From an uncultured Dehalococcoidia bacterium (GTDB lineage: Bacteria > Chloroflexota > Dehalococcoidia > Lucifugimonadales > Australimonadaceae), in NCBI GenBank assembly GCA_958295525.1, contig OY282355.1, forward strand, positions 2,351,931 to 2,415,930: a stretch of 64,000 nucleotides of DNA. The letters are read 5' to 3'. Below are positions 1 to 64,000 of this stretch, piece after piece. Numbering within the stretch: the first letter of the stretch is position 1; each line of letters begins with the position of its first letter. Both the position numbers and the translations under genes were made by a program. The notes beneath the pieces are model-generated. The model saw only the letters and a list, made by a program, of their open reading frames with translations. It had not been told where the DNA came from and did no database searches.

Positions 1-1
1 C

Positions 2-481
2 GGCCCCGCCAACGGCAAGCGCGTCGTCGCCCGAGCGTGGGCCGACGCCGATTTCAAGCGCCGCCTGCTCGCCGAGCCGGTCGAGGCCGTCGCCTCGATG
101 GGCTACGTCGCGGCGCAAGGCGAGCAGATGCGCGTCGTCGAGAACACGGACGGCGCGCATAACCTCGTCGTTTGCACCCTCTGCTCCTGCTACCCCTGGC
201 CTCTGCTGGGGCTGCCCCCCGTCTGGTACAAGTCCGCGCCCTACCGCGCCCAGGCCGTCGCCGACCCGCGCGGCGTCCTCCGCCGCTTCGGAACGGAGTT
301 GCCGGAAGAGACCGAGGTGCGCGTGTGGGACTCCACATCGGAGATGCGTTACCTCGTTCTCCCGCAGCGCCCCGACGGAACCGACGGCTGGGACGAGGAG
401 CGCCTCGCCTCGCTCGTCACCCGCAACTCGATGATCGGCGTCGAGCCCGCCCGCGCGCCCGAAGAGGCCTCCGTCCGATGA
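2..481 (+). CDS. Nitrile hydratase alpha subunit, cobalt type (5' end outside window)
   Basis: Hydrates nitriles to amides in the cytoplasm as a heterodimer with the beta subunit. The frame is open from the first bases, so the start lies upstream. The visible part holds the metal-binding motif [10 protein letters not shown] near positions 173-202; Thr in CTLCSC is the usual mark of the Co(III) form, whereas Fe enzymes have Ser. The motif is followed by the typical [18 protein letters not shown] stretch. The stop overlaps the beta-subunit start (ATGA at 478-481), which implies translational coupling. The related thiocyanate hydrolase gamma subunit shares the motif and cannot be fully excluded, but the fused full-length beta subunit next door favours nitrile hydratase. 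Confidence 0.93.
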
Positions 482-1149
482 ACGGCGTCCACGACTTGGG
501 CGGAATGGACGGCTTCGGCCCCGTCGAGCCGGAGCCCGAGGGCGAAGAGCCCGTCTTTCACGCGGCGTGGGAGGGGCGCGTCTACGGCCTCACGCGGCTC
601 ATTGGGCGGCTTGGCCTGTGGAACCTGGATACGGCGCGGCACGCCCGCGAGCGCCAGCGCCCCGCCGACTACCTCGCCCGCTCCTACTACGAGAGTTGGC
701 TCGCGGGGCTGGAAACGCAGTTGACGGAGCGCGGCCTCGTGTCCCCTGACGAACTGCGGAGCGGCGAGGCGTCCTTCCCCGCGCCCGCCGAGGTCGCCGC
801 CCGCGCCGTCCGCCCGGAGCAGGTGCGCGCCGCGCCCATAATGACGACGCGCTACACGCGCCCGGAGTCGGCTCCCCCGCGATTCGCCCCCGGCGACCTT
901 GTGCGCGCGCGCAATCGCCATCCGCGAGGCCACACCCGCGAGCCGCGCTACGTCCGCGGCAAGGCGGGCGTCGTCCGCGAGCATTACGGCGCGCAGGTCT
1001 ACCCCGACCTCAGCGCGGAAGGCGTAGACGAAGGGCGCCATCTCTACAGCGTCCGCTTCGAGGCGCGCGAATTGTGGGGCGAGTCCGCGAACCCCAACGC
1101 CGCCGTCTACGTCGACCTTTGGGAAGACTACCTGGAGCCCGCCTCGTGA
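478..1149 (+). CDS. Nitrile hydratase beta subunit
   Basis: 223 aa partner of the alpha subunit. It begins with the family hallmark [16 protein letters not shown] and ends in an SH3-like barrel (about residues 135-220) containing [11 protein letters not shown] and [14 protein letters not shown], as in known beta subunits. Length is close to the usual 220-230 aa, so this is the single-chain bacterial form and not the split alpha/beta form of thiocyanate hydrolase. The start overlaps the alpha stop and the stop overlaps the activator start (GTGA at 1146-1149), making a tight three-gene unit. Confidence 0.93.
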
Positions 1150-1532
1150 CCGCCGCCCCGCAGCCGTCAGCCGACGTGAGCCGGCTCGGCGATATTCCTC
1201 TCGACGGCGAGGGAGCCCCCGTGTTCGCCGCGCCGTGGGAGGCGTCCGCGTTCGCGCTCGCGGCGCGCCTCTCCGCCGTAGGCTGCTTCACTTGGGACGA
1301 GTGGGCCGCCGCGCTCAGCGAGGAGATACGCGCCGCGCAACGAGCGGGCGACCCTGACCTCGGCGACACGTACTACCGCCACTGGGTTCGCGCCCTCGAG
1401 CGGCTCTGCGCCGAGCGCGGCGTTGTTTCCACCGGCGAGGCCGAACGCCGCAAGGAAGCCTGGCGCGGCGCCTACCTCCGAACTCCCCACGGCCAGCCCG
1501 TCGCCTTCCCCGCCCAAGACGCGCCCGCGTAG
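1146..1532 (+). CDS. Nitrile hydratase activator / accessory protein
   Basis: 128 aa from a GTG that overlaps the beta stop. The region PVFAAPWEASAFALAARL followed by FTWDEWAAALSEEI and DTYYRHWVRALERL matches the beta-subunit-like accessory family that delivers cobalt to the alpha subunit and exchanges subunits during maturation. It resembles the N-terminal half of the beta subunit, as is known for this family. A start further upstream would run inside the beta gene and give no family-like sequence. Last gene of the unit; the next gene is on the other strand. Confidence 0.88.
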   Translation: MTAAPQPSADVSRLGDIPLDGEGAPVFAAPWEASAFALAARLSAVGCFTWDEWAAALSEEIRAAQRAGDPDLGDTYYRHWVRALERLCAERGVVSTGEAERRKEAWRGAYLRTPHGQPVAFPAQDAPA

Positions 1533-1554
1533 TCCTCCGCTCCGGCGGGCGGCG

Positions 1555-2538
1555 CTAATTGCCTGCGATGCGGCGCCAACTCTGCATCACGCCTATGCCC
1601 TCGCGGGGAAGAACGGCGACGGCGAAGAGGATCGGCGGTATGAAGAGAATGAGGTGCAGGAGGAGGGCGAAGCCGAGGTTGAGTTCACGGTTGGGGTAGC
1701 CAAGCGCGGAGAGGATGAACTCCGCGGCGGCCTCGAACGACCCCAGGGCGCCCGGAAGCCCGGGAAGCGAGGTTGCGAAGAAGAGGGAGCCGAGCGTTAC
1801 GATGAGGGCGTGGTGGAGCGGGAGGTCGAGGCCCATTCCGCGCGCGAGCAGCCATGCGGCGGGGGCGAGCATCAGCCAGTACGTCACCGTCAGCATCGCC
1901 GTGAACGCCATGCGCCGCTTGCGGCGGAACATCGCCCCGACGGCTTCCTCGTAGGTGAGCAGGCCAGGGATGCGCCCCAGCGTAGGAAATCGGCGCGCGA
2001 GCCTGCCGAGGTTGAGGACGAGGACGAAGACCGCAATGACGACGACGATGAGCGCGACGACGGGGACGGCTTCCCGGCGGACGCCGGGCAGAAAGAGAAC
2101 GGCGGAGAACGTGAAGGCCATTGTGACCATCAGGTCCTGAACACGGGTGGTTATGATGGTGGCCATCACCAGCGGGGCGGGATGCTTGTCGCGCAGCGTG
2201 AGCATCGTGAGGACGGCGGGCTCGTCGAGCAGGCGCACAGGCGAGACGTTGTTGAGCCCCAGCGCGGACATCTCGACGACGAAGAGGCGGCGGATGGAGA
2301 CGCGGGCCATCACCCACTGCATCCGCCAGCGGACGGCGCGGGTGAACGCGGACACGAGCGTGACGGCGAGCGCGCCGGCCACTGCGGGCAGTTCGGCTCC
2401 CGCAAGTTGCGCCCGAACCTCGGCCCAGTCTATGCCCCGCACGGCGAGATACAGGAAGAGCGCGCCCAACGCGAATCCCAGCCCGACGATGAAGCGCGGG
2501 TTCCTTGCGGCGGCGAGAATGACGCTGATGACAGGCAT
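1555..2538 (-). CDS. Flippase-like integral membrane protein (UPF0104/LPG synthase TM family)
   Basis: 327 aa, about 8-9 hydrophobic segments spread along the protein, with the family motif LPGLPGALGSFEAAAEF near residue 260. The family (AglD/MprF transmembrane domain, UPF0104) includes lipid flippases and proteins of unknown role; no catalytic synthase domain is present here. It starts 10 nt after the HerA-like gene stop and so probably shares its transcript, although there is no obvious functional link. Substrate cannot be read from the sequence. Confidence 0.8.
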   Translation of the reverse strand: MPVISVILAAARNPRFIVGLGFALGALFLYLAVRGIDWAEVRAQLAGAELPAVAGALAVTLVSAFTRAVRWRMQWVMARVSIRRLFVVEMSALGLNNVSPVRLLDEPAVLTMLTLRDKHPAPLVMATIITTRVQDLMVTMAFTFSAVLFLPGVRREAVPVVALIVVVIAVFVLVLNLGRLARRFPTLGRIPGLLTYEEAVGAMFRRKRRMAFTAMLTVTYWLMLAPAAWLLARGMGLDLPLHHALIVTLGSLFFATSLPGLPGALGSFEAAAEFILSALGYPNRELNLGFALLLHLILFIPPILFAVAVLPREGIGVMQSWRRIAGN

Positions 2539-2548
2539 AGCGGGCGCG

Positions 2549-4177
2549 TCAGCCGAAGAGGTCCTCTCGGGAAAGGTTCGCTCCCGCCGCGCCGACGGCG
2601 GCGTAGAAATCCTCGTCGTAGGCGCGCGTGCGGACGACCACGGGCATCGGAAGGGCGTGCCCGAACATCAGCGATTGCCGCTGCGCCTCGAGGCGGGCGA
2701 TGACGCCCCGCAACTCGCGGGAGCCGGGCGCGCCGGACAGAACGGCCTCGACGTCGCGGTCGTTGTCCAACTGGCAGACAATGCGCGTGCCGATCTGGCT
2801 GAGAACCTCGTCGTCTATTCCCGCCGGGCGCTGATCAACCACGAGCAGGGTTACGCGGTATTTCCGCATCTCGCGCGCGATCGTTCCGAAAATCGTGCGG
2901 CTCGCCACGCCGGGGTCGAGGAAGCGGTGCGCCTCCTCTATTGTGATGACGAGCGGCGTGGGCTGAGCGCCGCCGGTGGCGAGCGCGCGCTCGGCGCGGC
3001 GCCGGTACTCCTCGTGGATGCGCCGGGTGATGAGGTTGGCCACGAGAAGATAGGCCGTGAGATTGTCGCCGTGGCGCCCGAACTCGATGACGACGTGGCG
3101 GTTGTCGGCGAGGTGCTCCATAATTTCGCGGACGACGCCCCCGCCCTCGGCGCGCTCCGCGACGAAGCCCAACCTCTGCAGAACGCGGAGCCGGCGGCGG
3201 AGCGCGCCCAACGTGGCGGCGTTCTCGCCGATTTTCTCCGCGAGTTCGGCCAACTCGTCGGGCGCGCGCGCAAGGAACTCGGCGATCCATCCGTCCCCCC
3301 AGCGCTCCTTGAGCGTGTGGCACGCCTGCGCGCCTAGATCGGTCACGCCAAGCGTCGCCGCCAGGACGCCGACGTCTTCCGGCTCAATTTCGTCGAGGCC
3401 GATCCGCGCATCGACGTCGGTCGCCGCGCCGCGCCGCCGGGAGGAATCGGGGTCGAGCGTGAAAACGGAGACGCGGGCGCCGAAGAGTTGCTTGAGGCCC
3501 TTCGGAGCGTAGCCCGACTCGCTCGTGCCCTGCCATCCGTATTCGCTGTGCATATCGAACACGAGGTTGACGGCGGTTCCGCGCTGCAGAATTCCGGCGA
3601 GCAGAATGCGCGTGAGGAAACTCTTGCCGGAGCCGCTCTTTCCGAAGACGCCGTTGGAGCGTTTGACGAATTCCTCCAAGTTCAGGCAGACGCGCGTCTC
3701 CTCCATATCCAGAGGGCTGCCGATCCAGATGTGGCGCTCGTCCTCGCCGCCGAAGACGGCGGCCACGTCGCCGGGCGAGGCGCGGTGGGCCGGGGCGAAG
3801 TGGGGAGGCAGGGAGCGCGCCGGCTGAGGCGCCTCGCCTTCCGCGCTCGTCGTGAGCATCGGCGACACCGACGCCGTGGAGTAGGCGGTCGCGCCGGAGA
3901 GCGCCTCGGCCAGCGCGGCGCCGCCGAACGCGACGGCGAGCCCGGCCCGGGGGTCGCTGCTGTCGAGCCGCAAGTCGGTGACGATGCCGAAGAAGCGGTT
4001 GAACCGCCCTTGCATCGTCACGAACGTGCCGACCTTCACGTTCTCGACGGCGGGGGCGGCCTCGAGGCGAACGTCGAGCCCCCGCGAGAGCGAGCCGCCC
4101 ACGACCGCGCCGACGCGCTCCCTCGCCGCGCTCTCCGACTCGAGGCTCTCCGGCTCCACGCCGTTGGCGGTGGTCAT
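2549..4177 (-). CDS. HerA-family hexameric DNA translocase (HAS barrel + ATPase)
   Basis: 542 aa. The N-terminal part (about residues 45-100) looks like the HAS barrel of HerA proteins; the ATPase domain carries P-loop GKSGSGKS (179-186), the Walker B-type VITIEEAHRFLDPG and the downstream VVDQRPAGIDDEVLSQIGTR seen in DUF87/HerA ATPases. Known members pump DNA and work with a nuclease (NurA) in end resection, or in defence systems. The start overlaps the stop of the preceding partner gene (ATGA, 4174-4177), so the two are co-translated. No NurA-type nuclease is recognised in the window. Conserved chromosomal role or defence role cannot be separated from sequence alone. Confidence 0.85.
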   Translation of the reverse strand: MTTANGVEPESLESESAARERVGAVVGGSLSRGLDVRLEAAPAVENVKVGTFVTMQGRFNRFFGIVTDLRLDSSDPRAGLAVAFGGAALAEALSGATAYSTASVSPMLTTSAEGEAPQPARSLPPHFAPAHRASPGDVAAVFGGEDERHIWIGSPLDMEETRVCLNLEEFVKRSNGVFGKSGSGKSFLTRILLAGILQRGTAVNLVFDMHSEYGWQGTSESGYAPKGLKQLFGARVSVFTLDPDSSRRRGAATDVDARIGLDEIEPEDVGVLAATLGVTDLGAQACHTLKERWGDGWIAEFLARAPDELAELAEKIGENAATLGALRRRLRVLQRLGFVAERAEGGGVVREIMEHLADNRHVVIEFGRHGDNLTAYLLVANLITRRIHEEYRRRAERALATGGAQPTPLVITIEEAHRFLDPGVASRTIFGTIAREMRKYRVTLLVVDQRPAGIDDEVLSQIGTRIVCQLDNDRDVEAVLSGAPGSRELRGVIARLEAQRQSLMFGHALPMPVVVRTRAYDEDFYAAVGAAGANLSREDLFG

Positions 4178-4797
4178 ACGCCGGGCTCGTCGAGCGGCAG
4201 GCGCCGCATAATGGCGGCGAGGCGCGCGGCGTCGGCGGGGAGTTGGGCGGCGATCAGGCGGCAGGCGCTCATCAGAAAGGCGCGGGGGTCGGGGAAGCAG
4301 GGAGCGGCCTGCCGGAGGGCGGCTGCGATGACGTCGTCGGCGGCGGGAAGCGCGCCGGAGAGGAGAATGGCCGTCCAATCGGCGGGCTCCATAAACGCGG
4401 CGGTCTCGCCAGAGGAGCAGGCGTAGAGGAACGTATGGATGCGGGGCGGCGACGGCGGAAGATGGCGGAAGATGCGCCCGCCGTCGCGGTGGCCGACCAC
4501 GGTGAGGGTGACGTCGGTTCGCAGCAAGCGCTCCAGTTGGGGATGCTCGGCGTAGACGTCGGACTCGGAGTCGAGCCCTGCGCCGCGGGCGATGACGCGC
4601 CTGCCCGGATCGAGCGCGGCGGTGCTGACGCCGTCCACTAGCGTGAAGAGCGCGTCGCCCGCGCGGACGAGCGCTCCGAGCGGGGGAGCGTCGTAGAGGG
4701 CGTGGCACTGGCCGGTGAGCCGTTCGACGGAGGCCTCGATCACCTCGCCGAACTTGGCGGCGGCGGGGGCTGACGGCGCGCTGGACATAGCGGACAT
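4174..4797 (-). CDS. Small HerA-partner protein, HAS-barrel-like
   Basis: 207 aa from the ATG at 4797; a second ATG at 4788 is possible. Sequence between about residues 30 and 100 (GALVRAGDALFTLVDGVST, then VVGHRDGGRIFRHLPPSPPR) looks like a small beta-barrel, and the C-terminal half is helical. Translationally coupled to the HerA-like ATPase. The VDG motif superficially recalls the metal-binding Asp of NurA, but other NurA motifs are not evident, so I do not call it a nuclease. An in-frame extension upstream would run into a palindromic repeat and is unlikely to be real. Confidence 0.6.
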   Translation of the reverse strand: MSAMSSAPSAPAAAKFGEVIEASVERLTGQCHALYDAPPLGALVRAGDALFTLVDGVSTAALDPGRRVIARGAGLDSESDVYAEHPQLERLLRTDVTLTVVGHRDGGRIFRHLPPSPPRIHTFLYACSSGETAAFMEPADWTAILLSGALPAADDVIAAALRQAAPCFPDPRAFLMSACRLIAAQLPADAARLAAIMRRLPLDEPGV

Positions 4798-4837
4798 TCT
4801 AGCAGCAGCGCGGGGCGGCGCGGGGCGGGTAGGGGCG

Positions 4838-4899
4838 AGATTCCCGCCTACGCGGGAATGACGGGACAAGGGGGCGTCATTCCCGCGCAGGCGGGAGCC
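4838..4899. repeat. Dispersed palindromic repeat, two copies
   Basis: Two copies of a short palindrome with the core ATTCCCGCCTACGCGGGAAT (copy 1 about 4838-4863, copy 2 about 4875-4899), separated by a GGGACA-rich linker. The same element recurs at 5899-6046, 40154-40266, 42092-42197, 51165-51188, 55032-55058 and 56029-56090. It is non-coding, intergenic and able to form a hairpin, like REP or MITE-type elements. Confidence 0.85.
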
Positions 4900-4923
4900 T
4901 CCCTAGCGCAACGCCCCCAACGA

Positions 4924-4946
4924 GGCGTATGATGCCGCCATACGCC
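4924..4946. promoter_or_regulatory. Inverted repeat over a -10 box before the Nmad3 gene
   Basis: GGCGTATG and CATACGCC form a perfect 8-bp inverted repeat with a 7-nt spacer. A TATGAT (-10-like) lies inside it at 4928-4933. No good -35 is seen at 17 nt. The site ends 20 nt before the start codon, a typical place for an operator. Confidence 0.5.
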
Positions 4947-4965
4947 AAGCGCACAGGAGCATATG

Positions 4966-5844
4966 ATGAAACTCATCCTCAGCAGAAAAGGCTTCGACTC
5001 GGCGAACGGCGGTTGCCCCAGCCCCATCTTCCCCGGCGGCGCTATGTTCTCGTTGCCCATACCCCACTGTGGCGGCGAGCGCCTTACCTATGGAGATCTC
5101 TGCTGCGCTCAAGCGGACATCGGGAAATTGGTGCGCGACCTTACCCGTGGCCGCATCAATGCCGAGGGGTCTGTCCACATGAGTCCTGACCTGAACCCTC
5201 CGAGCGGCTGTCCGAAGTTGTTTGACCAAGCGGACGCTGCTGAGAGTCATCTCAACAACCAAGACGTAAAGAAAGGCGACCTGTTCCTGTTCTTCGGCCT
5301 CTACCGGAAGGTCCAAGAAACCTCCAACGGACAAGTCTGGCGTTTCGACCCGAATGCGCCCCGCCAGCATGTCTTGTGGGGTTGGCTCCAGGTCGGAGAA
5401 AAACACAAGCCGGAAAAGGGCGACGACAGGTTGCGGTGCTCGTGCTGCAACAGCAATACGCGCTACGTGGCTCCGCAAAAGTTGGACTTAGTCGACGGCC
5501 TCGATGCCTCGGGAGCGGGCGTGTTCCCGAAACTCGATGACCGCCTCGTGCTGACGATGGCAGGGCATTCCGTATCGCATTGGAAGTTGCCCCGATGGTT
5601 TTACCCTGACGGCGATAAAGAAGCGTTAAGCCACCATCGGAACCGTAACCGCGTGTTAAAAAGCCGTATATTGAGCCCTGACCCGTGGGAGCCGCGTTGG
5701 AAACCAGATAACGATGACTACGCCTACTTGGAGAGCGTAGGACGAGGCCAAGAATTCGTTCTCGACCTGGAGCAGTACGACAAAAACCAGTACGACGAGG
5801 CGATAGGCTGGGTGGCCAACCTCATCCGCGACCTTCAACGCTAG
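4966..5844 (+). CDS. Nucleotide modification-associated domain 3 (Nmad3) protein
   Basis: 292 aa. The start MKLILSRKGFDSANGGCPSP followed by PIFPGGAMFSLPIP is the signature of the Nmad3 family, predicted by comparative genomics to belong to DNA base modification or modification-linked conflict systems; no biochemical function is established. Cys/His residues (CCAQ, CSCCNSN) might bind metal. Two ATGs are adjacent (4963 and 4966); AGGAG at 4955-4959 is better spaced for 4966, which also matches the family start. The gene has clearly lower GC than the flanking genes and sits between palindromic repeats, suggesting transfer. No methyltransferase or modification enzyme is beside it. Confidence 0.82.
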   Translation: MKLILSRKGFDSANGGCPSPIFPGGAMFSLPIPHCGGERLTYGDLCCAQADIGKLVRDLTRGRINAEGSVHMSPDLNPPSGCPKLFDQADAAESHLNNQDVKKGDLFLFFGLYRKVQETSNGQVWRFDPNAPRQHVLWGWLQVGEKHKPEKGDDRLRCSCCNSNTRYVAPQKLDLVDGLDASGAGVFPKLDDRLVLTMAGHSVSHWKLPRWFYPDGDKEALSHHRNRNRVLKSRILSPDPWEPRWKPDNDDYAYLESVGRGQEFVLDLEQYDKNQYDEAIGWVANLIRDLQR

Positions 5845-5898
5845 GAGAACTCGCATCACGCGCAAGCGCATCCTCATCGGCCTCCCCGCCCCTCTGCC

Positions 5899-6046
5899 CG
5901 TCATTCCCGCGTAGGCGGGAATCCAGTCGGGCGCGCAGCGCCGGACGATGCGCTACGCGCATCGTCTCCAAAGCGCCCCACGCGCCACGTCATTCCTGCG
6001 AAAGCAGGAACCTACTGGTCTCGTCATTCCCGCGTAGGCGGGAATC
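5899..6046. repeat. Repeat island: three palindromic repeats plus a hairpin
   Basis: Non-coding patch between two accessory genes. Palindromic repeat copies lie at about 5899-5925, 5988-6012 and 6021-6046. A perfect 10-bp hairpin with a 3-nt loop (left arm GACGATGCGC) is at 5944-5966. The stretch 5963-6019 recurs almost unchanged at 40131-40185 beside the GmrSD gene, so the repeated unit is longer than the palindrome alone. Confidence 0.8.
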
Positions 6047-6058
6047 TCGCCCCCGCCC

Positions 6059-7441
6059 CTACAGGCCGAGAAGTTGCTTCTTCTTGGCGTCGAACTCTTC
6101 CTGCGTGAGAACGCCGCGCTCCATGAGGCTCGCCAATTTCTCGATCTCGTCGGCGGCAGAGAGCGGCGCCGCAGGTTGCGGCGCGGACGCCTGCGGAGCA
6201 TGCGCCGCCTCCAAATGGCCGCGCACGCAATCCACGAACGGTTTGACGGAGTCCTTCTCCACAATGTCCTCTATGCGGAAACTGGCGATTCCACGCCCGG
6301 TTATCTGCACGCCAGCCATCATTAGGCCGGTGCTGTAGGTGATCGCCTCGATGTTCCTGTACGGCATTTCGGAGACTTCCGAACTGCCGAGCACGCCCTT
6401 GTCCACGAACAGCACGCGCTTGCTCGTTGCGACAGCAATGCCGTTGTGCTTGTGAAAACGGCTCGTGTCTTGCTCTGCCCGGTATGTGCCGCCTATCAAC
6501 GATTCGAGGGTTTCGCTTTCCTCAATGAGATCGTAGAGCATCTCTCGTTCGCCACTGTGCCTGTTGCCCCACAATGCGGGCTTGAGTGTGTTCCACTGCT
6601 GGTCTATCGACACCGCCCTGGGGTGAAGCGGAAGCGGTTCTCCTCGAGGGGATGAGTCTTCTCCGCTCACATAAGCGACAAGGCGCTCCGCCTCTTTCCG
6701 GCTGACGGGAGTGAATTTCATTTGCACTGCGCCCCCCACGATTTCGACGCTCCCGCCTTGTATCGATACGCTTTCGATGTCCGCGTAGGTTAGGCGCAAT
6801 GTCTTTGTTGTAGTGACGTACAACACCTGCTTGTCGGTGGCGACCACCAGGACGTTCCTGAGCCAATTGGGGAAAAGTGCGAAATCATTCGCCACATTAG
6901 GGGTTCCGACGACTATCCTCTCCGGCAGTTCGTCATCTTCCAACAAAGAAGGAAGGTTCTCGCGCTCTTTTCCTACGAGGCTGGAGTACTGGGGTTTGAT
7001 CTCGTCCCAGCGGGCGTTTATCCAGTAGGTCTTCTCTTCTACGCTGATAGGCTGTTCTCCCGGCGGGGACTTGTCCTCGCTCTTCACGTAAGCGACAAGT
7101 CGCTCTGCATCCTTTAGGCTGCCGGGAGTGAAACTCATCGTACAGCGCTCGCCGACGATTTCGACTTTAGTCCCCTCCATCCGCACGCTTCTGATGTCCG
7201 CGTAGGTTAGGCGCAGTGTCTCCTTTGTGGTGACGTACAACACTTGCCTGTCGGTGGCGACCACGAGGACATTGCGAAAGATGCTCCCTGACGGAGTTCC
7301 GATAGATACCCTCGCGGGCAGCTCGTCATCCTCCAGCAAAGAAGCAAGCTTCTCGCGCTCCTTTCTTGCGAGGTTGGAGTACTGGGAGTTGATCTCATCC
7401 CAGCGGGCATCTATCCGCTGCTTCTTCTCCTCCATATCCAT
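6059..7441 (-). CDS. Three tandem bacterial PH-like domains with C-terminal SHOCT
   Basis: 460 aa, no signal peptide or membrane segment. Three repeats of a PH-like (YokE/bPH) domain are seen at about 10-130, 141-265 and 280-411. Repeats 1 and 2 are very alike (both contain ARWDEI, RNVLVVATD, QVLYVTT, LRLTYADI, EAERLVAYV or close variants), so that duplication is recent; repeat 3 is diverged. Residues 431-459 form a SHOCT motif (DEIEKLASLMERGVLTQEEF) after an Ala/Pro linker. SHOCT tails are found on many bacterial membrane-associated proteins and are thought to mediate oligomerisation. Function unknown. Lower GC than the surroundings and adjacent to the repeat island. Confidence 0.8.
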   Translation of the reverse strand: MDMEEKKQRIDARWDEINSQYSNLARKEREKLASLLEDDELPARVSIGTPSGSIFRNVLVVATDRQVLYVTTKETLRLTYADIRSVRMEGTKVEIVGERCTMSFTPGSLKDAERLVAYVKSEDKSPPGEQPISVEEKTYWINARWDEIKPQYSSLVGKERENLPSLLEDDELPERIVVGTPNVANDFALFPNWLRNVLVVATDKQVLYVTTTKTLRLTYADIESVSIQGGSVEIVGGAVQMKFTPVSRKEAERLVAYVSGEDSSPRGEPLPLHPRAVSIDQQWNTLKPALWGNRHSGEREMLYDLIEESETLESLIGGTYRAEQDTSRFHKHNGIAVATSKRVLFVDKGVLGSSEVSEMPYRNIEAITYSTGLMMAGVQITGRGIASFRIEDIVEKDSVKPFVDCVRGHLEAAHAPQASAPQPAAPLSAADEIEKLASLMERGVLTQEEFDAKKKQLLGL

Positions 7442-7454
7442 AGCAGCCCTATCC

Positions 7455-8576
7455 CTACGTCGACGCCACCGATGCCGTCTTGAATTTGTAGTCGGGGTCG
7501 GTGTAGACCTCCGGGGGCATGCGGGACTCGAGGCCGCGCTTGGCGAGTTCGCCCTCGAAGAGTTCGCGGATCCACGGGTCTTCGTCGATGTACTCGATGT
7601 TCGTGCCTTCGGCGTTGCCCTGCTCGTCCTCGTCTTTGCCGAGGAACTGGACGGGCGGATGGAGCGCGAAGTAGCGCGCGGCCTTGTCGCCGAGGTTGAA
7701 GTGCTGGTGGAAATACTGGTCGGGCGGCGTCACGGCGCTGCCCTCGTGCCAGGGGTAGACCTTCTTCTCGCCGCCGTCCTGCGGCCACATCACGGAGAAG
7801 CCGTCGCCGCCGGGGATGACGATGAGGCGGCCGGGGCCGTGCCGGTGGGCTTTCTTGTAGGTTCCGGCGGGGAAGACGGACATATGCGCGGACAGTTCGG
7901 AGCCTGGGACGTACATAGCGATGGAGGAGCCGCCCGCGCCGCGGCTGCCCGAGGCGGTCAACTTGTCCCAAGCGAGAAGGTCGGGCCAGAAGTTGCCCTT
8001 CCAGACGGTGGAGCCGATCGCGCCCCAGGCGGAGCCGAAGTCCTTCTCGATGTCTTTGGCCTCGGAGAAGAAGTCCGCGTCGGCCTCGTCGAGGATGGAC
8101 TTGCTGACGTGGGGGTTGTTCATAAAGAACTCGGGGTCGGGGATCGTGCTCATTGCGATGGGGAGGTAGTTGAAGAAGAGGAGGCGGGTGGGGGCGTTGC
8201 CCATATTGCGGAGTTCGCACCAGGAGTTGCGGGGAATGACGAAGGCGCTGCGGTCGGACCACTCGAAGTCGCGCTTGGCGTTGCTGATCTCGCCCCAGAC
8301 CGACGCGAAGCCGCGCCCGTTCAGCACGTAGATCATCTCCTCGACGCCCAGTTTGAAGGGGGCGAGGGAGCCGCCGGCGGGAATCTCCTGCACCCGCGCC
8401 TCGGTCACGCCGCCCATATCGGTGAAGCGGATGAAGGCCGTGTCGCAGCCGCGCACGTCCCAATGGGCGAGTTCGAGCTTCCGGAGGTCTTCGACGTAGC
8501 AGTCGGAGAGGACGGGAACGCCCTTGTCGGCCTGATCCTCGAGCCAGTTGTCGTGGGTGAAGTAACTGCGAGCCAT
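7455..8576 (-). CDS. Bicupin protein, gentisate-dioxygenase-like
   Basis: 373 aa with two cupin folds, about residues 60-160 and 220-330. The second holds YKKAHRHGPGRLIVIPGGDG, with His residues in the usual metal positions of aromatic ring-cleaving cupins; the first has GVEEMIYVLNGRG. Start at MARSYFTHDNW is preceded by a GGAGAG ribosome site; a longer reading would add a non-conserved N-terminus. A ring-cleavage or other dioxygenase role is plausible given the Rieske oxygenase close by on the same strand, but the substrate is unknown. Confidence 0.75.
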   Translation of the reverse strand: MARSYFTHDNWLEDQADKGVPVLSDCYVEDLRKLELAHWDVRGCDTAFIRFTDMGGVTEARVQEIPAGGSLAPFKLGVEEMIYVLNGRGFASVWGEISNAKRDFEWSDRSAFVIPRNSWCELRNMGNAPTRLLFFNYLPIAMSTIPDPEFFMNNPHVSKSILDEADADFFSEAKDIEKDFGSAWGAIGSTVWKGNFWPDLLAWDKLTASGSRGAGGSSIAMYVPGSELSAHMSVFPAGTYKKAHRHGPGRLIVIPGGDGFSVMWPQDGGEKKVYPWHEGSAVTPPDQYFHQHFNLGDKAARYFALHPPVQFLGKDEDEQGNAEGTNIEYIDEDPWIRELFEGELAKRGLESRMPPEVYTDPDYKFKTASVAST

Positions 8577-8671
8577 TTTCTTCTCTCCTGCTGCGGTTCC
8601 GATTATCGCGGGCCTACAAGTTCCGTCCGTCAAGAGGGCCGGGCGCGGTTCCGTTGATCTGCTCCCGCGCA

Positions 8672-9037
8672 GTCTAGCCTAACACGGCGCGGCGGAGGGC
8701 GGAGTTGGCGCGGGTCTGCCAGCCGGGGCCTTCCTCGCGGAGGCGGGCGATGACGTCGGCGTCCAAACGTATGGTCACCCGGGTCTTGGGGCGAGCCTTG
8801 CGCGCCCGCTCCCGCCTGAGGGACTCCTCTACGTGGGGAGCGACCTCAAAGGTGGGGCGCATTCGGGCCCAATCCTCGTCCGTGAGTTCCTTCGCGTCCG
8901 GGTTGGCGGCGATGGCCGCCCTGATAGCCGCGTCTTCCTCGGGCGTGGGGCTGATGTGATTAGGTTTGAGCGGCGGCATAGCGTCTAGCCTAACACGGCG
9001 CGGCGGAGGGCGGAGTTGGCGCGGGTCTGCCAGCCGG
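8672..9037. repeat. 55-bp exact direct repeat (8672-8726 and 8983-9037)
   Basis: The 3' end of the intact BrnA-like gene, including its stop, is present twice in the same orientation with no mismatch. It marks the tandem duplication that produced the truncated paralogue. Confidence 0.9.
8674..8979 (-). CDS. BrnA-like antitoxin, orphan
   Basis: 101 aa. The C-terminal part VTIRLDADVIARLREEGPGW followed by QTRANSALRRAV is the ribbon-helix-helix DNA-binding region of the BrnA antitoxin family. No BrnT toxin gene lies next to it on either strand, so it is an orphan or acts on a toxin elsewhere. The last 55 bp of the gene region (8672-8726) are repeated exactly at 8983-9037 just upstream, at the end of a truncated paralogue. 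Confidence 0.78.
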   Translation of the reverse strand: MPPLKPNHISPTPEEDAAIRAAIAANPDAKELTDEDWARMRPTFEVAPHVEESLRRERARKARPKTRVTIRLDADVIARLREEGPGWQTRANSALRRAVLG

Positions 9038-9208
9038 CTCCCGCCTGAGGAACTCGGCGAGACGGGGGTCGACCTCAAAGGCCGGACGCATCCGCGCGAA
9101 GTCGTCGTCCGTGAGTTCCCGCGTGTCGGGGTCGGCGGCGATGCCCGCGTTGATCGCCGCGTCTTCCTCAGGCGTCGGGAAGGTGATGCGCCGTTCGAGT
9201 TGCAGCAT
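8990..9208 (-). pseudogene. Truncated, frameshifted BrnA-like paralogue
   Basis: The first 50 or so residues (ITFPTPEEDAAINAGIAADP, RELTDDDFARMRPAFEVDP) are clearly homologous to the BrnA-like protein at 8674-8979. About 29 residues covering the DNA-binding strand (VTIRLDADV region) are deleted, and the remaining tail, exactly shared with the neighbour over 55 bp, is read one base out of frame (ending RPAPTPPSAAPC). It should therefore be non-functional as a DNA-binding antitoxin. Confidence 0.75.
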
Positions 9209-9248
9209 AGCGCCTTGCCTCTCTGTCATTGCCTTCCGCAGGCATAGG

Positions 9249-9464
9249 CTAGAGGGCGCGCACCTCCGTCATTGCGTCGTCGAGGAAGACGCCGTAGATG
9301 ATGTCGGGGTCGGCCTGCACCGCGTCGCCGGGCTTGTCGGGGCCGAAAGGCGAGTCGATGATGGCCACCGGGACGGCGCCGTTGGCGAGAGGGCCCGTGA
9401 CCTCGGCGGTCGCCCCGTTGGCGAGTTCCACTTTGTCGCCGGCCTTGAGGTTCTCCGCGCCCAT
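9249..9464 (-). CDS. Small protein coupled to the Rieske oxygenase, unknown
   Basis: 71 aa (MGAENLKAGDKVELANGATA then EVTGPLANGAVPVAIIDSP). Its ATG overlaps the oxygenase stop by one base (TGATG), so it is translated from the same message. It looks like a single small beta-barrel of KOW/SH3 type, with AGDKVELANG near the start. No known family is recognised. It is too small and lacks cysteines for a ferredoxin, so it is not the missing electron carrier. Confidence 0.65.
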   Translation of the reverse strand: MGAENLKAGDKVELANGATAEVTGPLANGAVPVAIIDSPFGPDKPGDAVQADPDIIYGVFLDDAMTEVRAL

Positions 9465-10834
9465 CAGGCGCCGACTCCCTGGCCGATCTCCTCGCGGCGC
9501 TTGGCGGCGTCCTCGCCGCCCGAGACGCCCCGGTCGTTCATTATGGGGCTGTACTTGCTGGCCATGCCCTGCCGCTCGAACGCGAACGCTTGGCCTCCGG
9601 CGAGTTCGGCGCGCTTCGACCAGTGCTCGGTGTCCATGCCCAGGTAGGCGTTGCGCTCGGGGTCGCGGAAGGTGTTGATGGGGTCGCCCCCGTCCTCCAC
9701 GATGCGAACCTGCTCCTCCAGCATCCGCCGGAACATAATGACGCCCTTGTCGGAGCGGCCGAGATGCTCGCCGGTGCGGTCGGCCACCGCGCCCTGCGTG
9801 ATCCACGCCGCGACGTCCTGCGCGGAGTTGGAGTCGAGGATTTCAAAGCGGACGCGCCCGTCGTCCTTGAGCGTGATGAGGGGCGGAGAGAAGAGAGGGA
9901 CGTCCTCGTCGCGCTGGTCGGGGTCGGCGGAGTTCTTCTTGGGGTGGCACATCACCCACCAGTGGCCGGTTCGCGTGTCGTCGAGAGGAACGCGGATCTG
10001 GAAGGAAGGCCCGACGCCGCGCGCGATGCCCGGAGCGTCGTCGGGGTCTTTCCACGTGTCGACGGCGACGCCGCTGCCGCCCTGCCGCAGGAAGTAGGGG
10101 AAGACGATGGGGTGGCCCTGCGCCCACTCGGGGTCGTCGTAGCCTCCGCCCTTGACGAGGCGGCGCTTGATGATGCCGTACTGGAACTTGTCGAAGCCGA
10201 TGCGCACGTTCTCGTAGCGGGGACGGAGTTTGTCGCCCTTGCCGTTGACGGTGGCGATGTAGTTGCCCCACTCGCCGTGCAGCCACTCGGAGTGGACGGG
10301 GTCGAGGGAGTTCTCCTGGCACTGGAGCCAGTTGCACGGGAGTTCCGTGTAGCCGATGTCGCGGACGACGCCGTCAACGGCGAAGACGTCCCAGTTGGGG
10401 AGGAGGGGGGCGGGGGCGGGGCCGAGGTAGGCGAAGATGAGGCCGGACTTGACCTCCAGCGGGTAGGTCTTGATGCGGACCTTGTCCTTGAAGTGGTTGT
10501 CCGGCGCCTCGGTCTCCTCGTAGGGCTGCTCGAGGCAGCGGCCGGTCTCGTCGAACATCCAGCCGTGGTAGGGGCAGCGGATGCCCTCGTCCGTGGGAAT
10601 GCCGTAGACCATGCCCATCCGGCGGTGGGGGCAGTAGTTGTCCACGAGGCCGTAGACCCCGGACTTGGACTTGTAGAGGACGAGGTCCTCCCCGAGGATG
10701 CGGATGGGCTTGGTGGCGCGGTCGTTCATCATGGGAACGGCGGCGATGGGATGCCAGTAGCGGCGCATCAGTTCGCCGGTGGGGGTTCCCGGCCCGACTC
10801 TGGTGAAGCGGTCGTTCTGTTCGGCGGTGAGCAT
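9464..10834 (-). CDS. Rieske non-heme iron oxygenase, large subunit
   Basis: 456 aa. The [2Fe-2S] ligands are C68-P-H70 and C87-P-Y-H90. The mononuclear iron site is D178-x2-H181-x4-H186 in ENSLDPVHSEWLHGEWG. This is the alpha-only layout of phthalate 4,5-dioxygenase-like and related aromatic hydroxylases/demethylases, which need a separate reductase; none is encoded here. The start at MLTAEQNDRFTRVGPGTPTG is family-typical, and longer reading upstream is not. Such oxygenases are abundant in marine SAR202-type Chloroflexota. Substrate unknown. Confidence 0.92.
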   Translation of the reverse strand: MLTAEQNDRFTRVGPGTPTGELMRRYWHPIAAVPMMNDRATKPIRILGEDLVLYKSKSGVYGLVDNYCPHRRMGMVYGIPTDEGIRCPYHGWMFDETGRCLEQPYEETEAPDNHFKDKVRIKTYPLEVKSGLIFAYLGPAPAPLLPNWDVFAVDGVVRDIGYTELPCNWLQCQENSLDPVHSEWLHGEWGNYIATVNGKGDKLRPRYENVRIGFDKFQYGIIKRRLVKGGGYDDPEWAQGHPIVFPYFLRQGGSGVAVDTWKDPDDAPGIARGVGPSFQIRVPLDDTRTGHWWVMCHPKKNSADPDQRDEDVPLFSPPLITLKDDGRVRFEILDSNSAQDVAAWITQGAVADRTGEHLGRSDKGVIMFRRMLEEQVRIVEDGGDPINTFRDPERNAYLGMDTEHWSKRAELAGGQAFAFERQGMASKYSPIMNDRGVSGGEDAAKRREEIGQGVGA

Positions 10835-11070
10835 CGTTGTGGCCTCCGCGCGCGCGTCGCGCAAGTTCAGGTTGCGACGGGAGCATAGCACAAGCGCGCG
10901 GAGAATGCGAGCGGCGGAACGCGGGGTTGGGCGGCGGGTTCGGAGAGAGCCAACGGCTCTCTGTCCCCTCGGAGCAAGGATATGGTGTATTCGCGCAGCA
11001 TTTTGGAGCGCAGCGGGCGGAGGCGGCGCGCTCCCGGTTCCGCCCTGCGTAAATGGACGGGCGCAAACGC

Positions 11071-11099
11071 TTGACAAGCCGTCCGCGTTCGCATACTAT
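11071..11099 (+). promoter_or_regulatory. Promoter of the 16S rRNA unit
   Basis: TTGACA (11071-11076), 17-bp spacer, TACTAT (11094-11099). Transcription would begin near 11106, giving a leader of about 160 nt before the mature 16S. The flanking gap 10835-11265 holds no other gene; it contains the leader with several short GC-rich hairpins. Confidence 0.8.
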
Positions 11100-11160
11100 A
11101 AGCGGGTTCCCCGTTCAGGGGAGCCGGGGACGCTCCTGTGGAGGGCTCCCGTGCAGGCGC

Positions 11161-11188
11161 CTTAACAAGTGAATAGTGGAAGGTAAAG
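11161..11188 (+). other. 16S processing stem, 5' arm
   Basis: GTGAATAGTGGAAGG (11169-11183) is the exact reverse complement of 12911-12925 downstream of the 16S, and the flanks (CTTAAC, AAAG) pair with 12929-12933 and 12907-12910. The long stem encloses the whole 16S and is the expected RNase III cleavage structure. Confidence 0.8.
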
Positions 11189-11265
11189 CGCCGCGCGCCT
11201 CCGTTTAGGCGGAGACGCGCAACCCTGTCAGTCTTGGCGAAACGGGTCTTTCGAGGCCCGCGAAC

Positions 11266-12769
<1,504 letters not shown>

Positions 12770-12906
12770 GGGAGCCCTTCATTGGGAACCCAGGTCGGTG
12801 CGCCATCGGAGCGCCGCCTAACCCGGACGATCGGTGAGCTTCTGCTCCCTCGTTCCGGCGACGGCGGACTCATCCCCTCCCCGGAGGGCGAGGCGCCAAC
12901 CAAAGT

Positions 12907-12933
12907 CTTTCCTTCCACTATTCACCGGTTAAG
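12907..12933 (+). other. 16S processing stem, 3' arm
   Basis: CCTTCCACTATTCAC (12911-12925) pairs perfectly with the leader at 11169-11183, with extra pairing on both sides. Its position just before the terminator shows that the primary transcript ends shortly after the 16S. Confidence 0.8.
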
Positions 12934-12940
12934 GCCAAAG

Positions 12941-12967
12941 AGAGGCCGACCGCGCAGGTCGGCCTCT
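12941..12967 (+). terminator. Terminator-like hairpin after 16S
   Basis: Perfect 11-bp stem (left arm AGAGGCCGACC, right arm 12957-12967) with a 5-nt loop, followed only by a short, weak T-rich stretch (CCGTCTATATC). Probably ends the rRNA transcript. Confidence 0.65.
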
Positions 12968-13012
12968 CCGTCTATATCAGGCCGCGCGAAGCGCGGGGCC
13001 GGAGAGAGCGAA

Positions 13013-13492
13013 ATGGCCGGCAAGACGCCCAGAGAACCGGCGAAACGCGCGGATGCGGCCGCCGCCAAACCAGCCGGCGCGGAGCCGGCGCTCCTCTCGG
13101 GCGGCAATCCGCAGATCCCGAAAGGCGACGGCGACGCCCCCGTGCAAGCCTACATCGCCGCAATGCCCGGCTGGAAGAGCGGCCTCGGTCGCCGCCTCGA
13201 TGACCTCATCGTCCGCAACGCCCCCGGCGTCCGCAAGGCCGTGCGGTGGAACTCGCCTTTCTACGGCGTCAAGGACAACGGGTGGTTCGCGAGTTATCAC
13301 GTCTTCACCCGCTACGTAAAAGTGACGTTCTTCCAGGGCGCGTCGCTCCGGCCCCTGCCGCCCGGCTCAGGCAAGGACAAGGACGCGCGCTGGGTCGACA
13401 TCCACCAGGGCGAACTCGACGAGGAGCAAATGGCCTCGTGGATCCGGCAGGCCGCCGCCCTGCCCGGCTGGAAGCACGGGACGACGCCGTAA
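13013..13492 (+). CDS. DUF1801 domain protein
   Basis: 159 aa; GGAGAG lies about 7 nt before the ATG. After an Ala/Lys-rich N-terminal tail of about 50 residues, the conserved core reads PGWKSGLGRRLDDLIVRNAP, VRKAVRWNSPFYGV, GWFASYHVFTRYVKVTFFQG. DUF1801 (YdhG/YdeI-like) proteins are small cytosolic proteins of unclear function, one member being implicated in iron transport regulation in Bacillus. Stands alone between the 16S unit and hsp20. Confidence 0.8.
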   Translation: MAGKTPREPAKRADAAAAKPAGAEPALLSGGNPQIPKGDGDAPVQAYIAAMPGWKSGLGRRLDDLIVRNAPGVRKAVRWNSPFYGVKDNGWFASYHVFTRYVKVTFFQGASLRPLPPGSGKDKDARWVDIHQGELDEEQMASWIRQAAALPGWKHGTTP

Positions 13493-13673
13493 CAAGGCGC
13501 CGCGGCGCCTCCGGCGCGCCCGGAGCGTGCTACGATTTCCCTCGCGCCGAACAAGGGCGCAGCGCCCGCCGTTCCGCCTCGGCGAGTAGCCCAGACCGCA
13601 AAGCCCGTAAGTCGCCCGCTCCCTCCATTCACACGGACGGGGGAGCGGGCGGCTTCGTTCGCGTCGCCAAATC

Positions 13674-13734
13674 TTGATATAATTCGTATCAGACCTATTG
13701 ACACGCCTGCCTCGCTTTGATACGATTCATATCA
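13674..13734 (+). promoter_or_regulatory. hsp20 promoter with two 17-bp operators
   Basis: -35 TTGACA (13698-13703), 17-bp spacer, -10 TACGAT (13721-13726). Two near-identical 17-mers of the form TGATA-N7-TATCA bracket it: TGATATAATTCGTATCA at 13675-13691, just upstream of the -35, and TGATACGATTCATATCA at 13718-13734, covering the -10. Their centres are 43 bp apart, about four helical turns. They match neither CIRCE nor HAIR. Confidence 0.8.
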
Positions 13735-13784
13735 AGTCAAGCGAGCCGCATTGGAGAGCGGCTCCGCAAGCAAGGAGGCAGATT

Positions 13785-14258
13785 ATGGCAATCGAACGCT
13801 GGAGCCCGTTCCGCGACCTCTACGCCCTCAGCAGGCCCTTCGGAGCGCGGCGCCTCTTCGCCGCGCCCTACGCAGGCGCCCGCCCCGACCGCTGGGCGAT
13901 CCCCCTCGACGTCCACCGCGATGACGGCGCCATCGTCGTCAGCGGCGCCCTCCCCGGCGTCGCTCCGTCCGACATCGGCGTGACCATCGAGGACGGCGTG
14001 CTGACCATCGAGGGGCGAACGGGCTCGGACGAAGAGCGCGAGGAGGGCGGCTACCTGCTGCGCGAGCGCCGGAACGGCGCGTTCCGCCGGTCGCTCCGCC
14101 TGCCGGACGACGTGGACGTGGACAACGCCGCCTCGACTTACGCGCACGGCGTCGTGACGATTCGCCTGCCGATGGCGGAAGGCAAGAAGGCCCGGCGCCT
14201 CACCCTCGACGTCGCCGGCGAAGCCCCGGCGCAGGAAGAGGCCGCCGCGACCGCCTAG
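13785..14258 (+). CDS. Small heat-shock protein, Hsp20/alpha-crystallin family
   Basis: 157 aa ATP-independent holdase chaperone. The alpha-crystallin domain spans about residues 40-140 with ALPGVAPSDIGVTIEDGVLT and the closing ASTYAHGVVTIRLPM (the usual A-x-x-x-N-G-V-L box, here AHGVV). AAGGAGG precedes the ATG at good spacing. Single gene under the two-operator promoter just upstream and ended by a strong terminator, so it is probably stress-induced on its own. Confidence 0.92.
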   Translation: MAIERWSPFRDLYALSRPFGARRLFAAPYAGARPDRWAIPLDVHRDDGAIVVSGALPGVAPSDIGVTIEDGVLTIEGRTGSDEEREEGGYLLRERRNGAFRRSLRLPDDVDVDNAASTYAHGVVTIRLPMAEGKKARRLTLDVAGEAPAQEEAAATA

Positions 14259-14284
14259 CCGCGGCGCGGACACGGGCCGACGAC

Positions 14285-14313
14285 GGACGCCCCGCGAAAT
14301 TCGCGGGGCGTCC
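14285..14313 (+). terminator. Rho-independent terminator of hsp20
   Basis: Perfect 14-bp stem with a 1-nt apex (so effectively a shorter stem and small loop), left arm GGACGCCCCGCGAA, followed by CCGTTTT. Confidence 0.85.
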
Positions 14314-14649
14314 CCGTTTTCAACCTACCGCGCTGCTCGCCTGCTCAGAATCTCCCCGTTATGCGCTTCCGGCGGCGGAGCGCTGCATAACTTCCCGCGC
14401 CCCACGCGGGCTCCCGCCTGCGGAGGGATGACGTCTATCGCTGGGAGTCCCGGCGGAACGGGCGCATCCCCCTGCCGCCTTCCGCAGGCGCGGCGCCCCG
14501 CCGATTTGACGGCGCGGGCGGGCGTCCGTATCCTCTACGCGCCGCCGACCCATGCGGGCGGCGAGCCTCATCCGCAAAGGAGCGCCCCTGCAAGCCGCCC
14601 GGATCCCTAGCGCGACCGGGACGGCGCCGCCGCAACGGGCTTCCTCTCA
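14314..14649. other. Gene-poor gap before the P1 peptidase
   Basis: No convincing gene. Around 14402-14430 there is a degenerate copy of the dispersed palindromic repeat (CGGGCTCCCGCCTGCGGAGG). No clear promoter was found for the downstream operon, though one must lie here or further upstream. Confidence 0.5.
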
Positions 14650-15663
14650 ATGAACGGCACGCTTACGGACACGCCCGGGCTGATCGCCGGACTCTACACC
14701 GACGCCGCCAACGGCACGGGCTGCGCCGTCGTGCTCGCGCTCGCAGGCGCGGTCGGCGGCGTGGACGTTCGCGGCGCGTCCCCGGGGACGCGGGAGACCG
14801 ACCTGCTGCGCTCCGAGAATACGGTCGCCCTCGTGAACGGCCTCGTTCTGAGCGGCGGAAGCGCCTACGGGCTGAGCGCGGCGGACGGGGTGATGCGTTT
14901 TCTGGAAGAGCGGGGCGTTGGCCACCGCGTCGGGAACCACATCGTGCCCATCGTTCCGGCGGCCATCATTTTCGACTTGGGCGTGGGCGACGGGGCCGTC
15001 CGTCCCGGGCCCGCCGAGGGCTACGCCGCCGCCTGCGCCGCGACTGCGGACCCGGTGGCCCAGGGCAGCGTCGGCGCGGGAACCGGCGCGACGGTGGGGA
15101 AGGCGCTGGGGCGCGAGCGCGCGATGAAGGGCGGGCTTGGAAGCGCGTCGCTCGACTTAGGCGAAGGCGTCGTGCTCGCCGCGCTCGTCGTCGTCAACGC
15201 GGTTGGCGGCGTGCACGACCCGGACTCCGGCGCGCTGCTGGCAGGGCCTCGCGGCGCGGACGGCGCGCCTATGGAGAGCGCGGCGGTCTACGCCGACCAC
15301 GCCTACGGCGGAGGAGCGGGGCGGTCCGCGCCTCTCCCGCTCGGCAACACGACGATCGGCGTCGTCGCGACGAATCTCGTCCTGACGAAAGCGCAGGCGA
15401 ATCGGCTGGCGACGGTCGCGCACGACGGGATCGCGCTGGCGGTGAGGCCGGCGCACACGCCGCATGACGGGGATACGATGTTCGCGCTCGCCACCGGCCA
15501 AATAGACGCGCCCGAGGAGTTCACGCGCCTCTGCGCGCTCACGCCGTCGGTGGTCGCCCGCGCCATCGTGTCGGGCATCGAGCATGCGGAGAGCCTGCAC
15601 GGGTTTCCTTCTTACCGGGAGAGGAACGGGCCGGGAAGGCGGGGAAGGAGCGGGGATGAGTGA
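14650..15663 (+). CDS. P1 family peptidase (DmpA/NylC-type N-terminal nucleophile hydrolase)
   Basis: 337 aa. Members self-cleave before a Thr or Ser that becomes the nucleophile; here LPLGNTTIGVVATN puts the cleavage at N233/T234. Other family stretches are LVLSGGSAYGLSAADGVMRF, IVPAAIIFDL and QGSVGAGTGATVGK. Activities in the family include D-aminopeptidase, beta-peptidyl aminopeptidase and 6-aminohexanoate-oligomer hydrolase; which applies is not clear. It is first in a four-gene unit with the pantothenate genes and its end overlaps the next gene by 8 bp. An amidase acting on a beta-alanine conjugate would fit the neighbourhood, but that is speculation. Confidence 0.88.
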   Translation: MNGTLTDTPGLIAGLYTDAANGTGCAVVLALAGAVGGVDVRGASPGTRETDLLRSENTVALVNGLVLSGGSAYGLSAADGVMRFLEERGVGHRVGNHIVPIVPAAIIFDLGVGDGAVRPGPAEGYAAACAATADPVAQGSVGAGTGATVGKALGRERAMKGGLGSASLDLGEGVVLAALVVVNAVGGVHDPDSGALLAGPRGADGAPMESAAVYADHAYGGGAGRSAPLPLGNTTIGVVATNLVLTKAQANRLATVAHDGIALAVRPAHTPHDGDTMFALATGQIDAPEEFTRLCALTPSVVARAIVSGIEHAESLHGFPSYRERNGPGRRGRSGDE

Positions 15664-16537
15664 GCGTCCGTCGGCGGCGTTCGTGGGAGCGGGGCGCGTG
15701 GCCGGAGCGCTCGCGCCGGCGCTTGCGCGGCTGGGCTACCGCGTCGCGGCGGTGGCGAGCCGTTCCCGAGAGTCGGCGGAGCGCGTGGCGGCGCTTGCGC
15801 CCGGGAGCCGCGCTGCGACGGCGCAAGAGGCGGCTGATTCGGCGGACGCGGTGTTCGTCACGACCTCCGACGGCGCAATCGCGGACGCGGCGGCGGGAAT
15901 CGCTTGGCGGCCCGGACAGTTCGCCGTGCATTGCAGCGGCGCGCTGACGCTCGAGCCGCTGCAGCCTGCGCGGGCGGCGGGCGCCAGCGTTGGCTCGTGG
16001 CATCCGTTCCAGACGTTCGGCGGCGGCGCGCAGTTGGAGGGCGTGACGTTCGGCATCGAGGCGGAGGGGGACGCGCTCGCGTTCTTGGAGCGTTTGTCCG
16101 AGGATGTGGGCGGCCACGCGCTGCGGGTTCCGGCGTCCGCTCGCGCGCTTTACCACGCGGCGTCGGTGATGAGTTGCGGCTATCTGACGACGCTGCTGCA
16201 CGAGGCGCGGACGCTCTGGGTTCGCGCCGGGCTGCCGCCGGAGCAGGCGGCAAGGGCGATAGGCCGCCTTGCGCGGACGACGCTGGCGAATATCGAAAGC
16301 GCGGGCGCGGGCGCGGCGTTGACGGGCCCGACCTCGCGCGGCGACGCGGGGACGGTGCGCTTGCATTTGGAAGCCGCGCGCGCCGCCGCCCCGGAACTGC
16401 TGCCGCTCTACAGGGAAATCAGCCTGCGCTCGGCGGAACTGGCGCGGGAGGCGGGGCGACCCGGCGGGCTTATGGATTGGGAAGCGCTGTTCGCCGAATA
16501 CGAGGCGGATCGGAAGCAGGGAGGCGCAAGGGGATGA
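15656..16537 (+). CDS. Rossmann-like/DUF2520 dehydrogenase-type protein in the pan operon
   Basis: 293 aa. N-terminal Rossmann nucleotide-binding fold (AAFVGAGRVAGALAPALARL), a central GSWHPFQTFGG motif and a helical C-terminal DUF2520 domain (YHAASVMSCGYLTTLLHEA, TGPTSRGDAGTVRLHL). The overall plan resembles ketopantoate reductase and prephenate dehydrogenase. It lies directly upstream of panB (ATGA overlap) and panC, while no panE is present. A ketopantoate reductase role is therefore a reasonable inference; a distinct reductase, PanG, has been reported in Francisella, but I cannot verify whether this is the same family. Confidence 0.8.
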   Translation: MSERPSAAFVGAGRVAGALAPALARLGYRVAAVASRSRESAERVAALAPGSRAATAQEAADSADAVFVTTSDGAIADAAAGIAWRPGQFAVHCSGALTLEPLQPARAAGASVGSWHPFQTFGGGAQLEGVTFGIEAEGDALAFLERLSEDVGGHALRVPASARALYHAASVMSCGYLTTLLHEARTLWVRAGLPPEQAARAIGRLARTTLANIESAGAGAALTGPTSRGDAGTVRLHLEAARAAAPELLPLYREISLRSAELAREAGRPGGLMDWEALFAEYEADRKQGGARG

Positions 16538-17373
16538 GCGTTCGCGCGCGGCGGTTGCAAGAGATGAAGCAGGCGGGCGAGCCCATCGTCTGCGTCACCG
16601 CGTATGATTTCCCGTCGGCGCGGCTCGCGGACGAGGCGGGCATTCCGGTCATCCTCGTCGGCGACAGCCTGGGGAACGCGGTCCTGGGGCACGACTCGAC
16701 GCTGCCCGTCACGCTCGGCGATATGGCGCATCACACGCGGGCGGTCGTCCGCGGGGCGCGGAACGCGCTCGTGATCGCGGATATGCCGTTTATGACGTAT
16801 CAGACGAGCGCGGACGACGCGATGCGGAACGCGGGGCGCTTGCTGCAAGAAGGCGGCGCGCAGGCCGTGAAACTCGAAGGCGGAAGGACAATCGCGCCGA
16901 CCGTCCGCCGGCTGACCGAGTCGGGCGTTCCGGTGATGGGGCACGTGGGACTGTTGCCGCAGTCGGTGCATCAGACCGGGGGCTATCGCGTGCAAGGACG
17001 GACGGCGGAGCAGGCGCGGGCGCTGCTGGACGACGCGCTCGCGCTCCAGGAGGCGGGGGCGTTCGCCGTCGTGATCGAGTCCGTCCCCGGAGACGTCGCG
17101 GCGGAGGCGACGCGCAGGCTGGCCGTTCCGACGATAGGCATCGGCGCGGGGGCGGGCTGCGACGGCCAAATTCAGGTTCTGCACGACTTGCTGGGGCTGA
17201 GCGCGCGGACGCCGCGCCACGCGAAGCGGTACGCCGATCTGAGCGGCGTCATCCTCGGCGCGCTGCGGGCGTACCGCGACGACGTGATCGAGCGGCGGTT
17301 CCCCGGCGCCGAGCACACGCCGGAGGCCGAGGCGGGAGCGGTCGCCGAGGCGTTCGGCGGGGACGGCGCGTAG
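16534..17373 (+). CDS. panB: 3-methyl-2-oxobutanoate hydroxymethyltransferase
   Basis: 279 aa. First committed step to pantothenate: transfers a hydroxymethyl group from methylene-THF to 2-oxoisovalerate, giving ketopantoate, in a Mg-dependent reaction. Diagnostic motifs: VTAYDFPSARLADEAG, VGDSLGN (metal ligand Asp), VTLGDMAHHTRAV, VKLEGG, PVMGHVGLLPQSV and the catalytic Glu region VIESVP. Normal family length. ATGA overlap with the preceding DUF2520 gene and 3 nt before panC. Confidence 0.96.
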   Translation: MSVRARRLQEMKQAGEPIVCVTAYDFPSARLADEAGIPVILVGDSLGNAVLGHDSTLPVTLGDMAHHTRAVVRGARNALVIADMPFMTYQTSADDAMRNAGRLLQEGGAQAVKLEGGRTIAPTVRRLTESGVPVMGHVGLLPQSVHQTGGYRVQGRTAEQARALLDDALALQEAGAFAVVIESVPGDVAAEATRRLAVPTIGIGAGAGCDGQIQVLHDLLGLSARTPRHAKRYADLSGVILGALRAYRDDVIERRFPGAEHTPEAEAGAVAEAFGGDGA

Positions 17374-17376
17374 GCG

Positions 17377-18207
17377 ATGCGGCGTCTCTCGACGGTCGCG
17401 GAGTTGCGGGCGGCGCTGCGCGAGGCTCCGCGTCCGCTGGGGCTCGTGCCGACGATGGGGGCGCTGCACGCGGGGCACGTTTCGCTGATTCGCGCGGCGC
17501 GGAGCGAGTGCGCGGCGGTCGCCGTCTCCATTTTCGTGAATCCGCGGCAGTTCGGCCCGGACGAAGACCTCGAGCGGTATCCGCGCTCGCCGGACGCCGA
17601 CCTCGCCCTGCTGGAGCGTGAAGGCGCGGACTACGCATTCACGCCCTCGCCGGAGGAGATGTACCCGCCGGGATTCGCCGCGTCCGTTCATATCGAGGGG
17701 CCTGCGCTGCCGTTGGAAGGCGCTGCGCGTCCGTCGCACTTCGACGGGGTCGCCACGGTGGTGGCGAAACTGTTGCTGCAAGCGCAGCCCGACCGGGCGT
17801 ACTTCGGACAAAAGGACGGCCAGCAAGTCGCGGTGATCCGGCGGCTGGTCCGCGACCTGGACATTCCGTCGGAGATCGCCGCGCTCCCCACCGCGCGGGA
17901 AGCGGACGGCTTGGCGGTGAGCAGCCGCAACGCCTACCTGACGGCGGAGGAGCGGAGCGCGGCGCCGGTCGTCCACCGGGCGCTCGCGGCGGCGCGGGAC
18001 AAGTTCCGGGCGGGACAACAGAACGCGGCGGAGTTGGAGGCGGCGTGCCGCGGAATAATCGAGGCGTCGCCCTTAGCGTCGGCGGAGTACGTCGCGGCGG
18101 TCGACCCTGAGACGATGGCGCCCTGGAGCGGGCGAGGCCCGTGCATGCTGGCGGCGGCGGCGCGGATCGGAAACGTCCGCCTGCTGGACAACGTTTTGTT
18201 GGAGTGA
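17377..18207 (+). CDS. panC: Pantothenate synthetase
   Basis: 276 aa. Condenses pantoate with beta-alanine using ATP. Motifs: VPTMGALHAGHVSLIRAAR (the HxGH nucleotide site), IFVNPRQFGPDEDLERYPR, SHFDGVATVVAKLL, YFGQKDGQQVAVIRRLV and AVSSRNAYL (the KMSKS-like position). Last gene of the operon. The beta-alanine-forming panD is not in the window. Confidence 0.96.
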   Translation: MRRLSTVAELRAALREAPRPLGLVPTMGALHAGHVSLIRAARSECAAVAVSIFVNPRQFGPDEDLERYPRSPDADLALLEREGADYAFTPSPEEMYPPGFAASVHIEGPALPLEGAARPSHFDGVATVVAKLLLQAQPDRAYFGQKDGQQVAVIRRLVRDLDIPSEIAALPTAREADGLAVSSRNAYLTAEERSAAPVVHRALAAARDKFRAGQQNAAELEAACRGIIEASPLASAEYVAAVDPETMAPWSGRGPCMLAAAARIGNVRLLDNVLLE

Positions 18208-18223
18208 GGGGGCGCCCTGAGGC

Positions 18224-18262
18224 GGTTCCCGCGCAAGCAGGGGAATTCGGGGACAGGGGCGA
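18224..18262. repeat. Degenerate dispersed palindromic repeat
   Basis: GGTTCCCGCGCAAGCAGGGG followed by a GGGGACAGGGGCG tail resembles the extended form of the repeat family found elsewhere in the window, with several mismatches. Confidence 0.4.
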
Positions 18263-18282
18263 GTGGGCGACCTGCCCGCCCC

Positions 18283-19434
18283 CTAAATTTGTCCGGAGCG
18301 CTGGAGGATTTTGCCTTCGGTTGCGATAGTCGGCGCGACCACCAGTTCGGCGCGCTCGTGGAACTCGGGGATTGTCTGCGCGCCGACCATGCTCATACAG
18401 ATCTGCAGCGCGCCCACGAGGTTGTGCGTTCCGTCCGTCCGATGGCTAGGCCCGAACAGGACTTGCTCGAGGCTGGCGTGGACGCCGACGTTGACCCGCG
18501 TGCCTCGCGGAAGCGCCGGATGCGGGCTGGCCATTCCCCAGTTGAAGCCCTTGCCGGGCGCTTCCTGCGTCTGCGCGAACGGCGTTCCGATCATCACTCC
18601 GTCGGCGCCGGCGGCAATCGCTTTGCAGAGGTCGCCGCCGGTGCGGATGCCGCCGTCGGTGAGCACGGTCACGTACTTGCCCGTGCGCGCTTGGAACTCG
18701 TCCCGCGCCGCCGCGACTCCCAGCGTCGCCGACACTTGCGGCACGCCGACGCCCGTCACGTCGCGCGTCGTGCAGGCGGCGCCCGGCCCCACGCCCACGA
18801 GCACGCCGTCTATGCCTTGCTCCATCAATTCCATCGCCGCGCTCGCCGTAACCATATTCCCCACGATGACGGGCGCGTCCACTTCGCGGACGAGTTCGTT
18901 CAGCCGCAGCCCTGTGAAACTATTGGAGATGTGCCGCGCCGTCGTGACGGTGGACTGCACGACGATGATGTCGGCTCCGGCTTCAACCGCGACGGGCGCG
19001 AGCCGCTTGGCGCGCTGAGGCGTAACCGAGACCGCGGCCACCGCGCCCGTCGCTTTGATCTCCTGAACGCGCCTCTCCACCAGCGCTTCGTTGAATTCGG
19101 CGGCGTAGACGCGCTGCAGCGCGTCGGTGACGTTTTCGCGGGGGGCGGATGCGATTTCGCGCAGCGCGTCCGTTGGGTCTTCGTAGCGGCAGTAGAGCCC
19201 TTCGAGGTTCATCACGCCGAGCCCGCCCGCCCGCGCCATCAGCCCGGCGAACGCGGGGTCTACGATGGCGTCCATCGCGGAGGCGACGATGGGGATGGAG
19301 AAACTGTAGGGGCCGACGTCCAGTTGGGTGACGGAGAGTTCGGGGTTCGTGGTCACGTCGCCGGGGACGATGGCCACCTCCTCGAACCCGTAGGTCGCGC
19401 GCAGTTCCCTGACCCGAACTCCCAGTAGCGTCAT
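18283..19434 (-). CDS. guaB3: GuaB3-family IMP dehydrogenase
   Basis: 383 aa TIM-barrel protein without CBS domains. The catalytic loop is GPGAACTTRDVTGVGVPQ with the active-site Cys; it also has SIPIVASAMDAIVDPAFAGL and DGGIRTGGDLCKAIAAGADG for phosphate binding, and a C-terminal GTHNLVGALQ. GuaB3 proteins oxidise IMP to XMP or are uncharacterised IMPDH relatives, mostly in Actinobacteria, Cyanobacteria and Chloroflexota. Start at MTLLGVRVRELRATYGFEEV is family-like. Single gene with its own promoter. Confidence 0.88.
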   Translation of the reverse strand: MTLLGVRVRELRATYGFEEVAIVPGDVTTNPELSVTQLDVGPYSFSIPIVASAMDAIVDPAFAGLMARAGGLGVMNLEGLYCRYEDPTDALREIASAPRENVTDALQRVYAAEFNEALVERRVQEIKATGAVAAVSVTPQRAKRLAPVAVEAGADIIVVQSTVTTARHISNSFTGLRLNELVREVDAPVIVGNMVTASAAMELMEQGIDGVLVGVGPGAACTTRDVTGVGVPQVSATLGVAAARDEFQARTGKYVTVLTDGGIRTGGDLCKAIAAGADGVMIGTPFAQTQEAPGKGFNWGMASPHPALPRGTRVNVGVHASLEQVLFGPSHRTDGTHNLVGALQICMSMVGAQTIPEFHERAELVVAPTIATEGKILQRSGQI

Positions 19435-19468
19435 CGGCGCCCCCTCGGCGTTGCTGGTTGCGGAATGC

Positions 19469-19497
19469 AATCTAGCAAACGGCGGCGCGCGCGTCAA
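19469..19497 (-). promoter_or_regulatory. Promoter of guaB3
   Basis: On the minus strand: TTGACG (19497-19492), 17-bp spacer, TAGATT (19474-19469), about 35-40 nt before the start codon. Confidence 0.65.
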
Positions 19498-19541
19498 ACG
19501 CCGCGGGCGTCCGCCGGCCTAGAAGGGGCGAGGGCGGGTGC

Positions 19542-19570
19542 TTGCGATGATGCGGCAAGCCGCATATAGT
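19542..19570 (+). promoter_or_regulatory. Probable carB promoter with a long leader
   Basis: TTGCGA (19542-19547), 17-bp spacer, TATAGT (19565-19570). The predicted message has about 240 nt before the carB ATG. The leader contains a possible 23-codon reading frame (19599-19670) rich in Arg and Lys codons, but no clear attenuator or riboswitch. The remainder of the 380-nt gap shows nothing else. Confidence 0.5.
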
Positions 19571-19814
19571 GGTGCGCGGTATTTTGATGAGGCGCCAGTG
19601 ATGCGAACAATGTTGCGCGTACTTGAGCGCGCTGCGAAGCGCACCGGCGAGAAGAGCGGAAGCAAGCCGTGAACAAGGCGCTCCAAGCGTGCATCCCGAC
19701 CCAAGCCGCCCCAAGATGGACGCCTCTCGCGGGAACGATTGACGTCGTTGACGGCCGCGGGGAGGCGGAGCGGGCCGGATCGCCTTGCCCGCGCCGGGGA
19801 CGCAGGCTAACGGC

Positions 19815-22800
19815 ATGACCGCCCATCCTCCTCTTCGCAAGGCGATGGTCATCGGGAGCGGGCCCATCGTCATTGGGCAGGCCGCCGAGTTCGACTACGC
19901 CGGAACGCAGGCGTGCAAGGCGCTCCGCGAGGAGGGCGTCTCCGTCGTTCTCGTGAACTCCAACCCCGCGACGATTATGACGGACGAAGGAGTCGCGGAC
20001 GCGGTCTACATCGAGCCGCTGACGGTGGAGACGCTGGAGCGGATCATCGCCCGGGAGCGGCCCGACGGCCTGCTGCCGACGCTCGGCGGGCAGACGGGGC
20101 TGAACCTGGCGGTCGCGCTCCACGAGGCGGGTGCGCTGGAGCGTCACGGCCTGCGGCTGCTCGGCACGTCCATCGAGACGATCAAGACGGCGGAGGACCG
20201 CGAGTTGTTCCGCGCTTTGCTGGAGCGGCTCGGGGAGCCCGCGCCGCCAAGCGTCGTGGCGAACTCGACGGCGGAAGCGATGGAGGCGGGGCGCGCCCTG
20301 GGGCTGCCGCTGGTGGTGCGCCCCGCGTACACGCTCGGCGGAACGGGCGGCGGATTCGCGACGACGTGGGAGGAGTTGGAGGCCGTGGCCGCGAGCGGCG
20401 TCGCCGCGAGCCCCATCGGGCAGGCGCTCGTGGAACGCTCGATGCGCGGATGGCGCGAAGTGGAGTACGAGGTGATGCGCGACGCCGCGGACACCTGCGT
20501 GACGATATGCAATATGGAGAATCTGGACGCGATGGGCGTCCATACCGGCGACAGCATCGTCATCGCGCCAAGCCAAACGCTCTCCGACAAGGAGCATCAA
20601 ATGCTGCGCTCGGCGAGCATTCGGATCATCCGCGCGCTGGGCATAGAGGGCGGCTGCAACATTCAGTTCGGCCTGTCGCCGCATCCGGTCATCGGGGAGT
20701 CGCTGCCCGGAGGCGCTCCGGACCCAATGGAGTACTTCGTCATCGAAGTGAACCCCCGCGTGAGCCGGTCGTCGGCGCTGGCGTCGAAAGCGACGGGCTA
20801 CCCCATCGCGCGGGTCGCGGCGAAGATCGCGGCGGGCCGCAGGCTGGACGAGATTCCGAACGCGGTTACGCAGCGGACGAAAGCGGCGTTCGAGCCCGCG
20901 TTGGACTACTGCGTCATCAAGTCCCCGCGCTGGCCGTTCGACAAGTTCGCGCGCGGCGACCGCGCCATCGGAACGCAGATGAAGGCGACGGGCGAGGTGA
21001 TGGCGATAGACCGGGGTTTCGAGGCGGCGCTGCAGAAGGCCGTCCGCTCCATCGAACTCGGCGGGCGCACGCTGCTGTGGGAAGACCCCGAGTGGGAGGG
21101 ATTGCCCGCCGAGGCGCTCCCGCTCGATCCGACCGACGACCGCCTGTGGGCGATGGCCGCCGCGCTCCGGCGCGGAATGTCCGTTGACGCGCTGGCCAAA
21201 GCCACGCACGTGGATCCCTGGTTTCTGCATGGATTGGCGCGCATCGTGGCGATGGAGGAGCGTCTTCGGTCGGAGCCGCTCGACCGGATGCTGCTGTGGG
21301 AAGCGAAGCGCATGGGGACGCCCGACGACGCCATCGCCGCGCTGACGGGGCGGACGCGCGAAGAGGCGCGGGCGCTGCGCCGCGAAATGGGCGTAAAGCC
21401 CGTCTACAAAATGGTGGACACCTGCGCGGCGGAATTCGAAGCCGTCACGCCGTACTTCTACAGCGCTTATGAGCAGGAGAACGAGGCCGAGCCGCTGAAC
21501 GGAGAGAAAGCGGTGGTCGTCGGCAGCGGGCCCATACGGATCGGACAGGGCATCGAATTCGACTACTGCTCCGTCCACGCGGCCTGGGCGCTCAACGCGG
21601 CGGGCGTCAACTCCATTATGGTCAACTCGAACCCCGAGACGGTCTCCACCGATTTCGACACGAGCGACCGCCTCTACTTCGAGCCGCTCGACGAGGAGAG
21701 CGTCCGCGACATCATCGAGAACGAGGAAATCGGCGGCGCGTATCCCCCGTCGGTCGTGCAATTCGGCGGGCAGACGGCGATCAACCTGAGCCAGGCGATC
21801 AGCGCGGCGGGCCTGCCGATTCTCGGATCGTCGGCGGACGCGATAGACCTGGCGTCCGACCGCGAGCGCTTCGGCGGCCTGATGGCGCGCTTGGGCATTC
21901 CGCAGCCCCCGGGCGCCGCCGCGTTGTCCACGGAGGACGGCGTCGCCATAGCGGAGCGGCTGGGATTTCCCCTGGTCGTGCGCCCCAGTTACGTGCTCGG
22001 CGGACGGGCGATGGAGATCGTGGACAATCTGACGGAATTCCGCCGGTATCTCACCTGGGCTTTTGAGGCCGCCCCGGGCCGGCCTATCTTGGTCGACAAG
22101 TATCTGCAAGGCCGCGAGGTCGAAGTGGACGCCGTGGTGGACGGCGAGCAAGCGCTCATCCCCGGGATTATGGAGCACGTGGAGCGGGCCGGCGTCCATT
22201 CCGGCGACTCCATGGCGATATACCCCGCGCCGGGGCTTTCGCAGCGCGAACGCGACGCGATCGTGGACTACACGACGCGCATCGGGCTCGCGCTCGGCGT
22301 GCGCGGCCTAATGAACATCCAATACGTCATCGTGAACGAGAGCAGGCCCTTCGGCTTGACGGTGCCGGCCGACAGCGGACTCCCGTCGGTGTGCGTCATC
22401 GAGGTCAACCCCCGCTCGAGCCGCACCGTGCCTTTCATCTCGAAAGTCACGGGCATCCCGATGGTGCAACTGGCGACGAACGTAATGCTAGGGCGCTCCC
22501 TCGCGGATCAGGGGCGCGCGGGCGGCTTGCAGCCCGACCCGCCGATGACGAGCGTGAAAGCGCCCGTGTTCTCAATGTCCAAACTCACCGGAGTGGACAC
22601 CTACCTGGGCCCGGAGATGAAATCCACCGGAGAGGTGATGGGCATAGACGTGAGCCCGCGGGCGGCGGTCGCCAAAGCGCTGATGGCCGCAGGGCTGATG
22701 CTCCCGCCGGCCGGCCGGATCCTCGTCACCATCGCGGACAGGGACAAGGCGGACGCGGCGGCGTGGATCAAGGCGCTTGGCGCGATGGACTACGATCTGT

Positions 22801-23141
22801 ACGCGACCCGCGGCACGGCGGCGCTCCTGCGCGGGCTCGGGCTCGCCGTCAACGAAGTGAACAAGGTCGGAGAGCCGGAGCCCAACGCTTACTCCGTCGT
22901 CGCCGACGGCACGGTGGACGCCGTGCTGAACACGGTCGCGGAGGTCGCGCAAGCGCTGCGCGACGGATTCGAGATACGCCGCGCAGCGACGGAGCGCCGA
23001 ATTCCGTGCTATACGTCCGTCGACACCGCGCGGGCGGCGGTCGAAGCGCTGGCGTTCGGCGGCTCCGACTACAACGTCGCGCCCACGGTGGAGTACGTGC
23101 GCGGAACCGTGCAAGCGGCGGGGCGCCCGTCTGTGCAATAA
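19815..23141 (+). CDS. carB: Carbamoyl-phosphate synthase large subunit
   Basis: 1108 aa, slightly long for the family (about 1070). Makes carbamoyl phosphate from bicarbonate, glutamine-derived ammonia and 2 ATP, for pyrimidine and arginine synthesis. Two homologous ATP-grasp halves are clear: GSGPIVIGQAAEFDYAGTQA and GSGPIRIGQGIEFDYCSVHA. The extra length comes from two small insertions at equivalent places, just before FVIEVNPRVSRSSAL (about residues 288-302) and before VIEVNPRSSRTVPF (about 838-856). The C-terminal allosteric domain (residues about 960-1100) is present. An ATG at 19785 is possible, but the family start fits 19815. carA is not in the window. Confidence 0.96.
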   Translation: MTAHPPLRKAMVIGSGPIVIGQAAEFDYAGTQACKALREEGVSVVLVNSNPATIMTDEGVADAVYIEPLTVETLERIIARERPDGLLPTLGGQTGLNLAVALHEAGALERHGLRLLGTSIETIKTAEDRELFRALLERLGEPAPPSVVANSTAEAMEAGRALGLPLVVRPAYTLGGTGGGFATTWEELEAVAASGVAASPIGQALVERSMRGWREVEYEVMRDAADTCVTICNMENLDAMGVHTGDSIVIAPSQTLSDKEHQMLRSASIRIIRALGIEGGCNIQFGLSPHPVIGESLPGGAPDPMEYFVIEVNPRVSRSSALASKATGYPIARVAAKIAAGRRLDEIPNAVTQRTKAAFEPALDYCVIKSPRWPFDKFARGDRAIGTQMKATGEVMAIDRGFEAALQKAVRSIELGGRTLLWEDPEWEGLPAEALPLDPTDDRLWAMAAALRRGMSVDALAKATHVDPWFLHGLARIVAMEERLRSEPLDRMLLWEAKRMGTPDDAIAALTGRTREEARALRREMGVKPVYKMVDTCAAEFEAVTPYFYSAYEQENEAEPLNGEKAVVVGSGPIRIGQGIEFDYCSVHAAWALNAAGVNSIMVNSNPETVSTDFDTSDRLYFEPLDEESVRDIIENEEIGGAYPPSVVQFGGQTAINLSQAISAAGLPILGSSADAIDLASDRERFGGLMARLGIPQPPGAAALSTEDGVAIAERLGFPLVVRPSYVLGGRAMEIVDNLTEFRRYLTWAFEAAPGRPILVDKYLQGREVEVDAVVDGEQALIPGIMEHVERAGVHSGDSMAIYPAPGLSQRERDAIVDYTTRIGLALGVRGLMNIQYVIVNESRPFGLTVPADSGLPSVCVIEVNPRSSRTVPFISKVTGIPMVQLATNVMLGRSLADQGRAGGLQPDPPMTSVKAPVFSMSKLTGVDTYLGPEMKSTGEVMGIDVSPRAAVAKALMAAGLMLPPAGRILVTIADRDKADAAAWIKALGAMDYDLYATRGTAALLRGLGLAVNEVNKVGEPEPNAYSVVADGTVDAVLNTVAEVAQALRDGFEIRRAATERRIPCYTSVDTARAAVEALAFGGSDYNVAPTVEYVRGTVQAAGRPSVQ

Positions 23142-23174
23142 TTGTCGGCGACTCCCAACCAGCGTGAGGAATAG

Positions 23175-24926
23175 ATGGTTCAGGAACCCGGACAAACGCA
23201 GTTCCCCGAGCGAGAGGGCGCGCCTGCCGCGCCGTCGCGCAGCAGGCGCGGACGTCGGCCCTCGCGGGCGTCCGCCGACGCTCCCGCCGCCGCAAGCGAC
23301 TCCCCAGCCGCGCCCGAGACGTCCGAGGAGACGCAGCCCGCCGTATCGCGCAGCAGGCGCGGACGCCGCCCTTCGCGGACGAACGCCGCCGCTCCCGCCG
23401 CCGCTAGCGCCCCCCCTTCTGCATCCGAAGCGTCCGCGGAGGCGCAGCCCGCCGCAGCATCGCGCAGCAGGCGCGGACGCCGCCCCTCGCGGGCGAACGC
23501 TGACGCTCCCGCCGCCGCCGCAAGCGACTCCCCAGCCGCGTCCGAGACGTCCGAGGAGGCGCAGCCCGCCGTATCGCGCAGCAGGCGCGGACGCCGCCCA
23601 TCGCGGGCGAACGCCGACGCTCCCGCCGCCGCCGCAAGCGACTCCCCCGCCGCGCCTGAGGCGCCCGAGGAGGCGCAGCCTACCGCAACCTCCTCGCGCA
23701 GCAGACGCGGGCGCCGCCCATCGCGGACGAGCGCCGACGCTCCTGCCGCCGCCGCAAGCGACTCCCTCGCCGCGTCCGAGACGTCCGAGGAAGCGCAGTC
23801 TGCGGCGCCGTCGCGCAGCCGACGCGGACGCCGCCCCTCGCGGGCGAGCGCCGAGAAATCGCCGCCGTCCACCGACGCCGCGCCGGAGAAGAAGCGCGCC
23901 GCTCCCTTGATCCGCCCAGACGAGAGACGGACGACGGCGCAGGGCGCGGTCGCCGGAACGCCCGCGCAGCGGACGGAAGAGCCCCCCGGGAGCGAAGAGG
24001 CGTCCAGACGCGGAAGCCGCCGCGCCGGACGGCGGCGGGGCGAGCAGGAGGCCCCGGCGAAAGCCTTTATGCACCCCAGCGAAAAAGAGTTCGCCGACCT
24101 GCTGGACTACTACCAAATCAACTACCTCTACGAGCCGCGCTCGTTCCCCTTGCGCTGGGACGGAAGCCGCGTCGTGGAGATGTTCACCCCGGACTTCTAC
24201 CTGCCGGAGTACGACCAGTACTTCGAACTCACCACGATGAAGCAGAACCTGGTCACCCAGAAGAACCGGAAACTGCGGCGCGTCCGCGAAATGTACCCCG
24301 AGGTCAACGTCCAACTCCTCTACCGCAAAGACCTGATGCGGCTGATGGGCAAGTACGGGTTCGGGCCCCTCTCCGGCGTGTCCGTCGAAGGCACGGAGCG
24401 CGTGCTGTTCGACGAGGCGCTCGTGCAGCGGCGCGTGCGGGAACTCGGCGCGCAAATCACGGAAGACTACGCAGGCGAAGAGCCCGTGCTCATCGGCGTT
24501 CTGCGCGGCGTGGTCGTCTTTATGGCCGACCTGATGCGCGCGGTGGACTTGCCGGTGCAAGTGGAGTTCATGGAGATCACCCACTACGGCGAAGAGCGCC
24601 AGGAAAGCCTCGACGTCATCCGCGACGTGACGACCGACCTCAGCGGCAGGCACGCCCTCGTCGTGGAGGACATCGCGGACACCGGCCTCACGCTCCGCTA
24701 CCTCAGGGAGCACCTGCAAGCCAAAGGCCCAGCGAGCCTGCGCGTCTGCGCGCTCCTCGACAAGTCCGTGCGGCGGATGACGAATGTGCGGCTGGACTAC
24801 GTGGGCTTCGAGATACCGGACGAGTTCGTCATCGGCTACGGATTGGACTATGGAGGGCGGTACCGCAACCTGCCCTACATCGGCGTCCTCCAGCCGCTGG
24901 AGCCGAAGGCGGTCGCGCAGCGGTAA
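23175..24926 (+). CDS. Hypoxanthine phosphoribosyltransferase with N-terminal Arg/Ser repeats and nuclease-like domain
   Basis: 583 aa in three parts. Residues 21-223: six copies of SRSRRGRRPSR separated by 26-29-residue Ala/Asp/Glu/Pro spacers, predicted disordered. Residues 299-395: a PD-(D/E)XK-like fold with EMFTPDFYLPEYDQYFELTT and a following MKQ. Residues about 405-575: purine phosphoribosyltransferase with VVEDIADTGLTLRYL (PRPP loop), VLIGVLRGVVVFMADLMRA and the C-terminal FVIGYGLDYGGRYRNLPYIG typical of HPRT. It salvages hypoxanthine/guanine with PRPP. Lies 33 nt after carB, so both are nucleotide-synthesis genes on one message. M299 (24069) could start a core enzyme, but AGGA before 23175 and the uninterrupted frame support the long form. 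Confidence 0.85.
   Translation: MVQEPGQTQFPEREGAPAAPSRSRRGRRPSRASADAPAAASDSPAAPETSEETQPAVSRSRRGRRPSRTNAAAPAAASAPPSASEASAEAQPAAASRSRRGRRPSRANADAPAAAASDSPAASETSEEAQPAVSRSRRGRRPSRANADAPAAAASDSPAAPEAPEEAQPTATSSRSRRGRRPSRTSADAPAAAASDSLAASETSEEAQSAAPSRSRRGRRPSRASAEKSPPSTDAAPEKKRAAPLIRPDERRTTAQGAVAGTPAQRTEEPPGSEEASRRGSRRAGRRRGEQEAPAKAFMHPSEKEFADLLDYYQINYLYEPRSFPLRWDGSRVVEMFTPDFYLPEYDQYFELTTMKQNLVTQKNRKLRRVREMYPEVNVQLLYRKDLMRLMGKYGFGPLSGVSVEGTERVLFDEALVQRRVRELGAQITEDYAGEEPVLIGVLRGVVVFMADLMRAVDLPVQVEFMEITHYGEERQESLDVIRDVTTDLSGRHALVVEDIADTGLTLRYLREHLQAKGPASLRVCALLDKSVRRMTNVRLDYVGFEIPDEFVIGYGLDYGGRYRNLPYIGVLQPLEPKAVAQR
23235..23843 (+). repeat. In-frame tandem repeat array, six units of about 110-120 bp
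   Basis: Each unit encodes SRSRRGRRPSR followed by a variable Ala-rich spacer. Units 3-5 are the most alike. It lies wholly within the HPRT gene and keeps the reading frame, so it is a coding repeat and not a CRISPR array. Confidence 0.9.
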
Positions 24927-24959
24927 GCCCTGCGAAGGCCGCTGGCGACAAGGCGGAGG

Positions 24960-25030
24960 TTCGAGGGGATTCGCTGGCGCCGAAGGCCGCCAAACCTGAG
25001 ATTCGAGGGGATTCGCTGGTGCCGAAGGCC
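24960..25030. repeat. 29-bp direct repeat reaching into the tRNA-Leu 3' end
   Basis: Positions 24960-24988 and 25002-25030 agree at 28 of 29 bases. The second copy includes the CCA and the last 10 nt or so of the tRNA-Leu acceptor stem; the first copy is a free-standing duplicate 13 nt further downstream of the tRNA. Confidence 0.8.
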
Positions 25031-25102
25031 GGATTCGAACCGGCATGAGGTTGCCCTCAACGGTTTTTGAGACCGCCGCGTCTACCCTTCCGCCACTTCG
25101 GC
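25017..25102 (-). tRNA. tRNA-Leu (CAA)
   Basis: 86 nt with CCA encoded. Acceptor pair GCCGAAG/CTTCGGC, anticodon loop CTCAAAA giving anticodon CAA (reads UUG), long class II variable arm, T-loop GGTTCGAATCC. Third gene of a Phe-Gly-Leu tRNA run on this strand. Confidence 0.95.
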
Positions 25103-25203
25103 CCGCCGACAATTATACCGCATGGCGGCGCCTTGCTCAGGGGATTGCTGCGCCATCAACGAACAGCCCCTGCGAACGCATCGAGGGCTAACCGTAGGAA
25201 AAC

Positions 25204-25278
25204 TGGAGCGGAAGACGGGATTTGAACCCGCGACCTTCTCCTTGGCAAGGAGACGCTCTACCACTGAGCCACTTCCGC
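25204..25278 (-). tRNA. tRNA-Gly (GCC)
   Basis: 75 nt with CCA encoded. Acceptor GCGGAAG/CTTCCGC, anticodon loop TTGCCAA giving GCC, T-arm GCGGGTTCAAATCCCGT. Lies between tRNA-Phe and tRNA-Leu. Confidence 0.95.
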
Positions 25279-25328
25279 TCGCTGCGGACCGACCTTCCGG
25301 CGCGGAGTCCGGACTCGATACTGTCAAC

Positions 25329-25404
<76 letters not shown>

Positions 25405-25416
25405 CCGGTCTCTTCC

Positions 25417-25445
25417 ATGCTACGGATTGGCCTTGCCCATGTCAA
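25417..25445 (-). promoter_or_regulatory. Promoter of the tRNA Phe-Gly-Leu unit
   Basis: Minus strand: TTGACA (25445-25440), 17-bp spacer, TAGCAT (25422-25417), about 6 nt before the expected start of the transcript just ahead of tRNA-Phe. Confidence 0.7.
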
Positions 25446-25459
25446 CCTGCTGAACCGCC

Positions 25460-25855
25460 TCATTCCCACACGCGGGCGTAAGGGCGTATGCGCTCGTAAG
25501 TCGCCGGGCCAATGCCGGAGACGGCCATCACCTGATCAATGCGGTCGAACGGGCCGTTCTCCTCGCGCCACGCGACGATGCGCGCCGCAAGCGTCTCGCC
25601 GATGCCCGGAAGCGCGGTCAGTTCGCTTGCGGAAGCGGAGTTGAGATTCACGGAGAGCGCGTCGCCGTCCTGGACGGAAGAGTCCTCGGCGGGCGCGGCG
25701 GACCCGGACACAAGAGCGGCGTCAGGGGTAGGAGCGGGAGCAATGATCTCAATGCCGGGGCTCGGTTCAGGCGCGACCATCAGCCAGACCGCGCCAGCGA
25801 ACGCGAGGAGCGCGATAAGGCTGAGGGAGACCTGATAGGCGCCGCGCCAATCCAT
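25460..25855 (-). CDS. ComEA-like DNA-binding protein
   Basis: 131 aa. One N-terminal membrane segment (about residues 8-28), a Pro/Ala-rich linker and a C-terminal double helix-hairpin-helix: VNLNSASASELTALPGIGET, ARIVAWREENGPF, VMAVSGIGPATYERIRPY. ComEA receptors bind incoming double-stranded DNA at the cell surface during transformation; short single-pass versions like this are common and some serve other roles. No comEC is present. Not obviously in an operon with its neighbours. Confidence 0.88.
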   Translation of the reverse strand: MDWRGAYQVSLSLIALLAFAGAVWLMVAPEPSPGIEIIAPAPTPDAALVSGSAAPAEDSSVQDGDALSVNLNSASASELTALPGIGETLAARIVAWREENGPFDRIDQVMAVSGIGPATYERIRPYARVWE

Positions 25856-25908
25856 CGCGGGAGACTTTAGCACATCGGCGACTGCCGCGTCCGCTCCTGC
25901 GGCGCGCG

Positions 25909-26628
25909 CTACCGCCGGAAGGCGATGCGGCGAAAGACCTCCGCGTAGGAGAAAGCATAGCCGTGCTCGGCGGCGCGCTCGGCGGCGGCCTCCGCGCGAC
26001 GTTTGACGAAACCCTCCACGCGGGAGAAGTCCGACGACAACTGGCTCTCGTGCGCGGCGAGCGCCCGCATCTTCGTCTCGATCGTCTCGCCGACGTCCAC
26101 GACCGCGTCCGGGCTCTCGGTTCCCCACAGCAAAATCGCGCTCGTCTTGTGCGGCTCCAGGCCGCTTGCGGCGTGCTCCGGGTAGTGGAGCCGGTCGCGG
26201 GCGAACGGAAAGCAGGCGTCCATCGCCGCTTGGCCGGATACGCGGTGGTCGCGGTGCCCGTGCGATTCCTTGCGGACGGGGTCCATCGCCAGCACGAGGT
26301 CCGGCTTCCAGCGGCGCGTCTGCTCCACGAGGCGGCCCCGGAACTCCCGCGTATCCTCCAATTCGCCGTCGCCGTAGCCGAGAAAAACGACCTCCTCCGC
26401 GCCCGCGATAGCCGCTGCTTTGCGCTGCTCCGCTTCCCGTATGGCCGCAAGCCGCTCGCTCGTCATCTCCGGGTCGGACGTGCCCTTGTCGCCGTTCGTG
26501 CAGACGACGTAGAGAACGCGGCAGCCCTCGCGCGCCCACTTGGCGACGCTTCCCGCCGCGCCGGATTCGCCGTCGTCGGGGTGGGGAATCACGAGCATCG
26601 CCCGTTCGGGAGTTTCGATTGTCTCCAT
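25909..26628 (-). CDS. PIG-L/LmbE family zinc deacetylase
   Basis: 239 aa. Zinc site residues in AMLVIPHPDDGESGAAG (the HPDD motif) and GHRDHRVSGQ (HxxH). The family removes N-acetyl groups from amino sugars, including MshB in mycothiol and BshB in bacillithiol synthesis; 239 aa is closest in size to the BshB type. GGAGG is just upstream of the ATG at 26628. Divergent from a two-domain GNAT gene only 58 nt away, which together recall the MshB/MshD pair. Confidence 0.88.
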   Translation of the reverse strand: METIETPERAMLVIPHPDDGESGAAGSVAKWAREGCRVLYVVCTNGDKGTSDPEMTSERLAAIREAEQRKAAAIAGAEEVVFLGYGDGELEDTREFRGRLVEQTRRWKPDLVLAMDPVRKESHGHRDHRVSGQAAMDACFPFARDRLHYPEHAASGLEPHKTSAILLWGTESPDAVVDVGETIETKMRALAAHESQLSSDFSRVEGFVKRRAEAAAERAAEHGYAFSYAEVFRRIAFRR

Positions 26629-26686
26629 GCGCCTCCGCAAAGCCTAAATAGGGCTGGTAAGATGATACCCGTTCCCGCCGCCGCTT

Positions 26687-27595
26687 ATGACGAACCCCGT
26701 CAGCATACGGTCCTACGCCTCTTCCGACCTGGAGGCACTCGCCTCGCTGCGGCTGCGGCGCGCGCCGTCCGCCGAAGACGCCGCCGCGCTTGCCCGCTGG
26801 CTGGGCCAGCCCAACCTCGACCCCGAGCGCGACTGCATCCTCGCGTTCGACGCCGCAGGCGCCCCTGCGGGGTACGCCATCCTCACTAGGGAGCCCGCGA
26901 TTCGCCGCGGCGCGCTGGAAATTCAGGGCGGCGGAACGCATCAGGGCGGCGGCGCAGGGGACGCGCTCCTGCGCGAAGTCGAGAAGCGGGCGCGGGCGGC
27001 GGGGCTCGCCGCGCTCCACGTGGACGTCCCGGAGGCGGACGAGGCGCGGCGGACGGCGTTCGCCGAACGGGGATGGTCGCATGTCCGCGCGCACCTCCAT
27101 CTCCGCAGACCGGCTTCCCCTCCGGCGGCCGTCTCTCTTCAGCCGGGCGCGACGCTCCGGCAGGCGGAAAACCAAGCGGACGCGGCGGCGGTCGCGGCCT
27201 TGCAAAACGCCGCGTTCGCCGGCAGTTGGGGCTACGCGCCGAACACGCCGGAGGAGGTCGCCTACCGCATCTTCGAACTCCCCGAACGCGTCGACTACGT
27301 CGCTATGGTGGAGGACGCGGGCAGCAAGGAACTGATCGCCTACTCGTGGTGCCATCGCCCAACGGCGGACAGGCCGGGCGTCGTCGGAATGGTCGGCGTC
27401 GCGCCGGACCGACAGGGGCAAGGGTTGGGGCGCGCGGTGACGGGCATTGGCCTGAATATGCTCATCGGCTTTGGGTCGCCAAGCGTTGAAATCACCGTGG
27501 ACAGCGAGAATCCGGCGGCCATCCGCGTCTACGAGAGCCTCGGCTTCACGCTCGACCACCGCTCGTTCTGGCACGAACTGCCGCTGACGGGCTAG
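26687..27595 (+). CDS. Tandem GNAT acetyltransferase (MshD-like layout)
   Basis: 302 aa, two GNAT folds. The C-terminal one (about 155-300) is intact, with VGVAPDRQGQGLGRAV as acetyl-CoA loop and ITVDSENPAAIRVYESLGF. The N-terminal one (about 5-145) has a degenerate acetyl-CoA loop (THQGGGAGDALL). Mycothiol synthase MshD has the same double-GNAT build, length and a single active C-terminal domain. Divergent from the PIG-L deacetylase. Assignment as a thiol-cofactor acetyltransferase is inference; many double-GNAT proteins have other substrates. Confidence 0.8.
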   Translation: MTNPVSIRSYASSDLEALASLRLRRAPSAEDAAALARWLGQPNLDPERDCILAFDAAGAPAGYAILTREPAIRRGALEIQGGGTHQGGGAGDALLREVEKRARAAGLAALHVDVPEADEARRTAFAERGWSHVRAHLHLRRPASPPAAVSLQPGATLRQAENQADAAAVAALQNAAFAGSWGYAPNTPEEVAYRIFELPERVDYVAMVEDAGSKELIAYSWCHRPTADRPGVVGMVGVAPDRQGQGLGRAVTGIGLNMLIGFGSPSVEITVDSENPAAIRVYESLGFTLDHRSFWHELPLTG

Positions 27596-27715
27596 GCTTC
27601 GATGCGGGAAGACTGGCGGAGGCGCATGCGGCCTAACCACCTCGCGCTGACTCTTCGCTTGCCCGTCAACGCGCGAATAAACGCCTTTGAGCGTTGCTGT
27701 GGCGGACCGGCGCCC

Positions 27716-28552
27716 CTAAGTCAAGTTGGAGCTGAGGAGCCGCGCGCCCCCCAGAAACAGCCCTACGCCGATCACGCCCAGCACGACGCGCCCGCCGACG
27801 CGCGGGGCGAGGCGCACGCCGATCTGCGCTCCCGCGAGCGCGCCGATTCCGGTGACGAGGGCCTCCCGCCATACGCCTCCCCCGCCCTCGCCGAGCGCGA
27901 AGTGAACGACGAGCGCGGTCGCCGCGGCGACCGTCAGATCGAGTTGCGAGGTGGGGACGGCGATCGCTTTCGGAATCCGCAGCGCAAGCATCATAAAGGG
28001 GACGTTGATGATGCCGCCGCCGATGCCGAAGAATCCGGCGGCGAGCCCCGCCCAGGGAGCGACGGCGGCGGTCATCCGCTCGTTCACGCGATACTCGTAG
28101 CGCGCGCCGCCGCTGTCCGTGATGGCGCGGGGGCTTCCCTTCAGAGCGGGGGCGTAGGGGCGCGACTCCAGCGCGCTGCGGGCGACGAGGTAGATTGCGC
28201 CCGCGATGAGCACGGCGCCGAAGACGGTTTCGAAGACGGCGCGGTCGGTCGCGTTGTTCAGCAGCGCCCCCGCGACGGCGCCCGGAACGGCGAGGGCGAT
28301 GAGGATGCGCGCGGTGCGGAAGTCCTGCAAACGCTTTCTGCGGTAGCCGACGCTCGCGGAGAAGGCGTTGAAGAGGACGGCGGTCAGCGAGATGACGGCC
28401 ACGGCTCCGTGGTCGGCGTCGGGGAAGAGGAAGAGCAGGGCGGGAACGAGGAGGAAGCCGCCGCCGACGCCGACGACCGCGCCCACCGCGCCGATGGGCA
28501 ACCCCAGCAGAATGAGGGTCGCGCCTTCGGCGATGTTGAACTCGGGGAACAT
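27716..28552 (-). CDS. Sulfite exporter TauE/SafE family membrane protein
   Basis: 278 aa with about eight transmembrane helices in two inverted halves: LIGLPIGAVGAVVGVGGGFL-type and GLAAGFFGIGGGIINVPFMM motifs mark the TauE/SafE fold. These proteins export sulfite, sulfoacetate or other organosulfur anions. Starts 14 nt after aspS stop and is thus probably co-transcribed with it; the link is not functional in any obvious way. Confidence 0.88.
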   Translation of the reverse strand: MFPEFNIAEGATLILLGLPIGAVGAVVGVGGGFLLVPALLFLFPDADHGAVAVISLTAVLFNAFSASVGYRRKRLQDFRTARILIALAVPGAVAGALLNNATDRAVFETVFGAVLIAGAIYLVARSALESRPYAPALKGSPRAITDSGGARYEYRVNERMTAAVAPWAGLAAGFFGIGGGIINVPFMMLALRIPKAIAVPTSQLDLTVAAATALVVHFALGEGGGGVWREALVTGIGALAGAQIGVRLAPRVGGRVVLGVIGVGLFLGGARLLSSNLT

Positions 28553-28566
28553 AGGCGTCCCGCGCG

Positions 28567-30390
28567 CTAAGGCTCTTCCTGCTCGCCGCTCCGGGAGAGG
28601 AGGGCGATGCCCAGTTCGTCGAGTTGCGCTTGGTCAATGGGGGAGGGCGCGCCGAAGAGGGGGTCGACGCCGATCTGGGTTTTAGGGAAGGCGATGGCGT
28701 CGCGGATGGAGTCGGCCTTGTCGGCGAGCGCCGTCACGAGGCGGTCTATGCCGCCTGCGAAACCTCCGTGCGGGGGCGCGCCGTACTCGAACGCCTCGAG
28801 CAGATGGCCGAACTGGGCTTGCGTGTTCTCCGGCGAGTGGCCGAGCGTTCGGAAGACGGCCTCTTGCTTGGCGCGCTCGTGGATGCGGATGCTGCCCCCC
28901 GCGAGTTCGTAGCCGTTCGCGGCGAGGTCGTAGGCGTTGGAGAGAACGCCGCCGGGGTCGTCCGCGAGGCGCTCCCAGTGGTCGTCGAAGGGAGCGGTGA
29001 AGGGATGATGCACGGAGTCCCACCGATTTTCGCGCGCGTTCCATTCGAAGAGGGGGAAGTCGGAGATGACGCAGAGCGCGATCGTGTCCGGGTCGGCGAG
29101 CCCGAGCCGCTCGCCGATATGGAGGCGCAATTGGCCGAGCGCGGCGGCGGTCTGGGCCTCCGCCCCTGCGACGATGAGGATGAGGTCGCCGGGGGATGCT
29201 CCGCAGGCTGCGGCGACGGCTTTGATTTCGTCGAGGGAGAGGGCGCGCGCCGGCGTGCGGACGTGATCGAGCGTGAGAGCGTTGAGGGAGCCGGCGGCCT
29301 CGTCGAGCGCGATGGTCACGAGTCCGCGCGCGCCGTGCTGCTTGGCGCGCTCAACCAGGTCGTCGATCTGGCGGCGGGGAAGGGAAGCGAGGCCGGGCGC
29401 GGCGAAGCCCCGCGCGACTCCGCCGTCTTTGACGGCGCTTGCGAAAACCTGAAACGCGCTAGCCGCGGCGATTTCGGAGAAGTCGGCGATCTCAAGCCCG
29501 AAGCGCGTGTCGGGCTTGTCGCTCCCGAAACGGGCCATCGCTTCGGCGTGCGTGAAGCGCGGAACGGGGAGGGGGACGCGCTTGTCGGGCCGGAGGGTTT
29601 GAATGAGCGAGACGTAGAGGTCGGTCATCAGGCCGATGACGTCCTCGCGGTCAACGAAGGCCATCTCCAAGTCCAACTGCGTGAACTCGGGGAGGCGGTC
29701 GGCGCGGGGGTCTTCGTCGCGGAAGCAGCGGGCGATTTGGAAGTAACGGTCCGCGCCCGCGACCATCAGCAATTGCTTCAGTTGCTGGGGAGACTGCGGG
29801 AGGGCGTAGAAACTGCCGGGGTGGATGCGGCTGGGGACGAGGTAGTCGCGCGCGCCCTCCGGCGTGCTCTTGATGAGGATGGGCGTTTCGATTTCGATGA
29901 AGCCGCGCTCCTCGAGGTAGTCGCGGATGAACTTGACGGCGCGGTGGCGGAGGCGGAGGTTGTCGCGCATAAAGGGGCGGCGGAGGTCGAGATAGCGATA
30001 GCGCATCCGCAGGAGTTCGTCCACCGGGCCGTCCTGGCTCACGTCGAAAGGGGGCGTCTTGGCGGGGTTGAGCGTCGTGGCCGCCGCCGCCGCGACTTCG
30101 ATCTCGCCGGTGGGCAGGTTGGGGTTCGCCGTGCCCTCGGGCCGCTCGCGGACGACGCCGGCGATGCTGACGACCCACTCGGCGCGGAAGCGCTCGGCTT
30201 CGGCGAAGGCGTCCGGCGCCTCGTCGGGATGGAAGACGACCTGCACGACGCCGTCGCTGTCGCGCAGGTCGATGAAGATGAGGCCGCCGTGGTCGCGGCG
30301 GCGGTGCGCCCATCCGGCGAGGGTGACTTCTTGGCCTGCGTTTTCGAGGCGCAAGCCGCCGCAAGAGGCGGATTTCAGCAAGGCGTTCAC
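28567..30390 (-). CDS. aspS: Aspartyl-tRNA synthetase
   Basis: 607 aa, GTG start. Class II synthetase of the bacterial type: N-terminal OB-fold anticodon domain (GWAHRRRDHGGLIFIDLRDS), catalytic core with motif 2 FRDEDPRADRLPEFTQLD and motif 3 GFAGGIDRLV, and the bacterial GAD insertion (about residues 290-410). Whether it is discriminating (Asp only) or also charges tRNA-Asn cannot be told here; gatCAB genes are not in the window. Confidence 0.96.
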   Translation of the reverse strand: MNALLKSASCGGLRLENAGQEVTLAGWAHRRRDHGGLIFIDLRDSDGVVQVVFHPDEAPDAFAEAERFRAEWVVSIAGVVRERPEGTANPNLPTGEIEVAAAAATTLNPAKTPPFDVSQDGPVDELLRMRYRYLDLRRPFMRDNLRLRHRAVKFIRDYLEERGFIEIETPILIKSTPEGARDYLVPSRIHPGSFYALPQSPQQLKQLLMVAGADRYFQIARCFRDEDPRADRLPEFTQLDLEMAFVDREDVIGLMTDLYVSLIQTLRPDKRVPLPVPRFTHAEAMARFGSDKPDTRFGLEIADFSEIAAASAFQVFASAVKDGGVARGFAAPGLASLPRRQIDDLVERAKQHGARGLVTIALDEAAGSLNALTLDHVRTPARALSLDEIKAVAAACGASPGDLILIVAGAEAQTAAALGQLRLHIGERLGLADPDTIALCVISDFPLFEWNARENRWDSVHHPFTAPFDDHWERLADDPGGVLSNAYDLAANGYELAGGSIRIHERAKQEAVFRTLGHSPENTQAQFGHLLEAFEYGAPPHGGFAGGIDRLVTALADKADSIRDAIAFPKTQIGVDPLFGAPSPIDQAQLDELGIALLSRSGEQEEP

Positions 30391-30608
30391 CAGGCTCCGT
30401 AGTAGTGGGCGGCCCGCCGGAGCGCGTCCGGCGCGGGTTGCGGGGAAGAGGCCGCGCAGCCCGTACCTTACCGCAAGCGGCGCGCCCGCGCTATCGGGGC
30501 GGGTCGCCCAACCTGCGCTCTTCTCATCCGGGCTTGTTTGTGCTATAACTAAGGAAGGCGCGTCCGGGGATGCGCCGCTGACGATTCTCGTGGGCGCACG
30601 CGGGGCGA

Positions 30609-31970
30609 GTGAACATCTCCAACGAGCAACGCGAGCCGCGTGAAGCGGTTCTCACCGTGGAACTGGACGACGCCGACGTCGAGCCTTACCTCGACCAGGC
30701 GTACCGTCGCGTCGTGCGCCGCCTGGCGATTCCGGGCTTCCGCAAGGGGAAGGCCCCGCGCCGCGTGGTGGAGCAGATGTACGGGCGGGGGTATCTCCTG
30801 AACGAGGCGTTCGACTCCCTCGTCAACGAGTTCACCTCCAAAGCCGTCGAGTCCGAAGGGCTGGAGCTCGGCGGGATCCCCGCCGTCTCCGTCTCCGAAT
30901 ACGAGCCGTTCCGCTTCGTCGCCGTCGTGCCCCTGCCCCCTGCCGTTGACTTGGGCGACGTCGACGCGGTGCGCGTTCCGAAAGACGAGGCCGCGGTGGC
31001 GGACGAAGAGGTGGAGGCGCTGATTGAGCAGATGCGGATGGAGCAAGGGGTGTGGGAGCCGGTGGAGGACGCGGTCCGCATGGGCGATCTGATCAACTTG
31101 ACGGTCGTGGGTTGGACGGAGGAGGACGGCGAGCGGCAGGAATTCGCGCGCTCCGAAGACACCGACTACATCCCCCGCGAAGGCGGAACGTTCCCCGTGC
31201 CGGGGATGGACGAGGCGCTCGTTGGGCTGTCCCCCGGAGAACCGAGCGCCTTCGATATTCCCGTCCCCGAAGATTTTAGGACCCCCGCCCTCGCGGGGAA
31301 AACGGCGCATTTCGAGGCGGAGATTCACTCCGTCAAGCGCAAGAGCCTGCCCGACGTCGACGACGAGTTCGCAAAGAGCGTTGGGGAAGGGTTCGAGACG
31401 GTCGCCGCGCTGCGGGAGCAGATCCGCGAGAATTTGCTGCTGCGCGAGGAGCGGCGGACGGAGTTGCTGCATCAGGAGGCCGCGCTCACGCAACTGGTGG
31501 AGGGAGCGTCCGTCGTCGTCTCCCCGCTGATCGTCGAGCGCGAGTTGGAGCGCTACGTTCACGGGCGGGAAGACGCGATCAAGTCGGGGCGCGCCAGTAT
31601 GGAGGAATACCGCGAGTATCTTTCCTGGCAAGGAATGCCGGACGAAGACGTGCACACGCTGGCGCGCCCGAAAGCGGAGGAGCGCCTCAAGCGGGCGCAC
31701 GTCCTTCGGGCGATGACCGAACGGCTGGAGATCGAGGCGGCGGACGAAGAGGTGGACGAGGAGATAGACGCAATCGCGAACGCTTACGGCGATCAGGCCG
31801 AGGCGCAGCGCCAGCAGTTCGCCGACCCGGAGAGCCGCGAGGCCATCCGGCGGATGCTGGCGCAGCGGAAGACGCGGGAAGCGATCAGCGCGATGGCGCT
31901 GCGCGGCGAACCGACGCAGGCGGCATCTTCGGAAATTACGGGCAGCGAGGGCGAAGCAGGGGCCGCATAG
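30609..31970 (+). CDS. tig: Trigger factor
   Basis: 453 aa, GTG start. Ribosome-bound chaperone and prolyl isomerase. The ribosome-docking loop is visible as [19 protein letters not shown] (residues about 42-60), followed by the FKBP-like domain (about 150-240) and a long helical C-terminal domain. The acidic tail (residues about 430-453) is poorly conserved. Heads a tig-clpP-clpX unit, an arrangement found widely in bacteria. A TATAAC at 30544-30549 may be its -10. Confidence 0.94.
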
Positions 31971-32016
31971 GAGACGGCGCCTCGCGCCGTCCGGAATTGA
32001 GGAGGAGCGAACCAGG

Positions 32017-32670
32017 ATGCGAGATTGGCCAATTCACGGCCCGCTGAACGCGGGGGCGCTCCGGCAGCCGGAGAACATCATCCCGATGGTGATCGAGACC
32101 GGCGCTCGCGGGGAGCGCGCCTACGACATCTATTCGATGCTGCTCAAGGAGCGCATCGTCTACCTCGGAACCCCCATCAACGACCAAGTGTCCAACCTGA
32201 TCGTCGCTCAACTGCTTTACTTGGAGCGCGAGGACCCCGACAAGGACATCAACCTGTACGTGAACAGCCCGGGCGGAGTGATCACCTCCGGCTTGGCGAT
32301 CTACGACACGATCCAGTTGATCAAGCCGGACGTGGCGACGATATGCGTGGGGATGGCCGCGAGCATGGGGACGGTGCTGCTGTGCTCGGGAGCGAAAGGC
32401 AAGCGGTTCGCGCTGGCGAACTCCACGATCCATATGCATCAGGCGCTGGGAGGGGCTCAAGGGCAGGCGGCGGACATCGAAATCGCCGCGCGGGAGATCC
32501 TGCGGAAGCAGGAGAAGATACTGAGCATTCTCTCCCAGCACACGGGGCAGCCCGCCGAGAAGATCGCGCGCGACGGCGACCGCGACTTCTATCTGTCGGC
32601 GGACGAGGCGAAGGATTACGGACTCGTGGACGAGGTTCTGGGCTCGGTTCCCGCCTCGACGAACGGCTAA
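32017..32670 (+). CDS. clpP: ATP-dependent Clp protease proteolytic subunit
   Basis: 217 aa serine peptidase that forms the two-ring degradation chamber. Catalytic triad S116 (GMAASMGTV), H141 (IHMHQ) and D190 (GDRDFYL). GAGGAGG precedes the ATG. Sits 46 nt after tig and 13 nt before clpX; ClpX is its likely unfoldase partner. Confidence 0.96.
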
Positions 32671-32683
32671 AGGACGGACACCG

Positions 32684-33976
32684 ATGCCCAGCAACACGCC
32701 AACGCTGCCGCCCCGCAAAGAGCACGTCTGCAGTTTCTGCGGAAAGGTGGACAACCAAGTCAAACGCTTGATACAGGGGCCGGGCCGCGTGTTCATCTGC
32801 GACGAGTGCGTCCGCCTGTGCCAGCAGATCGTCACGGAGGAGCACGCGCCCGCCGAGGCCAAGTCGGAGGGCATCCCCCGGGGCCTCTCGCCGAAGGAGA
32901 TCGCGCAGCGGCTGGACGAGTACGTCATCGGGCAGGACAGGGCGAAGCGCGTGCTGAGCGTGGCGGTCTACAACCACTACAAGCGCGTGCGCTCCAACGC
33001 CGGCGCGAACGAAGTCGAGATCGAGAAGAGCAACATCCTCCTGATCGGGCCCACGGGCTCCGGCAAGACGCTCCTCGCGCAGACGCTCGCCCGAATCCTC
33101 GACGTGCCGTTCACGATCGTGGACGCGACGACGCTGACCGAGGCGGGCTACGTCGGCGAGGACGTGGAGAATATCCTGCTGCGCCTGATCCAAGCGGCGG
33201 AGTACGACATCTCGAAAGCCGAGCACGGCATCATCTACATAGACGAGATTGACAAAATCTCGCGGAAGAGCGCGAACCCCTCCATCACGCGCGACGTTTC
33301 GGGCGAGGGCGTGCAGCAGGCGCTGCTGAAGTTGATCGAGGGCTTCGTCGCCAACGTCCCGCCGCAGGGCGGACGGAAGCACCCGCAGCAGGAGTTTCTG
33401 CAACTGAATACGGCGAACATTCTGTTTATCTGCGGGGGCGCGTTCGACGGACTGGAGAAGACCATCGCCCGCCGCGTTATGTCCAACCACCGCATCGGCT
33501 TCCACTCCGACCGCACGGGCTCCGGCACCGACGACGAGATACGCGAGGCCGTCGAGCCTGAGGACTTGCTGACCTACGGGTTCATCCCGGAACTGATCGG
33601 GCGCCTGCCGGTGGCGGTCGGGCTGAAAGGGCTGGACAAGGAAGCGCTCGTGCGCGTGTTGACGGAGCCGAAGAACGCGGTGGTGAAGCAGTTCGCGCAT
33701 CTTTTCGCGCTTGATGGGGTGGAGTTGCGGTTCACGGAAGCGTCGTTGGACGCGGCGGCCGAGCAGGCGATGGGCCGGGGCGCCGGCGCGCGCGGCTTGC
33801 GCTCCATCATCGAGGACGCGCTGCTGGACGTAATGTACGAATTGCCGTCGCTGGACATCGCGGCGCAATGCGTGATAGACGCGAACCCCGACGGTCGCTT
33901 GGGCCGTCCCACGCTCTACTCGAAGGCGGGGCAAGTCATCCCGACGCACGGCGCGGAGTCGCTGAAGACGGCGTAG
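32684..33976 (+). CDS. clpX: ATP-dependent Clp protease ATP-binding subunit ClpX
   Basis: 430 aa AAA+ unfoldase. N-terminal zinc-binding domain with C16, C19, C39, C42; Walker [16 protein letters not shown]; Walker [11 protein letters not shown]; the [15 protein letters not shown] pore/sensor region; an IGF-type loop is expected between the AAA domains and the peptide LIGRLPV follows. Co-transcribed with clpP. Confidence 0.96.
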
Positions 33977-33992
33977 CGGCAGGCGTTCGCCG

Positions 33993-34038
33993 CGCCATCG
34001 CCCGCGCAGGGCGAGCGCCATCGCCCGCGCAAGGCAAG
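33993..34038. repeat. 23-bp tandem duplication
   Basis: Two adjacent 23-bp units (33993-34015 and 34016-34038) differing at two bases, each beginning CGCCATCGCCCGCGCA, in the gap between the convergent clpX and PHP genes. Confidence 0.7.
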
Positions 34039-34062
34039 AGAGCGAGGGCGGGAACGAGCAGG

Positions 34063-34737
34063 TCAGCGTCCGGCGGAGCGGGGCTTCACCAGCGGGCGGA
34101 TCAGTTTGTTGAGCGTCGTGTGGGCGTGGACGAACGCGCCGGCCGGGGATTCGGTGAGGGCGGCCTCGCCGAGGGCTTGCTTGAATCCTTGCGGAGAGCC
34201 GTCGAATTCAGGGAACTCCGTGTAGGCGCGGCCCAATTCGCGCAGCGCGTGGGCGTCGCTGACGGCGGTGACGGGCAGCCCGCGCTCCCGGGCGAACTGC
34301 TTGGCGGCGGCGTTGTCGGCGGAGCGCATCGTGCGGGCGTTGAAGCCCTCCACGATGTCCACGTAGGGGAGGAGGTCGGTTGCGGTTTCCCGGTCGAGCG
34401 CGGAGCGCCCCATTCCGGTGAAGGGATGCGGAATGGAGACGAGCGCGCCTTGCTCCTTGATGCGCCGCGCGGTTTCGACGGGACTGAGTCCCGGGGGGAT
34501 TTCCTCCTGCAGAAAGAGGCCGGTTATTTCGCCCGCCGTTGACTTGATCTCCGCGCCTATGATGACGGTGAACGGCGCGGCGGCCTGCACGGCTCGCGCC
34601 CCCTCGATGGTGTTGTGATCGGTTACGGCGATGCAGTCGAGGCCGACTTGAACGCAGCGCCGCGCGAGCGCTTCCGGCGCCACGAGGCAGTCGTAGGAGA
34701 AGCGCGTGTGCATATGGAAGTCGCCGCGCAGCGTCAC
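34063..34737 (-). CDS. PHP domain metal-dependent phosphoesterase
   Basis: 224 aa. PHP motifs: DFHMHTRFSYDC, AVTDHNT, IIGAEI, SIPHPF and AVSDAH supply the metal ligands. Single-domain PHP proteins of this size include 3',5'-nucleotide bisphosphate phosphatase-like enzymes and other phosphoesterases; the exact substrate is unknown. Start overlaps the end of xseB (34734-34737). Last gene of a seven-gene operon. Confidence 0.85.
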   Translation of the reverse strand: MTLRGDFHMHTRFSYDCLVAPEALARRCVQVGLDCIAVTDHNTIEGARAVQAAAPFTVIIGAEIKSTAGEITGLFLQEEIPPGLSPVETARRIKEQGALVSIPHPFTGMGRSALDRETATDLLPYVDIVEGFNARTMRSADNAAAKQFARERGLPVTAVSDAHALRELGRAYTEFPEFDGSPQGFKQALGEAALTESPAGAFVHAHTTLNKLIRPLVKPRSAGR

Positions 34738-35012
34738 CGCGAGGCTCCGCGGGGGTAGTCCGGCTCCGGGGGCGCGTTCGGCGGCGGCGCGAAGTTTCGC
34801 TGGATCTCGCTCACCTGAAGTTCCGCTTGCGTGAGCAGTTCGTTGCAGGTCTGGGCGAGGCGCACGCCGTTCGCCAAGAGGCGCGTCGCGTCCGCGAGGG
34901 GAATGTTGCCCTCTTCGAGCGTTTGGACGGTTTCGCGGAGTTGGGCGACGGCCTGCTCGAACGTGAGTTTTGGCTCGTGCTGGGGCGCGGGCTGTTCCAT
35001 AGGGCTGCTCAC
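34734..35012 (-). CDS. xseB: Exodeoxyribonuclease VII small subunit
   Basis: 92 aa, mainly two helices: LTFEQAVAQLRETVQTLEEG, IPLADATRLLANGVRLAQTC. Binds XseA to form exonuclease VII, a metal-independent single-strand exonuclease. Overlaps both xseA (35009-35012) and the PHP gene. Confidence 0.93.
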   Translation of the reverse strand: MSSPMEQPAPQHEPKLTFEQAVAQLRETVQTLEEGNIPLADATRLLANGVRLAQTCNELLTQAELQVSEIQRNFAPPPNAPPEPDYPRGASR

Positions 35013-36190
35013 TTTGCGGAGGTTACGACGGCCTCGACGGCCCCGTCGCGCAAGGTTGCGCGAACGACGTCGCCGGGCGAGACGTCGGATGCGGATGCGA
35101 CGGGCTTGCCGTCAACGCGCGCGACGACGGCGTAGCCGCGCTCCAAGACGGAGGCCGGATTGAGGGCGTCGAGCGTTTTGCGGAGGGCGGCGGTCTGCTC
35201 GCGCCGGAAGCGGATGGAGGACGCGAGCGCGGCGCGGGCGCGCTCGAGGAGTTCGTCCACGCGCTGGCGATGCGCGTCGGCGTCGGGGATGGTTCGGCGC
35301 ATACGGTTCGTCAAGGCTTCGACGTCGGCGCGCTGCTGCGCCGCGTAACGGGCGACCGCGCCGCGCGCGCGGTCGGCGAGGGACGCGGCCTCGGCGGCGA
35401 GGACGCGAACGTCGGGCGCGACGGCGGCGGCGGCGGCCGAGGGCGTGGGCGCGCGGAGGTCGGCGACGTAGTCGGCGATGGTGTAGTCGCTCTCGTGGCC
35501 GACGGCGCTGACGACGGGAACGCGGCTCGCGTAGACGGCGCGGGCGACGGGTTCGGAATTGAACGCCCACAGGTCTTCCAGCGAGCCGCCGCCGCGCGCG
35601 ACGATGATGGCGTCAATCTGCGGGGTCGCGTTGAGCGCGCGGATCGCGGCGGCGATTTCGGCAGGGGCGTCGGCGCCTTGCACGGATGCGTCGCAGAGCA
35701 CGACGTGGCCGAGGGGGTAGCGAGCGCGGAGAACGGTGATGACGTCGTGAATGACGGCGCCCTGGGCGGACGTGACGACCCCGATCTTGCGGGGGAACGG
35801 GGGCAGCGGACGCTTGCGGCTGGCGTCGAACAAGCCCTCGGCTTCCAGCATCGCCCTGAGGCGCTCGAATTCGGCGGCGAGCGCGCCCGCGCCGGAGGGA
35901 AAGACGGAATCGGCGTAGAGTTGCGTTTCGCCTCTGGCGGGATAGAAGGAGACGCGCCCGCGGGCGGTGACCTGCGCTCCGTTCGCCGCGTGCTCGCCGC
36001 CCTGCCGGTCGCTGAAGAGCACGGCCTTGATCTGATGCTCGGCGCTTTTCAGCGTGAAGTAGCGGTGCCCCGCGCCGGACGCGAACAGATTGGAGACCTC
36101 GCCCGTCACCCAAACGTCGCCGAGGATGCGGTCGCGGTCGAGGCTCGCCTTGATGTATTCGGCGAGTTGGGCGACGGTGTAGATCTGCAT
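35009..36190 (-). CDS. xseA: Exodeoxyribonuclease VII large subunit
   Basis: 393 aa. N-terminal OB fold (MQIYTVAQLAEYIKASLDRD, ILGDVWVTGEVSN) followed by the catalytic region FPRKIGVVTSAQGAVIHDVI, IIVARGGGSLEDLWAFN and VVSAVGHESDYTIADYVADL, then coiled-coil and a short C-terminal barrel. Start chosen at MQIYTV, the family-typical beginning; the frame is open further upstream but only as antisense of efp. Confidence 0.95.
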   Translation of the reverse strand: MQIYTVAQLAEYIKASLDRDRILGDVWVTGEVSNLFASGAGHRYFTLKSAEHQIKAVLFSDRQGGEHAANGAQVTARGRVSFYPARGETQLYADSVFPSGAGALAAEFERLRAMLEAEGLFDASRKRPLPPFPRKIGVVTSAQGAVIHDVITVLRARYPLGHVVLCDASVQGADAPAEIAAAIRALNATPQIDAIIVARGGGSLEDLWAFNSEPVARAVYASRVPVVSAVGHESDYTIADYVADLRAPTPSAAAAAVAPDVRVLAAEAASLADRARGAVARYAAQQRADVEALTNRMRRTIPDADAHRQRVDELLERARAALASSIRFRREQTAALRKTLDALNPASVLERGYAVVARVDGKPVASASDVSPGDVVRATLRDGAVEAVVTSAK

Positions 36191-36210
36191 CGGGGCGCGC
36201 TGCGTGGGGC

Positions 36211-36780
36211 TTACCCGCTCACGCGGGTCACGTACTCGCCGGAGCGCGTGTCCACGCGCACCTTCTCGCCGGCGCTCACGAACATTGGCACGGTCACGCG
36301 GATGCCCGTCTCGAGCGTCGCGGGCTTCCCGCCCCCGGACGCCGTGTCGCCCTTGTAGCCCGGCGGCGTCTCGGCCACCAAGAGGTCTACGGTGGTCGGC
36401 ATCTCCACCATAATGGGCTTTTCGCGGTGGAAGACGAGTTCGCAGTCCGTCTGATCCACGAGGTAGTCGGAGGCGTCGCCGACCACGTCCTTGCCGACTT
36501 CGTACTGATCGTAGGAGGAAGCGTCCATAAACGTGTAGACGCCCTCGGCCTCGTAGAGGAAGGTGCAGTCGCGGTTTTCGACGGGGGCCTTCGTGAGTTT
36601 GATGCCGTAGCCGGAGAACGACTTGTCGAGCAACTGGCCGGTCAGCAGGTTCCGCATCTTGATGTGATAGACGGGCGCGCGCTGCTGCATCTTCTGCTGG
36701 TAGTACTCCTCCACTTTGTAGGGCGCTCCGTCCATCTCGATGGTCGCGCCGCGGCGGAGGTCTCCGAACTCCATAACCAT
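36211..36780 (-). CDS. efp: Elongation factor P with an atypical tip loop
   Basis: 189 aa, three beta-barrel domains. Binds ribosomes stalled at polyproline stretches. The loop that normally holds the modified residue (KPGKGQA in E. coli, Lys34) reads K30-M-Q-Q-R-A-P36 here; ungapped alignment puts Gln33 at the Lys34 place, with Arg34 next. So the EpmAB-type Lys substrate is missing. The C-terminal part (TASGGGKPATLETGIRVTVP then MFVSAGEKVRVDTRSGEYV) is normal. Lies in the aroQ-pepP-efp order common in bacteria. Confidence 0.93.
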   Translation of the reverse strand: MVMEFGDLRRGATIEMDGAPYKVEEYYQQKMQQRAPVYHIKMRNLLTGQLLDKSFSGYGIKLTKAPVENRDCTFLYEAEGVYTFMDASSYDQYEVGKDVVGDASDYLVDQTDCELVFHREKPIMVEMPTTVDLLVAETPPGYKGDTASGGGKPATLETGIRVTVPMFVSAGEKVRVDTRSGEYVTRVSG

Positions 36781-36792
36781 AGGAACTCCTTG

Positions 36793-37893
36793 CTAGACGG
36801 GAACGACGTCCCGCTTGTGGGCCTTGGTGAGCACGCGGGCGCGTCCGTTCTCCATTACGACGAGGTCTTCGATGCGGACGCCCCCCCATCCGGTGATGTA
36901 TATCCCGGGCTCGACGCTGAAAACCATGCCGTCTTCTATCGTATCGTCGGACAGCGGGCTGACGCGGGGCAACTCGTGGACGGCGACGCCGATGCCGTGG
37001 CCGAGGCCGTGGCCGAAATTGTCGCCGTAGCCCGCCTCCGCGATGACGCCGCGGGCGATGCCGTCCACCTCGGCCCCGGTCATTCCGGCGGCGGCTCCGG
37101 CCTCCGCCGCTTCCTGCGCCGCCAGCGCCGCATCGTAGACCTCGCGGAAGCGGGGGCTGGCTTCGCCGAGAACGAACGCGCGGGTGATGTCGCTGCAGTA
37201 GCCGTCGTAGAGCGCGCCGGTGTCGATATAGACGCCGTCTCCGCGCTCCAGTTCGCGGTTGGTGGGGCTGTGGTGGGCTTTCGCCCCGTTCGGCCCGGAG
37301 GCGACGATCGTAGGGAACGAGAGTCCGTCCGCCCCGAATTCGCGCATCGCCCGCTCAATGTCCCAGGCGACCTGCCGCTCGGTCATCCCGGGACGGAGCG
37401 CCGCGCCGACGGTTTCGACCGCTTCGTCGGCGATGGCGATCGCTTTGGCGAGAAGTTCTATCTCGCGCGCGTCTTTGACGGCGCGGAGACGGTCGGCCAT
37501 TCCGCCGGTGGGAACGAATTCCGGCTGCGGCGCGAGGTCTTCGACCCGCTTGCTCAGGCTTCCGAGGAGCGCGACGGACACCGCGTCGTCCTCGAATCCG
37601 ATCCGGCGCGCCCCGGATTCGCCGGCGGCGTTCTCCAGCCAGCGGTCTTCCCCCGTGAGCCTGACGATGCGGAAGTCCGGCGCCTGCTCGCCCGCCTGCT
37701 CCGTGTAGCGGGAATCCGTCGCGAGGAGCGCGTCGCTCCGCGTGATCCAGAGGCAGCCGTGCGTGCCGCGAAACCCCGAAAAGTAGGCGACGTTCTTGCT
37801 GGGGCAGCGCTCCGTGTTGAAGATCAGCATCGCGTCGAGGCCGTCCTCGGCCATGCGGCCGCGGAGGCGGGAGAGGCGGGATTCGGCGCTCAT
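36793..37893 (-). CDS. M24 family Xaa-Pro peptidase
   Basis: 366 aa. N-terminal creatinase-like domain (residues 1-130) and C-terminal pita-bread domain with the dinuclear metal ligands: DTGALYDGYCSDITRAF (two Asp), GHGLGHGIGVAVHE (His), FSVEPGIYI (Glu) and GGVRIEDLVV (Glu). Cleaves Xaa-Pro bonds. Positioned between aroQ and efp as in many bacteria, and its start overlaps the aroQ stop. Confidence 0.92.
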   Translation of the reverse strand: MSAESRLSRLRGRMAEDGLDAMLIFNTERCPSKNVAYFSGFRGTHGCLWITRSDALLATDSRYTEQAGEQAPDFRIVRLTGEDRWLENAAGESGARRIGFEDDAVSVALLGSLSKRVEDLAPQPEFVPTGGMADRLRAVKDAREIELLAKAIAIADEAVETVGAALRPGMTERQVAWDIERAMREFGADGLSFPTIVASGPNGAKAHHSPTNRELERGDGVYIDTGALYDGYCSDITRAFVLGEASPRFREVYDAALAAQEAAEAGAAAGMTGAEVDGIARGVIAEAGYGDNFGHGLGHGIGVAVHELPRVSPLSDDTIEDGMVFSVEPGIYITGWGGVRIEDLVVMENGRARVLTKAHKRDVVPV

Positions 37894-38327
37894 CGGGCGT
37901 TCTCCTCTTCCACGAGGTATTCCAGCGCGAGCGTGTAGCCGCGAACGCCGAGCCCGCTGATGATCCCGCGCGCGACCGGAGCCGTGAGCGAGACGCGGCG
38001 GAACTCCTCCCGCGCGTGGATGTTGGTGATGTGCGTCTCAACGACCGGCGCGTCGAACGAGGCGATGCAGTCGCGCAACGCGACGCTCGTGTGCGTCAGG
38101 CCGCCGCCGTTGAGGATAACCCCGGACGCGCCCGGCGCGTTGGCGTGCAGGTAGTCCAAAATCGCGCCTTCCGAGTTGGATTGGAAGAAGTCCACCTCCG
38201 CGCCGAGTTCCGCCGCGCGCTCGCGGACGGCGCGCTCGACGTCGGCGAGCGTCGCTCCGCCGTAGACGGCGGGCTCGCGCCGCCCAAGCGCGTTGAGGTT
38301 GGGGCCGTTCACGACGAGGATGGTCAT
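37890..38327 (-). CDS. aroQ: Type II 3-dehydroquinate dehydratase
   Basis: 145 aa; third step of the shikimate pathway. VNGPNLNALGRREPAVYG, FFQSNSEGAILDYLHA, and ETHITNIHAREEFR are standard. The substrate loop reads NGGGLTHTSVAL where the family usually has NPGAYTHTSIAL; the catalytic His is kept but Pro and Tyr are replaced. Six nt after xerC/D, overlapping the M24 peptidase. Confidence 0.92.
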   Translation of the reverse strand: MTILVVNGPNLNALGRREPAVYGGATLADVERAVRERAAELGAEVDFFQSNSEGAILDYLHANAPGASGVILNGGGLTHTSVALRDCIASFDAPVVETHITNIHAREEFRRVSLTAPVARGIISGLGVRGYTLALEYLVEEENAR

Positions 38328-38333
38328 TTTGCG

Positions 38334-39395
38334 TCAGTTCTCTTCGGCGGCGCCGTCCGCCCCGGCGGAGTGCGCGAGCGGATGGGCGGCGAGGTAGGCG
38401 CGCCGCGCCTCGTTCCGGCTAACGTGAGTGTACACCTGCGTCGCGCTCGGCGTTGCGTGGCCGAGGAGTTCCTGAACGATGCGGAGGTCGGCGCCCCCGT
38501 CCAGCAGATGAGTGGCGTAACTGTGGCGGAGCGTGTGCGGGTGAACGTCCTCGCGCAGGCCGCTGCGCCGCGCGTAGCGTCCCACGATGCGCTGAATGGA
38601 GCGGGCGCTGAGCCTGCCGCCCCGCGCGTTGCGGAAGAGAGGCGCCGCGCCCTGCCTGGGCCCCTCCTGCCCGTCGAGGTGGGCGCGGACGGCGTCGAGG
38701 GCTTTCGTTCCAAGCGGCGCCTGGCGCTCTTTCGCGCCCTTGCCCCAAATGCGGACCGTGCGCTCCTCCAAGTTGACGTTCTCGAGGTCGAGGCCGGACG
38801 CCTCGCTGACGCGGAGGCCGCAGCCGTAGAGCAACTCCAGGAGGGCGGCGTCGCGGAGGGCGTTGGGCTCGTCCTTTCCGCCGCCGGGCGATTCGACGAG
38901 GCGGGCGGCCTCGGGAACGGACACGAGATCAGGAAGCCTGCGCTCGTGTTTCGGCGTGAGCCTGCCCATCAGCGTGGAGTTGGGCCGCCAAATGGGAGCG
39001 TCGGGCAGCAGGCCCCGCTCGATCAGATAGCGCATAAACGAACGCAGGGACGCGAGCATGCGGTGGACGCTCGCCCGCGAGTGGCCCCGGCTTCCGGCGG
39101 CGCGCCCGCTCTCGACCGGGCGGCGCTCCAGCAGCCACGCCACGTAGTCGCGGACGAGGCTGCGGTATTCGCGGGCGATGGCCGCGTCTCCGCCCCGGCG
39201 GATGAAGGCGCTCAGCGTTGCGGCGTCCGCGCCGAGTTCGATGTCCTGCTCCGCGAGGTACTGCGTGAAAGGCGCGACGTCGGCGGCGTAGTTGCGGACG
39301 GTGGCGTCCGAAATCGCCCGCGTGGAGCGCAGGTTGCGCTCGTATTCGGCGACGAGCGGTTCGCGGTCGGGGGCATTGCCGGCGACGGATTCCAT
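38334..39395 (-). CDS. Tyrosine recombinase XerC/XerD
   Basis: 353 aa. N-terminal SAM-like core-binding domain (to about residue 155) and C-terminal catalytic domain with Arg in LYGCGLRVSEASGLDL, Lys in WGKGAKERQAPLG, HTLRHSYATHLLDGGADL (H-x-x-R), LGHA and Tyr in TQVYTHVS. About 50 residues longer than typical XerC/D, mostly in linkers. It heads a housekeeping operon and has no adjacent phage genes, so chromosome dimer resolution is the likely role. Confidence 0.92.
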   Translation of the reverse strand: MESVAGNAPDREPLVAEYERNLRSTRAISDATVRNYAADVAPFTQYLAEQDIELGADAATLSAFIRRGGDAAIAREYRSLVRDYVAWLLERRPVESGRAAGSRGHSRASVHRMLASLRSFMRYLIERGLLPDAPIWRPNSTLMGRLTPKHERRLPDLVSVPEAARLVESPGGGKDEPNALRDAALLELLYGCGLRVSEASGLDLENVNLEERTVRIWGKGAKERQAPLGTKALDAVRAHLDGQEGPRQGAAPLFRNARGGRLSARSIQRIVGRYARRSGLREDVHPHTLRHSYATHLLDGGADLRIVQELLGHATPSATQVYTHVSRNEARRAYLAAHPLAHSAGADGAAEEN

Positions 39396-39467
39396 TACGG
39401 GGGATTATATCCCCGCCCGCCGGATGCCGCCACCGCTTAGGAGAGCCCGCTTACGGGAAGCGCGCGT

Positions 39468-40011
39468 CTAGCCGCGGCCGTCTCTCCCTTTTCGCGGAGC
39501 GGAGTGGCCGGGAGCGCGCCGCCCATCGAGTCTGAGGATGGCGAGCGCTTGGTTCCTGTATGCAGGGTTGGTCGGCGGCTCCAAGTCTTTGGGGAGCGCC
39601 TTGTCAGCCTCTCGGAGAACTTGGATGAACCGCTGCATGTCTCCTCGCAACGCTTCAATCTCTTCAGGCGACCGGGTATCGTTGTAGAAGTTCCTATGCG
39701 AAGTGTCCGACAGGCGCCCGAACAGCGTCCGCGCCTCCGGCATTCCGCTCTGCTCGGCGATGTAGAAAGCGATGGTGGTGAGCGCGTCGTGCGTGAAGGC
39801 CGGCCACCCCCGGCGGCGCGCGACTCCTTTCAAGGCGTGTGCCACGGCGCCCCAGGCTTCCTCTGAGGACACAACCCGCTCTCCGTCGCGCAGCGTCTTT
39901 CCCGAACGTCGGCGGAGCCGGGCGCTGCGCGCGGAAATGCGTCTCAATCGGAGGGACGCTTGCCAGCCAATCGTCGAACGGCGGGGCTAGGGGCTTGACC
40001 TTCGTGACCAC
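39468..40011 (-). pseudogene. PaREP1/HEPN-like protein, apparently frameshifted near its 5' end
   Basis: The main part (39468-39947 region) encodes GERVVSSEEAWGAVAHALKG, RRGWPAFTHDALTTIAFYIA and SHRNFYNDTRSPEEIEALRG, matching the PaREP1 helical family, related to HEPN. In this frame only a TTG start without ribosome site is available. One frame over, a GTG at 40011 with GGAGG at good spacing opens VVTKVKPLAPPFDDWLASVP then PIETHFRAQR, which would join the first frame after a one-base change near 39920. So the gene is either recently inactivated or affected by a sequencing error. Confidence 0.6.
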
Positions 40012-40130
40012 CTGAGACCTCCAAGACCGCGAGGCCATGGTGCCACGACCTCGGAGCGGCTCCGCCGCCCCTTACCCAACCCCGGCGGGCTCGTCGGCCT
40101 CGCCCCTTTGACGCGGCGCGCGCAGCGCCC

Positions 40131-40266
40131 CGTCTCCAAAGCGCCCCCTGCTCCGTCATTCCCGCGAAAGCGGGAACCTACTGGTGCATGGAAGTTATGC
40201 ACCTTCTCGCTCCCATCGCCGTTCCGCCCCCCTGTCCCGTCGTTCCCGCCTACGCGGGGAATCCAG
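40131..40266. repeat. Repeat pair left of the GmrSD gene
   Basis: 40131-40185 repeats 5963-6019 almost exactly. 40217-40266 is a second, extended copy of the palindromic element in reverse orientation; it matches the reverse complement of 42092-42142 over its whole 50 bp, not only in the palindromic core. The rest of the 40039-40354 gap shows no gene. Confidence 0.8.
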
Positions 40267-40283
40267 CGGGTGCAGAGAGGGGC

Positions 40284-40312
40284 TTGACAGAGAGGCGATA
40301 GCTAGGTAAGGT
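40284..40312 (+). promoter_or_regulatory. Probable promoter of the GmrSD gene
   Basis: TTGACA (40284-40289), 17-bp spacer, TAAGGT (40307-40312), inside the repeat-bracketed segment and about 45 nt before the gene. Confidence 0.55.
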
Positions 40313-40354
40313 TAGCGGACGATGACAGAGACGGGAATCTGATGCGAGGACGGT

Positions 40355-42052
40355 ATGATGCTTGACATCCAGCCTAAACACCTCCGGCTAAGGGAGCTGA
40401 TGCAGAATCGGCTCTTCAGGATTCCTGACTACCAGCGAAACTACAGCTGGGGAAGGAAGCAGCGGCAAGAGCTGTTTGAGGACATCAGACAAGTTTACCA
40501 GAAAGGGGACGATCGCTTGCATTTCATGGCCACCTTAGTGGGGCTGCGCCGTGGGGAGTTGAAAATCGGAACAGATGAGCACTCCGTCGTTGAGATCGTC
40601 GACGGGCAACAGCGGATCACAACATTAGTCGTCTTGCTCAAGGCCATCGCCAATGCCATGCGCCCTTCGACTCTCGAAGAGGCCATCAAAAGAGAGATAG
40701 CCTCCATGCTTGTGAAGGACGACGAGGCAACGCTGCTATTGCTTCAGACCAACCATGACACAAGTGGGCACTTCACGACGTATATGCGGAAGGGAACCCA
40801 TACCGCTTCCAGTGCGGCGACGACTTTTGCCGACCGTGAGATATTGGCGGCAATGGAAGAATGCGAAGAGTTTGTTGCGAAGTGGCTACGAGATGGCTAC
40901 GATCTGGGAGAACTAGTGTGGCTTCTGAAAAACAGGTTATCTTTTGTATTCCATGAAGTCGGTGACGAAAAATTGGTCTACACCGTGTTTGAGGTTTTGA
41001 ACAGCCGAGGGTTAGAAGTGTCATGGTTCGACAGCCTCAAAAGCATGCTCATGGCGAATGTTTTCGAGAGCACAGCAGAGAACAAAATCGAGATTATCAA
41101 TGAAGTGCATTGGGAATGGGCGGAGATATACCGGATCGTTGGCCTTCGCCTGGGGCTAAGTGACGAATCCATGAGGGTGTCTGCAACCCTCCGGGCACCG
41201 AATCGTCCTTATAGGCCACTAAGTGCAGAAGACGCAGCGCGAGTGCTCAACGAACGCTCTTTGCATGGCCCTAATGCTATTGTAGAAACGACGAGTTGGT
41301 TAAAGGAGGTCACAAGCACCCTGAACACAATAGAGGCAGACCGAAGAATCAGCGGAGTCACAAGTATATTGCAAGCCCGAATGGTCGCTGCGGCGATATA
41401 TCTCCGGTCGGATATCAGTGCTGAACAACGGAATGGCCTGCTTCGGAAATGGGAGAACGTAACCTTCCGTGTGTACGGATGCTATGGAGAAGATGCGCGC
41501 AAGCGTGTTGGTGATTATGTTAGCCTCGCATGGGATATTGCACATGCCCTACCTGCGGAAGACATTGTCACTCGATTGACTGATATCGGGATGCAATTCC
41601 CTATAGACAGGGCGATAGAACGGCTTCCGGAAACTGTTTGCAACACTGACTGGAGTACTCAGCTGCATTATTTCTTCCGGAGGTATGAAGAGCATTTGTC
41701 GGCTCAAGCTGGGCAAAAATTCAATTCTGAACAGTGGAATCGCATTTGGGAGAAGACTAACTCCGACTCAATTGAACACATACGTCCTCAGAACGAATGG
41801 AGCAATAGCGAAGACTCGAGAGTGCACAGCCTCGGCAACTTAATGATTCTTCCTCCTGGTTTAAACTCGAAATTGCAGGATAAGCCTGTCACTGAAAAGG
41901 CCAAAGCATACCGAGAAACAGGACTTCTTCTTGCAAACGAAATAGCGAATTTCGTAGCGGAAATGCGTATTAAATCGCATTGGACCCTCGCGGCAATAGA
42001 GGCGCGTGAGAAATCGCTTCTGAAGTGGGCACGGCAGGAATGGGCGGACTAG
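40355..42052 (+). CDS. GmrSD-type (DUF262 + DUF1524) restriction endonuclease
   Basis: 565 aa. N-terminal DUF262/GmrS ParB-like NTPase domain with FRIPDYQRNYSWGRKQ and VEIVDGQQRITTLVVLL; C-terminal DUF1524/GmrD HNH nuclease domain with SIEHIRPQNEW (His475) and HSLGNLMILPPGLNSKL (His491, Asn495). GmrSD enzymes are type IV systems that cut DNA carrying modified, often glucosylated, bases; single-chain fusions are common. Codon use is far more AT-rich than any neighbour, pointing to acquisition from another genome, and inverted repeats bracket the gene. ATGs at 40355 and 40358 are both possible; AGGA at 40347 slightly favours the second. Confidence 0.9.
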   Translation: MMLDIQPKHLRLRELMQNRLFRIPDYQRNYSWGRKQRQELFEDIRQVYQKGDDRLHFMATLVGLRRGELKIGTDEHSVVEIVDGQQRITTLVVLLKAIANAMRPSTLEEAIKREIASMLVKDDEATLLLLQTNHDTSGHFTTYMRKGTHTASSAATTFADREILAAMEECEEFVAKWLRDGYDLGELVWLLKNRLSFVFHEVGDEKLVYTVFEVLNSRGLEVSWFDSLKSMLMANVFESTAENKIEIINEVHWEWAEIYRIVGLRLGLSDESMRVSATLRAPNRPYRPLSAEDAARVLNERSLHGPNAIVETTSWLKEVTSTLNTIEADRRISGVTSILQARMVAAAIYLRSDISAEQRNGLLRKWENVTFRVYGCYGEDARKRVGDYVSLAWDIAHALPAEDIVTRLTDIGMQFPIDRAIERLPETVCNTDWSTQLHYFFRRYEEHLSAQAGQKFNSEQWNRIWEKTNSDSIEHIRPQNEWSNSEDSRVHSLGNLMILPPGLNSKLQDKPVTEKAKAYRETGLLLANEIANFVAEMRIKSHWTLAAIEAREKSLLKWARQEWAD

Positions 42053-42091
42053 CTAGCCTCAATTAGGTTGGCGTTTCCCCTTCCTCCCCCA

Positions 42092-42197
42092 CTGGATTCC
42101 CGCCTACGCGGGAACGATGGGACAGGGGGCGAAGGAACGGCGATGCGCGGCGCGCCCTGTCCAGGGGGGCGGGGTTCCCGCCTGCGCGGGAATGACG
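42092..42197. repeat. Repeat pair right of the GmrSD gene
   Basis: 42092-42142 is an extended copy of the palindromic element, forward orientation, mirror partner of 40217-40266. A second short copy (GTTCCCGCCTGCGCGGGAAT core) is at 42174-42194, just before the promoter region of the next gene. Confidence 0.8.
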
Positions 42198-42233
42198 GTA
42201 TGCTAGAAGGCGATTACGGAGGAGGTTCGATCA

Positions 42234-43346
42234 ATGCAAACCCCAATCCCGTGCGTGTTTATGCGGGGCGGCACCTCACGAGGGCCCTTCTTCCTCGCGT
42301 CCGATCTGCCGGACGATCCGGAGACGCGCGACAACGCGCTGCTGGCCGTGATGGGCTCGCCCGACGACCGCCAGATAGACGGACTCGGCGGCGCCGACCC
42401 GCTCACGAGCAAAGTCGCCATCGTCGGGCCGCCCACCCGGACGGACTGCGACGTCGACTACTTGTTCGCGCAGGTCGTGGTCAACGAGGCGGTGGTGGAC
42501 GTCAGCCCCAACTGCGGCAATATGCTCGCGGGCGTCGGGCCGTTCGCCATCGAGCAAGGTCTCATTCCCGCGAACGACGGCGAAACCGAGGTCCGCATTC
42601 ATATGGTCAACTCCGGCGACAAGGCGGTCGCGCGCATCCTCACCCCGGGCGGGCGCGTCCAATATCAGGGCGAGGCGCGCATAGACGGCGTGCCGGGCTC
42701 CGCCGCGCCGATTATGATCGACGTCGAGGACACGGCGGGCTCCTTCTGCGGCGCGCTCTTTCCGACAGGGAACCGCGCCGACGTGGTGGACGGCGTGGAG
42801 TGCTCGCTGATGGACAACGGCATGCCCGTCGTTGCGATGCGCGCCGCCGACTTGGGGCGGACGGGATACGAGACGCGCGACGAACTGAACGCCGACGCCG
42901 AACTCAAGGAGCGCATCGAGCGCATCCGCCTGCAGGCCGGCCATTTGATGAACCTCGGCGACGTGACCGACAACGTCGTGCCCAAGATGTTCCTCCTCGC
43001 GCCGCCGGTCAGCGGAGGGGCGATTTGCACGCGCTCCTACATTCCGAAAGTCGCCCATGCCTCCATCGGCGTGCTCGCGGCGGTGACGGTCGCCACGGCG
43101 GCGGTCTTCCCCGGAACGACCGCCTACGGCTACGCCGTCCGCCCGGAAGGCGCGCGCAAACAACTGGAGTTGGAGCACCCCACCGGCTACTTCACGGTGG
43201 AGTTGGAAGTGAGCGGCGGCGAGGACGAGCCGCGCGTCGAGCGGGCCGCGCTCCTCAGAACGGCGCGTAAACTGATGGAAGGCGAGGTGTTCGTTCCGTC
43301 CGAAGTCTGGGCGGGCAAGGACGCCCTCGCAGGAGCAATAGCGTAA
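42234..43346 (+). CDS. PrpF-family isomerase, probable 4-oxalomesaconate tautomerase
   Basis: 370 aa, diaminopimelate-epimerase-like fold. PCVFMRGGTSRGPFF at the start, VSPNCGNMLAGVGPFA and the cysteine-containing motifs are typical of PrpF/GalD/LigU. These catalyse allylic isomerisation of tricarboxylates such as 4-oxalomesaconate or aconitate. The next gene encodes a LigI-like 2-pyrone-4,6-dicarboxylate lactonase, whose product is 4-oxalomesaconate, so the LigU role in protocatechuate or gallate 4,5-cleavage is favoured. GGAGGAGG upstream of the ATG; TAATG overlap with the next gene. Confidence 0.87.
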   Translation: MQTPIPCVFMRGGTSRGPFFLASDLPDDPETRDNALLAVMGSPDDRQIDGLGGADPLTSKVAIVGPPTRTDCDVDYLFAQVVVNEAVVDVSPNCGNMLAGVGPFAIEQGLIPANDGETEVRIHMVNSGDKAVARILTPGGRVQYQGEARIDGVPGSAAPIMIDVEDTAGSFCGALFPTGNRADVVDGVECSLMDNGMPVVAMRAADLGRTGYETRDELNADAELKERIERIRLQAGHLMNLGDVTDNVVPKMFLLAPPVSGGAICTRSYIPKVAHASIGVLAAVTVATAAVFPGTTAYGYAVRPEGARKQLELEHPTGYFTVELEVSGGEDEPRVERAALLRTARKLMEGEVFVPSEVWAGKDALAGAIA

Positions 43347-44227
43347 TGGCGGAGCGCGAGATAAAGACGATTCCCGGCCCGGACCCCGACCCCAAGAAGC
43401 CGGACCTGCGGCTGCCCCCGGGCGCGTGCGACGCCCACTGCCACGTCTTCGGCCCGGCGGCGGCCTTTCCCTACCACCCGAACCGCGCCTACACGCCGCC
43501 CGACGCGCCGAAAGAGGCGCTCAAGGCGCTGCACGACCACCTGGGCTTGGAGCGGGCGGTCATCGTTCACGCGAGTTGCCACGGCGTCTATATGGACGCC
43601 ACGCTCGACGCCATCGCCTGGTCGGGCGGAGCGTATCGGGGGACGGCCATCGTGGAGCCCGAAATCGGCGACGCCGACCTCCGCCGCTATCACGAGGGCG
43701 GCATCCGCGCCGTCCGCTTCAACTTCGTGCGCCACTTGGAGAGCGTGCCGGAGCCGGCGGTCGTGCGGCGGATGGCCGACCGCGCCGCGGAGATGGGATG
43801 GCACCTCGTGGTGCACCTCGACGCGGAGGACATCGGGGAGTTGTCGCCGCTGCTGTTGGGGCTGCCCGTCCCGTTCGTGATAGACCACATGGCGCGCGTG
43901 AAGGCCGGCGACGGCTTGGAGCAGCCGCCGTTCCGCGAGTTGCTGCGCCTGATGGAGCGCCCGAACGCATGGGTGAAAATCTGCGGCGGCGAGCGCGTTT
44001 CGACCGAAGGCCCGCCGTTCACGGACGCCGTTCCGTTCGCGCAGGCGCTGATCGCCGCCGCGTCCGACCGCGTCCTCTGGGGCACCGACTTCCCGCACCC
44101 CAACGTCCGCTCGATGCCGAACGACGGCCATCTCGTTGACCTCTTCGGCCTCTACACGGACGACCCCGCGACGCAAAAGCGGATCCTCGTGGACAACCCT
44201 GATACGCTCTACTTCGGAGCGGCGTAG
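43346..44227 (+). CDS. 2-pyrone-4,6-dicarboxylate lactonase-like amidohydrolase
   Basis: 293 aa, amidohydrolase-2 TIM barrel. GACDAHCHVFGPAAAFPYHP at the N-terminus and LWGTDFPHPNVRSM near the C-terminus (catalytic Asp) closely match the LigI signature. LigI opens 2-pyrone-4,6-dicarboxylate to 4-oxalomesaconate without metal. The start codon overlaps the stop of the PrpF-type gene, which would act on that product. The ring-opening dioxygenase genes are not in the window. Confidence 0.86.
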   Translation: MAEREIKTIPGPDPDPKKPDLRLPPGACDAHCHVFGPAAAFPYHPNRAYTPPDAPKEALKALHDHLGLERAVIVHASCHGVYMDATLDAIAWSGGAYRGTAIVEPEIGDADLRRYHEGGIRAVRFNFVRHLESVPEPAVVRRMADRAAEMGWHLVVHLDAEDIGELSPLLLGLPVPFVIDHMARVKAGDGLEQPPFRELLRLMERPNAWVKICGGERVSTEGPPFTDAVPFAQALIAAASDRVLWGTDFPHPNVRSMPNDGHLVDLFGLYTDDPATQKRILVDNPDTLYFGAA

Positions 44228-44249
44228 GGGATGCGAGGGTAGGGGAGCG

Positions 44250-45785
44250 ATGCTTCAGGGGATGAGGCGCGGCGTAGTGAACAGCGTTGCCGGCTTGGTC
44301 GCCGTCTGCGCGTTGGCCGCTTGCGCCTCTTCTCCCGCCGCGGAGGAAACGCCAACGCGCTCGCCGACGGCGACGGCGACCCCCGCGCCGACCTCGGCGC
44401 TCGCCGAGAAGCCGACCCCCGCGCCGACTCCCACGCTTATCCCCACTGCGGTTCTCCTTACCCCTACGCCGACATCGGCGCTCGTAGAAGAGCCGCCTGA
44501 CGCCTATGCGGCCGCCTACGCCGAGTCAATAGAACGCGGAGACCCGGAGGAATGGGCGCGCTCCTATGCGACCGGCTATCAATTCTCAATGGAGCGACTG
44601 CGCCCCGGCGCAGTGGAAGATTCCCGCCGCTACGCTTCCCTCTACGCCTATGCTGCGGAGTGGTTCGATTACTCTGATGAGCAAGCCCATCGCTACGCCG
44701 AAGCCTATCTGATCGCTGATGCGTCGCCGTACCGGGCCGCCTGGGGAGACGTTTACGCGGAAATTGAAGCCCACGCCGCAGCGCGCAGTTTGGCGTATCG
44801 CCCGGACCGGCGCGGAGATGAAGAGGTCTTTGCCGACGCTTACGCCTACGCGGTGGAGCAGGGATACTCGGAGGCGAACGCGAACATTTACGCTTCGCGG
44901 TACGTCGCTCAGAACAATTGCGAGTGCGATTTGGCGGAATGGGCGCATGAGTACGCTGCGGCGAGCGTGGGCGCGGCGGACGCGGATATTGACAGCGAGT
45001 ACTCCTGGCTGTACGTGGACGGCGTTATGCACGGCGTCGCGGCGCCCGTTATGGAGGAGATCACATTTTTCGCCTTCGGCGACGCCTCCGGCGACGTCTA
45101 CGGTTACGCCCTAGCTGAATACGCACCTTCTGTTCGAGGCGCTGCGGCGTGGCGAGTACTCCCCGCTGGCGTCGGAACTCGGAGGGCAGTCCAGGCCTAT
45201 GTGGAAAACTATGCGGAGGCCGCGATACAGGGCATGTATTCGCCGGGGCAGGCGCATGACTTGGCCGAGGCTTACGCAAGAGCCTACTCGGAAGCCTACT
45301 CGGAAGCCTACTCGGAACTGGCGCAAACAGACGATCCGTACGATGAACGGGTGGTCGATGAACGGGTGGTCGATGCTCAGGTCCATGCTGATGTCCAAGA
45401 AAGAGGGCTTGGGTACTTGCCGGAGGTGAAGCGCGCCTACGCAAGAGCCTTCGTAGTAGCCGCCTACCCCGCAAGAGTGCGTGAGGCGGATCCGGAAGAT
45501 GCTGTGGATTATGTGCTCATCTACGCCCGCGCCTACGCGGATGCAGTGGAGCGCGGATTCTCCGACGAACGCGCGTGGAACGAAGCCGACGCTCACATAA
45601 CCGCGAGGGAGGCCGCCCTGAGTCGAGGGAAGCCGCGCAGTTGGGCGATCCCATACGCCGAAGGCTACGTCAGAGGAATCAACTGGCCGGAAGAGACCGG
45701 ATTTGAACGCTCGGACGCGCTCGCGCACGCCTACGCGGAAGGCTATGCCGACGGGTACAGCGGAGCGCTGGCGCGGCAAGAATGA
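44250..45785 (+). CDS. Lipoprotein with tyrosine/alanine-rich repeats, unknown function
   Basis: 511 aa. Signal peptide ending in the lipobox LAAC (VAVCALAACASS), so lipid-anchored outside. Next a Thr/Pro-rich linker (residues about 30-78), then about 430 residues built from degenerate units of 20-35 aa with the pattern YAxxYAxAxxxGxSxxxAxxYA (for example FADAYAYAVEQGYSEANANI, IYARAYADAVERGFSDERAW). The composition suggests a helical-repeat rod. I recognise no family. GGGGAG precedes the ATG 22 nt after the LigI-like gene; the neighbouring NfeD gene suggests an envelope role. Confidence 0.75.
   Translation: MLQGMRRGVVNSVAGLVAVCALAACASSPAAEETPTRSPTATATPAPTSALAEKPTPAPTPTLIPTAVLLTPTPTSALVEEPPDAYAAAYAESIERGDPEEWARSYATGYQFSMERLRPGAVEDSRRYASLYAYAAEWFDYSDEQAHRYAEAYLIADASPYRAAWGDVYAEIEAHAAARSLAYRPDRRGDEEVFADAYAYAVEQGYSEANANIYASRYVAQNNCECDLAEWAHEYAAASVGAADADIDSEYSWLYVDGVMHGVAAPVMEEITFFAFGDASGDVYGYALAEYAPSVRGAAAWRVLPAGVGTRRAVQAYVENYAEAAIQGMYSPGQAHDLAEAYARAYSEAYSEAYSELAQTDDPYDERVVDERVVDAQVHADVQERGLGYLPEVKRAYARAFVVAAYPARVREADPEDAVDYVLIYARAYADAVERGFSDERAWNEADAHITAREAALSRGKPRSWAIPYAEGYVRGINWPEETGFERSDALAHAYAEGYADGYSGALARQE
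45281..45371 (+). repeat. Short in-frame tandem repeats within the YA-repeat lipoprotein gene
   Basis: Three exact copies of AGCCTACTCGGA (45281-45316) coding AYSE units, and two exact copies of GATGAACGGGTGGTC (45342-45371). They show recent replication slippage within the gene and keep the frame. Confidence 0.9.
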
Positions 45786-45843
45786 GACGCCGGCAATGAG
45801 CGCGCAGGGACCTATGTTTGAGAGGGGAACGGGGAGACGCCGA

Positions 45844-47214
45844 ATGAGCGCGAGTCCGGCGGCGTGGGCGCGGGTTGCGCTGCTCGGAGCGAGCGCCGCG
45901 GCGCTGGCCGCAGGAATCGCGGGCGCGGCGCTCGCCCAGACGCCCCAGGGCGAGGTCCGCGTTATCGAGGTGGACGGCGTCATCAGCCCGATCACGGATC
46001 GCTACGTCTCGCGGGCGATCGCCGACGCGGAGCGAAGCGGCGCGCAAGCCGTCGTCATCACGCTCGACACCCCGGGCGGGCTGCTGAGCGCGACGCGGGG
46101 CGTCACCGAAACGCTCCTCTCCGCGCCGCTTCCCGTGATCGCGTACGTGTCGCCCCCCGGAGCGCATGCCGCCTCCGCCGGAACGTTCATCGCGGCGGCG
46201 GCCCACATCGCGGCGATGGCGCCCGGCGCGAACATCGGCGCCGCGAGCCCCGTCGGCGCGCAAGGGGAGGACTTGGGCGAGACCGCGCAGAGCAAGGCGT
46301 TTCAGGATACGGCGGCGATGATGCGCGCCATCGCCGAGGCGCGAGGCAGGCCGTCCGCTCCGCTCGAGGCGGCGGTGCTCGAAGCGAAGGCGTACACCGC
46401 GGAAGAGGCGCTTGCGCTGGGCGTCGTGGACGCGGTCGCGGCGAATCTCGACGACTTGCTCGCGCAACTCGACGGGCGGAGCGTCGTCATCGAGACGGCG
46501 GACGGCCGGCGGACGGTGACGCTCGCCACGGCGGGCGCGGCCACGCGGCGCGCGCCGATGGGGCTATTCGACCGCCTGCTCTCCTACATCGCCGACCCGA
46601 ACGTCTCGTTCCTGCTCATCTCGCTTGGCGGGCTCGGCCTATTCGTCGAGTTCTGGAACCCGGGGCTTATCTTCCCCGGCGTCGGCGGACTGATCGCGCT
46701 CGTTCTGGGGCTCGCCGCGCTGGGCAGCCTGCCCGGCAACTGGGCGGGCGTCGCGCTCATTCTGCTCGCGTTCGTCCTATTCGGCGTCGAGTTCACCATA
46801 GACGGATTCGGCGTCGCGGGCGCGCTCGGCGTCGCTAGTTTCACGCTGGGCGGCATCCTTCTCTTCTCGCACTTCGGAACGCCGTCGCCCGTGCTGCCCG
46901 ACCTTTCCGTCAGCCCCTGGGCGCTGGCGCCGCCGGCCGGGGTCCTCGCGCTGGGCGTTCTCCTATTCGCGCGCGAGGCGAGGCGCGCCCGCAAAGCGCA
47001 GCGCGGCAAGGGCGTCCCCTTGCCCGTAGTCGTCGGGATGACCGGAACCGTCGCCGAGGCTCTCGCGCCCGAAGGCAAAGTGCGCGTGCGGGGAGAAACG
47101 TGGAACGCTCGAACGCCGGACGGCGCCCACGTCGAGGTCGGCGCCTCGGTCATCGTCCGCGACGAGCGCGGCGCCTTGCTGGAGGTCGAGCCCGCCGCGC
47201 CGGGCGGGGGCTAG
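45844..47214 (+). CDS. NfeD-family membrane serine protease (ClpP-class, long form)
   Basis: 456 aa. Signal peptide (residues 1-30), ClpP-like periplasmic domain with VITLDTPGGLLSATRGV and AHAASAGTFIAAAAHIAAMA (catalytic Ser in the ASAG turn; a conserved Lys is expected at QSKAFQD), about four transmembrane helices (240-360) and a C-terminal OB fold (about 380-450) as in NfeD1b. Family members cleave or organise membrane proteins, often with stomatin; no stomatin gene is in the window. Upstream ATGs at 45796 and 45814 exist, but the signal peptide begins right at 45844 after GGGAG. Confidence 0.9.
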   Translation: MSASPAAWARVALLGASAAALAAGIAGAALAQTPQGEVRVIEVDGVISPITDRYVSRAIADAERSGAQAVVITLDTPGGLLSATRGVTETLLSAPLPVIAYVSPPGAHAASAGTFIAAAAHIAAMAPGANIGAASPVGAQGEDLGETAQSKAFQDTAAMMRAIAEARGRPSAPLEAAVLEAKAYTAEEALALGVVDAVAANLDDLLAQLDGRSVVIETADGRRTVTLATAGAATRRAPMGLFDRLLSYIADPNVSFLLISLGGLGLFVEFWNPGLIFPGVGGLIALVLGLAALGSLPGNWAGVALILLAFVLFGVEFTIDGFGVAGALGVASFTLGGILLFSHFGTPSPVLPDLSVSPWALAPPAGVLALGVLLFAREARRARKAQRGKGVPLPVVVGMTGTVAEALAPEGKVRVRGETWNARTPDGAHVEVGASVIVRDERGALLEVEPAAPGGG

Positions 47215-47274
47215 GGGCGGCGGAGGCTCATCCAGCACGTTGCAAGGGGCCAGGCGCAACCTTCGCCGCAGGCA

Positions 47275-47323
47275 TTGACAAGTCTAGGCCGTATGCGTAT
47301 GCTTCAGTAGCGCATACGCATAC
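47275..47323 (+). promoter_or_regulatory. Promoter overlapped by a perfect 12-bp inverted repeat
   Basis: -35 TTGACA (47275-47280), 17-bp spacer, -10 TATGCT (47298-47303). GTATGCGTATGC (47291-47302) and GCATACGCATAC (47312-47323) are exact reverse complements with a 9-nt spacer; each arm is itself two GTATGC units. The left arm covers the -10, the right arm ends next to the ribosome site GGAGG (47324-47328). Confidence 0.85.
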
Positions 47324-47336
47324 GGAGGCTAGCCTA

Positions 47337-47978
47337 ATGAGAATAGGCGTGAACATCCCGGGAGAGTTGGTTGGACGAATAGAGGCGCTGAGGCCGTTGC
47401 TGAACGTCTCGCAGGTTTGCCGCGATGCGATAGAGACCTACGCGCGCAACTGCGACCGCGCTACGCAGTTGGACGAAGTGGCGTTAATAGAGGCGGAGGC
47501 CGCAAGGTTGCTTGGCCAAGAGAGCCGCATCAACGTGGATTGGGAAGATCTGGGCTACCAAGACGGCAAAGCGTGGGCGCAGGCATCCGACTTGGAGGAC
47601 TTCGAGAACGCGTTTCACAACTTCGGAATCGCCCAACGGCGGGGAGCAACTTGGTTGCCTTGGATGATGAGCGTGCAAGGCAAAGGCGCCCAGAGCGTGA
47701 AGAACTACTGGCAGCGACACGGGGAGCATACCGAGTGGTATGAGCAGCAGTGCGCCCTTCACCCTGAGGCCAACCCTTTCCAAGAAGCGGAGCGACTCTA
47801 CACAGCCGGATGGCTTGCGTATGTTGGGACGGTCTGGAAGATGATTCAGCGACAGCGAGAGGAGCGGCGGAGAGAGTGGGAGGAAGCGATGCGGAAGACG
47901 AAGGAGTCGCGCTCAGCGCCTCGAATTCCGAAGAGCATCGCGGACGAGATGCATCCGCCTAACCAGACGATGCGCTAG
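47337..47978 (+). CDS. Ribbon-helix-helix protein with unknown C-terminal domain
   Basis: 213 aa. Residues 1-40 (MRIGVNIPGELVGRIEALRP, LNVSQVCRDAIETYA) read as a strand-helix-helix DNA-binding domain of RHH/CopG type. The rest is helical, ending in a strongly basic/acidic helix (RQREERRREWEEAMRKTKES). I do not recognise the C-terminal family; one Trp/Tyr-rich stretch (VKNYWQRHGEHTEWYEQQ) stands out. Single gene behind a promoter with a perfect palindrome, so it most likely represses itself. No toxin-like gene is adjacent. Confidence 0.7.
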   Translation: MRIGVNIPGELVGRIEALRPLLNVSQVCRDAIETYARNCDRATQLDEVALIEAEAARLLGQESRINVDWEDLGYQDGKAWAQASDLEDFENAFHNFGIAQRRGATWLPWMMSVQGKGAQSVKNYWQRHGEHTEWYEQQCALHPEANPFQEAERLYTAGWLAYVGTVWKMIQRQREERRREWEEAMRKTKESRSAPRIPKSIADEMHPPNQTMR

Positions 47979-48078
47979 GGCGGCGGCGCCTGAGCAAGAC
48001 GGCGCGCTGGCGCGACTCCCCCCTGTTGCGCGTTCCGGCGCGGAGGGAGCGGGCCGCCCCTCCGCGCCGAACGCAGCG

Positions 48079-48894
48079 CTAGGAGCGCGCCTCCGGCTGC
48101 ATCAGCATCACATAGACGCGCTGAGGGTCGGAGACGAGGCCGATGAAGCCGATGCCGGGGACGGTCATCGGGCCCATTTCGACGGCGCCGCCAAGCGCCT
48201 TGACCTGCTCGAAAGCGGACTCGATGTTTTCGACGCCGAAGTAGACCGTCCAGTTGGGGGGCATCTCGCCCCACTCCGGCTGGATCTGCAGCATGCCGCC
48301 TGCGGGCGCGCCGCCGCTCGTGAACATATGGTAGACGGAGTCCGCGTAGTGCGTGTCGCCGACGCCCCGCATTTCCTGGCGCTCCCAGCCGAAGAGCCCG
48401 GTGTAGAAGTCGGCGGCGGCGGCGGTGTCGTGGGTGTACAACTCCGCCCACACAAAGGAGCCGGGCTCGCCGATGAGTTCCACGCCGATGTGACCCTGCG
48501 GCTCCCAGAGATTGAGCGCCCCGCCGGTGGGGTCTATGAAACTGGCCATCCTGCCGAATTCGAACACGTCCATCGGGGGAACGACGACGTTTCCGCCGAG
48601 GTCGGCGGCCTTCCGCGCGGAGTCTTCGACGTCGGCGACGGACACGTAGGCGTTCCAGCAGGGGCGCATGCCCTGCTCCGTCATCTCCGGGGTCATCAGA
48701 AAGAGGCCGGCGACCGACTTGCCGTTCTTGACGAACTGCGTGTAGACGGGGCCGCCTTCCGTGTCGTCCATGGGGAAATCGAGGGTTTCGCACCCCAGCA
48801 GTTGCGTGTAGAACGCCTTGGCGCTCTCCGCGTCGGTGGTCATCAGGTCCACCCAGTTGAACATTCCCGGCTCGTGCTTGGCGATCTCAGGCAT
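48079..48894 (-). CDS. VOC/glyoxalase superfamily protein, two-domain
   Basis: 271 aa with two betaalphabetabetabeta modules (about 5-125 and 140-265). FNWVDLMTTDAESAKAFYTQ and FVWAELYTHDTAAAADFYTG start the two halves; each resembles the CFP32/glyoxalase-bleomycin resistance type. Substrate unknown. AAGGAG precedes the ATG at 48894. Stands alone on this strand. Confidence 0.85.
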   Translation of the reverse strand: MPEIAKHEPGMFNWVDLMTTDAESAKAFYTQLLGCETLDFPMDDTEGGPVYTQFVKNGKSVAGLFLMTPEMTEQGMRPCWNAYVSVADVEDSARKAADLGGNVVVPPMDVFEFGRMASFIDPTGGALNLWEPQGHIGVELIGEPGSFVWAELYTHDTAAAADFYTGLFGWERQEMRGVGDTHYADSVYHMFTSGGAPAGGMLQIQPEWGEMPPNWTVYFGVENIESAFEQVKALGGAVEMGPMTVPGIGFIGLVSDPQRVYVMLMQPEARS

Positions 48895-49016
48895 TGCATC
48901 TCCTTGATCGGGCGCGCGTTGGCCGCGCGCCTCTTGCGGCGTCAATCATCGGGGGCGCGCGGAATCTTTGCAATGGCCTCCTGTCCCGCGAGGGATTAGC
49001 GGAGAAGGAACGGCGT

Positions 49017-49766
49017 CTACGTAATGACGCCCCGGTCCTTCATGCTGACGTAGCCGCCGCGCGCGACGATGACGTGGTCCATCAGTTGAATGTTGAGGGC
49101 GCGGCCTGCCTCGACGATTTCCCTCGTTATGAGAATGTCCGCGTCGCTGGGCGATGGGTCGCCGGAGGGGTGGTTGTGCGCCATCACAATGCCGACGGCG
49201 TTGGTCTGCACGGCCTGCCGGAACACTTCGACCGGGCGGACGTTGATGGAGTTGACGGAGCCGAGGAAGACGACGCGGGAGGCGATGACCTGGTTGCGGA
49301 CGTTCAGGCAAAGGACGCGCAGTTGCTCCTGCGGCTCGAACTCCATTTCAGGCTTCACGACGCGGGCGGCGTCGTAAGAGGTGACGATGACGGGCTTGGC
49401 GTCTCCGCCCGGCGAGGCGGAGATGCGCTTGCCGAGTTCGAGGGCGGCGAGGAGTTGCGCGGCTTTGGCCTCGCCGAATCCGTGGAATCCGCACAACTCC
49501 GCGTGAGAGACGCGGGCGAGGCGCTCCAGCCCGCCCGCTTGAGAGAGCAGTCGCGTGGCGAGGGCGACGACGCTCTCCGCTTTCGTGCCGGTGCGGAGGA
49601 GGATGGCGAGGAGTTCGGCGTCGCTGAGCGCGCCCGCTCCGGCGTCGCGCAGGCGTTCGCGGGGACGCTCGCCCCCCGGCATATCGCGGATCAAAGTGGG
49701 GCGGACGCCGGACTCCCGCAGGATCCGCTCGCCGCCGTCGCAAGCGTTGGCGTTGGTCTCAGTCAT
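49017..49766 (-). CDS. radC: RadC family JAMM-type protein
   Basis: 249 aa. N-terminal helix-hairpin-helix region (GALSDAELLAILLRTGTKAE, LCGFHGFGEAKAAQLLAAL) and C-terminal JAMM metal motif MAHNHPSGDPSPSD (HxH-x7-S-x2-D). The family was once linked to DNA repair in error; its biochemical role remains open. An alternative ATG lies at 49778. Divergent from the DUF427 gene. Confidence 0.9.
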   Translation of the reverse strand: MTETNANACDGGERILRESGVRPTLIRDMPGGERPRERLRDAGAGALSDAELLAILLRTGTKAESVVALATRLLSQAGGLERLARVSHAELCGFHGFGEAKAAQLLAALELGKRISASPGGDAKPVIVTSYDAARVVKPEMEFEPQEQLRVLCLNVRNQVIASRVVFLGSVNSINVRPVEVFRQAVQTNAVGIVMAHNHPSGDPSPSDADILITREIVEAGRALNIQLMDHVIVARGGYVSMKDRGVIT

Positions 49767-49846
49767 AGCGCGTATCATCGTTAGGAGAGCGGCGAACGCG
49801 CAAGGGGCAAGTGTCGCGCCTCGCCGCATTGGGGGATGGCGCCGCT

Positions 49847-50386
49847 ATGGACGACGAACGAGCCGCTTACTGGCGGGAACTGCATCGAGAGCGGCCGGAG
49901 CGTATCGAGGCGCCCGGCCCTGGGCGGGAGTCGGTTTGGGACTATCCGCGTCCGCCCCGCGTCGATGCGGCGTCGGCGCGGCTGCGCGTGGAGTTCGCGG
50001 GGATTGTCGTGGCGGAGACGGAGCGCGGGCTCCGCGTCGTGGAGACGTCCAGTCCGCCTGCGTACTACTTTCCGCCGGAGGACGTGAAGACGGCGTTTCT
50101 GCGCCCAATGCGCCACGGAACGTTCTGCGAATGGAAGGGCGAAGCGTCGTACTGGACGTTGAGCGCGCGCGGACGGGAGGCGGAGGCCGCCGCGTGGAGT
50201 TACCCGTCGCCGAGCGCGGGCTACGAGGCGCTGGCGGGATGGTTCGCGTTTCACGCGGGGCGCGTGGACGCTTGCTACGTGGGCGGAGAGCGCGCGGCGC
50301 CGCAGCCGGGCGGCTACTACGGCGGCTGGGTCACGCGGGCGGTCGCCGGGCCGTTCAAGGGCGAACCGGGGACGGAGCGGTGGTGA
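49847..50386 (+). CDS. DUF427 domain protein
   Basis: 179 aa. Core motifs of DUF427: LRVVETSSPPAYYFPPEDV, PMRHGTFCEWKGEASYWTL, AAWSYPSPSAGYEALAGWFA and FHAGRVDACYVGGE. Function unknown; beta-tent-like fold. A GTG at 49811 is an alternative start with an AGGGG site; the ATG at 49847 is closer to the conserved region. Followed by a putative sodB promoter. Confidence 0.85.
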   Translation: MDDERAAYWRELHRERPERIEAPGPGRESVWDYPRPPRVDAASARLRVEFAGIVVAETERGLRVVETSSPPAYYFPPEDVKTAFLRPMRHGTFCEWKGEASYWTLSARGREAEAAAWSYPSPSAGYEALAGWFAFHAGRVDACYVGGERAAPQPGGYYGGWVTRAVAGPFKGEPGTERW

Positions 50387-50424
50387 ACTGCGGATTCGCC
50401 GCCGCCCGATAAGACAAACCCTGC

Positions 50425-50453
50425 TTGAGCGGGCGGGCGCATTCGGGTAGAGT
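50425..50453 (+). promoter_or_regulatory. Candidate promoter of the superoxide dismutase gene
   Basis: TTGAGC (50425-50430), 17-bp spacer, TAGAGT (50448-50453); leader about 73 nt. Confidence 0.5.
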
Positions 50454-50532
50454 AGGCTGCGCCGCCTACCCGCGCGCCGCGCTCGGGAAGCGCCGGCGGA
50501 ATTTCAACCGGAGCAACGATAAGGAGGAAGCA

Positions 50533-51111
50533 GTGAAACACGAGTTGCCGCCGCTGCCGTACGCAATGGACGCGCTCCAGCCCCACATCTCGCAGGAGAC
50601 GCTGGAGTTCCATTACGGCAAGCACCACCAGGCCTACGTCAACAACCTCAACGGAATGATCGAGGGAACGGAGTGGGAGAACGCCTCGCTCGAGGAGATC
50701 ATCGAGAAGGCTCCGGCGGGCCCGGTGTTCAACAACGCCGCCCAGATCTGGAACCACACGTTCTACTGGAACTCGATGAGCCCCAACGGGGGAGGCGAGC
50801 CGTCGGGAGCCGTTGCGGACGCCATCAACGAGGCGTTCGGGTCGTTCGAGGAGTTCAAGAAGCAGTTCGGCGCCCGCGCCGCCGGAAACTTCGGCTCCGG
50901 CTGGACGTGGCTCGTTCAGAACGCGGACGGCTCCGTCGCCATTGAGAACACGAGCAACGCGGGCAGCCCGCTGACCAACGGCCAGAAGCCCCTGCTCACC
51001 TGCGACGTGTGGGAGCACGCCTACTACATTGACTACCGCAACGCCCGCCCGGCCTACGTCGAGGCGTGGTGGAGCCTCGTCAACTGGGACTTCGCCAACG
51101 CTAACCTCTAG
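50533..51111 (+). CDS. sodB: Superoxide dismutase, iron type
   Basis: 192 aa, GTG start behind AAGGAGG. Metal ligands: His in [10 protein letters not shown], His in [13 protein letters not shown], Asp and His in [13 protein letters not shown]. Gln in [11 protein letters not shown] and the GSGWTWLV context are characteristic of Fe enzymes, though metal identity cannot be proven by sequence. Cytosolic, no signal peptide. Single gene. Confidence 0.93.
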
Positions 51112-51164
51112 GCGCCCCGCCCCAACCGGAGCGGCACGGCGGGCTTGCAGGCGCCGCCCATTCG

Positions 51165-51188
51165 GGATTCCCGCCTACGCGGGAATCC
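51165..51188. repeat. Dispersed palindromic repeat
   Basis: One copy, core ATTCCCGCCTACGCGGGAAT, in the sodB-cmk gap (51112-51283), which holds nothing else recognisable. Confidence 0.85.
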
Positions 51189-51283
51189 CGCCCCCAGACC
51201 AGCCGCGCTGCGGCGAGGACCTGGCCTGAAGCCTTGCGCCCCGCGCTTGACCGCCCGCCCGCGCCGCGCCGTAACATTCCCTT

Positions 51284-51952
51284 ATGCTTTGCCCTCCGGT
51301 CATCGCCATAGACGGCCCCGCCGCGTCCGGCAAAACGTCGGTTGGCCGCGCGCTCGCCAAACGCCTGGGCTACCTCTTCGTGGACACCGGCGTCTTTTAC
51401 CGCGCCGCGACCATCGCCGCCCTCGACTCCGGAACGCCCCTCGACGACGAGCCCGCCCTCGCGCGCCTCGCGGCGGCGGTCAGCGTCGCGTTCGCGGACG
51501 GCGGCGCGCGCGCGCTGCTCGACGGCGCGGACGCCACGCTCCGCTTGCGCGAGCCGGACGTGGACGCCGCCGTCTCCCCCGTCTCCGCCGTCGCGGGCGT
51601 CCGCGACGCGCTGCTGGGCAAGCAGCGCGCCCTCGCCGAAGAGGGCCCCGTCGTGATGGTCGGGCGCGACGTCGGCTCAGTTGTCCTCCCCCGCGCCGCC
51701 AAGGTCTACCTCGACGCCTCGCCGGAAGAGCGTGCCCGCCGACGGTTCGCCGAACTCGCCGCCGCCGGCGCCCCGCGCTCCCGCAGCGCCGTCCGCGAGA
51801 ACCTCGACCTGCGCGACGCGACGGACTCGCAGCGCGAGCGCGCTCCGCTCGCCGCCGCACCCGACGCCGTCCGCATCGCAACCGACGGGCTCGGCGTCGC
51901 GGAGGTCGTGGAGCGCATCCTCGCGACGCTCTGCGCGGAGCGCCCCGCGTGA
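51284..51952 (+). CDS. cmk: Cytidylate kinase
   Basis: 222 aa. Phosphorylates CMP and dCMP. P-loop AIDGPAASGKTSVGRALA, VDTGVFYRAATIAALDSG (CMP binding), VMVGRDVGSVVLP and KVYLDASPEERARRRFAEL lid region. Its stop overlaps the GTG of plsC (GTGA), a pairing seen in many bacteria. Confidence 0.95.
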   Translation: MLCPPVIAIDGPAASGKTSVGRALAKRLGYLFVDTGVFYRAATIAALDSGTPLDDEPALARLAAAVSVAFADGGARALLDGADATLRLREPDVDAAVSPVSAVAGVRDALLGKQRALAEEGPVVMVGRDVGSVVLPRAAKVYLDASPEERARRRFAELAAAGAPRSRSAVRENLDLRDATDSQRERAPLAAAPDAVRIATDGLGVAEVVERILATLCAERPA

Positions 51953-52629
51953 CCCGCCCCCGGCTCGACTGCCTCTACCGGCTGGGGCGGCTGCTTTCGC
52001 GCGTTTTCATCCCCACGTTCGGCAGCATCCGCGTGACGGGGCGCGAAAACGTCCCCGCCGCCGGCCCGCTCATCATCGCCGCCAACCACCAGAGCAACGC
52101 CGACCCGCCCGTGCTCGTCTACGCCATCCCCCGCCCCCTCAACTTTATGGCCAAGCGCAGCCTGTTCGTCAACGCCGTCGTGTCCCGCTTCTTCCACGCA
52201 ATGCACGTCTATCCCGTGGACCGCGACGGCGGAGACGTCGACGCCCTCCGCTGGGCGTTGCGAATGCTGAAAGCCGGGGAGGCGCTGCTGATCTTCCCGG
52301 AGGGCACGCGCAGCCCGGGCGCGATGAGCGAGGCCAGCGACGGCCTCGCCTACCTCGCGCTCTCCTCCGGCGCGCCCGTGCTCCCCGTCGCCATCACGGG
52401 CACGGAGCGCATCGGCGGCATGCTCCGCATCCCCTTTCACTTCCAACGTCTGAGCGTCGCCGTCGGCGAGCCGTTCACGCTGCCCTCGCCCGGCGGACGC
52501 ATAAGCCGGGCCGCCCTCCGCGCCGGCACGAGCGAGGTTATGGAGCGCATCGCCGCCCTCCTTCCGCCGTCCTACCGCGGCGCCTACGCTTCCGCTGCGG
52601 ACGAGCAGGGGGCGCCGCGGGCGGATTGA
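51949..52629 (+). CDS. plsC: 1-acyl-sn-glycerol-3-phosphate acyltransferase
   Basis: 226 aa, GTG start coupled to cmk. Catalytic NHQSNAD (HX4D), LLIFPEGTRSPG (EGTR) and APVLPVAITGTE motifs mark the PlsC acyltransferase family, which makes phosphatidic acid at the membrane. The frame is open further upstream but only as shadow of cmk. Confidence 0.93.
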   Translation: MTRPRLDCLYRLGRLLSRVFIPTFGSIRVTGRENVPAAGPLIIAANHQSNADPPVLVYAIPRPLNFMAKRSLFVNAVVSRFFHAMHVYPVDRDGGDVDALRWALRMLKAGEALLIFPEGTRSPGAMSEASDGLAYLALSSGAPVLPVAITGTERIGGMLRIPFHFQRLSVAVGEPFTLPSPGGRISRAALRAGTSEVMERIAALLPPSYRGAYASAADEQGAPRAD

Positions 52630-52688
52630 CGCGACGCCCCCTATCGCACAATTCACGTCGGCCTTTGAGGAGCGAAGAGCGCGAGGGG

Positions 52689-52719
52689 TTGACGCTCGCC
52701 GCCAGGAGGTTGGTATGAT
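52689..52719 (+). promoter_or_regulatory. Candidate promoter of the NEW3/ABC unit
   Basis: TTGACG (52689-52694) and TATGAT (52714-52719) with a longer than ideal 19-bp spacer; start codon about 65 nt downstream. Confidence 0.35.
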
Positions 52720-52783
52720 TAACGATTGACGCGCCCGCCGGAAGGCGCGGCGACTAAGACCACTCGCTGAGGTAACGGAACGT

Positions 52784-54025
52784 ATGCGCACCGGACGACT
52801 ATCGCTGATTCTCGTTGGACTCGCCCTCGCCGTCATCGCGCAGACGACGGCGGTCCTCGCGCAGCGCGCAAGCGACGTGCGGCTCGACTCCGCCGTCCGC
52901 TCCCTCGAGATGGGGCCCCGGGAGGTGCGCGCCGACCTCACCGTCGATCTGCACAACAACACGTCGGAGCGCCGCCTCGCGCGCCTCGCGCTCGAAAACA
53001 CGCCGCAGGGCTGGGACGTCGCCGTCTGGGACAGGTTCTTCGACTTCAAGATCAGCGAGATCGTCGTCGAGCCTCCCGCGCCCGGCGAAACCGGCCCCAG
53101 CCAAAGCCTCCGCCTGCGCGTCGACCTTCCGGACGACCGCCCCCCGGCGGGCGCGTACTCCTTCCGCCTCCGCGTAACCTCGCCCGACGGCTCGGTCGAG
53201 TACGACAGCGCGGACTACACCATCGTCGTCCCTGAGCCGCCCGCCAGCAACGACTCCGGCGTCTCCCTCTCCGTCACGTACCCCGTTCTGCGCGGCCCCT
53301 CCACGAGCCAGTTCGAGTTCGAGGTCGTTCTCGACAACGACACCGGCGCCGACTCTTCGTTCAACCTCGCGGGCGACGCCGTGGACATCGCCAGGCAGCC
53401 CCTCACGGGCTGGGAAATCGCCTTCTCGCCGTCGTTTGGCCAGGAGCGCCTCATCTCCAGCATCAGCGTGAACGACAGCCTCACCGAGCGCGTGGACGTG
53501 CGCGTCTCCCCTCCGCGCAACACGCCGCCGGGCGACTATTTCGTTCTCGTGCGCGTCAGCGACGAGGCCGGATTCGAGGCGGGGACGCTTCTTCAGATCA
53601 CCATTCGCGGGCGCGGCGAAGTCCTCGCGTCCACCGACACCGGCAGGCTGAACGTCGAGGCGACCGCAGGCGAGACGGCGTCCGCCAAGATGCGCCTCAC
53701 CAACTTCGGAACCGCCGACCTGGTCGACATCACACTCCTCGCCGACGCGCCGCAGGGCTGGGAGGTCGCGTTCGACCCGTCCACCTCGCCGCCCCTACCC
53801 GTCAACAATCAGATAGACATTCCGCTAACCATCCTGCCCGCCGCCGACGCCATTCCCGGGGACTACCTCATCACGCTTCGCGCCAACCATCCCGACACGA
53901 GCGACAGCGTGGAACTTCGCGTCACCGTGGCGCAGTCCACCATTTGGGGCTGGCTCGGCATCGTCCTCGTCATTCTCGTCATCGGCGGACTCGGCGCGCT
54001 CTTCTGGAGGCTTGGCAGGCGATGA
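52784..54025 (+). CDS. Exported NEW3-type beta-sandwich protein with C-terminal membrane anchor
   Basis: 413 aa. N-terminal signal peptide (LSLILVGLALAVIAQTTAVL), three immunoglobulin-like/NEW3 domains (about 35-155, 165-280, 285-390) and one C-terminal membrane helix (WGWLGIVLVILVIGGLGALF) with a basic end. Its extracytoplasmic domains precede an ABC ATPase (ATGA overlap) and an ABC-2 permease, so it is probably an accessory part of the transporter. Such triads with NEW3 proteins are common in Chloroflexota and Firmicutes; cargo unknown. Confidence 0.82.
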   Translation: MRTGRLSLILVGLALAVIAQTTAVLAQRASDVRLDSAVRSLEMGPREVRADLTVDLHNNTSERRLARLALENTPQGWDVAVWDRFFDFKISEIVVEPPAPGETGPSQSLRLRVDLPDDRPPAGAYSFRLRVTSPDGSVEYDSADYTIVVPEPPASNDSGVSLSVTYPVLRGPSTSQFEFEVVLDNDTGADSSFNLAGDAVDIARQPLTGWEIAFSPSFGQERLISSISVNDSLTERVDVRVSPPRNTPPGDYFVLVRVSDEAGFEAGTLLQITIRGRGEVLASTDTGRLNVEATAGETASAKMRLTNFGTADLVDITLLADAPQGWEVAFDPSTSPPLPVNNQIDIPLTILPAADAIPGDYLITLRANHPDTSDSVELRVTVAQSTIWGWLGIVLVILVIGGLGALFWRLGRR

Positions 54026-54972
54026 CCGGCGCCCCTTCCCCGCTTATCGAGGCCGACGGACTCTCGAAGGTCTACGGCGGTTTCACGGCCGTGGACGGCG
54101 TTGACCTGACCATCGCCGAGGGCGAGGTGTTCGGCTTCCTCGGGCCGAACGGCTCCGGCAAGAGCACCACTATTCTGATGATGCTCGGCCTCACGGAGCC
54201 CTCCGGCGGAACCGTCCGCGTCTGCGGCCTCGACCCTGCGCGCGACCCGCTCGCCGTGAAGCGGCAGGTCGGCTATCTGCCGGAGTCCGTCGGTTTCTAC
54301 GGCGATATGACGGGGGCGGACAACCTGCGGTTCACGGCGCAACTCAACCGCATTCCGCGCCCCGCGGCCGAGGAGCGCGTCGCGGGTCTGCTCGCAATGG
54401 TCGAACTTGCGGACGCCGCGAACCAGCCCGTCGCCCAGTACTCGCGCGGCATGCGGCAGCGGCTCGGCCTCGCCGACGTTCTGCTCAAGGAGCCGCGCCT
54501 CGTTATTCTCGACGACCCCACGCTTGGGCTCGATCCGGCGGGCGTCGTCTGGCTGCTCGGCCTCATCGAGGAGTTGAGCGCGGAGCGCGGCATCGCCGTT
54601 TTTCTCTCCTCCCACCAACTGCACGAGGTGCAGCGCGTCTGCCACCGCGTCGGGATTATGTCGCACGGCAAAATGGTTTTGCAGGGAACCGTCGCGGACC
54701 TCACGGCGCAAACCGACGCCGGAGGGTTCGGCGTGACGCTCTCCGTGGAGGGCGCGGACGATGCGCTGGATGCGGCGCTGGCCGCGCTTCCGGGCGCGCG
54801 CTCCGCGACCCGCTCCGGCGGCGAAATCGCCATTGAGAGCGAGGCCGACGTCCGCGCCGAGGCCGCGGCCGCCGTCCACGCGCACGGCGCCCGTCTGCTG
54901 GCGCTCCGCTCCCGCGACCGCACGCTGGAGGACATCTACCTCCGCTACTTCCAGGAGGCCGCCGTTGCGTAG
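54022..54972 (+). CDS. ABC transporter ATP-binding protein with Asp in place of the catalytic Glu
   Basis: 316 aa. Walker A GPNGSGKST (41-49), signature SRGMRQR (141-147), Walker B LVILD followed by D165-PT where the family has Glu (LDEPT), D-loop GLDPAG, switch His198 in LSSHQLHEV. The C-terminal 80 residues are the regulatory extension of NatA/NosF-type exporters. Energises the permease downstream. Glu-to-Asp at the catalytic base usually lowers but does not abolish ATP hydrolysis. Confidence 0.92.
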   Translation: MTGAPSPLIEADGLSKVYGGFTAVDGVDLTIAEGEVFGFLGPNGSGKSTTILMMLGLTEPSGGTVRVCGLDPARDPLAVKRQVGYLPESVGFYGDMTGADNLRFTAQLNRIPRPAAEERVAGLLAMVELADAANQPVAQYSRGMRQRLGLADVLLKEPRLVILDDPTLGLDPAGVVWLLGLIEELSAERGIAVFLSSHQLHEVQRVCHRVGIMSHGKMVLQGTVADLTAQTDAGGFGVTLSVEGADDALDAALAALPGARSATRSGGEIAIESEADVRAEAAAAVHAHGARLLALRSRDRTLEDIYLRYFQEAAVA

Positions 54973-55031
54973 CCTGTTGTCGCCCCTACGGCGCCCTCCG
55001 CCGCCCTGCCCGCGCCTCGCGCCTCCTTCTT

Positions 55032-55058
55032 CGTCATTCCCGCGAAGGCGGGAATCCC
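55032..55058. repeat. Dispersed palindromic repeat within an operon
   Basis: One copy (core ATTCCCGCGAAGGCGGGAAT) lies between the ABC ATPase and permease genes, so it is likely transcribed and could form a hairpin in the message. Confidence 0.85.
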
Positions 55059-55080
55059 GCGCCTATGAGGACGCCGTAGC

Positions 55081-56001
55081 ATGACCGCCCTCTTCTGGAA
55101 AGAACTCGCCGACCACTTCGGGCGCCGGCGCTTCACGCTGCTCCTGGGGCTCGTCGCGCTCGGGCTTCTCTGGGGCGCGTTCGTCGACCTCGCCGCGCTC
55201 GCCAGGCAGGGGCGTCAGTTCTTCTTCCTCGACGTCTTCACCTCCGCGTCCGGCGTGCCCATCTCCCTCCTCTCCTTCGTCAGTTTCTTCGGCCCCGTCA
55301 TCGGCGTGGCGCTTGGATTCGACGCCATCAACGCGGAGCGCGCGCAAGGCACGCTCGCCCGCCTCCTCGCGCAGCCCATTCACCGCGACGGCGTTTATCT
55401 CGCCAAGTTCTTCGCCGCCCTCCTGACGCTCGCCATCGTCATCGCCTCGATGATGGTCGTTGTCGTGGGCGTGACGATGTTCCGAATGGGCATCGCGCCG
55501 CAAGGGGAGGAGATCGTCCGCCTCGTCGGGCTTGGCCTCGTCGCCTCCGCCTACCTCGCGTTCTGGCTCGCCCTCGCCATCACCGCGTCCGTGCTTTTGC
55601 GGAACACGGTGACCTCCGCTCTGGCCTCCATCGGGGCGTGGTTCGGGCTCGGTTTCCTCGTGACGCTGCTTGGCGGCGTCATCGCCCAGCGCGCCGTCCC
55701 CGACGCGGCCACCGCAGCCGAGGCCGCGCGCCGCATCTCAATCGAGTCTTGGATCAACCGGCTCTCCCCCGCCGGACTCTTTTCCGAGGCCGCCGCCATT
55801 CTTCTGGATCCTTTCGGCGGGCGCGCCATCAACCTTTTCGCCGTCGAGCAATCCCGCCTCGAGGGGCTTCTCGCCACGCCCGTCTCCGCGGCGCAAAGCA
55901 TCCAACTCGTTTGGCCGCACGTCGTCGTACTCGTGGCGATGGCCGCCGCGCTCCTCGCCGCCTCTTACGTCCGCTTCATCCGCGAGGAGATACGGGCGTA
56001 G
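55081..56001 (+). CDS. ABC-2 type permease (NosY-like)
   Basis: 306 aa with six or so membrane segments: 18-38, about 62-85, 117-140, 148-172, 180-205 and 275-295. EXLXR-like FDAINAERAQGTLARLLAQP is the typical cytoplasmic coupling region of NosY-type permeases. Partners with the ATPase and NEW3 protein upstream. Confidence 0.88.
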   Translation: MTALFWKELADHFGRRRFTLLLGLVALGLLWGAFVDLAALARQGRQFFFLDVFTSASGVPISLLSFVSFFGPVIGVALGFDAINAERAQGTLARLLAQPIHRDGVYLAKFFAALLTLAIVIASMMVVVVGVTMFRMGIAPQGEEIVRLVGLGLVASAYLAFWLALAITASVLLRNTVTSALASIGAWFGLGFLVTLLGGVIAQRAVPDAATAAEAARRISIESWINRLSPAGLFSEAAAILLDPFGGRAINLFAVEQSRLEGLLATPVSAAQSIQLVWPHVVVLVAMAAALLAASYVRFIREEIRA

Positions 56002-56028
56002 CCTCCTCATCAGCGACAACCGCCCCGC

Positions 56029-56090
56029 CGTTCCCGCGCAGGCGGGAGCCCGGCGCGGCGCGCCCGTGACAGCGCAGGCGGGAATCCGCC
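56029..56090. repeat. Dispersed palindromic repeat, one and a half copies
   Basis: Full copy at 56029-56051 (CGTTCCCGCGCAGGCGGGAG) and a half copy at about 56066-56090, in the gap between convergent genes. Confidence 0.7.
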
Positions 56091-56106
56091 CTTATTCCGC
56101 GGGGCG

Positions 56107-58110
56107 CTAGGGCGGGCCGATGATCTCCAGCGCGGGGCGCAGGATGGAGTCCGTCAGCGCGCCGGCTTGATACGGCATTCCGCTGACGACGGCGAGCAGC
56201 GTTCCGTCCGCGCCGTAGCCGTCCGCGGCCGAGACCGCCGCCGCCGCGATCGCTTGGAACGTCCCCTCCGCCTCGAAGGAGATGAGCCGCCACGTCAGGC
56301 CGTTGGCCGACGCCTCGCCCAGTTCGTCCGGCGCCGCGGGAAGGTCGGCGAGCGTTTGCCGCAGGAACTCGTCCGGCGGCGCGCCCGGGACAAGCGCGAC
56401 GATGAAAATGGGCCCGCCGATCCGGTTCCGAACGAACACCCCGGGCGCCGCTTCTCCCCATCCGCCGGGGCGCGCGCCCCGAACGCCGAACTCCTCGATG
56501 ATCACCGGAGCCAGCGCGGCGTCCTCCAACGGAGCGACCCACTCCGGCGCGGCTTGCGCTTCGGCGCAGGATGCGTCCGCTTCCCCGCCGTCGAAGAACG
56601 CCAAGATGATCGCCTGCGGGCACTCCCCGGCGTAGTAGAGGCCGTGCCCTGCGGCGGGAATTTCGACGTAGGCGGCGGCGCCTAGATTGTCCGCCACAGC
56701 CTTGCCGAGCGACGGCGGCGTGATCGGGTCGAACTCGCCCGCCAGCACGAGCGCCGGAATCGCGCTCGTCACCGGCTCGTTCTCAAGTGCGGGCGCGGGC
56801 GGAACGTCCCAGACGGCGCACTGCTCCATCGAGTCGCGGGCGTACAGCCCGGCGGGGTCCATCAGCATAGCGAAGAGCGGATTCGCGTCCACGGCGTCCG
56901 CGAGCGCGGCCTCCGACGTGAACGGCGCCTCCTCCCGGCACAGCGTGGAGAGGCGCATTCCCTCCACCGTGAATTGCAGGTTCGTGAGGCTGACGCTCAG
57001 CAGCGCGTTCGCAGGCTCGGCGTTTCCTTTCGCCGCCTCGGCGATCACCTCCGGCAGCCAGGGGATGACGTCGGTCTGGTACAGCGCCTGGAAGATTTGA
57101 GCGGCGAACAGCGTTCCCGTCATCCGCGACTCGACGCGCTCGCCCGTGAGGATCAGCGACGCCGCGCCCGGCTCCGGCGACGCCGAGAGACGCTCGAAGG
57201 CGCCGGTCAGCGCGTCCGCGAGGCCGGGGTAGTCGGCGCCGCAGGATGCGTCGGCGGCGCAGGAGTCCGTGAGCAAGCGGAACGCGCGCTCCGCCCCGGC
57301 GGGAATCTCCTCGAAAAGGTTGGCCTCGAGCGGATACGCCGAATCCAGGACGACGCGCCGGACGCCGCCCGGGAAGTCGCGCATCAGCGTCTGCGCCAGT
57401 TGCGTCCCGTAGGAGATGCCGTACAAGTCCCACTGATCGTAGCCGAGCGCGGCGCGCAGCAGGTCGGCGTCGGCGGCGTTCGCCGCCGAGTGGAACAGCG
57501 CGAGGTCCACCCCCTCGCCCGCTAGCCGGCCGCGGCAGGCGCGGACGGCCTCCAACGCGAGGCGCGACTCCTCCTGCGGCGGGAGCGCCCGCCCAACGAG
57601 ATCGAGCGTCAACTCCTTCGTTTCGGGGCAGTCCAGCGACGGCTCCGAGTAGCCTGCCCCGCGCTGATCGAACACTACGACGTCGCGGTTCGCCTGCATC
57701 TGATCCAACAATCCGTAGTAGATGAAAGGCAGCGCCGCCAGCGTTTTCGACCCCGGCCCGCCGTCGAGATACGCGACCGGAACGCCTGTCGGCTCCGCCA
57801 GCGCGGGCAGAACGGCGACCGCCAGCCGCATCGTTCCGGCGGCGGGGTCGCCGTAGTCGGCGGGAACGGTCAGATAGCCGCACTGGGCGGGGAGCGGCTC
57901 GATTTCCGGCGGGCACGGCGCGGACGCGAAATTGTCCTCCGGGGCGGCCGGCGGCGGAGTAGGCGAGGGCGCGAGCGTAGGCGCAGGGGCGGACTCCGGC
58001 GTCGCCGTAGGCGTGGGCGTGGGCGTCGCGGTAGGCTCCGGGGACGAGCAGGCGGCGAGAATCAGCGGAACGGCGATGAGAAGCAACGGAAGGAAGCGCG
58101 CGTGGATCAT
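56107..58110 (-). CDS. Secreted lipoprotein alpha/beta hydrolase (tripeptidyl aminopeptidase-like) with extra C-terminal domain
   Basis: 667 aa. Lipobox LILAACSS, a long Thr/Pro linker (25-58), then an alpha/beta hydrolase: oxyanion region YLDGGPGSKTL, VVFDQRGAGYSEPSLDCPE, nucleophile elbow GISYGTQLA, and a TAP-like C-terminal part with acid IPALVLAGEFDPITPP and base His in PAAGHGLYY. Residues after about 510 form an additional domain absent from ordinary TAP proteins. Likely cleaves N-terminal peptides or esters outside the cell. The two-exon-like shift typical of broken genes is not seen; the frame is intact. Confidence 0.87.
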   Translation of the reverse strand: MIHARFLPLLLIAVPLILAACSSPEPTATPTPTPTATPESAPAPTLAPSPTPPPAAPEDNFASAPCPPEIEPLPAQCGYLTVPADYGDPAAGTMRLAVAVLPALAEPTGVPVAYLDGGPGSKTLAALPFIYYGLLDQMQANRDVVVFDQRGAGYSEPSLDCPETKELTLDLVGRALPPQEESRLALEAVRACRGRLAGEGVDLALFHSAANAADADLLRAALGYDQWDLYGISYGTQLAQTLMRDFPGGVRRVVLDSAYPLEANLFEEIPAGAERAFRLLTDSCAADASCGADYPGLADALTGAFERLSASPEPGAASLILTGERVESRMTGTLFAAQIFQALYQTDVIPWLPEVIAEAAKGNAEPANALLSVSLTNLQFTVEGMRLSTLCREEAPFTSEAALADAVDANPLFAMLMDPAGLYARDSMEQCAVWDVPPAPALENEPVTSAIPALVLAGEFDPITPPSLGKAVADNLGAAAYVEIPAAGHGLYYAGECPQAIILAFFDGGEADASCAEAQAAPEWVAPLEDAALAPVIIEEFGVRGARPGGWGEAAPGVFVRNRIGGPIFIVALVPGAPPDEFLRQTLADLPAAPDELGEASANGLTWRLISFEAEGTFQAIAAAAVSAADGYGADGTLLAVVSGMPYQAGALTDSILRPALEIIGPP

Positions 58111-58282
58111 TCGCCAATACTAGCAGACGGCGCCGACGGCCCTGCGTACGACGGCGCAAACGCGGATGCCGCCGCCTGCGCGATGGCTCCGTCGCGCCCC
58201 TAACCCCTCGGCGGCGCGGCTCGCTGCCGACCGAACGGAGGGATGAGTGCAAATGAGCGCTTTCACAGCCGCCATCGGAGCG

Positions 58283-59404
58283 CTAGGCGCGCAGAATGCG
58301 CGTGAGCGCGTCGCGCAGCATCGCGGCGTCGCCCTCGTCCACATAGGTTTCCCGGGGGAGCGCCGCGATGTTGCGCCGCCAGCGCTCCCAGTCCGCGTCG
58401 GCGGCGCCGCGAATCTCCGCCGCCGCTTCCTCGACGCCGGAGGCCGTCAGCGCCAGGCCGATGCTCCGCTCGCGTACGTTTTCGCCGTCCTCGGAGCCCG
58501 CGCGCGCGATGAGCGGCTTCCGAAAGAGGCAGGCGTCGTAGTATCGGTTCGTCTGCGACAGGCCGTCGGGCGGCTCCGGCGACCGGCACGCCATCACGAG
58601 GTCGACCTCGTCGTAGAGCGCGGGCAGCCCGCGCGGATGATCGTAGGGGCCGCGATAGACGAGGTTCGGATTTGCCGCCGTCCGCTCCGTGAACCGGTCG
58701 AGGCCAATCGGCGTTCCCGCGAGCACGGCGGAGAACCGCTCCGGCGCGGCGCGCGTCAGCGCGTCCAAAACTTGCAGCGACCACTCGTCGCGCAACGCTC
58801 CGAACCAGCCGATGCGGAGGGGCCGCCCCGCGAACGGCGCGGCGTCCTCCGGGCGCGGCGGCCTGGCGCGAACGGACTCCACGAACCACGCCTCCGCCTT
58901 ATTCTCGATCACGAGGCGCGGCGTTTCCACGCGCAGCCGGTCGCGGAAGTAGGCGGCGTAGCCATGCGACGTCAGCGTCAGCAACTTGCAGGCTCGCGCA
59001 ATGCGCCGGTCGATCAGCCGGGCGGCGCTGCCCCGCATTCCATCCGCCACCTGCGGCGGCATCAGGTCGGAGGTCTCCATCGCCAGAGGGCGGCGCAGCC
59101 CTGCTCCGGCAATGAGCGCGAGAAGGGCGGAGTCGGAATTAAAGGCGTAGATCAGATCGCTCCCGCGGATCGCCGCCCGCGCTTGCGGCGCCGCCCGCGC
59201 GATGCGGAGCGCTCGGCTGACGTAGCGCCCGTCCGTCATTGCGCCCAGCGAACGCACCGGGCAGTCCGGCGGACGCCCCAAGTACTGCGGACGCTCGAAG
59301 CCCGCCAGGCTCGCCTCGAAACCCGCCTGTTGGAGCATCGCAACGCGCTTGGCGATATGAGGCGACGTGAGGATTGAGGCGATGCACAACACGCGAACGG
59401 TCAT
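58283..59404 (-). CDS. Glycosyltransferase, GT4-like
   Basis: 373 aa, two Rossmann halves. N-terminal VRVLCIASILTSPHIAKRVA, C-terminal RIGWFGALRDEWSLQVLDAL and LVMACRSPEPPDGLSQTNRY resembling the sugar-nucleotide site of GT-B enzymes, although the classical E-x7-E is not clear-cut. Probably transfers a sugar in surface-glycan assembly, since it lies divergent from a polysaccharide gene cluster. Confidence 0.75.
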   Translation of the reverse strand: MTVRVLCIASILTSPHIAKRVAMLQQAGFEASLAGFERPQYLGRPPDCPVRSLGAMTDGRYVSRALRIARAAPQARAAIRGSDLIYAFNSDSALLALIAGAGLRRPLAMETSDLMPPQVADGMRGSAARLIDRRIARACKLLTLTSHGYAAYFRDRLRVETPRLVIENKAEAWFVESVRARPPRPEDAAPFAGRPLRIGWFGALRDEWSLQVLDALTRAAPERFSAVLAGTPIGLDRFTERTAANPNLVYRGPYDHPRGLPALYDEVDLVMACRSPEPPDGLSQTNRYYDACLFRKPLIARAGSEDGENVRERSIGLALTASGVEEAAAEIRGAADADWERWRRNIAALPRETYVDEGDAAMLRDALTRILRA

Positions 59405-59535
59405 TACGCGAATCCGCCAGAGAGCGCCGCAAGTTGCCCGCGCCGCTCAACTCCTTTCATGAGTCCGCAACGGCAAGGCGGCTCGAAACTGGGAGTAGCG
59501 TATCATAGAGGCTTATCAGGGATGCGGAGGCGAGC

Positions 59536-61065
59536 GTGAATCCTCGGCCCAACGCCGCGCGCTACAACGACTGGCGGCGAATCGCGTTGCCGCCGACGGA
59601 CGCTTTCGTCCCGACAATGCCGGTGAGCGTCGTCATCCCCTGCCACCGGACGCCCCCGGCCAAATTGGAGATGACCCTCGCGGCGCTGGAGGGGCAGACC
59701 TACCCGTCCGCCCTCGTCGAAGCGCTGATCGTGGACGACGGCTCCGACCCTCCGCTGCAGCCGCCCCCCACGACGCTGCGGAACGTCCGCATCGAGCGGC
59801 AAGAGCGGCGCGGATTCGGGCTCGCTCGCGCGCGGAACGCCGGCGCGCGCGCCGCGTCCGGCGACGTCCTGCTCTTCCTCGACGACGATATGCTCGTGGA
59901 GGCGAATTGGGTCGCGGCGCACGCAAGATGGCATCACGCCGTCTCCGACGTCCTAACGATGGGACTCCGCGCCCACGCGCCTGTTGACGGCCTCGACGCG
60001 GAGCGCGTCAGGCGCAGGACAGGCCCCATTAGAGATTTCTTCATCGGAAAACCCGTGGACCCGCCCATACTCCCCGACTTCCTCCGCGCCGGCGGTCTGA
60101 TGATCAAGGCCGATAACCTGTTCTGGGGCGTCAAAGGATGGGGATTCGGCGTCGGCAAGGCGTTCTACGAGTCGCTGGGCGGAATGGACGAATCGTTCAC
60201 GCGCTGGGGAATGGAGGATATGGAGTTCGGCTACCGCGCCTACACGATGGGGGCGCTGCTCGCTCCAGCGGAGGGCGCGTTCGCCTGGCATCAGGGAAGA
60301 TGGAGCGAAAACCGCGAGGCCAAAGACCGGGACAACCTGATCCAACGCGAGAAGGCCGCGCAACTCATCGCTCACCGCTGGTTTCGCAGCAACAGGCCGG
60401 GCCGCATCCACCAAACGCCCCAATTCGTCGTAACGCTCCAAACCGGCGGAGCCCCGGCCGAGCGCGTCATCGAGGTCGTCGCCGACATCCTGGCCGACCG
60501 CGTCTTCGACCTAGTCGTCCGCGTCGAAGAGTCCGGCGACGCCGCCGACAATGAGACGTCGGAGCGACTCCGCAACGAGTTCGGCGCCGACCCACGCGCC
60601 CGCCTCGGCGCGGCCGGGGCCGCGCTCGACGAATTCCCCACGGCCTCGTTTCACGTGTCGCTCCCCGCAAACGCCGCGTTCGCGCCCAATGTCGTGCATC
60701 GGATGCGGCGGCGGCTGGGGACGGCGGCGGCGCTTGCCGCGCCGCTCCCCAACGGGCGCGAGGCGTCCATCACGCGGACGTGGGCGCTGCACCGGGCCCG
60801 CCGCGCGGGGGGGAGCCCCGCCGACTACGGCGACGCGCTGTCCGTCTCCCCCGCGCAACTCAAGATCGGAGGCGCCCCGGACGCAAATCGGCGCACCCCC
60901 CCGCGAACCGACCCCGTCGACCATCCAACCGCATGGAACCGTCTGCGGGACAGAGCGCGAGACGTCCGCAGCGGAAGCGAGGCGTTGACGCTTCTGCGCG
61001 GCGCCGCGCGCGGCGCGCAATGGCGAGCGGCTTCCCTGCGACGCCGTTTGACGCGGAACCAATGA
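59536..61065 (+). CDS. GT2 glycosyltransferase with GT7-type C-terminal motif (chondroitin-polymerase-like)
   Basis: 509 aa, GTG start behind GCGGAGG. GT-A fold with VSVVIPCHRTPPAKLEMTLA, ALIVDDGSD, the DXD-type FLDDDM (about residue 118) and the galactosyltransferase-type WGMEDMEFGYRAYTMGALL. Proteins with this combination build repeating amino sugar/uronic acid or similar chains. The C-terminal 200 residues are less conserved. Coupled to the next gene by ATGA (61062-61065). Confidence 0.85.
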   Translation: MNPRPNAARYNDWRRIALPPTDAFVPTMPVSVVIPCHRTPPAKLEMTLAALEGQTYPSALVEALIVDDGSDPPLQPPPTTLRNVRIERQERRGFGLARARNAGARAASGDVLLFLDDDMLVEANWVAAHARWHHAVSDVLTMGLRAHAPVDGLDAERVRRRTGPIRDFFIGKPVDPPILPDFLRAGGLMIKADNLFWGVKGWGFGVGKAFYESLGGMDESFTRWGMEDMEFGYRAYTMGALLAPAEGAFAWHQGRWSENREAKDRDNLIQREKAAQLIAHRWFRSNRPGRIHQTPQFVVTLQTGGAPAERVIEVVADILADRVFDLVVRVEESGDAADNETSERLRNEFGADPRARLGAAGAALDEFPTASFHVSLPANAAFAPNVVHRMRRRLGTAAALAAPLPNGREASITRTWALHRARRAGGSPADYGDALSVSPAQLKIGGAPDANRRTPPRTDPVDHPTAWNRLRDRARDVRSGSEALTLLRGAARGAQWRAASLRRRLTRNQ

Positions 61066-62579
61066 CGCGAGCGCCGGAGAAACGCGATGCGTCCCTGGGA
61101 ATGTCCGCCGGAAGCGGCGCGGAGCGTTCCGCGAGGCGCCAAGCGGAGGAGCAATTCGCGCCCGGCAAGACGCTCGAATCCACGCTGGCGAGGCTGGAGA
61201 CCCAGTCGCACTTTCGGAACGTGACGCTCGCGCTGACGCGCGTGTTCCTGAAGTGGCTGGCGCGCCGCCTCCGCCTCAAGGCGCAAGACGCATGGTGGAA
61301 CGCGGAAAACCGCGGCGCTGCGGCGGGATGGCGGCTCCGCCAGTGGGCGCGGAGCCGGCGGGCGCGGGCGGGGCTGCGGCCTTACCGGAGCGCGGCGGCG
61401 GATGCAGGCTCCGACCATAACGAAACGCCCGCGTTCGACGCCCTGCAGTGGAATCCGCTCCAGTGGCGGCCCGGCGCGGGAACCGAAATCGGCGCGCTGG
61501 GGCCGGTCGCGCTCCTGCCGCCGGGCGTCCAGGCGGGCAGAGCCGTTCACCCCGACGACCTCTTGCGGCTGCGCCGTATGCATCACGTGGAGGACGCGCA
61601 GGCGTTTCACCCGAATGCCCCGACGCGGGCGGGAACGCTCGCCCGGCTCGCCGCCGCAGGCGTGGTCGTCCATATCGCGGACGGCGGCGAACGAATGCGG
61701 GAGTTGCTGGGCGGCGAACTCCACGACCTCCTGACGGCGGACGCGCGCGGGCTGGACGAAGCGGAGCGCGAACTCCGCAGCGTCGGAATGCGGCGCGCTG
61801 CGCTGCGGGAGCATTCCATCCAAGCCCGGGCATGGCGCCGCAGTGCCGACGGTCCGCCGCTCGTCTCTATCCTCCTAGCGACCAAACGTTCGGAACTGCT
61901 GCCGCAGGCGCTCGCCGCCGTCGCGCGGCAAACCTACCCCCGCTTGGAACTCGCGCTCGCGCTGCACGGCGACGCCCCATGCACTGACGCGGAGCGCCTC
62001 GCCGCCGAATTGCCGTGCCCCGCCGTCGTCGTCCGTGTTCCTGCGAGCGAGACGCTCGGCGCCGCACTCAACGCCGCCGTCGCCGCGTCGAGCGGAGCAC
62101 TGCTGGCCAAGATGGACGATGACGACGCCTACGGGGCGGAGCATGTTTGGGATCTTGTTCTCGCGCGCGCCTATTCGCAGGCGCAACTGGTCGGCAAAAG
62201 CGGCGGATTCACGTATCTCTCCGAATCAGATTGCACCATTCGGAGATTCGCCGGAGACGCCGAAGGCCGGCGGACGTTCAACATAGCCGGGGGCTCCATG
62301 CTGATCTCCCGCCGCGACCTCGAGCGGGCCGGCGGCTGGCGGAACGCGCCCCACTCGGTGGATACGCTGCTCATCATCGACGTTCTCCGCAGAGGCGGAC
62401 GGGCGCACCGGACGCACGACGCCGGATATATGCACGTGCGGCACGGCGGAGGCCACACGTGGGACGTGCCGGAAGCCCTCTTCCTCGAACAGGCGGATGT
62501 CGTCGCGCCCGGGTGGAATCCGGCGATGGCCGGACTCGGCGGCCTTCCGCGCCCGCAGGCGCCGCGGCAAGACGGCTAA
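61062..62579 (+). CDS. Glycosyltransferase family 2 protein with N-terminal extension
   Basis: 505 aa. N-terminal basic region and a beta-rich domain (about 120-260), then a GT-A domain from about 265: PPLVSILLATKRSELLPQAL, ALAAVARQTYPRLELALALH, acidic cluster KMDDDDAYGAEHV (metal/nucleotide-sugar site) and NIAGGSMLISRRDLERAGGW. The layout resembles teichoic acid or capsular glycosyltransferases with an accessory N-terminal module. Upstream frame extension is shadow of the preceding gene. Confidence 0.8.
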   Translation: MTRAPEKRDASLGMSAGSGAERSARRQAEEQFAPGKTLESTLARLETQSHFRNVTLALTRVFLKWLARRLRLKAQDAWWNAENRGAAAGWRLRQWARSRRARAGLRPYRSAAADAGSDHNETPAFDALQWNPLQWRPGAGTEIGALGPVALLPPGVQAGRAVHPDDLLRLRRMHHVEDAQAFHPNAPTRAGTLARLAAAGVVVHIADGGERMRELLGGELHDLLTADARGLDEAERELRSVGMRRAALREHSIQARAWRRSADGPPLVSILLATKRSELLPQALAAVARQTYPRLELALALHGDAPCTDAERLAAELPCPAVVVRVPASETLGAALNAAVAASSGALLAKMDDDDAYGAEHVWDLVLARAYSQAQLVGKSGGFTYLSESDCTIRRFAGDAEGRRTFNIAGGSMLISRRDLERAGGWRNAPHSVDTLLIIDVLRRGGRAHRTHDAGYMHVRHGGGHTWDVPEALFLEQADVVAPGWNPAMAGLGGLPRPQAPRQDG

Positions 62580-62654
62580 CCGCGCTTGCTATACTGAGCG
62601 GGAGCGCCTTCGCAGCGGCCTCTTGCGAAAGCTGCGCCGTAGGCCGTGATCAGC

Positions 62655-63545
62655 ATGATCAATCCGAAAACAGCGCATAGAATCGCCTCGTCGCTGCTCC
62701 GCCGCCCGGAGATAGCCGGAGACGTCGCGGGCTCGCTGATGCGCCGACGGTTCGCGGACGCGGCGCGGCGGGCGCGCGCGGCGGCGCGCCGCCCCGACGT
62801 TTTCGCGGAAAAAGTGATCTCCCGCAAATACAACTATCTCTGGCTATGCAACCCGAAGGTCGCCTCACGGAGCATCATCGCCGCGCTGCTCGCCGCCGAC
62901 CCCGGCGCCGAGGTCATCCGCGACGCGAGCGTCTCCCGCGTTCTCCAAACGCATCCCGAGGCGCGGGAGTACTCTACGTTCGCGTTCGTCAGGCACCCCG
63001 CCGCTCGCGCCTACTCGTTCCATCGGGAATTGCGCTCCGCTCATCTGACCTACGAAGGGGAGCAGCGGCTGGGCAAGGAGCGAAAACGCGGCCTCTTGTT
63101 CCGCCTGTGCTACGGACTGGAAGAGGCGGACAGTTTCGAGGCGTACTGCGAGTGGCTCCACACCCCCTATGGATCGGACGCTTTCGCCGACCGGCACTTC
63201 CTCTCGCAAAGCGCGCACCTGCGCCTCCCGGACGGACGCCCGCCCGACTTTATCGGACGCCTCGAGAGCCTCGACGCGGACTTCCACGCCGTCGCGGAGC
63301 GCCTCGGCATGCCGGAGCGGTGGCTGCCGCTTCTGAACTCGATGGCCGGATGGGAGGCGCGGCGCGAGGACGTGGAATCCGCAAGAGCGGAGATGGACGC
63401 CTGCCTCACCCCTCGCGTCGAGGAATTGCTGCGAACGCGCTACGCGGAGGACTACGAACTCGGCGGCTACACGGCGGACGGCGGCGCGGCAACCGAGACG
63501 GCAGGGCGCAACGGCGTTCCCCCTCGGCGCGATGTCTTTCATTAG
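62655..63545 (+). CDS. Carbohydrate sulfotransferase (Sulfotransfer_2 family)
   Basis: 296 aa from ATG 62655 (a GTG at 62646 is in frame). PAPS-binding elements: LWLCNPKVASRSIIAALLA for the 5'-phosphosulfate loop and STFAFVRHPAARAYSFHREL for the 3'-phosphate site. HNK-1/chondroitin 4-sulfotransferase-like proteins of this family add sulfate to glycans; in bacteria they usually lie in capsule or exopolysaccharide clusters, as here. Overlaps the next gene by 14 bp. Implies a sulfated surface polysaccharide. Confidence 0.85.
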   Translation: MINPKTAHRIASSLLRRPEIAGDVAGSLMRRRFADAARRARAAARRPDVFAEKVISRKYNYLWLCNPKVASRSIIAALLAADPGAEVIRDASVSRVLQTHPEAREYSTFAFVRHPAARAYSFHRELRSAHLTYEGEQRLGKERKRGLLFRLCYGLEEADSFEAYCEWLHTPYGSDAFADRHFLSQSAHLRLPDGRPPDFIGRLESLDADFHAVAERLGMPERWLPLLNSMAGWEARREDVESARAEMDACLTPRVEELLRTRYAEDYELGGYTADGGAATETAGRNGVPPRRDVFH

Positions 63546-64000
63546 GCGGGCGTTTTCTCAGTCGGAGCGGCGCGCGGCGCGGCAAGCGCTCTGGCTAAAC
63601 GGCGCGCTGGTGATCGAATTCCTCAGCGGCGCCGCGCAACTGGTCATCGCGGCGCGGATGCTTGGGCCGGAGGGCTTTGGCGCGCTGGCCGTCATCGCCG
63701 CCGTTGCGACGCTCATCCACGGCTTGGCGGCGGCGCCTGGCGGCGACGCCGTGGCGACGTTCGCAACGCGAGGCGCCGCCGAAGGGCGGCCCGAAGAGGC
63801 CGCGAGCGTGCTGCGCTTCACTCTCGCCGCCTCGCTCGCGCTGTCGCTCGTCGCCTATGCGGTCATCGCGCTGCTCGCCGCCGCATCCGGCCTCGCCGGC
63901 GTTGACCCCGCCTACCGCGAGGCGGCGCTGCTCTACGGACTCGTGGGCGTGTTTATGGCCACGCAGACCGAGACGCAAACGGCGCTGCGCTTGGCCGACC
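63532..64000 (+). CDS. Oligosaccharide flippase, Wzx-like (3' end outside window)
   Basis: Only the first 156 residues are present: MSFIRRAFSQSERRAARQAL, WLNGALVIEFLSGAAQLVIA and ARMLGPEGFGALAVIAAVAT, the LGPExFGxLA motif being typical of MATE-type polysaccharide flippases. Several hydrophobic segments are visible. Starts with an ATG overlapping the sulfotransferase end. Likely exports the repeat unit assembled by the cluster. Confidence 0.78.
   Translation, partial: MSFIRRAFSQSERRAARQALWLNGALVIEFLSGAAQLVIAARMLGPEGFGALAVIAAVATLIHGLAAAPGGDAVATFATRGAAEGRPEEAASVLRFTLAASLALSLVAYAVIALLAAASGLAGVDPAYREAALLYGLVGVFMATQTETQTALRLAD

Follow-up and report, generated by a model that had tools for sequence, protein, structure and literature searches.

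Which repressor controls hsp20 in this uncultured Dehalococcoidia bacterium? The window, by which we mean the whole 64,000-nucleotide stretch of DNA that was analysed, encodes a small heat-shock protein of 157 aa (hsp20, 13785..14258, + strand), assigned to the Hsp20/alpha-crystallin family from its translation and from PF00011 (65.0 bits versus a cut-off of 20.8, E 7.1e-18). This is the sole Hsp20 gene in the genome. The initial annotation had recognised a pair of operators across its promoter and, having found them to be neither CIRCE nor HAIR, had implied a different heat-shock or stress repressor. Note that a 16S rRNA gene (window 11266-12766) is followed by a protein ORF and then by hsp20; no 23S gene follows the 16S, with no further Rfam match in window 8000-20000.

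An operator pair at the hsp20 promoter

The promoter scan identified a single sigma-70-like promoter between 13500 and 14400, TTGACA-17-TACGAT (13698-13726, + strand), which agrees with the consensus at 10 of 12 positions. Its -35 element, TTGACA, occupies 13698..13703 and its -10 element, TACGAT, 13721..13726, with a TG just before the -10 and 58 bp from the end of the -10 to the hsp20 start codon. The paired 17-bp operators were found as described, TGATATAATTCGTATCA at 13675-13691 and TGATACGATTCATATCA at 13718-13734, sharing 14 of 17 bases and lying 43 bp apart; the interval reported for the pair, 13674-13734, ends at the right base but starts one base early, the real start being 13675. Adding two bases per side to these palindromes gives full-length sites that are 21-bp inverted repeats, both on the + strand: site 1 (13673..13693, CTTGATA-TAATTCG-TATCAGA) ends 4 bp 5' of the -35 and site 2 (13716..13736, TTTGATA-CGATTCA-TATCAAG) lies over the -10, so that their placement relative to the promoter was also correctly annotated. 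In the 64-kb window the motif TGATA-N7-TATCA has two occurrences, versus 0.00 expected from 100 shuffles; the entire genome of 2,512,416 bp also contains two, and the reversed-pattern control gave no match there. Both genomic copies are at hsp20; the motif is thus not randomly placed genome-wide.

HspR-like proteins of the genome

The genome contains three MerR_1 genes. The first, hspR1, is found in the arrangement dnaJ-hspR1-clpB, and the second, hspR2, in hspR2-grpE-dnaK, about 67 kb from hsp20, which is the DnaK-system gene context of an HspR. The HspR2 protein has a MerR-type HTH domain (PF13411, 55.4 bits versus a cut-off of 21.6). With the NCBIfam HspR model NF047375, whose equivalog cut-off is 105 bits, HspR1 (104.7 bits) and HspR2 (94.3 bits) both scored below the cut-off; ten relatives of HspR2 scored 94-102 bits, and 8 of 10 relatives of HspR1 passed.

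In a tree of 108 domains, a branch supported at 100/99 separates the HspR1 group from the HspR2 group, the inner forks being poorly resolved because the tree is built on 67 columns. The recognition helix reads HPQTLRKYE in HspR2 versus H[AT]QTLRYYE in HspR1, and the wing has ML in HspR2 versus N plus Q, I or R in HspR1. Judged by its sequence, HspR2 is thus HspR-like and belongs to a separate subfamily. The nearest named records come from Dehalococcoidia and other Chloroflexota MAGs.

The third MerR gene (L004:1471-1773; genome 529766-530041) encodes a short, very divergent HspR-like protein of about 100 aa on a long branch, and no chaperone gene was present beside it within the stretch read. 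This distant relationship, and the lack of chaperone neighbours in that stretch, led us to set its product aside as the regulator.

The hsp20 sites share their motif with the hspR2 promoter

When the whole genome was searched for TTGAYA-N7-TRTCAA with at most one mismatch, three sites were obtained, the two at hsp20 and one in the hspR2-grpE-dnaK promoter, a count that alone is not independent evidence because the Y and R letters were picked after the hspR2 promoter had been inspected. At the latter site the left arm is at the same time a -35-like element, TTGACA.

A matrix was then derived from hspR2 loci outside the genus. The best upstream TTGA-N11-TCAA was taken at 26 such loci, and the 21 with a perfect core were used, leaving free the eleven positions that separate TTGA from TCAA. 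In these 21 training promoters the free positions read YA-YR-NNN-YR-TR, with G at position 6 in none, and arm positions 6-7 are YA throughout, save for one half with T at position 7. In the 64-kb window the matrix placed site 2 first (32.1 bits) and site 1 second (24.2 bits), the next match scoring 10.5 bits. Among the genome-wide candidates, the hsp20 sites ranked first (site 2) and third, the hspR2 promoter ranked second, and nothing else exceeded 11 bits. Note that scores for genome candidates, hsp20 orthologues and promoter sets were calculated with a uniform background and are hence lower than those in the window.

Within the order, the matrix hit 40 of 40 out-of-sample hspR2 promoters versus 7 of 30 dnaJ-hspR1 upstream regions, at a threshold of 14.6 bits (the maximum of 6000 shuffles); the genomes are related, so these counts are not independent events. 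Across 59 genomes of the order there are 101 exact matches to TTGAYA-N7-TRTCAA, versus 27 for the reversed pattern (sums of the per-genome rows). Among the 75 matches listed, which come from 31 genomes, 29 are located no more than 500 bp 5' of an hspR homologue, where 0.03 would be expected; 3 others are about 1 kb 5' of an hspR1, at the start of dnaJ. A search of related Chloroflexota for the motif near chaperone genes and an HTH regulator had been proposed in the initial annotation: the motif lies 5' of hspR2-grpE-dnaK, and the regulator gene there encodes a MerR-type protein.

The operator is conserved at hsp20 within the family

A site scoring 12.4-26.9 bits is present at every one of the 12 hsp20 genes in 11 genomes of the family; in the shuffle control (6000), 99.9% scored below 10.5 bits and the maximum was 14.6. 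The exact 43-bp pair is kept in 8 of the 11 genomes, representing six species of the genus and two of another genus, so that the motif, when looked for at hsp20 orthologues, proved to be conserved in the family together with its spacing. Site 2 is near-invariant within the genus and near-identical in sister species; site 1 is weaker in sister species (right arm GTAGCAG) and best in the genome of the window. Outside the family most hsp20 promoters are without the motif, and good sites were seen in a few genomes only (G270 and G084). In G084 the single HspR found is of type 2, and its hsp20 nevertheless bears a site of 21 bits. Elsewhere in the class, match coordinates from other families place hsp20 head to head with an hspR2-type gene (G089:C171, G058:C9 and G090:C133).

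A HAIR-type operator with altered arms

HAIR, the operator of HspR, is CTTGAGT-N7-ACTCAAG (PMC6102357, PMC7464140), and the consensus in S. coelicolor is TTGAGY-N7-ACTCAA or TKGARTNNNYNNRAYTCA (PMC2687793). The HspR/HAIR system is known in Streptomyces, Mycobacterium, Deinococcus, Helicobacter and Campylobacter. With it the hsp20 element shares a 21-bp inverted repeat with 7-bp arms, a 7-bp spacer and a TTGA/TCAA core, as well as the occurrence of sites on chaperone promoters and on the repressor's own grpE/dnaK operon, with several sites per promoter. Unlike in HAIR, arm positions 6-7 are TA at both hsp20 sites and not GT, and the hspR2-promoter arms have YA at these positions, plus YR/YR within the spacer; as a further difference, HspR2 and the other HspR encoded in its genome fall into separate groups.

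The better arm of each hsp20 site agrees with HAIR at 5 of 7 bases, positions 6-7 always differing. The CTTGA/TCAAG core is present, with one base changed in site 2 (TTTGA/TCAAG) and two changed in the right arm of site 1 (CTTGA/TCAGA). As the GT/AC of arm positions 6-7 is absent from the hsp20 sites, we classify the element as a HAIR-type variant and not as HAIR. The earlier statement that it is neither CIRCE nor HAIR is thus literally true: the letters depart from HAIR at 2 of 7 bases per half, and no CIRCE-like sequence is present at hsp20. An exact classical HAIR, considered for this locus, was found nowhere in this genome and in 1 of 301 sampled Chloroflexota genomes, a strict 14-base test from which rarity of HspR with HAIR does not follow.

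The CIRCE operator of HrcA has the consensus TTAGCACTC-N9-GAGTGCTAA. It is likewise a palindromic operator on chaperone promoters, but its sequence and spacing are unrelated to those of the hsp20 sites. HrcA was rejected for hsp20: the genome has two CIRCE matches at up to 3 mismatches, neither of them at this gene. These two palindromes, TTAGCAGTC-N9-GACTGCTAA (L218:1501-1527 and L217:1501-1527; genome 2334579 and 1819678), both show the identical two changes from the consensus; one of them lies 5' of groES, the other next to a gene for an FmdB-like zinc-ribbon protein. The HrcA operator, too, seems to have diverged in this genome.

Proposed assignment of the hsp20 operators to HspR2

The HAIR geometry of the sites, together with their best genome-wide partner, the hspR2-grpE-dnaK promoter, suggests that the regulator is an HspR paralogue. 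The different type of repressor implied initially is not upheld, since the arrangement is exactly that of HAIR (7-N7-7 with TTGA/TCAA cores) and the partner promoter belongs to a gene for an HspR-like MerR protein. We therefore propose, with a probability of about 0.78, that HspR2 acts as the repressor of both hsp20 and its own grpE-dnaK operon, by way of a diverged operator of the HAIR type. Weighing against this are the sub-cut-off HspR score of HspR2, the scarcity of the motif at hsp20 beyond the family and the weakness of site 1 in sister species.

The main rival, which we consider unlikely, is that HspR1, alone or with HspR2, represses hsp20. In its favour, the TTGAYA-type site is present in 7 of the 30 dnaJ-hspR1 upstream regions of the order, and in G239 and G270 hsp20 is head to head with dnaJ-hspR1. 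However, the dnaJ-hspR1 promoters of the family are HAIR-like, perfectly so in G136 (14/14) and at 11 of 14 bases in this genome (G000), where the HspR2 matrix scores 1.3 bits. The well-supported split between the two groups, with its consistent helix and wing differences, also argues against HspR1, as does G084, whose hsp20 has the site and in which no HspR1 was found. Since the motif recurs in some of the order's dnaJ-hspR1 promoters, HspR1 may cross-bind. Note that in G136 (L094) the perfect classical HAIR (CTTGAGTGTCAGACACTCAAG) lies about 1000 bp 5' of hspR1, with a second site of mixed type (GTTGAGCGATGTACTATCAAT) about 64 bp away.

We give little credence to an unrelated dimeric repressor, of the TetR, MarR or GntR type or novel, as the owner of the palindromes: numerous such factors recognise palindromes of similar length, but the same 21-bp element recurs specifically 5' of hspR2 genes across the class, with the geometry of an HspR operator. 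That the palindromes arose by chance, or are promoter sequence with no regulator of their own, is barely credible, for although one half of each overlaps or abuts a promoter element, two were found with none expected and both palindrome and spacing are kept in related species, which already contradicts chance.

A proposed model for the repression of hsp20

In the model that we favour, HspR2, a MerR-type repressor of the HspR family, would bind TTGAYA-YRNNNYR-TRTCAA as dimers. One dimer would sit just 5' of the hsp20 -35 and another over the -10, on the same face of the DNA (43 bp, or 4.1 turns), and RNA polymerase would be shut out of the promoter at normal temperature. In its own operon, HspR2 would occupy one site over the -35 of hspR2-grpE-dnaK. 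Upon heat shock, the co-repressor DnaK would be drawn off to misfolded proteins, or HspR2 itself would unfold, and both promoters would be freed. We infer this release by DnaK or heat from the HspR proteins of Streptomyces and Mycobacterium, which are known to behave in this way (PMC8223512). In mycobacteria, HspR control of an Hsp20 (acr2; M. tuberculosis) and the role of DnaK as co-repressor are established (PMC8223512).

Two sites 4.1 turns apart fit an HspR, since the Helicobacter protein shows co-operative binding across 70-80 bp centred on a HAIR (PMC6102357) and the Campylobacter protein binds several HAIR-like sites per promoter (PMC7464140). Co-operative binding at the hsp20 pair would be compatible with the conserved spacing; the fixed 43 bp could also arise in part from overlap with the promoter elements and not from co-operativity.

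Discussion

The kind of system proposed here, HspR/HAIR, is already known, Hsp20 as a target included. We found nothing in the literature on HspR in Dehalococcoidia and only passing mentions of HspR with Chloroflexi; no description of a shifted operator code in a separate Chloroflexota HspR group was found, in a search of incomplete coverage that leaves room for an earlier in-silico account. More tentatively, and with some doubt on our part, the two HspR paralogues of one cell may use mutually exclusive operator codes (GT versus YA at positions 6-7) and split the regulon, HspR1 taking dnaJ-clpB and HspR2 taking grpE-dnaK and hsp20, with specificity residing in the Y/K and NQ/ML differences of the recognition helix and wing.

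The first impression, that this locus calls for a new kind of heat-shock regulator, is corrected. For the chaperone genes of a bacterial class that is large and mostly uncultured, the analysis supplies an operator code together with a likely repressor. Between the HspR groups two operator positions and two protein blocks change, and this natural pair of paralogous repressors with diverged operators is material with which DNA recognition by the MerR family may be deciphered.
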